33,719 bases of DNA. Source: a virus. A program made the position numbers and the translations under genes. Of the stretch, positions 1 through 33,719 are shown piece by piece. The stretch spans positions 1 through 33,719 of IMG/VR virus record IMGVR_UViG_3300017605_000525. One strand, written 5' to 3'. The notes below the pieces were generated by a model that saw only the letters and a program-made list of their open reading frames with translations, was not told where the DNA came from and made no database searches. Numbering within the stretch: the stretch's first letter is position 1; each line of letters opens with the position of its first letter.

Positions 1-2
1 AG

Positions 3-1862
3 GCGCTCGAGCTTGCCTCCGCTACGGGCGTAGGACGCGTCGTCACGGGGCGAACGCTCACGATCACCGGGGGGACGAAGGCAGCGACGACGAACGACAC
101 GACCGATCTCCTACGCGGCGACCAGATCACGGCCAGGGTCTCCGTCGCCGGCGTGAGCACGCAAGAGACGTTCACCGTCGATCGCATCGATTCCGCGACG
201 GCCTTCCGAGTCAAAGACAACGCGCAAAACACATTCACCGCGGCGGATCTCACGCTCGACACCTACTTCCACCGCGAGAAGACCGCCGCCTTCCTCGCCG
301 GCGCCATCTGCGACGCGGGGCAAGCCAACAACCGAACGATCGATCTGGGGCACGAGCTGGCGACATTCCCTCTTGCCCATCCGATCGCGGCCCATGGTCT
401 GGGGGTCGCCACGATCCCCATGTCGCTGATCCCCCAGGCCGGAAAGATCGTCGCCACGTTCCTCTCGGGCGATGAAACGAAGCGGAAGGAAACGACGGGC
501 CCGACGGCCGCATGGACCGACGGCGCGACATCGAACCTCCCCCAGCTCGACTGGACGCCCTACCTCGACACGGAACCAGGAACGATCCAGACCGCACTCG
601 CCGGGATCGCCGACACGGGCACCTACGCTCCCGATCACGCGACCGGATGGATCTATCGCAATGTGGCCGGGGCCGCCTCGAAGTTTCACCTCTTCCGAAA
701 TTTGAACGGAGGAGCCGACGTCGATCTCGGAGTCTCCTCGCTGCAAAACTATCCGCTCTCGATGGCATCGGTTGAGTTCGCCGCCGCGAACAACCGGACG
801 TACTTCAGCTACCGCAACCCCGGAGGCTTCCGCGAGCTCAGGTATTGGGACGGCACGTTCCACACGATCTCGACGACGATCAGCGGGCACTTGCGGTGGA
901 TCCGATACAGCGCGGGCGGCATCCTCGTTCTCGTCGACGACCAGACGAACGACATCGTGTTCTACGACGGAGGCATGGCCGGGAACGATCCGCCGCTTCG
1001 AACGATTCCGTGGCCGACGACCGACAAGATCCTCCATTGGACGATGCGCACCTGGGGGGACGGCGGCACCGTCGGTGGCTTTGTCAGCCGATTGTGGTTC
1101 ACGTTCTTGTTCGAACGCGCCGGCGAAACCTGGGTGGCCATCTTCGACGCACGCGGCCAATACGGAAGCTGGAACTACGTCGCTTCCTACCGGGTTGCTG
1201 GCTCCGCCTCAGCGCCTGGCCCGACGTTCATGGGGCCGAAGGCCTACCAGACGCTCTTGACCCTCCCGGACGGCCGACGGATCACGATCGGCTACGCCGC
1301 CGGCGAGTGGTTCATCCTCTCCACGCGGCTCGACGGTGTCATTCCATACGCGGATTTCACCGGGCTGTCCTGCGCAGGCGCGCTCAAGGAGCTTTCGGTC
1401 GCCTCGCTCGCGTACCTGGACACCGACCGCTATAACGTCGTCTCCCTCATCCAGCGGCCTTCGTTCCTCGCGGCATCACCCATGCAGACGATCGACGATC
1501 CACTCGATCGCACGAGTATTCCGATCTGGGAGTTCTATCGCACCGCGGTGAAGGTCTCCGGCAAGGATCCGCTCGGCCAGGACTTCACCGTAATCCAGGG
1601 CGTCGATGGTGGCAGCGCCAAGACGCTCGAGATCTCCTCGCCTCTGATCTCGACGCCCGGTATGGCACTCGCCATTTCTCTCCTCTACGTGGCCTATGTG
1701 AACCGCGTCGTTCGCCAGGAGAACATCCGCATCGACGAGCCGGAAGAGCCGGTCCGTGTCCTCGACGTTCTGACCTTCGAGGATCGGAAGTGGCTCGCCA
1801 CCCAAGTGCAGTCCAACACCCGCGATCGCGAGCAATCCCTTCGGCTCTTCGAGGTGCGCTGA
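3..1862 (+). CDS. Large phage tail/virion structural protein, 5' end missing
   Basis: The reading frame is open from the first bases of the window, so the N-terminus lies outside it; about 619 residues are visible. I recognise no specific family. The visible part begins with a Thr/Gly/Val-rich beta-type stretch resembling a small virion adhesion or tail-tube-tip domain. It then gives many short repeats of the form 'YWDGTFHTI' and 'IVFYDGGM', as in beta-propeller or beta-helical tail proteins. No signal peptide or membrane segment is seen in the visible portion. The stop overlaps the start of the next gene (TGATG), so the two are translationally coupled. Its place directly before a small virion gene and the lysis genes fits a tail or receptor-binding component. 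An internal GTG at 153 is not the true start, because coding continues upstream of it. Confidence 0.7.
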   Translation, partial: ALELASATGVGRVVTGRTLTITGGTKAATTNDTTDLLRGDQITARVSVAGVSTQETFTVDRIDSATAFRVKDNAQNTFTAADLTLDTYFHREKTAAFLAGAICDAGQANNRTIDLGHELATFPLAHPIAAHGLGVATIPMSLIPQAGKIVATFLSGDETKRKETTGPTAAWTDGATSNLPQLDWTPYLDTEPGTIQTALAGIADTGTYAPDHATGWIYRNVAGAASKFHLFRNLNGGADVDLGVSSLQNYPLSMASVEFAAANNRTYFSYRNPGGFRELRYWDGTFHTISTTISGHLRWIRYSAGGILVLVDDQTNDIVFYDGGMAGNDPPLRTIPWPTTDKILHWTMRTWGDGGTVGGFVSRLWFTFLFERAGETWVAIFDARGQYGSWNYVASYRVAGSASAPGPTFMGPKAYQTLLTLPDGRRITIGYAAGEWFILSTRLDGVIPYADFTGLSCAGALKELSVASLAYLDTDRYNVVSLIQRPSFLAASPMQTIDDPLDRTSIPIWEFYRTAVKVSGKDPLGQDFTVIQGVDGGSAKTLEISSPLISTPGMALAISLLYVAYVNRVVRQENIRIDEPEEPVRVLDVLTFEDRKWLATQVQSNTRDREQSLRLFEVR

Positions 1863-2311
1863 TGTCTCAATACGCGTGGCGGCCGGTGTTCAAGTTCGTG
1901 CCGACCGACGGCATCGAAGAGACGCTCGATCTCATGGAGGTCCTGCCCCCGAAGTCTGTCGAGCCGGACCACCAGCCCGACGTCACAGCGCGCACCGACG
2001 TGAACCGTCGGAGCAACGCGAAGCCGTGGGGTTTTCGTCCGATCTGCAAGATGACGTTCGAAGTCATCGACACGAGCCTGGTGCAGTACCTCCTGCTCGT
2101 CGTCAACCGACTCCGCCAGAACGACACGTGGACGGTCTACCTCAGCCTCGATGGCGGACTCACCCATCGGCAGATGGATCCGGACGCGAAGTTCCACGAC
2201 GGACCGAAGGCGATTCAGGGGAAGACGTTCGCCGGCGCGACCTACACGCTCGCGGTTCAGGCTGTCGATCTGATCGACCAGGTCCCGGGTCTCGGCACGG
2301 GGGTGTGGTGA
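1862..2311 (+). CDS. Small virion/tail-associated protein, unknown family
   Basis: This is a 149-residue soluble protein beginning MSQYAWRPV. The ATG overlaps the stop of the upstream structural gene (TGATG), which is the reason for choosing this start over in-frame codons further upstream. The sequence is mixed alpha/beta with no cysteines of note and no membrane segment. Its stop overlaps the next ATG (TGATG), so it sits in the middle of a coupled late operon. The position between a large tail protein and an exported FN3-like protein suggests a tail or baseplate accessory role, but no family is recognised and no function is claimed. Confidence 0.7.
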   Translation: MSQYAWRPVFKFVPTDGIEETLDLMEVLPPKSVEPDHQPDVTARTDVNRRSNAKPWGFRPICKMTFEVIDTSLVQYLLLVVNRLRQNDTWTVYLSLDGGLTHRQMDPDAKFHDGPKAIQGKTFAGATYTLAVQAVDLIDQVPGLGTGVW

Positions 2312-2736
2312 TGCTCGCTGCGATGCTTCTGGCCGCCGTCTCATGTGTCCCGCTCCCGACCTGCACGCCCGCGCTGATCGCGGCGGGGACGCCGTGCGCC
2401 ACGCCGACGCCGACCCTTATCTGGGACCAGGTGCCGGACGCCGACCTCGCAGGCCACGACCTCTACGAGCGCGATCCGGGCGGGACATGGAATCTGGTCG
2501 CGACGATCCCGTGCGATTGGACGGAGGACGACGGGCCCGGCACCGGAACCCGGATTTGCCGTGGGATCAACATCGACGACGCCGTACAGCGGTATTGCTC
2601 CTGGTGCGCTCCGAACACCCTCCACGAGTTTTCGGTGCTCGCCTACGACACCGCCGGGAATCGCTCCACGTCATTCTCCAACGTCGTCTCGATCTGCTTC
2701 TCGCCGATCTGCTCGGCGCCAGGGCCATGCAATTGA
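2311..2736 (+). CDS. Exported FN3-like protein, possible lipoprotein
   Basis: The protein has 141 residues. The first about 12 (MLAAMLLAAVSC) form a short hydrophobic export signal ending in Ser-Cys. That is a weak lipobox, and there is no basic n-region, so lipid modification is uncertain. Residues about 35-125 read as a fibronectin type III-like fold: 'PTLIWDQVPDADLAGHDLY' gives the early strands and 'FSVLAYDTAGNRS' the typical late strands. Nine or more cysteines suggest disulphides in an exported protein. It starts on the stop of the previous gene and overlaps the Fis-like gene downstream by 10 bases. It could be a virion decoration or a host-surface protein made late in infection or in the lysogen. 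Confidence 0.65.
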   Translation: MLAAMLLAAVSCVPLPTCTPALIAAGTPCATPTPTLIWDQVPDADLAGHDLYERDPGGTWNLVATIPCDWTEDDGPGTGTRICRGINIDDAVQRYCSWCAPNTLHEFSVLAYDTAGNRSTSFSNVVSICFSPICSAPGPCN

Positions 2737-2966
2737 AGCCTGAGCCGCCTCTCTTCGAGCTGCTCGATCCGGTCAACGCCATCCGGCGCGAGGGGGAGTC
2801 CTCGTTCGATGCGGCCGAGCGCGAGCTCCTGCGGCTCGCCCTTCGGCGCGCCGGCGGCGTCCAGATCGAGGCCGCGAAACTTCTGAACGCCAGCTGGCAG
2901 GACGTCCGACGACTCGCGGCGAAGCATGGGCTGCGTCGCAGCGATCAACTGCGGGAGGTCTCATGA
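2727..2966 (+). CDS. Fis-type helix-turn-helix protein
   Basis: This 79-residue protein has a C-terminal half (about residues 30-72) that matches the HTH_8 (Fis) pattern: two helices around 'ELLRLALRRAGG', then 'EAAKLLNASWQDVRRLAAKHGL'. This is the fold found at the end of NtrC-type activators and in Fis. The first 25 residues are a short unrelated leader. The ATG lies inside the end of the upstream gene, and its own stop overlaps the endolysin ATG (ATGA). A small Fis-like protein inside the lysis cassette could regulate late genes or bend DNA. The DNA-binding call is from the fold only. Confidence 0.65.
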   Translation: MQLKPEPPLFELLDPVNAIRREGESSFDAAERELLRLALRRAGGVQIEAAKLLNASWQDVRRLAAKHGLRRSDQLREVS

Positions 2967-3502
2967 GCGGACCGATGACCCTTCTGATGGCGTCGAAGCT
3001 TGAAGGCTTCCGAGACCTCGCGATCCTCGTCTGGCGCGAATCCCGCGGGGAGTCGTTCGACGCGCAAGTCGCCGTCGCGCATTCGGTCATGAACCGAGTG
3101 CGGCATCCAGGGTGGTGGGGGACGGACCTCCTCTCTGTGATCTGGAAGAAGTGGCAGTACTCCTCGCTCACCGATCCGAACGATCCGCAGATCAAGCTGC
3201 AGCCGAAGCTCCCCGATCCGTCTTGGCTCTCTGGTCTCGGAGCCAGCTACGACGTGGTCTACGGCGACGTCGAAAACCCGGCCCCCGGCGCCGACTCGTA
3301 CTACGACATCAGCCTCGACAAGATCGGCAAGGCGCCGAAGTGGGCGACCGCCGACAAGTTCGTGAAGCAGCTCGGCCGCCTCAAGTTCTACGACCTGGAC
3401 GAGGATCACGAAGCGCACGCACTCATCGCGGCCGCGCCAGCCGTCGCCAAAGACGACTTCATTGACGAGCTGCGGGCGTTCCTCGCGGCGCCCAAGGGGT
3501 AG
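2963..3502 (+). CDS. SleB/CwlJ-family cell-wall hydrolase (endolysin)
   Basis: This 179-residue protein matches the Hydrolase_2 (SleB) family. Residues 16-46 read 'FRDLAILVWRESRGES', then 'AQVAVAHSVMNRV'. This is the characteristic E-x-R-G-E block, where Glu26 is the expected catalytic acid, followed by the conserved helix. The family cleaves the peptidoglycan glycan backbone, and phage members act as endolysins. The length suits a single-domain lysin with no separate wall-binding module. There is no signal peptide, so it needs a holin. Two holin-like membrane proteins follow at once. Its ATG overlaps the stop of the Fis-like gene. Confidence 0.85.
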   Translation: MSGPMTLLMASKLEGFRDLAILVWRESRGESFDAQVAVAHSVMNRVRHPGWWGTDLLSVIWKKWQYSSLTDPNDPQIKLQPKLPDPSWLSGLGASYDVVYGDVENPAPGADSYYDISLDKIGKAPKWATADKFVKQLGRLKFYDLDEDHEAHALIAAAPAVAKDDFIDELRAFLAAPKG

Positions 3503-3504
3503 CG

Positions 3505-3939
3505 ATGACGCTCCGCTTTCTCCGCATGATCCCGACGCACTGGCGCACGCGTTCGATCAACCACGACCCGAACGACGATCGCGAGCACGTCCAGGGGTGG
3601 GACCGACTCCTGCCGCAAATCGTCTCGGTCACCACGGTCCTCGGCACGCTCTGGGCTGGCATCTCATGGGCCAATTCGCTGAGCACTCAGATGGCGGTCA
3701 TCCGTGCGGATCAGCTGAACGTGCCCGACAAGATCGCCGCGGCGATAGCCGCCGACGGCAAAGCCAATCCCTACGTCACGCGGAAGGAATGGCAAGAAAA
3801 GAACGCCGACGTGACCAAGGCGCTCGAACTGAATCAAGCGGAAAACCGGCGGCTCTTCGGCTACCTGATCGAAGGCGACCGCTACAACCGCCGCGTGCTG
3901 TCGAGCATCGACCTCACGGGAGCAAAGGAGAAGCGTTGA
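3505..3939 (+). CDS. Single-pass membrane protein of the lysis cassette
   Basis: The protein has 144 residues. A hydrophilic N-terminus (about 32 residues) is followed by a membrane segment at about residues 35-58 ('LLPQIVSVTTVLGTLWAGIS') and a long polar, partly helical C-terminus. The start is two bases after the endolysin stop. The topology fits a holin, antiholin or pinholin-like lysis regulator, or an inner-membrane accessory protein; no named family is recognised. Its stop overlaps the TTG of the next membrane protein, indicating translational coupling. Confidence 0.65.
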   Translation: MTLRFLRMIPTHWRTRSINHDPNDDREHVQGWDRLLPQIVSVTTVLGTLWAGISWANSLSTQMAVIRADQLNVPDKIAAAIAADGKANPYVTRKEWQEKNADVTKALELNQAENRRLFGYLIEGDRYNRRVLSSIDLTGAKEKR

Positions 3940-4235
3940 ACGACCTGACCACCTACATCGCAGCGTTCGCTGTCATCGCTGGCGCCGTCTGGGCGGCCAT
4001 CCACGGCTTGCAGAAGATGACGAAGCTCTCCGATCGCCAGGTCTCGTTGATCGTCGCGAGCTTCGGTATCGCGGGCGGGGTCGTGGCGCAGGGCGCCGGC
4101 TTCGTGACGACGCCGGCCGGGCCGCCCTGGTCCTGGATCGCTTCCGGATTCTTTGGGCTTCTCGCCGCGCTCGCGGGTGCAGGCGCGACGGATCTGAACT
4201 TGGTGCGGCCCGGGCCGCCGATCGACAAGCCCTGA
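3936..4235 (+). CDS. Holin-like protein with two membrane segments
   Basis: A 99-residue protein starts at TTG 3936, which overlaps the previous stop (TTGA) and follows the good ribosome site AAAGGAG at 3924-3930. Two hydrophobic stretches are seen at about residues 6-22 ('YIAAFAVIAGAVWAAIH') and in the second half ('WSWIASGFFGLLAALAG'), with another apolar stretch between them. Size, hydrophobicity and position behind an endolysin without signal peptide fit a class II or III holin. The TTG start is supported by the SD and the overlap, because the frame runs open further upstream without a good start. Confidence 0.65.
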   Translation: MNDLTTYIAAFAVIAGAVWAAIHGLQKMTKLSDRQVSLIVASFGIAGGVVAQGAGFVTTPAGPPWSWIASGFFGLLAALAGAGATDLNLVRPGPPIDKP

Positions 4236-4251
4236 CGGGCTGGAGACACGC

Positions 4252-4593
4252 ATGCAAATCTACGATTTCGTCGGTGAAGACAACGAGCCAATCCAGGAGG
4301 GAGCGACGGTGTCGCTCAAGCTCGGCGGTGGCAACGTGCCCCGGTTCTATCTCAGCACGCTCCACATCATCCCGTACGGCGGCGACGGCTACGGAGGGAT
4401 GTCCGTCTCCGGGCTGCTCTCGGATGGCGTGACGTGGGCGACGGCGATCGATGCCAATGGAGCCGGCATCGCCGGGGACGCGATCAACCCGAAGGTCATC
4501 ATCATCGGAGCCGACTATTACGCACTGCGGGTCGACGCCAATCAGGGACAGGAAGGCGTCACGTCGCTGCGCGCGGCGATCCTCACCACCTAA
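4252..4593 (+). CDS. Small Gly-rich protein of unknown function
   Basis: The 113-residue protein begins MQIYDFVGEDNEPI. It is glycine- and beta-rich ('PYGGDGYGGMSVSGLLSDG') with no cysteines and no membrane segment. The composition resembles small virion or tail-fibre accessory proteins, but no family is recognised. It stands in the late strand between holin-like and spanin-like genes, 16 bases after the holin stop. Confidence 0.6.
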   Translation: MQIYDFVGEDNEPIQEGATVSLKLGGGNVPRFYLSTLHIIPYGGDGYGGMSVSGLLSDGVTWATAIDANGAGIAGDAINPKVIIIGADYYALRVDANQGQEGVTSLRAAILTT

Positions 4594-4639
4594 CCCCGAG
4601 CCGTGGGTAGAAACGGACCCCTTTTCAAAGGAGCGACCG

Positions 4640-4870
4640 ATGCACTACAAGAACGGGAGAGAAGCGAAGAACGGCGACAAGGTCATGATCGTGGACGGCT
4701 ACAGCAAGGGGATGGTCGGCATCCTCTACGACGCGACGCCGGGCAACGATTACTGCAACGGAAAACTGGCGATCCTCTCCGCCACGCCGCCGTGTCCGAA
4801 TCTGAAGGAGTGCCTGCACCTCGACGACGTGGTCGCAGCGGCCGACAAGTCCGCGACGCCGGCGAACTGA
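4640..4870 (+). CDS. Small hypothetical protein
   Basis: A 76-residue protein is preceded by AAAGGAG at 4627-4633, six bases from the ATG. It begins MHYKNGREAKNGDKVMI. 'REAKNGDKVMIVDGYSKGMVGILYD' looks like a small beta-barrel (SH3/KOW-like) fold, and three cysteines are near the middle (Cys39, Cys52, Cys58 approximately). Such small proteins are common in phage late regions. No function is claimed. It ends one base before the GTG of the spanin-like gene. Confidence 0.6.
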   Translation: MHYKNGREAKNGDKVMIVDGYSKGMVGILYDATPGNDYCNGKLAILSATPPCPNLKECLHLDDVVAAADKSATPAN

Positions 4871-4871
4871 C

Positions 4872-5615
4872 GTGACCGCCCGCCGCCTCGTTCCTCTGAT
4901 CGCCTTCATCGCGCTGGCGATCTACGCCGGCGTCCTCAGCTGGCAACTCGATCGAGCTCAAGGGCGCGAGCTCGCCGCGCGCGTGGCGATCCAGAAAACG
5001 AAGCTCGAAGCCGCGGGCTGGGAGCAAGCCGCCGAGAAATCCCAGCGCGAGCTCGCCACGGCGGTCCCGGCGCTAGAGAAGGAGATCGAGGCGGCCAAGG
5101 CGGCGAAGGTTCCGATGCTCGCGAGCAACCGGACCAAGACGGACACGGTGACATTCGACATCCCGCTGGGGATCGAACCCCCATCGCCAGCGGCCGGAGC
5201 TGGGGAGACGGCTGCGGCCGCTTCTCCCCAGCCGACCGGGACCACGGCGCCGGTCGGCGTGAGCGCCGACGTGCAGACCGCGGTCGTCGGACTCGATGAC
5301 GGCACGATCGAATGGAAGAGCCGCGTCTTTGCGACCGTCTCGTGGGGTGCGTTGAAGGTCCCTGGAGAGTGCGGAAAAGGTGAGCCGTGCGAGACGAAGG
5401 AGCTTCCGGTTAAGACCGCGAAGTCGACAACGGGGGTCGATCCGGACCTGGTGGCGGCGTGGAAGGCGTTCAAGAACCCGCCACCGAGGTTCGCGATCCT
5501 CCCGCGCGGGATCACGAAGTGGCGGGCGGGATGGTTCGTCGGGCCCGGGCTCGCGGTCGCGCTCGATGGCCGGGTGAGCGCGGGGGTGCTGGTCGGTTGG
5601 GGGGTGCAGCTGTGA
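4872..5615 (+). CDS. Membrane-anchored coiled-coil protein, Rz/spanin-like candidate
   Basis: This 247-residue protein starts at GTG. Residues 5-24 ('RLVPLIAFIALAIYAGVLSW') form an N-terminal membrane anchor with N-in orientation. A charged Ala/Glu/Lys-rich coiled coil follows at about 25-80, then a Pro/Ala/Gly-rich linker (about 100-130) and a C-terminal region ending in an apolar 'GWFVGPGLAVALDG' segment. The arrangement of anchor, coiled coil and periplasmic tail next to an endolysin and holin fits an inner-membrane spanin (Rz) analogue, although it is longer than typical Rz. A similar topology also occurs in phage-encoded phospholipid- or outer-membrane-interacting proteins that have no lysis role. 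Confidence 0.55.
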   Translation: MTARRLVPLIAFIALAIYAGVLSWQLDRAQGRELAARVAIQKTKLEAAGWEQAAEKSQRELATAVPALEKEIEAAKAAKVPMLASNRTKTDTVTFDIPLGIEPPSPAAGAGETAAAASPQPTGTTAPVGVSADVQTAVVGLDDGTIEWKSRVFATVSWGALKVPGECGKGEPCETKELPVKTAKSTTGVDPDLVAAWKAFKNPPPRFAILPRGITKWRAGWFVGPGLAVALDGRVSAGVLVGWGVQL

Positions 5616-5953
5616 AGCTCACGGACCTGAACCCGCGATGGATTGGGGCCGGCGGCTCTGGGGTTACGCAGAACGGACAGCCCGTGCCGCGCCGCGAAGG
5701 CGTCGGCGTGATGTTCAATTGCCCATGCGGCAAGCACGGCGACGACAACCCCGTCTACGTGCCATTCGCGAATCCGCTCGATGGGGGGCCGGCCTACGAC
5801 CCTAAACCCGGCCGTGGCTGGCAGCGCACCGGCGACACGTTCGAGACGCTCACCCTGACGCCTTCGATTCTTCGCGTTCCGTCTGGCGATGGGCCTTGGG
5901 ATTGCGCGTGGCACGGCTTCATCACCAACGGCGAGATCCAACACTGCGGATAA
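5612..5953 (+). CDS. DUF6527 family protein
   Basis: A 113-residue protein starts at GTG 5612, which overlaps the previous stop (GTGA). It shows the DUF6527 pattern: 'NPRWIGAGG', 'GVMFNCPCGKHG', 'FANPLDGGP', 'WQRTGDTFETLTLTPSI' and 'CAWHGFITNGEI' near the end. The conserved Cys/His residues (CPCG-x2-H and C-x2-H) suggest a metal-binding site. The family is common in prophages and phages and has no established biochemical role. It is the last gene before the attachment site. Confidence 0.8.
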   Translation: MKLTDLNPRWIGAGGSGVTQNGQPVPRREGVGVMFNCPCGKHGDDNPVYVPFANPLDGGPAYDPKPGRGWQRTGDTFETLTLTPSILRVPSGDGPWDCAWHGFITNGEIQHCG

Positions 5954-5974
5954 ATTCCGTGGGCCGGGTGACGC

Positions 5975-6100
5975 GGTTTGAACCGGTGCGAACCGGCATC
6001 AGGCGGGCGAAAGTGCATTCCGGCATAACGGCATAACCCCCAACAATTCAACGGCGTGGGTGCGAACCGGGACCAACCGGTGCGAAGCGGTGCGAAGCTT
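5975..6100 (+). repeat. Five arm-type repeats beside attP
   Basis: Direct copies of a 12-mer close to GGTGCGAACCGG are seen: GGTTTGAACCGG at 5975-5986, GGTGCGAACCGG at 5985-5996, GGTGCGAACCGG at 6059-6070, GGTGCGAAGCGG at 6079-6090 and GGTGCGAAGCTT at 6089-6100. Two pairs share two bases at their ends. They lie on the side of the tRNA-like core opposite the integrase gene, which is where arm-type sites for a tyrosine integrase (or its excisionase) are expected. Binding itself is inferred. Confidence 0.6.
6021..6036 (+). repeat. Tandem CGGCATAA pair in the attP arm
   Basis: Two adjacent copies of CGGCATAA at 6021-6028 and 6029-6036 sit between the two clusters of GGTGCGAACCGG-like repeats. 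Phased short direct repeats in an attP arm are typical of excisionase (Xis) sites. No other explanation is visible in this non-coding stretch. Confidence 0.4.
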
Positions 6101-6103
6101 CGA

Positions 6104-6153
6104 ATGGACTCATAATCCGCTGGTCCCTGGTTCGAGTCCAGGTGGGGGCACCA
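6104..6153 (+). other. attP core: 3' half of a CAU-anticodon tRNA
   Basis: The segment folds as the 3' part of a tRNA. The anticodon loop CTCATAA (6109-6115, anticodon CAT 6111-6113) is followed by its 3' stem strand (6116-6120), a five-base variable loop (6121-6125), the T arm CCTGG-TTCGAGT-CCAGG (6126-6142), the 3' acceptor strand TGGGGGC, discriminator A and CCA (6151-6153). There is no D arm and no 5' acceptor strand complementary to TGGGGGC, so this is not a functional tRNA gene. The 5' anticodon-stem strand already mismatches at its outer end. The arrangement is the classic attP identity block for integration into a tRNA 3' end, which would restore the host gene. Confidence 0.8.
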
Positions 6154-7293
6154 TCATTTCGCCTTTGCTTTCAAGCTATTTCCACGTGGAACGGGGACTT
6201 TCGCTTTTTCCGTGGGCTGTTCGTGGGCTATCTTCGCGCGATCGAGACCGCGCAACGGCGCCCGATTTACCCTCAGCGGCGCGTGGTAGTAGCGTTTCAC
6301 CATGTCGAGAGACGCCCAGCCGCCCCATTCCATCAGCTCCCACGGCGTCGCCTTCCCGCCGTTCGCCAGCGCCGACGCCCAGTAGTGCCGCAAGCGATGG
6401 AGGCGCACGCCTCCTTCGACCCCTGCCGCGAGCCACACGGGCTCCAGGAGCTTCGACAGCTGGTCGGGAGTGTTCCACTCAGGGCGGCCGACCACGAGGC
6501 CGTCCGGGTCGCTGGTGCACTTCTCGATGGCCTTTGCGAGCTCGCGCGTGATCGGGATCATCCGCGCGCGGCCGCTCTTCGGCTGGTCGATCTCGTCACG
6601 CACTGGGACGGTGAGCGTCAGCCCAGCGAGATCTCCGCGACGGACCCGGATGATCTCGCCGCGGCGGAGTCCGGCATCGGCGCCGAGGAGGATCGCGCAC
6701 CGCTGCCAGGACTGCTCACAAGTGCGCACAAGTGCGGCAACCTCCTCGGCGGTGTACGCGTCCGGGCGTGACGCGAGCGTGACCCGAGGCCGGCGGACCG
6801 GGAGCACACGCGCCGGCGTCCACCCGAGCCGCTGCGCCAGCTTCACCATTCCGGAGAGCGCCGCGAGCCGATTCCTGATCGTCGACGCCGCCCACTTCTT
6901 CGCGTGCATCGCGCGGACGATCTGCTCGAGCTGCGGACCGTCGATCTCGAGGACGCGGAGGTCGCCCCAGAACTTCACCACCATGCCGACGTGGGAGCGG
7001 TAGCCCTTCCGCGTCCGATCGGTGCGCCCCGACGTCTTTAGGTCCCCGAGGAATTCCTTCTCCATGTCCTTGAGCGTGAGCTCCGGCTGCGAGCCCCGGC
7101 CGGCGAACGTGCCGTCGGCCCGCGAGACCCGCTCACCGATCTGACCGTCGAGCCAGTTCTTGGCCGGCTGCTTCGTGTCGAACGTCTTGCGGCGGGGCAG
7201 CCCAGAGATCCAGATCCGGGCCCGGTACTGGCCGCTCGGCAGCTCCTCGATCGAGCCGGAGCCGTAAGTGCGGCGGGCGGGGGCCTTCGGCAT
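6154..7293 (-). CDS. int: Tyrosine-family site-specific integrase
   Basis: The chosen start, MPKAPARRTYGSGSIEE at 7293, gives 379 residues. The N-terminal arm-binding beta domain ('GQYRARIWISGLPRRKTF') is followed by a core-binding SAM-like domain ('LTLKDMEKEFLGDLK' onward) and the catalytic domain. Catalytic residues visible are Arg in 'GLRRGEI', Lys in 'QPKSGRAR', the H-x-x-R-H box in 'LHRLRH', Trp in 'GGWAS' and the nucleophile Tyr in 'KRYYHA'. The stop codon abuts the CCA of the attP core with no spacing. An in-frame ATG 60 bases upstream (7353) would leave no space before the divergent DUF5131 gene, so the downstream start is preferred. Confidence 0.92.
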   Translation of the reverse strand: MPKAPARRTYGSGSIEELPSGQYRARIWISGLPRRKTFDTKQPAKNWLDGQIGERVSRADGTFAGRGSQPELTLKDMEKEFLGDLKTSGRTDRTRKGYRSHVGMVVKFWGDLRVLEIDGPQLEQIVRAMHAKKWAASTIRNRLAALSGMVKLAQRLGWTPARVLPVRRPRVTLASRPDAYTAEEVAALVRTCEQSWQRCAILLGADAGLRRGEIIRVRRGDLAGLTLTVPVRDEIDQPKSGRARMIPITRELAKAIEKCTSDPDGLVVGRPEWNTPDQLSKLLEPVWLAAGVEGGVRLHRLRHYWASALANGGKATPWELMEWGGWASLDMVKRYYHAPLRVNRAPLRGLDRAKIAHEQPTEKAKVPVPRGNSLKAKAK

Positions 7294-7353
7294 GGGCGAG
7301 ATTCTACGGTGAAAGTCAGGCGAAGGAGGGATAGACTGCGTGCGAGGCGACAT

Positions 7354-8118
7354 GTGAGCACCGGGACGTCGATCGAATGGACCGACGCGACGTGGAATCC
7401 CACGACGGGCTGTACGAGAGTCTCACCGGGCTGTGACCACTGTTACGCGGCGACACTCGCCAAGCGCCTGAAGGCGATGGGCAACCCGCGATATCAGAAC
7501 GACGGAACGGATGGTCCCGGTTTCAAGCTCACGGTCCACGCGGACAAGGTCGACGAGCCGAAGCGCTGGCGCGAGCCGCGACGGGTGTTCGTGAACTCGA
7601 TGTCCGACCTGTTCCACGTCGATGTGCCCGCGGCATTCATCGAGCGGGTGTTCCGGACCATGGCCGAGACCCCTCGGCATCAGTTCCAGGTCCTCACGAA
7701 ACGGCCCAAGCGGATGAAGCAGGTCGTCTCGGCGTTCCCCGCGGCGCTCCGTGAACTCCCGAACGTGTGGCTCGGCGTCTCGATCGAGAACGACGAGTAC
7801 TCCTGGCGCGCTGATTATCTGCGGCTGACGCCGGCGGCGGTTCGTTTCCTCTCGCTCGAGCCGCTCCTCGGACCGCTCCCATCGTTGAGTCTTGCGAGCA
7901 TCGACTGGGCGATCGTCGGCGGCGAGAGCGGGCCGAACTTCAGGCCGGTCGAGGCGGCGTGGGTGCGCGCAATTCGCGATCGCTGCGGGACGAACGGCGT
8001 CGCGTTCTTCTTCAAGCAATGGGGCGGACGCACTCCTAAGGCCGGTGGTCGCGAGCTCGACGGGCGGACCTGGGATCAATGGCCGGCGGCGACCATCGGA
8101 GGCGCTACCCGAATTTGA
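7354..8118 (+). CDS. DUF5131 (phage Gp37/Gp68) radical-SAM-like protein
   Basis: The 254-residue protein starts at GTG. 'SIEWTDATWNPTTGC' followed by Cys20, Cys27 and Cys30 ('GC', then 'SPGCDHCYA') is the signature three-cysteine cluster of DUF5131. The order resembles a radical-SAM iron-sulphur site, although the spacing (C-x6-C-x2-C) differs from the standard one. Later conserved blocks are 'VFVNSMSDLFH', 'FQVLTKRPKRM', 'NVWLGVSIEN', 'LSLEPLLGPL', 'WAIVGGESG' and 'FFFKQWGG'. The family is widespread in phages and has no settled function. It is transcribed divergently from the integrase, and its end overlaps the last gene of the opposing operon by 14 bases. Confidence 0.9.
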   Translation: MSTGTSIEWTDATWNPTTGCTRVSPGCDHCYAATLAKRLKAMGNPRYQNDGTDGPGFKLTVHADKVDEPKRWREPRRVFVNSMSDLFHVDVPAAFIERVFRTMAETPRHQFQVLTKRPKRMKQVVSAFPAALRELPNVWLGVSIENDEYSWRADYLRLTPAAVRFLSLEPLLGPLPSLSLASIDWAIVGGESGPNFRPVEAAWVRAIRDRCGTNGVAFFFKQWGGRTPKAGGRELDGRTWDQWPAATIGGATRI

Positions 8119-8275
8119 GGCGCATCGCCTCGTCGGCGTAAGTCCCAGGGCGCCGTCTCTCCGGCGGATCCACCGCGGTCAGTCGTCCCGCCTTTTCGAG
8201 AATCTTCAGTGCTCCCTTGAAGCTGACGCAGGGGGTCTTCTCGATCGTCAAGTCATGGACTTCCTCGACGCTCAC
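8105..8275 (-). CDS. Small basic protein, last gene of the leftward operon
   Basis: The GTG at 8275 overlaps the stop of the zinc-ribbon gene (GTGA), giving 56 residues. The core 'FKGALKILEKAGRLTAVDPP' reads like a helix-turn-strand of a winged-helix fold. The frame is open further upstream and includes 'LADELAELLRGRTVSVEEV' from a TTG. A longer product overlapping the upstream zinc-ribbon gene is therefore possible and would give a fuller winged helix. The coupled GTG is preferred because every other junction in this operon uses a 4-base overlap. The end overlaps the convergent DUF5131 gene by 14 bases. Confidence 0.5.
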   Translation of the reverse strand: MSVEEVHDLTIEKTPCVSFKGALKILEKAGRLTAVDPPERRRPGTYADEAMRLKFG

Positions 8276-8433
8276 CGTTCGGCCCCGGAGAAGCTCGGCG
8301 AGTTCGTCGGCCAACCAAGCGTCGTCGCGCGCAAAACCACGACCGCTATCCCGCGGCCACAGACGGGGCACCGCTTCGCGCTCTCGTCGACCGGAGCGCC
8401 GCACATCGGGCAGGGAACGCGGGACTCGGTCAT
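8272..8433 (-). CDS. Small double-CxxC zinc-ribbon protein
   Basis: A 53-residue protein starts at ATG 8433 and overlaps the previous stop (ATGA). 'CPMCGAPVDESAKRCPVCG' is a canonical zinc ribbon with two CxxC knuckles. The remaining 25 residues have no recognised motif, but the codon third positions stay GC-rich, supporting translation to the stop. The stop overlaps the next GTG. It is the second zinc-ribbon protein of this operon; a role in protein-protein or nucleic-acid contacts is possible but not shown. Confidence 0.6.
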   Translation of the reverse strand: MTESRVPCPMCGAPVDESAKRCPVCGRGIAVVVLRATTLGWPTNSPSFSGAER

Positions 8434-8666
8434 GGTGTTTCGTCCTCCGTCGGCGGAATCTCCTCGACGACGTCGCCCGCCATCTGGAACTTGTCGAGCT
8501 GCTCCGGCGGGATCGCGACGACGCGCTCGTGCACCTTCACGCGATCGCCGATCGTGACGCGCACGCGATACGCCCGGATCGCGAAGCCGCAGCCCGGGCA
8601 GTTCGCAGGGCGAACACGAAGGCTCGTCCCGCAGTTCGGGCAACCGACGACGTCGGGGAGGGTCAC
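8430..8666 (-). CDS. Zinc-ribbon protein with C-terminal beta domain
   Basis: A 78-residue protein starts at GTG 8666, overlapping the stop of the membrane-protein gene (GTGA). The N-terminal zinc ribbon is 'GCPNCGTSLRVRPANCPGC' (two CxxC pairs). About 45 residues follow, rich in Val/Arg/Glu ('YRVRVTIGDRVKVHERVV'), then an acidic tail. It is part of the same coupled leftward operon as the secreted protein. Confidence 0.6.
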   Translation of the reverse strand: MTLPDVVGCPNCGTSLRVRPANCPGCGFAIRAYRVRVTIGDRVKVHERVVAIPPEQLDKFQMAGDVVEEIPPTEDETP

Positions 8667-8860
8667 TCTTGGAGGCGACCGACGACGAACGATCCCAGCC
8701 CGCCGAGGAAGAGGAACATCGAAAGCGTGATCGTGACGGCCTGGGAGGTTCCACTCGCGGCCGCGCCCGCGATGCAGCCGATGGTCGCGAGCATGCAGAG
8801 GACGGCGCCGATGAGCTTCGCCCGGTTCGGCTTGCGTGCGACGACGACAGGGTCGGTCAC
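8663..8860 (-). CDS. Small two-pass membrane protein
   Basis: A 65-residue protein starts at GTG 8860, overlapping the upstream stop (GTGA). A basic N-terminus precedes two hydrophobic helices: 'LIGAVLCMLATIGCIAGAA' (about 15-34) and 'AVTITLSMFLFLGGLGSFVV' (about 41-60). The layout suggests a hairpin inner-membrane protein. With a secreted protein encoded immediately before it, this could be a membrane partner in lysogenic conversion or superinfection exclusion. No family is recognised. Confidence 0.65.
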   Translation of the reverse strand: MTDPVVVARKPNRAKLIGAVLCMLATIGCIAGAAASGTSQAVTITLSMFLFLGGLGSFVVGRLQE

Positions 8861-9558
8861 GGCTTATCCCCCTTGGCCGCGGGCGAGTCATCTCCGCCGA
8901 GCGCTCGGGCGAATCCGGGATCGGCCATCAGGTTCTTGACCGCGTCGATCAGTGCGTCGCTCAGTGTTTCGTGGTAATTCGCTAGCCTGTACGACTTGCC
9001 CCAGTGCGCGTTGGTTCCGCGGATCAGGCCGGACCAGATTGGCTTCCCTGCCTTCGACACGACATCGAGCCTGAACCCGATCTCACCGTCGTACGTTCCG
9101 CCCTCGGTCACGAAGAACTGGCGCAGCTCCCCGGAGACGATCACGTCACCTTCATGATCAACGACCTTGAGTCCGAGCTGTTTCAACAACCTTCGAATCC
9201 CATCGGCCGTCCACGCTGCTGCATCGTCCTTGGTGGTTACGGGATAGATGCACCCGTGATCGACATCCTCTCGGTTCTCCCCGATCCGTTTCGGTTTCTC
9301 GCGCGCGTCGGTAAGGGCCGCGACCTCGATTCGGACCGCAGCTGGTGCCGCCGACTCTGCCCCGACGGCGGCGCCCGGTGTAATTGCGATCACCTTGGGA
9401 GCAGGCACCGCGATTTCCTCCGTCGGTTTCCAGGCCAGCGCGACGTTCTCCAGCGCGGTATTTCCACGCCAACAGTCCCGGACCGCGGGCGGCTTGCAGA
9501 GGGCCGGACGGATCGCAATGAGTCCGACCACGAGCACGCCTCTCAGGATCACTTTCAT
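8857..9558 (-). CDS. Secreted envelope protein, moron candidate
   Basis: The protein has 233 residues, beginning MKVILRGVLVVGLIAIRPALC, a clear signal peptide with one Lys/Arg n-region and an apolar core. No proper lipobox is seen. Residues about 110-215 ('LKVVDHEGDVIVSGELRQFF' through 'DALIDAVKNLM') resemble the periplasmic strand-helix fold of YajG/DUF4136-type lipoproteins. A ribosome site (GAAGG) precedes the ATG. It is the first gene of a five-gene leftward operon beside the repressor gene, which is where lysogen-expressed morons usually lie. An effect on the host envelope is inferred from the export signal only. Confidence 0.65.
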   Translation of the reverse strand: MKVILRGVLVVGLIAIRPALCKPPAVRDCWRGNTALENVALAWKPTEEIAVPAPKVIAITPGAAVGAESAAPAAVRIEVAALTDAREKPKRIGENREDVDHGCIYPVTTKDDAAAWTADGIRRLLKQLGLKVVDHEGDVIVSGELRQFFVTEGGTYDGEIGFRLDVVSKAGKPIWSGLIRGTNAHWGKSYRLANYHETLSDALIDAVKNLMADPGFARALGGDDSPAAKGDKP

Positions 9559-9733
9559 GTTGCCTTCGCCTTCCTTTCGCAGTAGCTTCCGGCCGCACGA
9601 TTCGAGAACCCAGGTCCGACGCCTGAATGGCCCCCGTTGCAGCGACCCGCCGGCGGGGGACCGGCATTTTTAGATGCCGACGTCGCGACTGACGGGCTGC
9701 CGGTGGTCATGGCAGCAAAGATCCTAGCCTTCG

Positions 9734-10234
9734 TCATCGTCCGGAAGCCTTCGAACCCGAGTTGGCCGCCGCTTTCCGTTTGCGTGATGTGCCCGCTGGT
9801 TCAGAGCTGCTCTGCTCCATGCGAGCGAGAGAGCCAGCAGCGATCTCCGCGAAATGAGCGAGCCCCCCGGGTTTCGCTAGAAGCTCCCCGATGAAGAACG
9901 TGAAGGCGCGCACGTCGTCGGGGAGCGCGAGCATCCATTCGCCGAAGCGAACGGCCTGCTCATGGTTGGCCGGCAACTCGGAGCTCGAGTAACCGGGAAC
10001 CCGCTTCTTGGCGCCGAAGAGCCATTCCGCGTCTTGACCGGTCACCTCGGCAAAGTTCATCAGCAGGTTGATCCGGGGGGCGTGCTTCCCTCCCATCCAG
10101 CGGCGCAGGTGACCGGACGTCACCGGGAATCCGCGGGCTTTCAACCTCCTGGCGATCTCTTCTTGCGATAGCCCCGACCGGACCACGGCCTGCCGAATCC
10201 TCGCGCCCAGGGCCGCTTTCTCCGCGTCGTCCAT
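9734..10234 (-). CDS. CI-like phage repressor with HTH_3 domain
   Basis: The start at 10234 (MDDAEKAALGARIRQ) follows AAGGAAA and gives 166 residues; an ATG 45 bases upstream is also in frame. Residues about 8-65 are an XRE/HTH_3 domain ('SGLSQEEIARRLKARGF' for helices 2-3, then 'RWMGGKHAPRINLLMNFAEV'). The C-terminal half ('FGEWMLALPDDVRAFTFFIGE') is helical and may dimerise. There is no LexA/S24 Ser-Lys peptidase region, so RecA-driven self-cleavage is not expected. It is divergent from a Cro-like gene across four operators, which defines it as the immunity repressor. Confidence 0.8.
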   Translation of the reverse strand: MDDAEKAALGARIRQAVVRSGLSQEEIARRLKARGFPVTSGHLRRWMGGKHAPRINLLMNFAEVTGQDAEWLFGAKKRVPGYSSSELPANHEQAVRFGEWMLALPDDVRAFTFFIGELLAKPGGLAHFAEIAAGSLARMEQSSSEPAGTSRKRKAAANSGSKASGR

Positions 10235-10255
10235 CCCAGCGAGTTTCCTTCCCCA

Positions 10256-10269
10256 GACCAAAAATGAAC
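10256..10269 (+). promoter_or_regulatory. Operator site OA
   Basis: GACCAAAAATGAAC matches the perfect 14-mer GTCCAAAAACGGAC (10324-10337) at 11 of 14 bases. It is the weakest of the four sites and lies nearest the repressor start, where it could control repressor transcription. Confidence 0.5.
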
Positions 10270-10273
10270 ATCC

Positions 10274-10287
10274 GTCCAAAAAAGGTC
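10274..10287 (+). promoter_or_regulatory. Operator site OB
   Basis: GTCCAAAAAAGGTC matches the 14-mer consensus at 12 of 14 bases. Its start is 18 bases after OA and 19 before OC, so the three sites recur about every two helical turns, as cooperative repressor sites often do. It lies immediately upstream of the -35 element of the Cro-gene promoter. Confidence 0.6.
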
Positions 10288-10316
10288 TTGACGGCCAAAA
10301 ACGGACGGCCTATATA
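10288..10316 (+). promoter_or_regulatory. Rightward early promoter (PR-like)
   Basis: TTGACG at 10288-10293 and TATATA at 10311-10316 are separated by exactly 17 bases, an excellent sigma70-type promoter. The start site would fall a few bases upstream of operator OD. It faces the Cro-like gene at 10347. An operator occupies almost the whole spacer, so repressor binding would exclude polymerase. Confidence 0.75.
10293..10306 (+). promoter_or_regulatory. Operator site OC in the promoter spacer
   Basis: GGCCAAAAACGGAC matches the consensus at 13 of 14 bases. It begins at the last base of the -35 hexamer and fills most of the 17-base spacer. Confidence 0.65.
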
Positions 10317-10323
10317 TGGCCCG

Positions 10324-10337
10324 GTCCAAAAACGGAC
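10324..10337 (+). promoter_or_regulatory. Operator site OD, the consensus copy
   Basis: GTCCAAAAACGGAC is an inverted repeat (GTCC/GGAC arms around a six-base centre). It lies just downstream of the -10 element, covering the expected transcription start and reaching into the ribosome-binding region of the Cro-like gene. Confidence 0.65.
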
Positions 10338-10346
10338 GGAGAGACG

Positions 10347-10547
10347 ATGAAGCGATTCAGCCCAGAAAAGCTCAAGGAGGCGCGAGGCGATCGAAGCATC
10401 AGCGACCTCGCCTCGATCATCAACGTGTCCCGGCAAACGCTGGCCCGTTGGGAAAACGGGGAAGGGGAGCCCGACGCTTCCGACCTCGCCGAGATCGCGG
10501 CCGCGACGGGCAAGTCCCTCGAGGATTTCTACAGCGAGGCGGCGTAA
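10347..10547 (+). CDS. Cro-like HTH_3 regulator
   Basis: The 66-residue protein consists almost entirely of one XRE/HTH_3 domain: 'KLKEARGDRSISDLASIINV', 'SRQTLARWENGEGEPDASDL', then 'IAAATGKSLEDFY'. Its size, first position after the rightward promoter and divergent orientation to the repressor are the Cro arrangement. The ATG follows GGAG at 10335-10341 approximately. Autoregulation through the operators is likely by analogy. Confidence 0.8.
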   Translation: MKRFSPEKLKEARGDRSISDLASIINVSRQTLARWENGEGEPDASDLAEIAAATGKSLEDFYSEAA

Positions 10548-10550
10548 CCC

Positions 10551-10991
10551 GTGTCCACACGCCGGGAAGCTACGCGAAGCGCGGCGAGCGCCAAGGCGAA
10601 CGGAATCTCTGATCCGTCGCACGAGGCTTTCCGATCGTCTCAGGCGAGTCGCAGAAATGCGACGGTACTTTCGCCCACGATCGAACGGGAGCTGGGCGAC
10701 GCGCTCGAACGGGCGCAGGGGAGCCACAAGGCCGCCGCCGTCGCGTTCAAGCTGGGCGTTGATCGTTCGACGTACTTCCGCCGGCACGAGGATCCGCTCT
10801 CGCTGAACTGGCGGGAGACCCTGGCGCTGCTCGATGCGGATCCCGACCCGCGCTTGAACGCTCGCATCCGCGGGCACCTCGCCGCGATCGACGCCTACCA
10901 GGCGATCGCCGAGCACGAGGCGGGGGAGAGCTACCTGCGGATCCGCGCTCTTGCGACCGGCCAGCGAACCCTCTTCGGAGGCGACCGATGA
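10551..10991 (+). CDS. CII-like HTH regulator candidate
   Basis: The 146-residue protein starts at GTG three bases after the Cro gene stop. A basic Ser/Ala/Arg-rich N-terminus (about 45 residues) precedes a helix-turn-helix near residues 55-75 ('KAAAVAFKLGVDRSTYFRRH', the order seen in Fis-like and CII-like domains). Helices follow, then 'ATGQRTLFGGDR'. Position directly behind Cro suggests an early activator. The family is not certain. Confidence 0.55.
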   Translation: MSTRREATRSAASAKANGISDPSHEAFRSSQASRRNATVLSPTIERELGDALERAQGSHKAAAVAFKLGVDRSTYFRRHEDPLSLNWRETLALLDADPDPRLNARIRGHLAAIDAYQAIAEHEAGESYLRIRALATGQRTLFGGDR

Positions 10992-11230
10992 ACGGCACCG
11001 ACCGTCTTCTCACGCCGGCCGAAGCCGCCGAGATCCTCTCGACGACGCCGAAGGCGCTAGACCACCGGCGGCGCTCCGGCGAGATCCCTTTCGTCCCGCT
11101 CGGCCGACTCGTCCGCTACCGGCAGAGCACGATCCTCGGCTACATCAAGGATCACGAGATCCGGGTCGTTCGCCGGCCCGGTCGTCCCCGCAAACCCATC
11201 GCGCTCGTTTCGAAGGAGGTCAGCTCGTGA
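10988..11230 (+). CDS. HTH_17 / excisionase-type DNA-binding protein
   Basis: An 80-residue protein overlaps the previous stop (ATGA). 'LLTPAEAAEILSTTPKALDH', 'RRRSGEIPFVPLGRLVRY' and a following helix form the MerR-like winged helix of the HTH_17/excisionase family. Such proteins act as excisionases (Xis) or as regulators. Distance from attP does not exclude an Xis role in an episomal phage. The C-terminus is basic ('RRPGRPRKP', AT-hook-like). Confidence 0.7.
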   Translation: MNGTDRLLTPAEAAEILSTTPKALDHRRRSGEIPFVPLGRLVRYRQSTILGYIKDHEIRVVRRPGRPRKPIALVSKEVSS

Positions 11231-11529
11231 CGAATCACGATCTCGGCAAGGCCACGCGCGCGCCAGAAGTCCACGGCGTCGTCGAGTCGCAACGGACTGA
11301 GCGCTACCAGGCCGTCGACAACCCCGCGGTGTGGGATGCGCCGCCGGAGCCCGTGCGGTGGCGGTGGGTGATCCCGTGCGCATTGCTCGCGTGCGCGATC
11401 GGGCTCGCGGTCGTGAAGCCGACGCCGATCGACTGGGACGCGGTCGCACGGATCGCGCGAGCGTTCGGGTTGCTCGCGGTCGGCGTTGGGCTCTGGGGGC
11501 TCGCGAGGGCGATGCGGGGTGAGCGTTGA
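11227..11529 (+). CDS. Small two-pass membrane protein
   Basis: A 100-residue protein starts at GTG 11227, overlapping the previous stop (GTGA). A polar N-terminus (about 45 residues) is followed by two hydrophobic helices: 'WVIPCALLACAIGLAVV' and 'IARAFGLLAVGVGLWGLA'. It is an early-region membrane protein; its role is unknown, with exclusion or host takeover possible. Confidence 0.55.
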   Translation: MTNHDLGKATRAPEVHGVVESQRTERYQAVDNPAVWDAPPEPVRWRWVIPCALLACAIGLAVVKPTPIDWDAVARIARAFGLLAVGVGLWGLARAMRGER

Positions 11530-11975
11530 ACGCCGCCGCGCTCCTCCCACATGAGGCCATCTGCGGTGTCTGCCACGGCGAGAAGCGCGTCATGAGCGAG
11601 GTGACAACCCGGCTCGACCGCATCGCTGCGGAGCCGAAGTACGAAGAGGTCGACTGCACCGAGTGCGACGCAACCGGGATCGTGATCAAGGAGCGTCGCG
11701 AGCGCCCACGCGATCCCAGCTCCGATATCTGCCGCGAGTTCGTGGAGCTGCGGAACGAGCTCACTCTCCGCGGCGCGCTGCTCGACGAGCAGTCGAACAC
11801 CATCAAGCGCCTACTCGCCGAGAACCGACGCCAGCGCGAGGTCATCCACCGCGCGGCGAACGCGATCATCCAAAGAATGCGGGGGCCGTCGCCGGCACCC
11901 ACAGCTGCGGGAGGCCACCCCACGCAGACCGCAGCCACCGGCGACGGCGTCCACCAACCAGAGACCGCCCAATGA
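11526..11975 (+). CDS. DnaJ-type zinc-finger protein
   Basis: The 149-residue protein starts at TTG 11526, overlapping the previous stop (TTGA). 'CGVCHGEK' and 'CTECDATG' are two CxxCxG-like knuckles of the DnaJ central zinc finger. A coiled-coil helix region follows ('ELTLRGALLDEQSNTIKRLL'), then a low-complexity Pro/Thr tail. It may act as a small co-chaperone-like or DNA-binding early protein; no J domain is present. Confidence 0.55.
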   Translation: MNAAALLPHEAICGVCHGEKRVMSEVTTRLDRIAAEPKYEEVDCTECDATGIVIKERRERPRDPSSDICREFVELRNELTLRGALLDEQSNTIKRLLAENRRQREVIHRAANAIIQRMRGPSPAPTAAGGHPTQTAATGDGVHQPETAQ

Positions 11976-11985
11976 ACGCCGCACG

Positions 11986-11996
11986 AAAGGAGGTGA
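11986..11996 (+). promoter_or_regulatory. Near-perfect Shine-Dalgarno sequence
   Basis: AAAGGAGGTGA is complementary to the 16S 3' end over about ten bases. It is the strongest ribosome-binding site seen in the window. It stands nine bases before ATG 12003 and marks that 25-codon frame as translated. Confidence 0.65.
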
Positions 11997-12002
11997 CGCC
12001 CG

Positions 12003-12080
12003 ATGCTGAGCCTCGCAGTGCTGAGTCTGTACGTCGCGATCCGCTGCGGCTGCGTGATCGACGACGGGGTCCCGTTTTAG
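12003..12080 (+). CDS. 25-residue small hydrophobic protein
   Basis: The peptide starts MLSLAVLSLYVAIRC and ends in an Asp/Gly-rich tail with stop TAG. The first about 14 residues form one short membrane helix. Support comes from the near-perfect Shine-Dalgarno AAAGGAGGTGA nine bases upstream and from codon usage: 22 of 26 third positions are G or C. An overlapping longer frame (ATG 11972) has only about 10 of 26 GC third positions here and would run through the Shine-Dalgarno. The stop overlaps a GTG that starts the next small frame. Function is unknown: regulatory, leader or membrane-active peptide. Confidence 0.5.
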   Translation: MLSLAVLSLYVAIRCGCVIDDGVPF

Positions 12081-12271
12081 TGGGGGAGGGGGCGGCGCCG
12101 CTTACGCGCAGCCTGGACGCCGGGCAAGCTGCCGAGCTGCCGTCGATGAACGCCCGGACCGGCGCCGCCTCCAATCCCAGATCGTTGGGGATCTACGACC
12201 CGGACAGAAACCCTGCGCCATTCGCGGCGCTGCGGCCAGGACCGACCAGAAACACGAAAGGCCCGGAGTGA
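12080..12271 (+). CDS. Small hypothetical protein coupled to the 25-residue peptide
   Basis: GTG 12080 overlaps the TAG of the upstream peptide (TAGTG), giving 63 residues that are Pro/Ala/Arg-rich with 'RSLGIYDPDRNPAPF' near the end. About four fifths of its third codon positions are GC. No family is recognised. The frame also runs upstream to an ATG at 11972 overlapping the zinc-finger gene stop, so a 99-residue version is conceivable, but codon bias argues against the upstream part. Confidence 0.35.
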   Translation: MGEGAAPLTRSLDAGQAAELPSMNARTGAASNPRSLGIYDPDRNPAPFAALRPGPTRNTKGPE

Positions 12272-12279
12272 CCCGGGCC
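12260..12279 (+). other. GC-rich stem-loop before the nuclease gene
   Basis: GGCCCGG (12260-12266) and CCGGGCC (12273-12279) form a perfect 7-bp stem with a six-base loop. No run of T follows, so it is not an intrinsic terminator. It lies 39 bases before the nuclease ATG and could modulate processing or translation. An in-frame GTG at 12268 within the stem is unlikely to be used. Confidence 0.4.
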
Positions 12280-12318
12280 CCTCGCAACTTCCGAACTGTT
12301 CAACAGGAGAGTACCACG

Positions 12319-13314
12319 ATGGAGGCAACACCGACCCAAGGACGAGAGCAGCTCCCGCTGCTCACAGCCTCGCGGCTCAAGGATGCGCGTAGCTGTCAAC
12401 GAAAGCATCGATATCGGTACGTGGACGGTGCCGTCCCGCTCGAAGATTCGAGCCCGCTGCGCTTCGGTACCATGTTTCACACAGCGCTCGAAGCCTGGTG
12501 GAAAGGCGAGGGCGATGCGCGCCTACACGACGCGCTCCAAACGATTCGACTCGACGCCGACCCGTTTGAAGCCGCCATGGCGCGTGCATTGATCACAGGC
12601 TACGACGCGCGCTGGGGCGATCAGACGTTCAAGGTGCTCGCCGTCGAGGCTGAGTTCTACACGCCGCTCGTCAACCCCGAGACCGGAGCGGCTTCCCGAT
12701 CGTGGCAGCTTGCCGGGAAGATCGACGTGCTCGTTCAGGACGAGCATGACCGCGTGCTATCGATCGAGCACAAGACGTCGAGTGAGGACATCACGCCGGG
12801 CTCCCAATACTGGAAGCGCCTGCGCCTCGACGGTCAGGTGTCGGTCTATTTCAAGGGCGCGAAGGCCCTCGGGTACGACATCGAAGAGTGCCTGTACGAC
12901 GTCATCGGCAAACCCCAACAACGCCCATTGAAGGCAACGCCCGTCGAGAACCGGAAGTTCACCAAGGACGGCAAGCTCTACGCCAACCTGCGCGAGTTCG
13001 ACGAGACCCCTGAGGAGTACTTCGCGCGGATCGCCAACGCGATCGGCGAGGATCCTACCCGGTACTTCGCCCGCGGCTCGGTCGTTCGCCTGGAAGCCGA
13101 GATGGACGAAGCCATGTTCGACATCTGGGCGATCGCACAACAGCTCCGCTCCGGCATGACCGCGGATCGCTTCCCTCGGAATCCCGACGCTTGCGTGTCC
13201 TACGGCCGGACGTGTCCCTACTTCGGCGTCTGCTCCGGCGAATCGAGTCTCGACGATCCGCTCTTGTTCAAGAAGCTCAACAGCGTTCATCCCGAACTGT
13301 CTCAATCAGCCTGA
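12319..13314 (+). CDS. PD-(D/E)XK nuclease with Fe-S cluster motif (Cas4/RecB-like)
   Basis: The 331-residue protein starts at ATG 12319, after CAGGAGAG. The catalytic core is visible: His54 in 'MFHTALE', Asp136 in 'LAGKIDVLV', Glu150-x-Lys152 in 'LSIEHKTS' and Gln173 in 'LDGQVSVY', the order of the PDDEXK_1 nucleases. Cys26 plus Cys292, Cys299 and Cys305 ('CVSYGRTCPYFGVC') match the 4Fe-4S arrangement of Cas4 and AddB. No CRISPR genes are nearby. It is followed by a Sak4-like ATPase and an SSB, so a recombination exonuclease role making single-stranded ends is the best reading. Confidence 0.85.
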   Translation: MEATPTQGREQLPLLTASRLKDARSCQRKHRYRYVDGAVPLEDSSPLRFGTMFHTALEAWWKGEGDARLHDALQTIRLDADPFEAAMARALITGYDARWGDQTFKVLAVEAEFYTPLVNPETGAASRSWQLAGKIDVLVQDEHDRVLSIEHKTSSEDITPGSQYWKRLRLDGQVSVYFKGAKALGYDIEECLYDVIGKPQQRPLKATPVENRKFTKDGKLYANLREFDETPEEYFARIANAIGEDPTRYFARGSVVRLEAEMDEAMFDIWAIAQQLRSGMTADRFPRNPDACVSYGRTCPYFGVCSGESSLDDPLLFKKLNSVHPELSQSA

Positions 13315-13334
13315 TCGGCGAAAGAGGAGCCACC

Positions 13335-14303
13335 ATGCCCGCACCCGCAACACGACCCGCAACGTCCACCGCCGCGGCGCCGCCGCCGAGGATGACGCTC
13401 GCCGCCATCCGCCGCGGCCGCATCGACAACCCGATGCGCACGCTGCTCTACGGCGTCGAAGGCATCGGCAAAACGACATTCGGCGCGAACGCACCGAACC
13501 CGATCTTCATCGGCGCGGAAGACGGCGCCGGCACGCTCGACCTTGCGCGCTTCCCGCAGCCGCACGCTTGGGGCGACGTGCGCGAGGCGATCCGCACGCT
13601 CACGAACGAGGCGCACGGATACGAGTCGCTTGTGCTCGACACGCTCGACTGGGCGGAACCCCTGCTCTGGAGGTTCATCTGCGACCGCGACAAGATGGAG
13701 AACATCGAAAAGTACGGCTACGGGAAAGGCTACGTGGCCGCGCTCGACGAGTGGCGCGTCATGATCGCCGACCTCGAGCGGCTCCGCGCCGCGCGCAGGA
13801 TGCAGATCGTCCTGCTCGCACACTCGTGGATCAAGCCCTTCAAGAACCCCGAGGGCGACGACTTCGACCGCTACGAGATGAAGATCAACAACAAGGCGGC
13901 GGGGCTGCTCAAAGAGTGGTGCGACGTCGTCCTCTTCGCCAACCACGAGACGTTCGCCGTCAAGGCTGAGAACAAGCGCGTGAAGGGTGTGTCGACCGGC
14001 GCGCGGGTCTGCTACACGACGCGCACCGCGGCCTACGACGCGAAGAACCGATTCAGCCTGCCGGAGCAGTTCCCGCTCGACTGGGATGAGTACGCCGCGG
14101 CGATCGCCGCGGGCCAGCCTTCGGACCCGCTCGCGCTCGCGGAAGAGATCAAGCGCAAGGCCGCTGAGCTGGGCGGCGAGATCGAGCAGAAGGCAATCGC
14201 GATGCTCGGGCAGCACCTCGGGGACGCCCAGATGCTCGCCCGCATGAACAACAAGCTGAACGCGCGCCTCGCCGAGCGAGCTGCCGCGGCCGAGGTGGCG
14301 TGA
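13335..14303 (+). CDS. RecA-fold ATPase, Sak4-like recombinase
   Basis: The protein has 322 residues. The Walker A motif 'GVEGIGKTT' (Lys46) and a Walker B at 'ESLVLDTLDW' (Asp102) frame an AAA_24/Rad51-like core with 'MQIVLLAHSWIKP' further on. This is the layout of phage Sak4 single-strand-annealing or strand-exchange ATPases. A Pro/Ala-rich 20-residue leader precedes it, and the C-terminus is a helical Ala/Glu/Lys region. It lies between the Cas4-like nuclease and an SSB-like protein, a typical phage recombination module. It could instead be a related ATPase with a packaging or replication role. Confidence 0.75.
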   Translation: MPAPATRPATSTAAAPPPRMTLAAIRRGRIDNPMRTLLYGVEGIGKTTFGANAPNPIFIGAEDGAGTLDLARFPQPHAWGDVREAIRTLTNEAHGYESLVLDTLDWAEPLLWRFICDRDKMENIEKYGYGKGYVAALDEWRVMIADLERLRAARRMQIVLLAHSWIKPFKNPEGDDFDRYEMKINNKAAGLLKEWCDVVLFANHETFAVKAENKRVKGVSTGARVCYTTRTAAYDAKNRFSLPEQFPLDWDEYAAAIAAGQPSDPLALAEEIKRKAAELGGEIEQKAIAMLGQHLGDAQMLARMNNKLNARLAERAAAAEVA

Positions 14304-14833
14304 TGTTCCCCCTCGGCACACAACGGGTCCGTCCGATCGACTGCGCCCTCGGCATGACGAGCACGAACAAGGAGCAGATCGGCGTCATGTTCGAACTGCT
14401 GGAGGATTCCAGCCAAAGGATCACCTGGTACGGCTACTTCACCGACGCGACGTTCGAACGGACGATCGAATCGCTTCGGCACCTGGGCTGGCAAGGGACG
14501 GAGATCGCCGACTTCCACCGCGGCCTGCCCGCAGGCGCCGATCGCGAGGTCGACATCGTCGTCGAGGACGAGCCCGACAACCAGGGCGAGGTTCGACGGA
14601 AGGTTCGCTGGATCAACAGCATCGGGGGCGGCGTCGCGGTCAAGACCGTCCTCGACGATCAACAGGTCCGCGCGTTCTCGGCGCGGATGAAGGCGCGGGT
14701 CGCTGGGCTCCAGGCGAAAGCCGGCGCAGCGCCGGCGCCGCGGACCCCAGCGCCGGCTGCGGTCGGTGCAGCTGCACGCGGGCCCGAGCGGACGATCGAT
14801 CCCAGCGTTGACGACGACGACATCCCGTTCTGA
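14303..14833 (+). CDS. Single-stranded DNA-binding-like protein
   Basis: The 176-residue protein starts at ATG 14303 on the previous stop (TGATG). The N-terminal about 120 residues show a beta-rich fold ('ITWYGYFTDATFERTIESLR', then 'REVDIVVEDEPDNQGEVRRK'). A Pro/Ala-rich linker and the acidic tail 'DPSVDDDDIPF' follow, ending in the classic SSB C-terminal motif (Asp-rich then I-P-F) that recruits replication and repair enzymes. It is adjacent to the Sak4-like ATPase and may be a DUF2815/DUF669-type phage SSB. Confidence 0.75.
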   Translation: MFPLGTQRVRPIDCALGMTSTNKEQIGVMFELLEDSSQRITWYGYFTDATFERTIESLRHLGWQGTEIADFHRGLPAGADREVDIVVEDEPDNQGEVRRKVRWINSIGGGVAVKTVLDDQQVRAFSARMKARVAGLQAKAGAAPAPRTPAPAAVGAAARGPERTIDPSVDDDDIPF

Positions 14834-15015
14834 TGGCCAAGAAGGACGACGCCCTCCGCGCCCGTTGCCGGTTCTGCCTGGAGCCGGTGACGGCGCGGAA
14901 GGTCGACGACGAATGGAAGCTGTTCGACGAAAACGGAGAACATGGATGCAAGCAACAGCCCGAAGCTACCCAGGCGAGCGAGACGACCTCGTCTGTCCCG
15001 ACTGCGGCACGTTGA
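14833..15015 (+). CDS. Small zinc-binding protein
   Basis: A 60-residue protein starts one base before the end of the SSB stop (TGATG). 'CRFCLEPVTARKVDDEWKLF' with a later 'HGC' gives a potential CxxC...HxC zinc knuckle. The C-terminal 23 residues overlap the next gene in another frame. The function is unknown; it is one of several small Cys-rich proteins in this block. Confidence 0.5.
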   Translation: MAKKDDALRARCRFCLEPVTARKVDDEWKLFDENGEHGCKQQPEATQASETTSSVPTAAR

Positions 15016-15428
15016 TGATTCTGCGCCCATCACGGTACGGGCTCTTCTACGGCTGCCGCGCGTTCCCCGACTGCAAGGGGACGCACGGCGCGCACCCGAA
15101 CGGCGCGCCCCTAGGCGTGCCGGCCAACAAAGCGACGAAGGACGCGCGGATACGCGCGCACGCCGCGTTCGACGCGATCTGGAAGCCCGGGAGCGAGAAG
15201 GGGAGGAAGCGCCGCCGCGGCATGACCTACCGCTGGCTCGCGAGCCGGATGGGCTTCAAGGAAGTCCACATGGGAGAGATGACGATCGCCGAGTGCGAGC
15301 GAGTGATCCAGCTCTGCGCCGGCGTCACCTGGAACGACGAGCACGGCCCGATGGTGCCTGGGCCGTCATCGGAAGCCCTACTCGACGGCATCGAAGTGGA
15401 CTGGGATCCGTCGGAGGGTCGGCCGTGA
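14946..15428 (+). CDS. Topoisomerase-type zinc-finger protein
   Basis: The 160-residue protein has a zinc finger 'CPDCGTLMILRPSRYG', then 'YGCRAFPDCKGTHG', the C4 finger of the type IA topoisomerase C-terminal domain. The rest ('RKRRRGMTYRWLASRMGF', 'AECERVIQLC') matches the zinc-finger plus DUF3268-like small proteins of phages. There is no topoisomerase catalytic domain. The start ATG 14946 lies inside the previous gene. The DNA-binding role is inferred from the finger. Confidence 0.7.
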   Translation: MQATARSYPGERDDLVCPDCGTLMILRPSRYGLFYGCRAFPDCKGTHGAHPNGAPLGVPANKATKDARIRAHAAFDAIWKPGSEKGRKRRRGMTYRWLASRMGFKEVHMGEMTIAECERVIQLCAGVTWNDEHGPMVPGPSSEALLDGIEVDWDPSEGRP

Positions 15429-15661
15429 GCGAGACCATCACGATCAAGAGGAACATCTACGACGCTGCGGTCGACGTAACGGTTTACGAGGCTAAATGCG
15501 CGGACTGCGATGGCATCCTCGCTTTCAGCGTCATCGCAGATCGCGACAACGACCTAACGATCGAAGCGGAACCCTGTCCCCGATGCATCAAGGCCGCCGT
15601 CGACGCGGCCAAAGCGGAAGCAGCGAAAGAACGCTCCGAGACGATTGAGGGCGCGTCATGA
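15425..15661 (+). CDS. Small zinc-ribbon protein
   Basis: A 78-residue protein starts at GTG 15425, overlapping the previous stop (GTGA), and itself overlaps the ParB-like start by four bases (ATGA). 'CADCDGILAFSV' and 'CPRCIKAAVDAAKAE' provide two CxxC knuckles. No family is named. Confidence 0.6.
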   Translation: MSETITIKRNIYDAAVDVTVYEAKCADCDGILAFSVIADRDNDLTIEAEPCPRCIKAAVDAAKAEAAKERSETIEGAS

Positions 15662-17271
15662 GCGCCGCCCCCACGTTCAAGCTGCTCGCGCTGATCTCCA
15701 TCGCAGAGAGCAAGAGCAACCCGCGATCGCACTTCGACAAGGACAAGCTCGACGAGCTGGCGGAGTCGATCAAGATCAACGGCGTCCTCGAACCGATCCT
15801 CGTGCGCACGAAGGGCGACGAGGGGTACGAGCTCGTCTGCGGTCACCGTCGCTTCCGCGCCGCCAAGCTCGCGGAGGTCCGGGTGATCCCGGCCATGATC
15901 CACGAGCTGAACGACACGCAGGTTCTGGAGACGCAGCTCGAAGAGAACACGAAGCGGGGCGACCTTCACCCGCTCGAAGAGGCCGCGGGCTACCAGGCGC
16001 TCCTCGCCAAGAAGCACGGCTACAACGTCGCCCGGATCGCGGAACGCACCGGCAAATCGGTGAAGTACATCTACGACCGGATCAAGCTGCTCGAGCTCAC
16101 GAAAGAGGCGCAGCAGCTGTTCCTCGACGACCGGATCACCGCGGGGCACGCGATCCTCCTGGCGCGCTTGTCGCAGAAGGATCAGGAGCGGGCGATCGGG
16201 AAGCCGCAGGAATACGGCGCGTTCCACTCGGGCGGTCTGTTCACGACCGAGAACCGGCTCTTTGATCCCGAGGGCGAGGACGAAGACGGCGGCGACCGAT
16301 TCAAGGCGCGCAGCGTCCGGGAGCTCGAGGCTTGGATCGCCAAGAATGTCCGCTTCGAGCGGAAGCTGATCGAACCGATCCTCTTCCCCGAGACCGCCGA
16401 GCGCGTCCACGCCGCCACGGAGACCAAGACCAAGGTCATTCCCATTACCCACGACCACCACGTCCACCCCGACGCGAAGGCGGAAGGCGAGCGGACCTAC
16501 GGCCCGATGTCGTGGCGGCGCGCCGACGGTATCCGCGATTCGAGGAAGTGCGAGCACTCCATCCTGGGCGTCGTCGTCGTGGGCTTCGACCGCGGCGAGG
16601 CGTTCGACGTCTGCATCGCCCGCGACAAGTGCAAGGTCCACTTCTCGAAGGAGATCGCGGAGCGGACGCGGGTCGCGAAGCACAAGAAGACGGGCAGCGG
16701 GAAGCAGGCGAAACCAGCCGGCAAGCCGAGCTGGCAGATCGAGGAGGAGAAGCGAAAGGCGAAGGCGGCGGCGTGGGAAAAGGTCGTGCCCGCTGTCCTT
16801 GAGGCCTTCGCGGAGGCGGTCAAGAAGGCGCCGACCAAGGCGACCGGACTTCTGGCGAAGATCATCCTCGACCGGATCTACGTTAATCGTGGCACGAAGG
16901 CCGCAAACGCACTGATTCCGCTCGGGACATCCGCCGAGGACTTCGTCCGGCACGCTGCCCTAGCAATCCTGGCGGACAAGCTCTGCGATTCATGGAACGC
17001 GCACGAAACGGCTGGCAAGCTCGGGAAGGCTTTCGGGATCGACGTCCCGGCGATCATCAAGGCCGCCACGCCGAAGGCCGAGAAGCCGAAGAAGGGGAAG
17101 AGCGTCCGTGCCGGCGTCTGTCGCGAGTGCGGCTGCACCGACGACAACTGCGAACAGTGCATCGAGGCAACCGGCGAGCCGTGCACATGGGTCGAAGACG
17201 ATCTGTGCTCGGCGTGCGCCCCCGCGAAAGTGCCGGCGCCGGCGAAGATCAAGAAGCGGAAGGCCTCATGA
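15658..17271 (+). CDS. ParB/Spo0J-like nuclease-domain protein with C-terminal zinc cluster
   Basis: The 537-residue protein has an N-terminal ParB domain (about 10-100): 'IAESKSNPRSHFDKDKLDEL', 'INGVLEPILV', 'CGHRRFRAAK', then 'ENTKRGDLHPLEEAAGY' and a following KorB-type HTH ('VARIAERTGKSVKYIYDRI'). A lysine-rich middle and a helical region lead to a Cys-rich C-terminus ('CRECGCTDDNCEQC', then 'PCTW' and 'CSAC'), a zinc module often appended to phage ParB proteins. ParB domains bind DNA and hydrolyse CTP in partition proteins; in phages they are mostly of unknown role. A ParA partner is absent, so plasmid-style partition is not supported. Confidence 0.85.
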   Translation: MSAAPTFKLLALISIAESKSNPRSHFDKDKLDELAESIKINGVLEPILVRTKGDEGYELVCGHRRFRAAKLAEVRVIPAMIHELNDTQVLETQLEENTKRGDLHPLEEAAGYQALLAKKHGYNVARIAERTGKSVKYIYDRIKLLELTKEAQQLFLDDRITAGHAILLARLSQKDQERAIGKPQEYGAFHSGGLFTTENRLFDPEGEDEDGGDRFKARSVRELEAWIAKNVRFERKLIEPILFPETAERVHAATETKTKVIPITHDHHVHPDAKAEGERTYGPMSWRRADGIRDSRKCEHSILGVVVVGFDRGEAFDVCIARDKCKVHFSKEIAERTRVAKHKKTGSGKQAKPAGKPSWQIEEEKRKAKAAAWEKVVPAVLEAFAEAVKKAPTKATGLLAKIILDRIYVNRGTKAANALIPLGTSAEDFVRHAALAILADKLCDSWNAHETAGKLGKAFGIDVPAIIKAATPKAEKPKKGKSVRAGVCRECGCTDDNCEQCIEATGEPCTWVEDDLCSACAPAKVPAPAKIKKRKAS

Positions 17272-17729
17272 GCCCGATGGTCAACAGCATCAACATCACC
17301 GAGGCCTGCGCGCGGGCTCTGATCGTCATCGCGTCCAGCCCGGCGCAGCTGTCCGACTTCGACGCCCGGGTGCCGCGGACGCTTGCCAAGAATGGACTAG
17401 CCGAGATCGACCTGGACGCCGGAAAGGTCCGAATCTCCACCAAAGGCCTCGCGGCGCTCAAGGCAATAAACGCCAAGGGCGGCGGTGAGACGAAGGCGCC
17501 GAGGTCGTATAAAAATACTACCCCGCGTCAGGCGACTGCGCGTTCTTCGACCTCAAATGAGGCGAAGAAACCGGCAGTGAAGCGCACGAAGAGAGAGTCG
17601 CCCCCCCCCACCGGAGTAGTGGACTTCGACGCGCTCCGGCGCGCGCTGCGCACGCAGTTCGAATCGGATCTGGCCTCGATCGACCGCACGGAGGCGATTC
17701 ACCTGGCGATCGCGCCGGAGGGGGCATGA
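17268..17729 (+). CDS. Hypothetical protein with C8 homopolymer tract
   Basis: The 153-residue protein begins MSPMVNSINITEACAR and overlaps the ParB-like stop (ATGA). A first alpha/beta part (about 1-70) resembles a winged helix ('NGLAEIDLDAGKVRISTKG'). A Ser/Thr/Lys/Pro-rich linker follows, encoded in part by eight consecutive C at 17601-17608, then a helical tail. The lower GC near 17510-17520 (TATAAAAATACTAC) stands out against the surrounding DNA. Function unknown. Confidence 0.55.
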   Translation: MSPMVNSINITEACARALIVIASSPAQLSDFDARVPRTLAKNGLAEIDLDAGKVRISTKGLAALKAINAKGGGETKAPRSYKNTTPRQATARSSTSNEAKKPAVKRTKRESPPPTGVVDFDALRRALRTQFESDLASIDRTEAIHLAIAPEGA

Positions 17730-17732
17730 CGC

Positions 17733-18521
17733 ATGGGCGGACCAGGTAGCGGCCGACGGAAGGCCATCACGGAAGGAACAGCCATGACCGGAACCGAGAT
17801 CGCAACTCTAGATCCGCCGCGCATTCGAACGATCGCGGCCACGACTCCAGACGAGATGGTGCACACGCAAGCGCAGCTGGTCGCCTGGTGCGATCAGAAG
17901 CTCGCGGAGATCTCCGACGACAAGCTGGAGTTCGGTTGCATGGAGGACGCCGCAGCCAAGCACGGGTTCGATGTGGGCGGCATCAGACGTCGCCTCGGCA
18001 AGCTGAAAGCCAAGCGGGAGTTCTACGAGAAGGTACGGGAGGCCGTGCAGGCCGGATACGTCATCGTGCCGAACTTCCCCATCAACGTCTTCGCGATCCG
18101 CACGACGAAGAGCGAGCCGCAATCCAACCCGCAGGAGAGCACCCACAAATACCACCTGGATGACATGGGCCAAGCCGCGACGCTCTCGCCTGCGGGCGAA
18201 GGGAAGAACGTGAACCCATGGCCGGAGACCGCCACATACGAAACCAGCCTCGTGCGTGACGGCAAGCCGGTCGACGGCTTCCGCCGGGAGGTCCTCGCCT
18301 TCAAGGACGTCGCGTTCCCGGTCGCGATCGTCAAACCCCAGATCATCGAGGCGACGGGGGAGGCACTGAAGAAGCTGATCTTCGATGAGGTCGGGATCGT
18401 TCGTAATTCGGCGCAGGGCGATCCGATCATCATCGGTCGCATCCGCGAACGGGGCGTGCGCAGCGGCGGCAAGGAAGTCTCGTTCTTCATCGCCTGGTGG
18501 CTCGACCTGGATACGCTGTGA
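17733..18521 (+). CDS. Phage protein of unknown function with GGPGSGRR leader
   Basis: The 262-residue protein begins MGGPGSGRRKAITEG. This Gly-rich basic leader recurs at the N-termini of unrelated phage DNA-handling proteins. A second ATG at 17784 (MTGTEIATLDP) has its own AAGGAA site and could be the real start. The body contains a helical DNA-binding-like segment ('MEDAAAKHGFDVGGIRRRLG') and a beta-rich second half. No catalytic motif is seen. It is followed by a coupled 79-residue gene (GTG 18518). Confidence 0.55.
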   Translation: MGGPGSGRRKAITEGTAMTGTEIATLDPPRIRTIAATTPDEMVHTQAQLVAWCDQKLAEISDDKLEFGCMEDAAAKHGFDVGGIRRRLGKLKAKREFYEKVREAVQAGYVIVPNFPINVFAIRTTKSEPQSNPQESTHKYHLDDMGQAATLSPAGEGKNVNPWPETATYETSLVRDGKPVDGFRREVLAFKDVAFPVAIVKPQIIEATGEALKKLIFDEVGIVRNSAQGDPIIIGRIRERGVRSGGKEVSFFIAWWLDLDTL

Positions 18522-18757
18522 AAGCCCGCATCCTGTCCGCCAAGACCGCCGCCGAACTCGAAGCCTTGGTCGACAAGTTCGGCGGTGAGGCGATCACCAC
18601 CAAGCACGTCGGCTACGCGATCGACCCCCAGGGCCGGCACCACGCACTCCTGCTCTTCACGCCCGGCGCCGATCGCCGCGACGACGTCACGCCAGCGGCC
18701 TCGAAGTTCATCGCAGACGCTCTCGAATCCGGAACCCCCGGTCACAAGGAGGATTGA
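18518..18757 (+). CDS. Small hypothetical protein
   Basis: A 79-residue protein with GTG 18518 overlapping the previous stop. 'KTAAELEALVDKFGGEAITT' then 'YAIDPQGRHHALLLFTPG' suggests a small alpha/beta fold. It ends on the start of the next gene. No family is recognised. Confidence 0.55.
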   Translation: MKARILSAKTAAELEALVDKFGGEAITTKHVGYAIDPQGRHHALLLFTPGADRRDDVTPAASKFIADALESGTPGHKED

Positions 18758-19077
18758 TGGCACGTAAGACAGGCGGTACACAGCAAGAGCTTCCCGGCGT
18801 ACTCCCCGAGGTCGTGAAGATCCCGTCGCTGACTCGCGCGGCGAAGCAGCTGAAGACCGCGCGCGAGGAGTACCAGAAGGCCGGCATGGACGCGCGCGAC
18901 GCCGGAGACCGCGTGCGGACGCTGATGCACGAGCACAAGGACAAGCTCGTGGACAACACCTACAGGATCCCCGGGATGACGGTGAAGCTCAAGCCGGGCA
19001 AGGAAACGATCGCGATCACGATGGGAGCCGACGAAGCGGAGGAGCCCGTCGAAGGCGACACCACGGCCGAGCTGTGA
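18757..19077 (+). CDS. Small helical protein
   Basis: A 106-residue protein follows AAGGAGG (18746-18752) at good spacing, with its ATG on the previous stop (TGATG). A coiled helical centre ('RAAKQLKTAREEYQKAGMDA') and a short beta segment end in an acidic tail. The pattern resembles phage helper proteins found near replicative ATPases; no family is recognised. Confidence 0.55.
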   Translation: MARKTGGTQQELPGVLPEVVKIPSLTRAAKQLKTAREEYQKAGMDARDAGDRVRTLMHEHKDKLVDNTYRIPGMTVKLKPGKETIAITMGADEAEEPVEGDTTAEL

Positions 19078-19280
19078 CCGCTTCCTCGATCGAGAGCGTG
19101 ATCAAGCGAGCGGAGGTCGCGGTGACGATCCCAGACCTTCGCCGCTGCCTCCTCGACGCCCTGCTGATCGTGGCGCAGCAGAACGCCGAGATCAACGACC
19201 TCCGCACCCGCAAGCCGGCCATCGCCGGGGCCCTTCAAACGTTCCAGACCAAACACAAGGACCGAAGCGCTCGGAGATAG
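19074..19280 (+). CDS. Small helical protein upstream of the replicative ATPase
   Basis: A 68-residue protein starts at GTG 19074 (GTGA overlap). It is mostly amphipathic helix ('PDLRRCLLDALLIVAQQNAE') and basic at the end. It stands six bases before the replicative ATPase gene. No function is assigned. Confidence 0.5.
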   Translation: MTASSIESVIKRAEVAVTIPDLRRCLLDALLIVAQQNAEINDLRTRKPAIAGALQTFQTKHKDRSARR

Positions 19281-19286
19281 GCCGTA

Positions 19287-20750
19287 GTGCAAGACCTCCC
19301 CCGGAACCTGGACGCTGAGAGAGCCCTCCTCAGCGCGTTCGTATTGGATCGCGGGCAATACGAGCGGCTGCGCTCGAGGATCACCGTCGACGTCTTCACG
19401 CACGAGATGCACCTGCTTGTCGCCAAGACGCTCGACGTGCTCTACCGCACCGGATCCGATTTCGCCCCCGTCACCATCCTCTCCGAGATCGACCGCGACG
19501 ATGCGGCCTCGGCCAGGTTCCGCGGGAGCGGTGGCGTCAACCTCCTGGGCGAGCTCACGCATGCCGGCATCCCGTCGAAGGCGGCGCCGTCGTACCTCAA
19601 GCTCCTCGAGGAGTCCGCGCAGAAGCGCAGCATCCTCCGCGCCACGGAGGAGCTTGTCGGTCTCGCGAAGAACGGGGCGGATTCGGCCGACCTCGCCCGC
19701 GTCTTCCAGACCTACAGCCGGCGGATGGAGACGCTGCTCGCCACCGCGGAGGGGGTCCGCACGGTGGACGTGCTGGCCTCTCTTTCGGCCACACTCCCGC
19801 CCGTCCCATGGATCGCCGACGGCTGGCTCGGCGAGGGCGACCTCGTGATCTTCGGCGGCGAGTGGGCCAGCGGAAAGTCCCTGATCGCCCTCGACCTCGC
19901 GATCTCGGTGGCAACCGGGATCCATTGGATGGGCCGCATACCGATCGCCAAGACCGGCCCCGTGCTCTACGTCGACGAGGAGAACAACGCCCGCAACGTG
20001 ACACGCCGGCTCTCGCGCATGGTGCGCGGGCGCAACCTCGACCCCGACCTGGCAGGCTCGATCCAGCTCCGGTATCTATCGAAGAATCACCTGCGCCTGG
20101 ACGCGCCACGGGGCTTGAGCACGCTTCGAACCGAGATCGAGACCCACCGGCCCGTCCTTGTCGTGCTCGACTCCCTGATCCGCTTCCACGGCGCAGACGA
20201 GAACTCCAACACCGACATGGCGGCGCTCTTCGGCGAGGCGATCGTTCCCCTCGCCACCAAGTACAACGTCGCCTTCGTCGTCCTCGATCACATGCGCAAA
20301 CCCAGCAAGGAGGATGAGCGGTTTGACCAGGGTCACCGCGTCCGCGGAGCAGGGGACAAGGCTGGCGTCGGCGACGGTGTCTGGACCATCGAGGGCGACC
20401 GCGAAACCGACACGCGCACGCTCTCCTGCAGGAAGAACCGCTGGGAGGATTCGCTCCCTCCAGCCATGACCACGAAGTGGGTCACGAGCGAGGATGAATC
20501 GGCCGCTTGGGTCGAGTGCGCCGACGCCAAGATCCACGCCGACAACTCGATCATGGCCGTCCTCGGGGGCTTCGCCGGGGGGATGCTCGCCGGCGATTTG
20601 TACGACCACCTGGCGGCCAACGGGACCCCGAAAAGGAGCGCCATCCGGATGGTCAAGAAGCTCCTCCAGGGGGGGCAAATCGAGAGCCGAAAAGAGCGCG
20701 GCGGAAGGGTCCGCTACTGGGTGGGGACGCTCGTCGAAGGGAGCATATAG
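19287..20750 (+). CDS. Replicative ATPase: DnaB-N domain plus RepA-like AAA
   Basis: The 487-residue protein starts at GTG 19287. Residues about 5-110 match the DnaB helicase N-terminal domain ('NLDAERALLSAFVLDRGQYE'). A RecA/RepA-type ATPase follows, with Walker A 'GGEWASGKS' near 190-198, Walker B 'VLVVLDSLIRF' near 290 and a conserved 'VLDHMRKP' near 333. The C-terminal about 70 residues ('GGMLAGDLYDHLAANGTPKR', 'AIRMVKKLL') form a winged helix. Helicase loader or replicative helicase activity is the expected role. A dense repeat and hairpin region follows directly, so it may be the initiator acting on a nearby origin. Confidence 0.8.
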   Translation: MQDLPRNLDAERALLSAFVLDRGQYERLRSRITVDVFTHEMHLLVAKTLDVLYRTGSDFAPVTILSEIDRDDAASARFRGSGGVNLLGELTHAGIPSKAAPSYLKLLEESAQKRSILRATEELVGLAKNGADSADLARVFQTYSRRMETLLATAEGVRTVDVLASLSATLPPVPWIADGWLGEGDLVIFGGEWASGKSLIALDLAISVATGIHWMGRIPIAKTGPVLYVDEENNARNVTRRLSRMVRGRNLDPDLAGSIQLRYLSKNHLRLDAPRGLSTLRTEIETHRPVLVVLDSLIRFHGADENSNTDMAALFGEAIVPLATKYNVAFVVLDHMRKPSKEDERFDQGHRVRGAGDKAGVGDGVWTIEGDRETDTRTLSCRKNRWEDSLPPAMTTKWVTSEDESAAWVECADAKIHADNSIMAVLGGFAGGMLAGDLYDHLAANGTPKRSAIRMVKKLLQGGQIESRKERGGRVRYWVGTLVEGSI

Positions 20751-20948
20751 ATGATAGCGCGGTGCCAGTGGTGCCAAAGCGTGGTGCCAAATTCGGGTGG
20801 TGCCAAATACCCCCCCCTATCCCCTACGGGGATCACCCCCCCTGGCACCACCGGGGGTGGTGCCACTGGGGTGGTGCCAACCCTCCGGGGCCGTTGGCCC
20901 CGGGTTGTCACCACCCGGAACGGAGCGGAGGTGGCGCCGTGCTCGTGA
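20751..20948 (+). CDS. Possible small protein over the GGTGCCA repeats
   Basis: A 65-residue frame starts ATG 20751, eight bases after GGGAG, and ends at a TGA overlapping a GTG of the RusA gene. 'MIARCQWCQSVV' and Pro/Gly/Thr-rich repeats follow. Third positions are moderately GC-rich. The sequence may instead be a non-coding origin, since the repeat structure explains it equally well. Confidence 0.3.
   Translation: MIARCQWCQSVVPNSGGAKYPPLSPTGITPPGTTGGGATGVVPTLRGRWPRVVTTRNGAEVAPCS
20761..20879 (+). repeat. GGTGCCA repeat array, possible iterons
   Basis: Direct GGTGCCA copies stand at 20761-20767, 20770-20776, 20783-20789, 20799-20805, 20859-20865 and 20873-20879, with one inverted copy (TGGCACC) at 20843-20849. 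Two C tracts (eight at 20810-20817, seven at 20836-20842) lie between. The array follows the replicative ATPase gene immediately, the usual place for a phage or plasmid origin. Iteron function is inferred; a coding frame also spans it. Confidence 0.6.
20869..20916 (+). other. Long imperfect hairpin beside the GGTGCCA repeats
   Basis: The inner stem CCGGGGCC (20885-20892) / GGCCCCGG (20896-20903) has a three-base loop. An outer stem pairs 20869-20881 with 20904-20916 (12 of 13 bases, one mismatch), with three bases bulged on one side. It could be an origin cruciform or an RNA structure before the RusA gene. Confidence 0.6.
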
Positions 20949-21364
20949 AGCTCTCACTCCCACCGACAGAGCTGTGGCCGAACGCCAGGCCGCACCGCAT
21001 GGCCAAGGCGCGGGCCGTCAAGGCCTACCGCCACGAAGCCGCGATCATCTCGAAGCAGGCTCTCGGCCGAACGCGCCCACCGCGATGGACGGCCGCGTCG
21101 ATCGAGGCGACGTTCTACTTCCCGACCGTGCGGCGCCGAGACCCCGACAACTGCCTCGCCGCGCTCAAGGCCGCGTTCGACGGCCTGCGTGACGCCGGCG
21201 TGATCGCGGATGACAACCGGTTGACGCATCTCCCGATTCGCGTAGGCGGCCGTGTCCCCGGCGGCGCCGTGGACCTACGGATCGAGCCCACCTCCCGGGC
21301 CCCCGCCGCTTCCCCGGTTACCCCCATGCGTGGGGTGCAGACGTCTGCAAAGGCGGCGCGATGA
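20939..21364 (+). CDS. rusA: RusA-family Holliday-junction resolvase
   Basis: The start GTG 20939 follows GGAGG (20927-20931) by seven bases and gives 141 residues; a second GTG at 20945 overlaps the previous stop and is also possible. The RusA signature is clear in 'RRRDPDNCLAALKAAFDGLR', where the Asp residues bind metal, and in the following 'DAGVIADDNRL'. These enzymes cleave Holliday junctions in phage recombination and replication. It belongs with the nuclease, Sak4-like and SSB genes upstream. The C-terminus is Pro/Ala-rich and extends past the usual family end. Confidence 0.85.
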   Translation: MLVKLSLPPTELWPNARPHRMAKARAVKAYRHEAAIISKQALGRTRPPRWTAASIEATFYFPTVRRRDPDNCLAALKAAFDGLRDAGVIADDNRLTHLPIRVGGRVPGGAVDLRIEPTSRAPAASPVTPMRGVQTSAKAAR

Positions 21365-21849
21365 CGCCGCCCGGTATGCTCGTGGCAGGTCGTCGGGTGG
21401 TGGCGAAGGCGTCCCCTGGGTATGGGCCGAACGGTCGCCGCCTCTGTCGCTGGTGCCATCAGGAAGTCCCGGCTGGCCGTCGCCGGACCTGGTGTAGCGA
21501 CCGATGCGTGCAGGAATACCGCTCAATCGCGGCTCCGCGCGAAGCCGTGTTTGAACGCGATCGTGGTGTTTGCGCGAGCTGCGGGTTCGACACCGAGCGG
21601 TTGAGGCGAGTTCTGCGTCATGCGGCGCGCGCGCTCGCCAATGCCCACGGTATCGGATGCGTCTACGAGATCAACCAGTGGGTCGAGGAGTTTATGGGTC
21701 TGAACGCGCAGCGCACGCTCTGGGAGGCCGACCACGTCGTGCCGGTGATCGAGGGCGGGACGGTCGCTCTCGAAAACCTGCGGACGCTCTGTGTGGATTG
21801 CCACAAGCGCGAGACGGCGAAGCTGCGCCGTCGGTTGGCGGCGCGATGA
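21361..21849 (+). CDS. HNH endonuclease
   Basis: The 162-residue protein overlaps the RusA stop (ATGA). An N-terminal zinc knuckle ('LCRWCHQEVPAGRRRTWCSD', then 'RC') is followed by the HNH core: 'ADHVVPVIEGG', 'ALENLRTLCVDCHKRETAKL'. It contains the DHV and the later 'C-x2-CH', the typical metal site. The gene is on the same strand and coupled to its neighbours, so it is probably a phage DNA-processing nuclease and not a freshly inserted homing gene. The target is unknown. Confidence 0.85.
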   Translation: MTPPGMLVAGRRVVAKASPGYGPNGRRLCRWCHQEVPAGRRRTWCSDRCVQEYRSIAAPREAVFERDRGVCASCGFDTERLRRVLRHAARALANAHGIGCVYEINQWVEEFMGLNAQRTLWEADHVVPVIEGGTVALENLRTLCVDCHKRETAKLRRRLAAR

Positions 21850-22112
21850 CCGCGAAGTGCCATGTCTGCGGGACGCGCGAGCCCGAGAATCCGTCCGCGC
21901 CGCACCCGGTCTGCCACGCCTGCCGCAATTCGATCTGGGAGTGGACCCACCGCAAAGAGGCCGACTTGGTCGCGCTCGAACGCGAGGCGACGGCGCGATT
22001 GTACCGGGCGATCATCGCGCTCCGGCGCGTCCACGCGGCACGCCGCGGCGTCGGTTCACTGTCGACATTCCACCCCCCTCCAAACCTGGCGAGCTCTTCA
22101 CAGCCCGCGTAA
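21846..22112 (+). CDS. Small zinc-ribbon protein
   Basis: An 88-residue protein overlaps the HNH stop (ATGA). 'CHVCGTREPENPSAPHPVCH' with a following 'AC' gives a CxxC...CxxC ribbon. A basic helix with 'REATARLYRAIIALRRVHAA' follows, then a low-complexity tail. Function unknown. Confidence 0.55.
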   Translation: MTAKCHVCGTREPENPSAPHPVCHACRNSIWEWTHRKEADLVALEREATARLYRAIIALRRVHAARRGVGSLSTFHPPPNLASSSQPA

Positions 22113-22319
22113 CCGGCCCTACCGTCCGCGCCGTCAAGCCTCCGGAACCGAGGACGACGGCGTGTGACGCGATCCGCTGCAGCAGCCCGAGCGACGAAGC
22201 CACCGATCGGTGAGCTCGTTCCCGTTGCCCGCCTCGCGACGATGGCGTCGGCGTACAACCCGCGCTCGCTCGACGATCACGGCATGGCCGCGCTGCGCCG
22301 ATCGATGCGGCAGTTCGGC

Positions 22320-22862
22320 CTAGCGCTGGCCTGCTGCCTGGCGGCGGGTGTTCCAGCCGCCGCCGAGCTTGCGACCGTGAACGCGGGAGTGACAGTCCAC
22401 GCAGATCGCGATCCCGTTACTCAACGCGAACCTGAGCTTCGGGAAGTCGGCCCACGGCTTGACGTGGTGGGCGTGGATGTTCTCCACGGAGCCGCACTCT
22501 TGGCAGCGTCCACCGTCGCGCTCAATCACAGCTTTCTTCCACCGACGCAGTTCGATGTTCAACCGCCCGCGCTCGGTACGGAACGAACCGCCGCCCTTCC
22601 AGGACGTGGAGCGCGGCCCAACCATGTCGGCCTTGGCGCAGGACATCGAGCAATACCGCGAGCGATCGGCGTCGACGCGGAACTCCGCCTTACATCGCAG
22701 GCATTCAGCGCGCGGGGCACGGCGACCCCAGCAGGCGCGGGAACAGAACTTCGAAGTCTCGGCGCGGCAGGTGTGTTGTTCGTAGCTCGCTCCGCAAATC
22801 GTGCAGACGAGCGTGACGCGAGAACGTCGGGAGAGAACGGGTTTTCCTTTGATGGCTGGCAT
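22320..22862 (-). CDS. HNH homing-type endonuclease, antisense insert
   Basis: The 180-residue protein has two N-terminal zinc knuckles ('VCTICGASYEQHTCRAETSK', then 'FCSRACWG', 'CLRCKAEFRVDADRSRYCSM'). The C-terminal HNH nuclease follows: 'CQECGSVENIHAHHVKPWAD', 'LSNGIAICVDCHSRVHG'. This is the standard phage HNH homing-endonuclease layout. It is the only minus-strand gene in the rightward block and lies exactly between the two ends of a methyltransferase gene. The start codon overlaps an inverted repeat (22862-22880). No intron or intein features were found around it. Confidence 0.9.
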   Translation of the reverse strand: MPAIKGKPVLSRRSRVTLVCTICGASYEQHTCRAETSKFCSRACWGRRAPRAECLRCKAEFRVDADRSRYCSMSCAKADMVGPRSTSWKGGGSFRTERGRLNIELRRWKKAVIERDGGRCQECGSVENIHAHHVKPWADFPKLRFALSNGIAICVDCHSRVHGRKLGGGWNTRRQAAGQR

Positions 22863-22880
22863 TGCGAGAGTTTATCGCAA
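22862..22880. repeat. TTGCGA inverted repeat at the HNH start
   Basis: TTGCGA (22862-22867) and TCGCAA (22875-22880) are perfect arms around a seven-base spacer, overlapping the HNH start codon; a further TTGCGA is at 22892-22897. It may be an operator or a boundary sequence of the insertion. Confidence 0.4.
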
Positions 22881-22960
22881 CGCGCCTCGTATTGCGACGT
22901 GATCGTCCAGCGCTGGGAGGCGTTCACCGGCAAGAAGGCGAAGCGCCCGCGGAGATCTCG

Positions 22961-23452
22961 GTGAGCTTCTACGGTGCGCGGTCGTCGCACTCGTCCGGCT
23001 CCGCGCTCGCCCGGGCCCGGATCGCCGCGGGGCTCACGCAGGCCGAGCTCGCGGACAAAGCACATGTTTCCAGGCCGACGATCGGCTGGATCGAGTCCGG
23101 CCGAACGAAGCGTCCGCGGCTCGGAACGGCAACACCGATCGCGCTCGCTCTCGGCCTCACGATCGCCGATCTCTGGCCGACGCTTGCGAAGGCGATCAAG
23201 CGCGGCCGGCTCCTCGATACGGTAATCCCGATCGAGACGGCCGTTGCGAAGAACCGAGCGAGCTACCGGCACGGGATGCGGCTCGCTTACTCGGACCCCG
23301 AGGGCGGCGTGCGCGTGAGGCACACCCATCGCCCGCCGTTTTGTTGCGGCGAGACCTGGTGCCGGTGCGTCGTGCTCGACGAGCCGGAGACGTATCCGAT
23401 CTTCGGGGATCCGAGCCTGATCGAGTTCGCCGCAGGCGGAGTGAATGGCTGA
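22961..23452 (+). CDS. XRE-family HTH regulator with Cys-rich C-terminus
   Basis: The 163-residue protein starts at GTG 22961, overlapping the methyltransferase tail stop (GTGA). Residues about 15-70 form an HTH_3 domain: 'RARIAAGLTQAELADKAHVS', 'RPTIGWIESGRTKRPRL', 'LALGLTIADLW'. The C-terminal part has 'FCCGETWCRC', a possible metal site. It could control late or packaging genes, which begin immediately downstream. Confidence 0.75.
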   Translation: MSFYGARSSHSSGSALARARIAAGLTQAELADKAHVSRPTIGWIESGRTKRPRLGTATPIALALGLTIADLWPTLAKAIKRGRLLDTVIPIETAVAKNRASYRHGMRLAYSDPEGGVRVRHTHRPPFCCGETWCRCVVLDEPETYPIFGDPSLIEFAAGGVNG

Positions 23453-24017
23453 TGCGCCGCGCTGTGCAGCTCGGAGCAAGCGCAGCGGCCGCACTTGCCG
23501 CATGTTCGCTCTTCGCCTCCCTGGCGGTGGCCACACCAAACATTGCCGGATGCACGGCGGCAAGAACGAACGCGCTGCTCCAGGCGATCCGATCCGCGGT
23601 GGCCGGCCCCCGACGACCTTTCGCTATTCGACGTTCATGCGTACCGACGAGGACAAGGCGCTCTACGAATCTGCCCGGAGCGCCCTCGGCACGCTCGATG
23701 AGGAGCTCAACCTCGCCCGCACGAATCTCGAGCGCTTCCGGCGATCGCGCGAGGAGCAAGCGAAGGGCGGCATTCCGCTCTCCGTGGCCGACGGAGGGAA
23801 GAGCGTGTCGGTCCGGCCGTACGCCGAGATCGAGACGCACTACCTCGACCTCATCCGCCGCCTCGAGGAAGGCCGCAAGAAGCTCATGGCTGCCGGCGCC
23901 GTCGACAACGACGACGCGGAGACGTATCGCGAATGGCTAAGCGCCACACGCAAGCCGGACGATTCCTCCTCGGGCTCGGGGCCATCCTCGCCGCCCTCAT
24001 CCCCGTCGGAGCGGTGA
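23445..24017 (+). CDS. Terminase small subunit-like protein (HGGK type)
   Basis: The 190-residue protein has an N-terminal Cys/His motif 'CAARSKRSGRTCRMF', then 'HCRMHGGKN', the C...C...C-x2-HGG pattern of many phage small terminase or packaging proteins. The middle is helical and coiled ('YAEIETHYLDLIRRLEEGRK'), and the C-terminus is a Ser/Pro-rich tail. It immediately precedes the large terminase gene, which supports the small-subunit reading. The fold is not confirmed from sequence alone. Confidence 0.65.
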   Translation: MADAPRCAARSKRSGRTCRMFALRLPGGGHTKHCRMHGGKNERAAPGDPIRGGRPPTTFRYSTFMRTDEDKALYESARSALGTLDEELNLARTNLERFRRSREEQAKGGIPLSVADGGKSVSVRPYAEIETHYLDLIRRLEEGRKKLMAAGAVDNDDAETYREWLSATRKPDDSSSGSGPSSPPSSPSER

Positions 24018-25576
24018 CGGTGCCGATCTCGCGCGAGGATCGGATCGGCGCCGTCCGGGATCCCGAGTACCACCGGCACCTGATGTTCTCGAAGGGCGAT
24101 CGCGCCCGCGAGCTCGCGATGGGCCGGGAGCTGGGCCCCCACGAACGACAAGCCCGCCTCCCACGGCCGCAGCTGGAGATCGTCCGCCGCGTCGAGCGCG
24201 CGATCGCGGATCGCACCGGCGACGTGATCAGCGTTCTCATGGCGCGGCAGTCCGGGAAGAACGAGTGCGAGGGCTTCCTCGAATCGCGCGCGCTGTCCAT
24301 CTGGCGCGGGATCCCGGGGAGCAATTGGATCCGCACGGCGCCCACGCTCAAGCCTCAGCTCGTCAACTCGAAGCTCCGACTCGAAAAGCACCTGATGCAT
24401 GACCCGCTCACGCGCGGCCGCTGGGCCAAGCGCGAGGGCTACATCTACGAATCGGGTGATGCGCAGATCCAGTTCCTCTCGGCCGGCCCGAACGCGAACG
24501 TCGTCGGCGCGACCGCGTCGATCGCGCTCTCCGTCGACGAGGCCCACAAGATCGACAAGGGGAAGTTCGACGAGGACCTCGCCCCGTTCACGGCGTCGAC
24601 GAACGCGCCGACGATCCTGTGGGGCGTCGCAGCCGACAAGCTCGACATGCTCCACGAGTATCGGGAGAAGGCCGCCGGCACCGATCGCGTCCTCGTCTAC
24701 CCCGCGGAAGTCTGGTGCGAGCTGTCGCCAGCGTACCGCGGCCACTACGAAGAGCGCGTCCGGCACCTCGGCGGCCACGATCACCCGATCATCCTCACGC
24801 AGTACCGGCTGATCCCGGTCGAATCGCAAGGCGCCTTCCTGAACGACATCCGCCGCGCCGCGCTCTTCGCCGGCGATCACCCCCGCCTCGAAGCGCCCCG
24901 CACCGGTATGGCCTACGGGATCATCATCGACATCGGCGGCGAGTCCGAGCAGGAGCTCGACGACGCCGAGCTGCGCCAGGTCGAACCCGAACGTGACTAC
25001 ACCATGGCGTGGATCCTCGAATGGGATCCGCGGCAGGCCTTCGGCGTCGATGGCAAGCGCGACGTCCGCGTGGTGAACGGCATCTGGTGGACCGGCAAGT
25101 CGCACATGGCCGTCCTCCCCGAGCTCGTGACGCTCTGCAAGACGTGGGGCGTGCGCAGCGGCGTCTCAGACGCGCGCGGCGTCGGCGAAGCCGTCGCCAT
25201 GGCGCTCGAGAAGAAGATCCCGGCCGTCAAGGGCTACAAGGCCAGCCAGCAGGACGTCTCCGACGACTGCTACGCGACGCTCGCCTGGATTGATTGCGGC
25301 CGGCTGAAGTTCTGGAAGGGGAACGCCGCCGAGGACGAGCAGCTGCGCGAGATGCAGGCGCAGGCGCGGCACACCCGCTACCAGATCCGTGGCCATCAGC
25401 AGATGCGCCTCGCGAAGCCCACCGGGGCGGCCACACGGGGCCTGCACATCGACGGCGTGAAGGCGCTGACCTACATGCACCGCGCGTTCGAGGAGTCGAG
25501 CGCTGCGGCCTACATCGAGTTCCTCGATCGCCAGCTCGACAAGCAAAAGGCCGAGCTCGAAAAAGGGGAGGCGTAG
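24014..25576 (+). CDS. terL: Terminase large subunit (ATPase-nuclease)
   Basis: The protein has about 520 residues. Walker A is 'LMARQSGKNE', Walker B is 'IALSVDEAHK', and the nuclease aspartates appear in 'IIIDIGGES' and 'VSDARGVGE'. It packages DNA into proheads. The preferred start, GTG 24014, overlaps the small-subunit stop (GTGA); a GTG at 24020 with GGAG eight bases upstream is also good. An in-frame ATG at 23933 would add 27 residues ('RFLLGLGAILAALIPVGAV'), a hydrophobic segment out of place in a soluble terminase and an 85-base overlap, so I do not favour it, although it cannot be excluded. Confidence 0.9.
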   Translation: MTVPISREDRIGAVRDPEYHRHLMFSKGDRARELAMGRELGPHERQARLPRPQLEIVRRVERAIADRTGDVISVLMARQSGKNECEGFLESRALSIWRGIPGSNWIRTAPTLKPQLVNSKLRLEKHLMHDPLTRGRWAKREGYIYESGDAQIQFLSAGPNANVVGATASIALSVDEAHKIDKGKFDEDLAPFTASTNAPTILWGVAADKLDMLHEYREKAAGTDRVLVYPAEVWCELSPAYRGHYEERVRHLGGHDHPIILTQYRLIPVESQGAFLNDIRRAALFAGDHPRLEAPRTGMAYGIIIDIGGESEQELDDAELRQVEPERDYTMAWILEWDPRQAFGVDGKRDVRVVNGIWWTGKSHMAVLPELVTLCKTWGVRSGVSDARGVGEAVAMALEKKIPAVKGYKASQQDVSDDCYATLAWIDCGRLKFWKGNAAEDEQLREMQAQARHTRYQIRGHQQMRLAKPTGAATRGLHIDGVKALTYMHRAFEESSAAAYIEFLDRQLDKQKAELEKGEA

Positions 25577-25577
25577 C

Positions 25578-28076
25578 GTGGCGCCCTCCCTCGTGACCGT
25601 CGCGCGCGAATCGTTGGCCGAGATGGCTCAACGTTTCGCGAACGCGATGAAGCCGGATGGCACGCCGCGCCCGGTTCCTGGGGCTGGGCCCGTCCCTGCG
25701 CCGGCGGCCCCCGAGGGCACGCTCCCGCGCTCTCAGGTGATCGCGTACGGCTACAACACGGGACAGCGTCCGCGCGCCGGAACGGGCATCACCCTCACGC
25801 CATTCGAGCAGCTCCGCGCGATGGCCGATTTCGATCTGGTGCGCGCCTGCGTTGAGGACGTTCGCAGCCAGATCCGCGGAATGGGTTGGGAGATCCGCGT
25901 CCGCCCCGAGTTCAAGGGCCAGGAAAAACGGCTCCAGGGACGCATCGACGAGGTCCGCGCGTTCTGCGAGGCGCCCGATGCGCTCGCCGGGATCGAGTGG
26001 CCAGAGTTCTGCGGCTCCGTCGTCGAGGAGATCCTCGTCACCGATTCGCTGACCCTGCTCCCGCGCCGAGATCTTGGCGGCCGACTGATCGGGGTCGAGC
26101 AGATCGACGGCGCGACGATCATCCCGTACGTCGACGATCGCGGGCGGCCACCGCTGCCCCCAGCGTTCGCGTTTGCTCAGGTCGTGCATGGCGTCATCGA
26201 GACGGAGTTCCGCCTCGGAGAGCTGCTCTACCTCCCGCGCAATCGCCGGGCGGGAAACCCCTTCGGACGCTCCTGCGTCGAGAACGTGCTGTTCGCCGCG
26301 AACCTCGCGATCCGGAACAACCTCTACGACCTATCGTTCTTCACCGCCGGAAACATGCCCGACGGCGGGTTCTGGAAATGCCCTGATACCTGGTCGCCCG
26401 ACGACATCGAAAAGGCGCAGACGCGCCTCAACGACATCTCGACGGGCAATTCGGATCAGCGCTCCGGCTACCTGAAGCTGATGCCGGGCGGCGAGTACGT
26501 CTCGACGAAAGACCGCAAGTGGGATTACGAGTTCATGGAGTGGCTCGCGCGTGTCGTCGCGTGGGGCTTCGGAGTATCCCCGATCCCGATCGCGAAGCAG
26601 ATGAACCGGTCCACTGGCGAGACGATGGAGGTGTCGTCCTTCGACGCCGGCGTTCGGCCCATCGCCGATTTCGTCGCCGACGTCATGAACCGGGTGCTCA
26701 AGGCCTACGGCGGAGTGACCGAGGTCGAGTTCGCATGGGCGGACGACGAGGCCGAAGACCCGACCGTCGTCTACCAGCGCACCGACGTCTATCGGAAGGG
26801 CGGCATCCTCACGGTCAACGACGCGCGCCAGGCTGCGGGGCTGGAACCCTACGGCTTCGAGACGCCGCCGATGATCGATACGCCGTCGGGCCCGCAGCTG
26901 CTCGAGAAGCTGATCGAAGATCTCAAGAATCCGCCGGAGCCGCCGCCTGGGCTTGTGCCCCCCGAGAACGGGAACGGCGGCGCTCCTCCGGCTGGTGATC
27001 CGCAGCCGCCCGAAAAGGGCACCGACGAGCCGCCGCCCGCGGATGACGAACCTACCGCGCAGGAGAAGGCCTGGCACGCCGCGTTCACCAAGTACCGCGC
27101 CGCGGTCGTCGTCGATCTGCGGAAGTGGCGGGACGTCGCGACGAAGCGCGCGAAGGAAGGCCGCGTTCAAAAGCTCGCGTTCAAGTCGAACGTCATCCCT
27201 CCCTATTGGCGCAAAGATCTCGCGGTGGGCGTGTCGTCGTGCACAGGGAAGTTCACCGACCGCGCTTCCGTCGAGGCCGTATTCAAGTCGGCGCTGCACA
27301 TCTTCAAGGGCGAGCTGAAGCCCACCAAGGCTCGGTCCAAGGTCGAGAAGGCAATCGTCGCGCTGGTGGACGGATGGCTCTCGGACCTCCAGCCGAAGGT
27401 GCTCGCCTGGGCGCTCGAGCAGCTGCCGGCCGAGAAGCTCGCGAAGGCCGACCTACCCAACTTCAGCGCCGGAGATCTTGCCGACGATCTCGCCGGGCAG
27501 CTCGAAGCCGGAGGCGTCGTCGGCGCATCCGAAGCGGCGCTCGCGGTCGGCGTCAACCTCGATCGCGTCCCTCCGGAAGTGCAGACGTATGCACGCCAGC
27601 GCGCCGGCGAGCTCGTCGGCAAGCGTTACGCCGCCGGACAGTGGGTGGACTCCACGACAGGATCCGCGATCTCCGAGACGCTCCGGATGCAGGTCAAAGA
27701 TGCCGTCTCACTCGCGATCGAGGAGAAGTGGACGCCGGCGGAGCTCTCGTCGACGCTCAAGAGCTACTTCGAGATCTCCCGCGCTCAGACGATCGCCCGC
27801 ACCGAGACGGCATTCGCCTATGGGAACGGCGCGGCCGAGCTCTACAAGACCGAAGGCGTCGAGATGCTGAACGTCAAGGACGGCCCGGGCTGTCTGCCAT
27901 ACGGCCACGACGACGCCGCTCCGGAACCGGACGACGCGCCCGGGACCGTGCAGGCCTCCGCAGAGGCGGAGGGCCAGGTCTGGACGGTGAACGAATACCA
28001 GGGCGCGATCATCGGCCACCCGAACTGCGTTCGCGTCGCCACCCCCTATTTCGCCGACAGCGCCCAGGCGGCGTGA
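25578..28076 (+). CDS. Portal protein fused to MuF-like minor head protein
   Basis: The protein has 832 residues. Residues about 45-450 follow the HK97/phage portal plan ('FEQLRAMADFDLVRACVEDV', then 'FGVSPIPIAKQMNRSTGETM'). A Pro/Gly-rich linker at about 450-490 leads to a second part whose end matches Mu gpF-type head morphogenesis proteins ('RAQTIARTETAFAYGNGAAE', 'GPGCLPYGHDDA', 'VNEYQGAIIGHPNCVRVATP'). Portal and MuF are usually separate, adjacent genes, so this is a natural fusion or a loss of the stop between them. No frameshift is seen. The start is two bases after the terminase stop. Confidence 0.85.
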   Translation: MAPSLVTVARESLAEMAQRFANAMKPDGTPRPVPGAGPVPAPAAPEGTLPRSQVIAYGYNTGQRPRAGTGITLTPFEQLRAMADFDLVRACVEDVRSQIRGMGWEIRVRPEFKGQEKRLQGRIDEVRAFCEAPDALAGIEWPEFCGSVVEEILVTDSLTLLPRRDLGGRLIGVEQIDGATIIPYVDDRGRPPLPPAFAFAQVVHGVIETEFRLGELLYLPRNRRAGNPFGRSCVENVLFAANLAIRNNLYDLSFFTAGNMPDGGFWKCPDTWSPDDIEKAQTRLNDISTGNSDQRSGYLKLMPGGEYVSTKDRKWDYEFMEWLARVVAWGFGVSPIPIAKQMNRSTGETMEVSSFDAGVRPIADFVADVMNRVLKAYGGVTEVEFAWADDEAEDPTVVYQRTDVYRKGGILTVNDARQAAGLEPYGFETPPMIDTPSGPQLLEKLIEDLKNPPEPPPGLVPPENGNGGAPPAGDPQPPEKGTDEPPPADDEPTAQEKAWHAAFTKYRAAVVVDLRKWRDVATKRAKEGRVQKLAFKSNVIPPYWRKDLAVGVSSCTGKFTDRASVEAVFKSALHIFKGELKPTKARSKVEKAIVALVDGWLSDLQPKVLAWALEQLPAEKLAKADLPNFSAGDLADDLAGQLEAGGVVGASEAALAVGVNLDRVPPEVQTYARQRAGELVGKRYAAGQWVDSTTGSAISETLRMQVKDAVSLAIEEKWTPAELSSTLKSYFEISRAQTIARTETAFAYGNGAAELYKTEGVEMLNVKDGPGCLPYGHDDAAPEPDDAPGTVQASAEAEGQVWTVNEYQGAIIGHPNCVRVATPYFADSAQAA

Positions 28077-28085
28077 GGAGCTCTG

Positions 28086-28490
28086 ATGGCGCTCAAACAG
28101 ACCACCGTCGTCGCAACCCAGACGATCACCGGGAACGGCAACAGCATCAATTTCCAGCTGCTGACCGCGACGATGCTGGACGCCACGATCGTGCTCGGAA
28201 CGGGCTCGGGGACGATCACCGATCTCGATGTTTGGCTGGAGGCCTGCAACGACGCGACCGACGGCGTCGCCGGGACGAACTTCCATCGCGTCATCGCCGA
28301 TTTCATCGACGCGAACGGCACGGACGTCGTGACCCCGCGTTCGAACGTCGTCCTCAACAAGGCCACGACGGCGGCCGAGGTCTACGGCGCGCTCTACAAG
28401 TACATCCCCGCCGGCACGTACCGTTTCCGATGGAACCTCGCGGGAACGACGCCCGCGATTCCTCTCACCATTCAGATCGGCGCGAAGTAG
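28086..28490 (+). CDS. Small virion protein, unknown
   Basis: A 134-residue protein starts MALKQTTVVATQTITGNG, rich in Thr/Gly/Ala and beta-strand-like, with no cysteine-rich or membrane part. Its place between the portal and the two paralogous small proteins points to a capsid decoration, cement or head-stabilising role. No family is recognised. Confidence 0.6.
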   Translation: MALKQTTVVATQTITGNGNSINFQLLTATMLDATIVLGTGSGTITDLDVWLEACNDATDGVAGTNFHRVIADFIDANGTDVVTPRSNVVLNKATTAAEVYGALYKYIPAGTYRFRWNLAGTTPAIPLTIQIGAK

Positions 28491-28500
28491 GAGGCCAGGC

Positions 28501-28866
28501 ATGGCACGAGGCGCAATCATCGAAGTGGCGATCAGCAACCGCAACCCCGGAACGCCGTACGGCTCCTCGGGCGGAGAGACGGCCGGGGACTCGGTCAACG
28601 GTCACTTCATCCCGTGGAACCCCAGGACGATCCTGGGCGTGCGCAACACCGGCGGCGGTGCGCTCAACATCACATTCACGCCGCAGGGGACGGGGCTCGA
28701 CGTCTTCGCGCCTCCGCCGAAGGTGATCTCGATCGCCGCAGGTGGCCAGCGCTTCTTCGGTCCGTTCCCCTCGCTGTACCGCCAGCCCACCGACAACGAC
28801 CGCGTCTACATCGACGTGCCGAGCTCGTCGCTCCAGCTCAAGGCCTACGTCGTCAGGGAGGGCTGA
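28501..28866 (+). CDS. Small capsid-associated protein, paralogue A
   Basis: The 121-residue protein shares order and motifs with the next gene: 'GETAGDSVNGHFI', 'VRNTGGGALNITF', 'FFGPFPSLYRQ' and an end 'LQLKAYVVREG'. The match over most of its length indicates tandem duplication. A beta-sandwich cement or decoration protein is likely by location and size, but this is inferred. Confidence 0.7.
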   Translation: MARGAIIEVAISNRNPGTPYGSSGGETAGDSVNGHFIPWNPRTILGVRNTGGGALNITFTPQGTGLDVFAPPPKVISIAAGGQRFFGPFPSLYRQPTDNDRVYIDVPSSSLQLKAYVVREG

Positions 28867-28868
28867 CC

Positions 28869-29228
28869 GTGGCTCGTACAACCGTCCCGCTCAACGTCCT
28901 GTCGACCGCGGGCCTGTCAGTCGGCTCCGGCACCGGAGAGACGACCGGAGACACCGTCAACGGGCACGACTTCGACAACAACGGCGACGTGTTCATCCAC
29001 GTCCGGAATGCCGATGGCGCGTCCGCCCACAACATCACTTGGAAGTGCCCGCTGTCCCTTGACGGAACACCGGTCGCCGACGTCGTCGTGAGTGTCGGTG
29101 CGAGCGCGAATCCGCTCTTCGGCCCCTTCCCGGGTCGGCTCTACAACCAGGCGAACGGCCGGGTGAACTTCGACGTCGACTCGGCGCAGCTGTTCATCAA
29201 GGCCTACGTCCTGCCGGAGATCTCGTGA
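28869..29228 (+). CDS. Small capsid-associated protein, paralogue B
   Basis: A 119-residue protein starts at GTG 28869. It contains 'GETTGDTVNGHDF', 'VRNADGASAHNITW', 'LFGPFPGRLYNQ' and 'LFIKAYVLPEIS', aligning with paralogue A block by block. The start is two bases after the stop of A, and its own stop overlaps the protease gene (GTGA). The pair probably forms two versions of a head surface protein. Confidence 0.7.
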   Translation: MARTTVPLNVLSTAGLSVGSGTGETTGDTVNGHDFDNNGDVFIHVRNADGASAHNITWKCPLSLDGTPVADVVVSVGASANPLFGPFPGRLYNQANGRVNFDVDSAQLFIKAYVLPEIS

Positions 29229-30808
29229 CCACCCGCATCGCGAGCGCGGCCGGGGCTGGAGCCGACGTCAAGTTCTTCCTTCCGTTCTCGAAGGTGGAGG
29301 AGAAGGGCGACGGTTCGGTCTACGTCGAGAGCATCGCCACCGCCGAGGTGAAAGATCACCACGGGGAGATCGTCCTCCATGAAGGCTCCGTCGCCGCCTT
29401 CAAGGAATGGACCGAGTGGGCCGACAAGGCGACGGGTGGCGAATCGATCGGGAACATCCGCGAGATGCACGAGACGATCGGCGCCGGCAAGGCGGTCAAG
29501 TGGACCGTCGACGAGGCTGCGAAGTCAAACTCTCTCGGCCTGCTCGTGATCGACAGCGAGGCCGCCAAGAAGACGAAGGCTCGCGTCTACGCCGGCCTTT
29601 CGATCGGCGGCGACCAGGTCAAGCGCGAGATCCGCGAAATCAACGGGGAGAAGATCCCTGTCATCACGTCCTACCGACTGACCGAGGTGAGCCTCGTCGA
29701 CAAGCCCGCCTGCCCGGTCGCCACGTTCACGATGGTCAAACGCCTCGACACGAAGGAGTCCGTCATGCAGAAAGCCACCCCGCAGCTCGCCGCCGGCGAG
29801 GAGATCGTCAAGACCATCGAGGCCGACGGCACGCCGGTCGTGTGGCTCATCCGCAAGGCGGGAGACAAGGGGATCCCGCGCGCCGAGCTCGCGAAGGACG
29901 TGAGCACCTCGGCCGACGCGGCGCTCTCCGCCGTCAAACAGTTCATGGTCGACGTCCTCGGGATGCCCGGGGGCACGGACATCTGGACGCTCGACGACGC
30001 GATGAGCGCGCTCCGCTATATGTGGTTCGCTGCCACCTCCGCCCAGGCGAAGGAATCGATGGGCGGGATCGAGATGTTCGCGAAGCCCACCGGCGCGGTG
30101 ATCGTCTCGATGGCCGGCAGCCCGAGCGTCGGCAACGACTTCATGGGCAACCTCCGCAAGCTCGTCGAGAAGGGCACCTACGCCCATCACGCGAAGCTCG
30201 AGGAGGCCTGTAAGAAGTTCCTCCTCGACAACAAGTGCGAGCCCGCGGATTGCGAGATCCTCTACGACAAGCCTTGGTCGGATCCGCTTTCTTTCGTGAT
30301 CCGGAAGCGCACCGAGTTGAAGAAGTCCGAAACCCCGGCCGATCCTCCGGTGGAGGAGAAGCCGGTCGAAGAAGAGAAGGTCGATCCGGACAAGGCTCCC
30401 GAGCCCGTCGCCGCCGTGCCGCCGGTGGTGCCCGAGCCCGAGAAAACGGCCGCGGTCGATCTCGGTCCCGTCCTTGAAGCGATCGCCAAGCTCGCGACGA
30501 TTCTGGAGCCGGTGGTCAAGGCGATCCAAGAGGGCAGCCTCGCTAAGGCAGCCGGATCGCAAGACCTGACGCAGCTCGAAGCCGACGTCGCGACGATCAA
30601 GAAAGCGATTGAGTCACTCCCCGCGGCTCCGGCGGGGCGGGCAGTCACGAAGACCCTGGGGGCGGGCTCCCAGAGCGTTCCCAGCGTCGAGACGGCGGAC
30701 ACGATCGAGAAGGCAATCTCCATGATCGAGACGGAGCTCCATCTCGATCCGGCGCTCCGGCAGCAGCTGCGAATCAAGGCGGCTGCCGCGGCGATCCGCC
30801 AGACCTAG
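29225..30808 (+). CDS. XkdF-like prohead protease with scaffold region
   Basis: The 527-residue protein starts at GTG 29225. The first about 180 residues match the Phage_XkdF serine protease plan: 'VYVESIATAEVKDHHGEIVL', 'IREMHETIGAGKAV' (His), 'VYAGLSIGGDQVK' (Ser) and 'EVSLVDKPACPVATF'. A mixed central region follows, then an acidic Pro/Glu linker (about 365-415) and a helical C-terminus typical of a scaffold. Fused protease-scaffold proteins precede the capsid gene in many phages, and the major capsid gene follows here after 114 bases. Self-cleavage during head maturation is inferred. Confidence 0.75.
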   Translation: MTTRIASAAGAGADVKFFLPFSKVEEKGDGSVYVESIATAEVKDHHGEIVLHEGSVAAFKEWTEWADKATGGESIGNIREMHETIGAGKAVKWTVDEAAKSNSLGLLVIDSEAAKKTKARVYAGLSIGGDQVKREIREINGEKIPVITSYRLTEVSLVDKPACPVATFTMVKRLDTKESVMQKATPQLAAGEEIVKTIEADGTPVVWLIRKAGDKGIPRAELAKDVSTSADAALSAVKQFMVDVLGMPGGTDIWTLDDAMSALRYMWFAATSAQAKESMGGIEMFAKPTGAVIVSMAGSPSVGNDFMGNLRKLVEKGTYAHHAKLEEACKKFLLDNKCEPADCEILYDKPWSDPLSFVIRKRTELKKSETPADPPVEEKPVEEEKVDPDKAPEPVAAVPPVVPEPEKTAAVDLGPVLEAIAKLATILEPVVKAIQEGSLAKAAGSQDLTQLEADVATIKKAIESLPAAPAGRAVTKTLGAGSQSVPSVETADTIEKAISMIETELHLDPALRQQLRIKAAAAAIRQT

Positions 30809-30817
30809 ACGAAGTTC

Positions 30818-30871
30818 GCGGGGCTAGGGCTGATCACCCGAACCTCCGGTGCCCAGCCGGAAGAGCCCCGC
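30818..30871 (+). other. Nested stem-loop before the capsid gene
   Basis: GCGGGGCT (30818-30825) pairs with AGCCCCGC (30864-30871). Inside it TCCGG (30845-30849) pairs with CCGGA (30857-30861). No T run follows. In the 114-base gap between protease and capsid genes this may be a processing or stability element. Confidence 0.4.
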
Positions 30872-30906
30872 AACACCAACTCCTGGGCATGAGGGAACTG
30901 GGCATC

Positions 30907-30921
30907 CCGACGGAACGTCGG
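30907..30921 (+). other. Hairpin immediately before the capsid start codon
   Basis: CCGACG-GAA-CGTCGG is a 6-bp stem with a GAA loop, one base before ATG 30923, exactly where a Shine-Dalgarno should be. The nearest purine-rich candidate is AGGG at 30892-30895; folding of the hairpin would bring it to about 12 bases from the ATG. Confidence 0.45.
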
Positions 30922-30922
30922 A

Positions 30923-32437
30923 ATGCTGGATCAGATCACCAGAGACACACTCGCCGAGGCCGCGAAGGTCATCGGCGCCGCTTCCAAGGACCCGAACAAC
31001 ATCCGCAAGGCCGTCAACACGACGACGGGTACGGGTGTGTTCGGCGTCAACATCCAACAGGGCGTGCACGTCTTGACGCCCCTGATCTCCCCGTTCCGAG
31101 GATCGATCGGGCGCGTCACCAAGCCCGGATCGAACTCGGATTCGTGGAAGAACGTCACCTCGGTCACTCAGCCGAAAGCGACCGTGGCCGAAAACGCGGC
31201 GGCGGCCCAGCAGCAGATGACCGTCGTCACGGCCAGCGCGCCTTACAAGGTCGTCGGCCTCGGCGACATCGTGTCGCGTGAAGCGCAGGCGGCGTCCCAG
31301 GGTTGGGACGACGCGCTGGCTCTCGCGACCTCGATCTGCCTGCTCAACGCGCTTCGCATGGAAGAGCAGCAGATGCTCGGCGGAAACATCACCGCGTTCG
31401 GCGCTGCACCGACCCCGACCGTAGTCCTCGGCACCTCGGCGGGCTCGCTGAACCCCTCCACCACGACGTACTTCGTCCGCATCGTGGCCCTCACTCTGCC
31501 GGCCTCGAACCGGCTCACGGGTGGGATCGATCGTCCCGCTCCCGTCAACGCCAACTTCGAAAGCCTCCTCGCCGGCAACGGCCGGTCGGGTGCGGCTCCG
31601 TTCCCGATCACCGACGGCCTGACCGCGATCTCGGCGGAAGGAAACTCCGGATCGCAGACTGGGTCGAACAAGTCGCTCAAGATCACCTTCACGCCGATCG
31701 CGGGCGCTGCGGCCTATGCCGTCTTCGTGGGAACCACCACCGGCGCGGCCAACCTCAAGCTCGAAGCGATCACGACCCAGTCGCAGATCACGCTCACGTC
31801 GCTCGCCGGAACCGGCATCGCCGCGAACAACGCCGCGATCCCCGGAGCCGATGCGACCGGCGATGCTCTGGCCTACGACGGGATGATCTCGCAGATCGTG
31901 GCGGCGGGATCGGGCGCGTACGTCAAGCGCGTCAACTCGAACCTCACCGCCGCCGCGGCCACAGGCGAAGTCCTGGAACTCCAGGACGCGTTCCAAGCGA
32001 TCTACGATTCCGGCAAGATCGGCAAGTTCCGCGTGGTCCTCGGGAGCCAGGAAGCCCGCGGCCTCACGGCGAAGTCGGTCCTCTCCAACTCGCTGAACAT
32101 CGTTACCGGACCGGCCGGCAGCGATCGAATCAGCCTGGTGCAAGGCCAGCACGTCGGGCAGGTGATCAACGCGGTCACCGGCGACATGTGCGACGTCGAG
32201 ACCGCTCCCTGGCTGCCGGGAGGGTCGATCCTGATTCTCCCCACCTCGGTCCCGTACGGCCACGCGAACATCTCGCAGCCGTTCCAAATGGCGATGGGGT
32301 ACGACTGGGAACGGATCGACTACGCCCAGACGACCTCCACCGGCCCGGTGTTCCCGTTCGAGACGCGCTGCTGGGGCGTGCTCGAGGGGTTGTTCCTCGC
32401 GGGCTGCGGCTACCTGTACGACATCCAGAAGGGCTGA
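30923..32437 (+). CDS. Major capsid protein with inserted Ig-like domain
   Basis: The 504-residue protein begins MLDQITRDTLAEAAKVIGA. N- and C-terminal parts ('IGRVTKPGSNSDSWKNV', 'FPFETRCWGVLEGLFLAGC') bracket a central segment at about 165-315. That segment reads as an Ig/FN3-like insert, with 'TTTYFVRIVALTLPASNRLT', then 'LKITFTPIAGAAAYAVFVGT' and 'ITTQSQITLTSLAGTG'. Such inserted domains decorate capsid surfaces. Its position after the protease-scaffold and before a strong terminator supports the major capsid call; the HK97 fold itself is inferred from context. No good Shine-Dalgarno stands directly before the ATG. Confidence 0.75.
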   Translation: MLDQITRDTLAEAAKVIGAASKDPNNIRKAVNTTTGTGVFGVNIQQGVHVLTPLISPFRGSIGRVTKPGSNSDSWKNVTSVTQPKATVAENAAAAQQQMTVVTASAPYKVVGLGDIVSREAQAASQGWDDALALATSICLLNALRMEEQQMLGGNITAFGAAPTPTVVLGTSAGSLNPSTTTYFVRIVALTLPASNRLTGGIDRPAPVNANFESLLAGNGRSGAAPFPITDGLTAISAEGNSGSQTGSNKSLKITFTPIAGAAAYAVFVGTTTGAANLKLEAITTQSQITLTSLAGTGIAANNAAIPGADATGDALAYDGMISQIVAAGSGAYVKRVNSNLTAAAATGEVLELQDAFQAIYDSGKIGKFRVVLGSQEARGLTAKSVLSNSLNIVTGPAGSDRISLVQGQHVGQVINAVTGDMCDVETAPWLPGGSILILPTSVPYGHANISQPFQMAMGYDWERIDYAQTTSTGPVFPFETRCWGVLEGLFLAGCGYLYDIQKG

Positions 32438-32446
32438 TCTCCAACC

Positions 32447-32477
32447 GGGCCGGGGCCCAAACGCCCCGGCCCTTTTT
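32447..32477 (+). terminator. Rho-independent terminator after the capsid gene
   Basis: GGGCCGGGGC (32447-32456) and GCCCCGGCCC (32463-32472) form a perfect 10-bp stem with a six-base loop, followed by TTTTT (32473-32477). It would end or attenuate the highly expressed capsid transcript before the connector genes. Confidence 0.9.
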
Positions 32478-32487
32478 CGAGGTTCAC

Positions 32488-32691
32488 ATGGCGAAGAAGA
32501 AAGACGAGACCGAGGAGGCTCCCGGACGAACCGTCGTGCGCATGTTCTGCGCCGACGTGCGCAAGGAGGCCGGGGTATCGGTCGACGACGGCTCGACGGT
32601 CATCTACAAGGCCGACCGCGAAGGCGTCATCGAGGTGGCCGGAGAACACGTGGACGCGCTCAGCGTTCTCGGCTGGAAGGTCATCGAGTAA
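32488..32691 (+). CDS. Small hypothetical head protein
   Basis: A 67-residue protein begins MAKKKDETEEAPGRTVVRMF. A charged N-terminus is followed by a small beta domain ('VSVDDGSTVIYKADREGVIE', then 'VLGWKVIE'). Such short proteins often lie between capsid and connector genes. The function is not known. It starts just after the terminator. Confidence 0.6.
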   Translation: MAKKKDETEEAPGRTVVRMFCADVRKEAGVSVDDGSTVIYKADREGVIEVAGEHVDALSVLGWKVIE

Positions 32692-32694
32692 CCG

Positions 32695-33306
32695 ATGGCA
32701 CTAGTCACCACCGCAGAAGTGCAGGCCTTCGTCGCAGGCGATGGGATCAACACGCCCACCGTCGACGCGACGCTTCTCACGGCCTGCATCGCCGCGGCGG
32801 GCGAGGTCATCAACGATTACACCTCTCGCGTCTGGGAGCGCGCGCAGTTCACGCGATACCTCAACGGCGACGACGCCTACGGGAAGAACGGCGAGCGCCT
32901 GCGTCTCGATCGCTCGCACTTCCCGCTGACCTATCCGACCGACCCGATCACGATCACGGAAAACGGCGTGTCGCTCTCAGTGGGCCAGGGGTACTCGGTC
33001 AATGCCGCAGTCTTGGTCGAGAACGCGGGCCTTGAAATGCCCGGCATCCTCGTGCGCCAGAACGCGTTCTACGGGCTCGGATGGTCGCCGGGACGGCAGA
33101 ACATTCAAGCGACGTACTGGGCGGGCTACACCACGCCGCAGGAGTCGATCAAGTACCCCGCGAAGGAGCTCTCCTGGTTGCTCTACCAGGAGGGCCGCAA
33201 GGTCGGCATCGACAACGTCGCGCAGGCCGGATCGTCGCGTGCGCTCGTGCACAAGCTCTCGGCGCTGTCGCAAGAAATCCTGAACGGCAAGCGGGTCTTC
33301 CTGTGA
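32695..33306 (+). CDS. Head-tail connector protein (gp6-like)
   Basis: The 203-residue protein begins MALVTTAEVQAFVAGDGIN. 'LLTACIAAAGEVINDYTSRVW' is the helical start typical of phage connector/head-completion proteins, followed by a beta part ('YPTDPITITENGVSLS') and 'ATYWAGYTTPQESIKYPAKE', the family's aromatic loop and closing helix. It would join the portal to the neck. Its stop overlaps the next GTG (GTGA). Confidence 0.75.
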   Translation: MALVTTAEVQAFVAGDGINTPTVDATLLTACIAAAGEVINDYTSRVWERAQFTRYLNGDDAYGKNGERLRLDRSHFPLTYPTDPITITENGVSLSVGQGYSVNAAVLVENAGLEMPGILVRQNAFYGLGWSPGRQNIQATYWAGYTTPQESIKYPAKELSWLLYQEGRKVGIDNVAQAGSSRALVHKLSALSQEILNGKRVFL

Positions 33307-33719
33307 ACGGCGCGCGCGATCGCGACTTCACGCCCGAGCAGATGGCGGAGATGTTCGTCTCCTACGGCAGCAACATGCTCGAAGCCCTCATGGCCGGCGG
33401 CCGCGCCGCCGTCATGGTCATGTCGAAGCACGCGATCGAGCGCGAGCTCTCGTTCCCCAAGAAGGGCCCTCCGGTCTTCCCCGGCCTGCGCTGGCAGACG
33501 GGTCACCTTCGCCGCTCGGTCGCCGCATCGCCGGAGGCTCACGCGATCTCGGAGAAGGAAGGGGAGGCCAGCTTCGGCACGAGCGTCCCCTACGGCATCA
33601 AGCATGAGCAGGGCTGGGAAGGAACCGAGTCGGTCCCGCAGCACATCCGCCGGATCAAGTCTCGAAGCCTGTTCGCCCGCAACGACGAGGGCAAGCGCCG
33701 GAAGGTCGCCCAAGGCATC
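33303..33719 (+). CDS. HK97 gp10-like neck/tail completion protein, cut at window end
   Basis: GTG 33303 overlaps the connector stop, and 139 codons are visible, with the frame open at the last base. The helix 'EMFVSYGSNMLEALMAGGRA' is followed by 'LRWQTGHLRRSVAAS', 'SFGTSVPYGIKHEQGWEGTE' and basic 'RRIKSRSLFARND', the order seen in gp10/minor-tail or virion-morphogenesis (neck) proteins. The C-terminus and the tail genes after it are outside the window. Confidence 0.7.
   Translation, partial: MNGARDRDFTPEQMAEMFVSYGSNMLEALMAGGRAAVMVMSKHAIERELSFPKKGPPVFPGLRWQTGHLRRSVAASPEAHAISEKEGEASFGTSVPYGIKHEQGWEGTESVPQHIRRIKSRSLFARNDEGKRRKVAQGI

Follow-up and report, generated by a model that had tools for sequence, protein, structure and literature searches.

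The stretch of DNA analysed here, hereafter the window, is the whole of a 33,719-base virus record, an uncultivated virus contig whose junctions are taken as given by its assembly. Its plus strand carries a frame of 266 codons, opened by a GTG and closed by a TGA, which contains an HNH endonuclease gene on the opposite strand (Table 1). The HNH protein was recognised by PF01844 (E 2.5e-8) and by phrog_1271 (E 3.6e-22). In the plus-strand frame, the first 53 codons match phrog_9353 (E 0.0022) and the profile of phrog_498 at positions 30-69 of 633 (E 0.068), the last ~26 codons match phrog_498 at positions 411-429 of 633 (E 0.0014), and protein-family searches gave no other match for the middle. 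With a methyltransferase HMM made from related loci, this same frame was matched at model positions 8-35 and 361-389 of 389 (E 1.6e-10); only these two parts remain, the catalytic motifs of the methyltransferase (DPPY, FxGSG) being absent. These results agree with the first-pass annotation, which had read a ParB-like start in the first ~53 codons, a methyltransferase C terminus in the last ~24 and, between these ends, the HNH as the only recognisable protein. The GTGA overlap with the following gene that it had described is present as well, at 22961-22964, where the TGA of the tail shares two of its bases with the GTG that opens the XRE gene (start offset of -4).

Table 1. Features of the window in and downstream of the composite frame.
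Feature	Position	Strand	Basis or remark
Composite stop-free host-strand frame	22164..22964	+	Methyltransferase start, codon-aligned HNH antisense, orphan tail
ParB-type DNA methyltransferase remnant, codons 1-53	22164..22322	+	phrog_9353/phrog_498 matches; identity to L002; HMM 8-35
HNH endonuclease gene, 180 aa, N-terminal Cys pairs and HNH core	22320..22862	-	PF01844, phrog_1271
Orphan copy (T2) of methyltransferase C terminus, SYCDVIVQRWEAFTGKKAKRPRRSR, stop included	22887..22964	+	phrog_498 411-429; HMM 361-389; L002 tail
XRE-family regulator	22961..23452	+	PF13560/PF01381; GTG overlaps tail stop
Likely small terminase subunit, next after XRE	23445..24017	+	Position only; no family match; 44% identical to L002 neighbour
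Likely large terminase subunit	23933..25576	+	Position; 67% identical to L002; no Pfam match

The names of the two terminase subunits are likely and were given by position. A scan of 22000-23100 for promoters and terminators found nothing, and when 21361-23460 was compared with GenBank phages by blastn, no match was obtained. A second, unrelated HNH gene (21361-21849, plus strand) lies ~500 bases upstream and is followed, with an ATGA overlap, by a small zinc-ribbon ORF (21846-22112), two HNH genes being present less than 2.6 kb from the likely terminase. A third frame, located where the zinc-ribbon ORF gives way to the methyltransferase gene, reads RRFTVDIPPPSKPGELFTARVTG (22050-22213); it has no family match and is possibly the remnant of another gene. 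Elsewhere in the window, a separate ParB-like gene of the same phage (15658-17271) encodes 537 aa and has both a ParB_N and an HTH_ParB domain.

The closest relative of the window found in IMG/VR, and the one close relative obtained by terminase-based searches, is the contig L002, in which an intact ParB-methyltransferase of 419 aa (4779-6038) is followed by XRE, TerS-like and TerL-like genes, with no HNH. An intact homologue having the same downstream genes and free of the nuclease, which the first-pass annotation had suggested looking for, is then available. The N-terminal piece of the window is 62% identical to the N terminus of the L002 protein over 34 aa and the C-terminal piece 71% identical to its C terminus over 21 aa (17/26 identical residues for the whole orphan tail), and the window XRE is 45% identical to the product of the gene after the L002 methyltransferase. 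Since both pieces match the two ends of a single L002 ORF, they belong to one gene, which settles the question of whether they could derive from different ones. The composite ORF shares both ends with the phage ParB-type DNA methyltransferase (phrog_498) and is missing its catalytic middle, ~340 codons including the catalytic motifs, in line with the several hundred target codons previously thought to be gone.

The minus-strand gene appears to be a free-standing HNH endonuclease of homing type, the homing activity itself being what we infer from sequence. By profile search, the closest solved HNH is the GVE2-type HNH endonuclease (5h0m/5h0o, E 1.1e-7), a protein of 130 aa which aligned to profile positions 50-155 only, leaving the N-terminal Cys-rich part of the family uncovered. 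A group I intron was ruled out by an Rfam search of the window, L003, L006, L013, L091 and L158, which gave no match, and an intein by the position of the nuclease on the strand opposite to the host gene. In its sequence and placement the window HNH has the features of the mob-type homing endonucleases, described for T4-like phages as mobA-mobE, with mobE inserted in nrdA of Aeromonas phage Aeh1 (review PMC2988022). Both have an HNH nuclease with zinc-binding extensions, neither an intron nor an intein, a location within or beside a phage gene whose counterpart in related phages is HNH-free, and start/stop overlaps and translational coupling that matter. Unlike the mob-type genes, the window HNH is antisense to its host gene, is accompanied by a duplicated host-gene tail and leaves a stop-free, codon-aligned frame on the host strand. 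It retains all invariant residues of alignments A1 and A3 and is full-length for its branch, being, like the proteins of L004, L020 and L014, without the C-terminal Cys-rich extension of L003-type proteins, so that it may still be active.

When HNH relatives were fetched from viral and bacterial contigs (29-48% identity to the window HNH), an HNH antisense at a methyltransferase 3' end was found in 14 other distinct loci (L003, L004, L006, L013, L017, L018, L019, L020, L021, L022, L023, L038, L087 and L096). This recurrent home of the HNH had been missed in the first reading of the window. The methyltransferase is complete in most of the 14 loci, L023 being cut by the contig end and L004 keeping only a tail fragment. 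The HNH stop is usually within the last methyltransferase codons. On the far side of the HNH start, the last 20-35 methyltransferase codons are often present a second time (T2); this copy begins close to the Tyr conserved in the YCDVIV motif and typically abuts or overlaps the next gene. Identity between the gene's own tail (T1) and T2 averages 57% within a locus and 30% between loci, which indicates that T2 derives from this gene or from a close relative of it. A second locus without a methyltransferase body is L004:4480-5228, where a frameshifted tail fragment lies beside the HNH and T2 beyond it. In the bacterial contig L091 (1814-3555), the HNH is co-oriented with the methyltransferase, and its frame continues at the C terminus into the extra tail (T2), the two being fused; judged by its sequence, this is a second orientation at the same site.

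None of 80 further viral methyltransferase loci scanned had an HNH at the 3' end, indicating that the HNH is an invader and does not normally belong to the operon. Occupation of the site is rare, and the association of HNH and methyltransferase is seen from the HNH side only. In tblastn searches of GenBank phages with three HNH and two methyltransferase queries, no second antisense case was present among the matches listed, which held only distant HNHs and the Escherichia phage BUCT618. In this phage (OM735461.1, 36396-38258; L158:3570-5432) an HNH is contained in a 620-aa methyltransferase ORF, on the same strand and in another frame, the ORF being annotated only as a site-specific DNA-methyltransferase. 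The methyltransferase ORF has 0 stops across its HNH (P0 0.022 when its own codons are shuffled), and may be another example of an invader through which the host frame has stayed open.

The frame of the host strand through the HNH was open and codon-aligned in 13 of the 15 loci (the window and the 14 others), which had been chosen by HNH position and not by openness; the continuous plus-strand ORF of the window is consequently no accident of high G+C. The open frame extends across essentially the whole HNH and is in register with T2 in the window and in nine other T2 loci; the contig-end-cut L026 is the exception, its T2-like tail lying in another frame. In this register, the stops of the antisense frame are the sense codons TTA, CTA and TCA of the HNH. 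Relative to expectations taken from long ORFs of the same contig, a single one of these codons was found among the 300 Leu and Ser codons of the HNHs of the 13 loci, against 54.7 expected, whereas 58 control HNHs from the same searches had 192 in 757 against 157.9 expected (Fisher p 5e-30 for the 13 antisense loci versus the 58 controls). A within-gene codon shuffle would be unfit to test such avoidance, since it preserves the depleted codon usage. Taken singly, the observed and expected numbers were 0 and 10.3 for CTA, 0 and 9.4 for TTA, and 1 and 33.6 for TCA. Other codons were commoner than expected in the antisense HNHs, namely CTT (49 versus 20.1) and TCT (62 versus 20.8), and the A-ending codons of Val, Pro, Thr, Ala, Gly and Arg showed no depletion. 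The third positions of most antisense HNHs are more A+T-rich than the background, so that base composition opposes the depletion of the three codons, and the frame is also open where the HNH has only 34-36% G+C. In the G+C-rich window alone, 1.75 avoided codons are expected (P0 0.16) and its own count is not significant; the case for openness therefore rests on the family.

In L017 and L019 the HNH placement is present and the frame is not open. When these two loci are added, the avoided codons rise to 7 (1 + 4 + 2), the deficit being still large. In L017 the next gene is preceded by a strong hairpin (-27.9 kcal/mol, z -5), and in L019 the frame is interrupted without evident reason. The HNH of L014, which is nested among the open genes in the tree and has no methyltransferase adjacent, contains four avoided codons. 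Among HNHs antisense to both flanks in a different gene neighbourhood (L015, L072, L027 and L053), two are open and two are not, few stops being expected there.

The openness is not accompanied by conservation of an antisense protein. Compared with synonymous shuffles, the antisense proteins gave a mean z of -0.03 over 53 gene pairs, the codon identity at shared HNH residues was close to the random expectation, and no match to protein families was obtained with the antisense products except for the methyltransferase tail. Since the antisense sequence shows no conservation other than that imposed by the HNH, openness is selected and not a protein. Moreover, synonymous sites are nearly randomised between lineages, from which it follows that each lineage kept the frame open by itself; this meets most of the concern about shared ancestry. 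That the openness of the host-strand frame is under selection is well supported by these data.

The frame usually begins at the methyltransferase stop and finishes at the start of the next gene. Twelve loci combine an open frame with a methyltransferase end, and in 9 of these the methyltransferase stop has an in-frame ATG at most 14 bases away (e.g., ATGA in L022 and ATGaaTAG in L004). At the other side, with next genes called as the longest nearby ORF, the next-gene start lies at -11 to +3 relative to where the antisense-frame stop ends in 9 of the 13 loci, as in the GTGA of the window, ATGGCTAA of L003, ATGA of L087 and L096, and TAAcccATG of L020. As far as can be judged from the letters, the geometry on both sides is the pattern of translational coupling, and a plausible reason for the openness would be the passage of ribosomes, which would keep the downstream genes (XRE and terminase in the window) expressed.

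Taken together, these data suggest the following course of events. An HNH lineage repeatedly occupies the 3' ends of phage methyltransferase genes, mostly antisense to the operon, and insertion typically leaves the methyltransferase complete up to and including T1, followed by an antisense HNH and often T2. If left untranslated, the ~600 bases of the insertion would disconnect the downstream genes, and for this reason the HNH would be selected for a stop-free frame on the host strand. Ribosomes could end and restart at the methyltransferase stop, traverse the antisense of the HNH, stop at the end of T2 and re-initiate at the next gene, a crossing that would spare the downstream genes polarity or loss of coupling. 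In the window, a later deletion would have removed the methyltransferase body with T1 and brought codons 1-53 into an in-frame fusion with the bridge, the resulting 266-codon frame still leading to XRE and the following genes. We give this whole explanation (a homing-type HNH, a stop-free bridge and a later loss of the body) a probability of about two in three.

Several other explanations of the open frame have to be weighed. It could be a by-product of base composition and shared ancestry in an ordinary antisense homing insertion, the methyltransferase middle being simply lost. Antisense insertion of a homing endonuclease gene is not unusual in itself, and the few stops expected in the G+C-rich window would fit; but the frames that are open at low G+C and the near absence of precisely TTA, CTA and TCA, which ancestry does not explain given synonymous sites almost at random between lineages, make this very unlikely. 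The antisense frame could also be a real overlapping protein gene, for instance a regulator of the nuclease, as could be suggested by its length of ~210-340 codons, its openness in 13 loci and the start codon often found at the methyltransferase stop. Antisense overlapping protein-coding genes are described in bacteria, such as pop opposite ompA (PMC7103648) and laoB (PMC5810103), and the long open frame opposite a real gene is common to them and to our loci. In contrast to pop and laoB, the frame described here stays open while its amino acids drift freely, and it joins the genes on both sides; the defining feature of this class, a conserved product, was not found in the HNH antisense frames, whose conservation does not exceed what the HNH sequence forces and whose family matches are limited to the methyltransferase tail. 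We accordingly regard an overlapping gene as quite improbable. An occasional longer methyltransferase fusion, in which a frameshift or read-through at T1 would carry translation along the antisense frame to T2, would give another reason to keep the frame, in agreement with its frequent overlap with the methyltransferase end and with BUCT618, whose HNH lies within a methyltransferase ORF open on the same strand in another frame. A complete enzyme, however, already ends at T1, the bridge sequence is not conserved, and the presence of start codons where the methyltransferase stops speaks for re-initiation, leaving such a fusion unlikely.

The arrangement of the window itself could be explained by an assembly join of two unrelated molecules, since the sequence is an uncultivated virus contig and its left junction coincides with the HNH stop codon. 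This is most improbable, because the right junction matches the HNH/T2 arrangement of other contigs, the left junction is in frame, L004 is also without a methyltransferase body, and neither an in-frame fusion nor a repeated pattern is predicted by a join. The tail of the window is an orphan T2, the methyltransferase body having probably been lost later. The body could instead have been lost during the insertion itself; the relatives, however, sit beside a full methyltransferase and an extra tail, and the body is lost in L004 too, so that the body seems to have disappeared in a step separate from the insertion. This arrangement makes two steps the more likely course, with a deletion as the putative second one. 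The replacement by a nuclease proposed in the first-pass annotation is thus retained in part: the catalytic middle is lost and the HNH lies between the two ends, but a replacement in one step is not what the relatives, including L004, point to.

In the open-access literature, to which the search was confined, nothing was found on antisense stop avoidance in homing endonucleases. From the present family, we think it probable that a class of selfish nuclease genes lying backwards in phage operons is strongly selected to be transparent to ribosomes, by means of a stop-free frame whose sequence is immaterial and which bridges the stop of one gene to the start of another. Introns and inteins lower their cost by splicing themselves out; if the proposed explanation is true, a selfish gene can also become less costly to its host genome when the opposite strand is left with a frame that ribosomes can read. 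Long stop-free antisense frames, which are usually dismissed or called new genes, would then become interpretable as translation bridges, and the codon signature (no TTA, CTA or TCA in the antisense gene) could be searched for across all phage operons.
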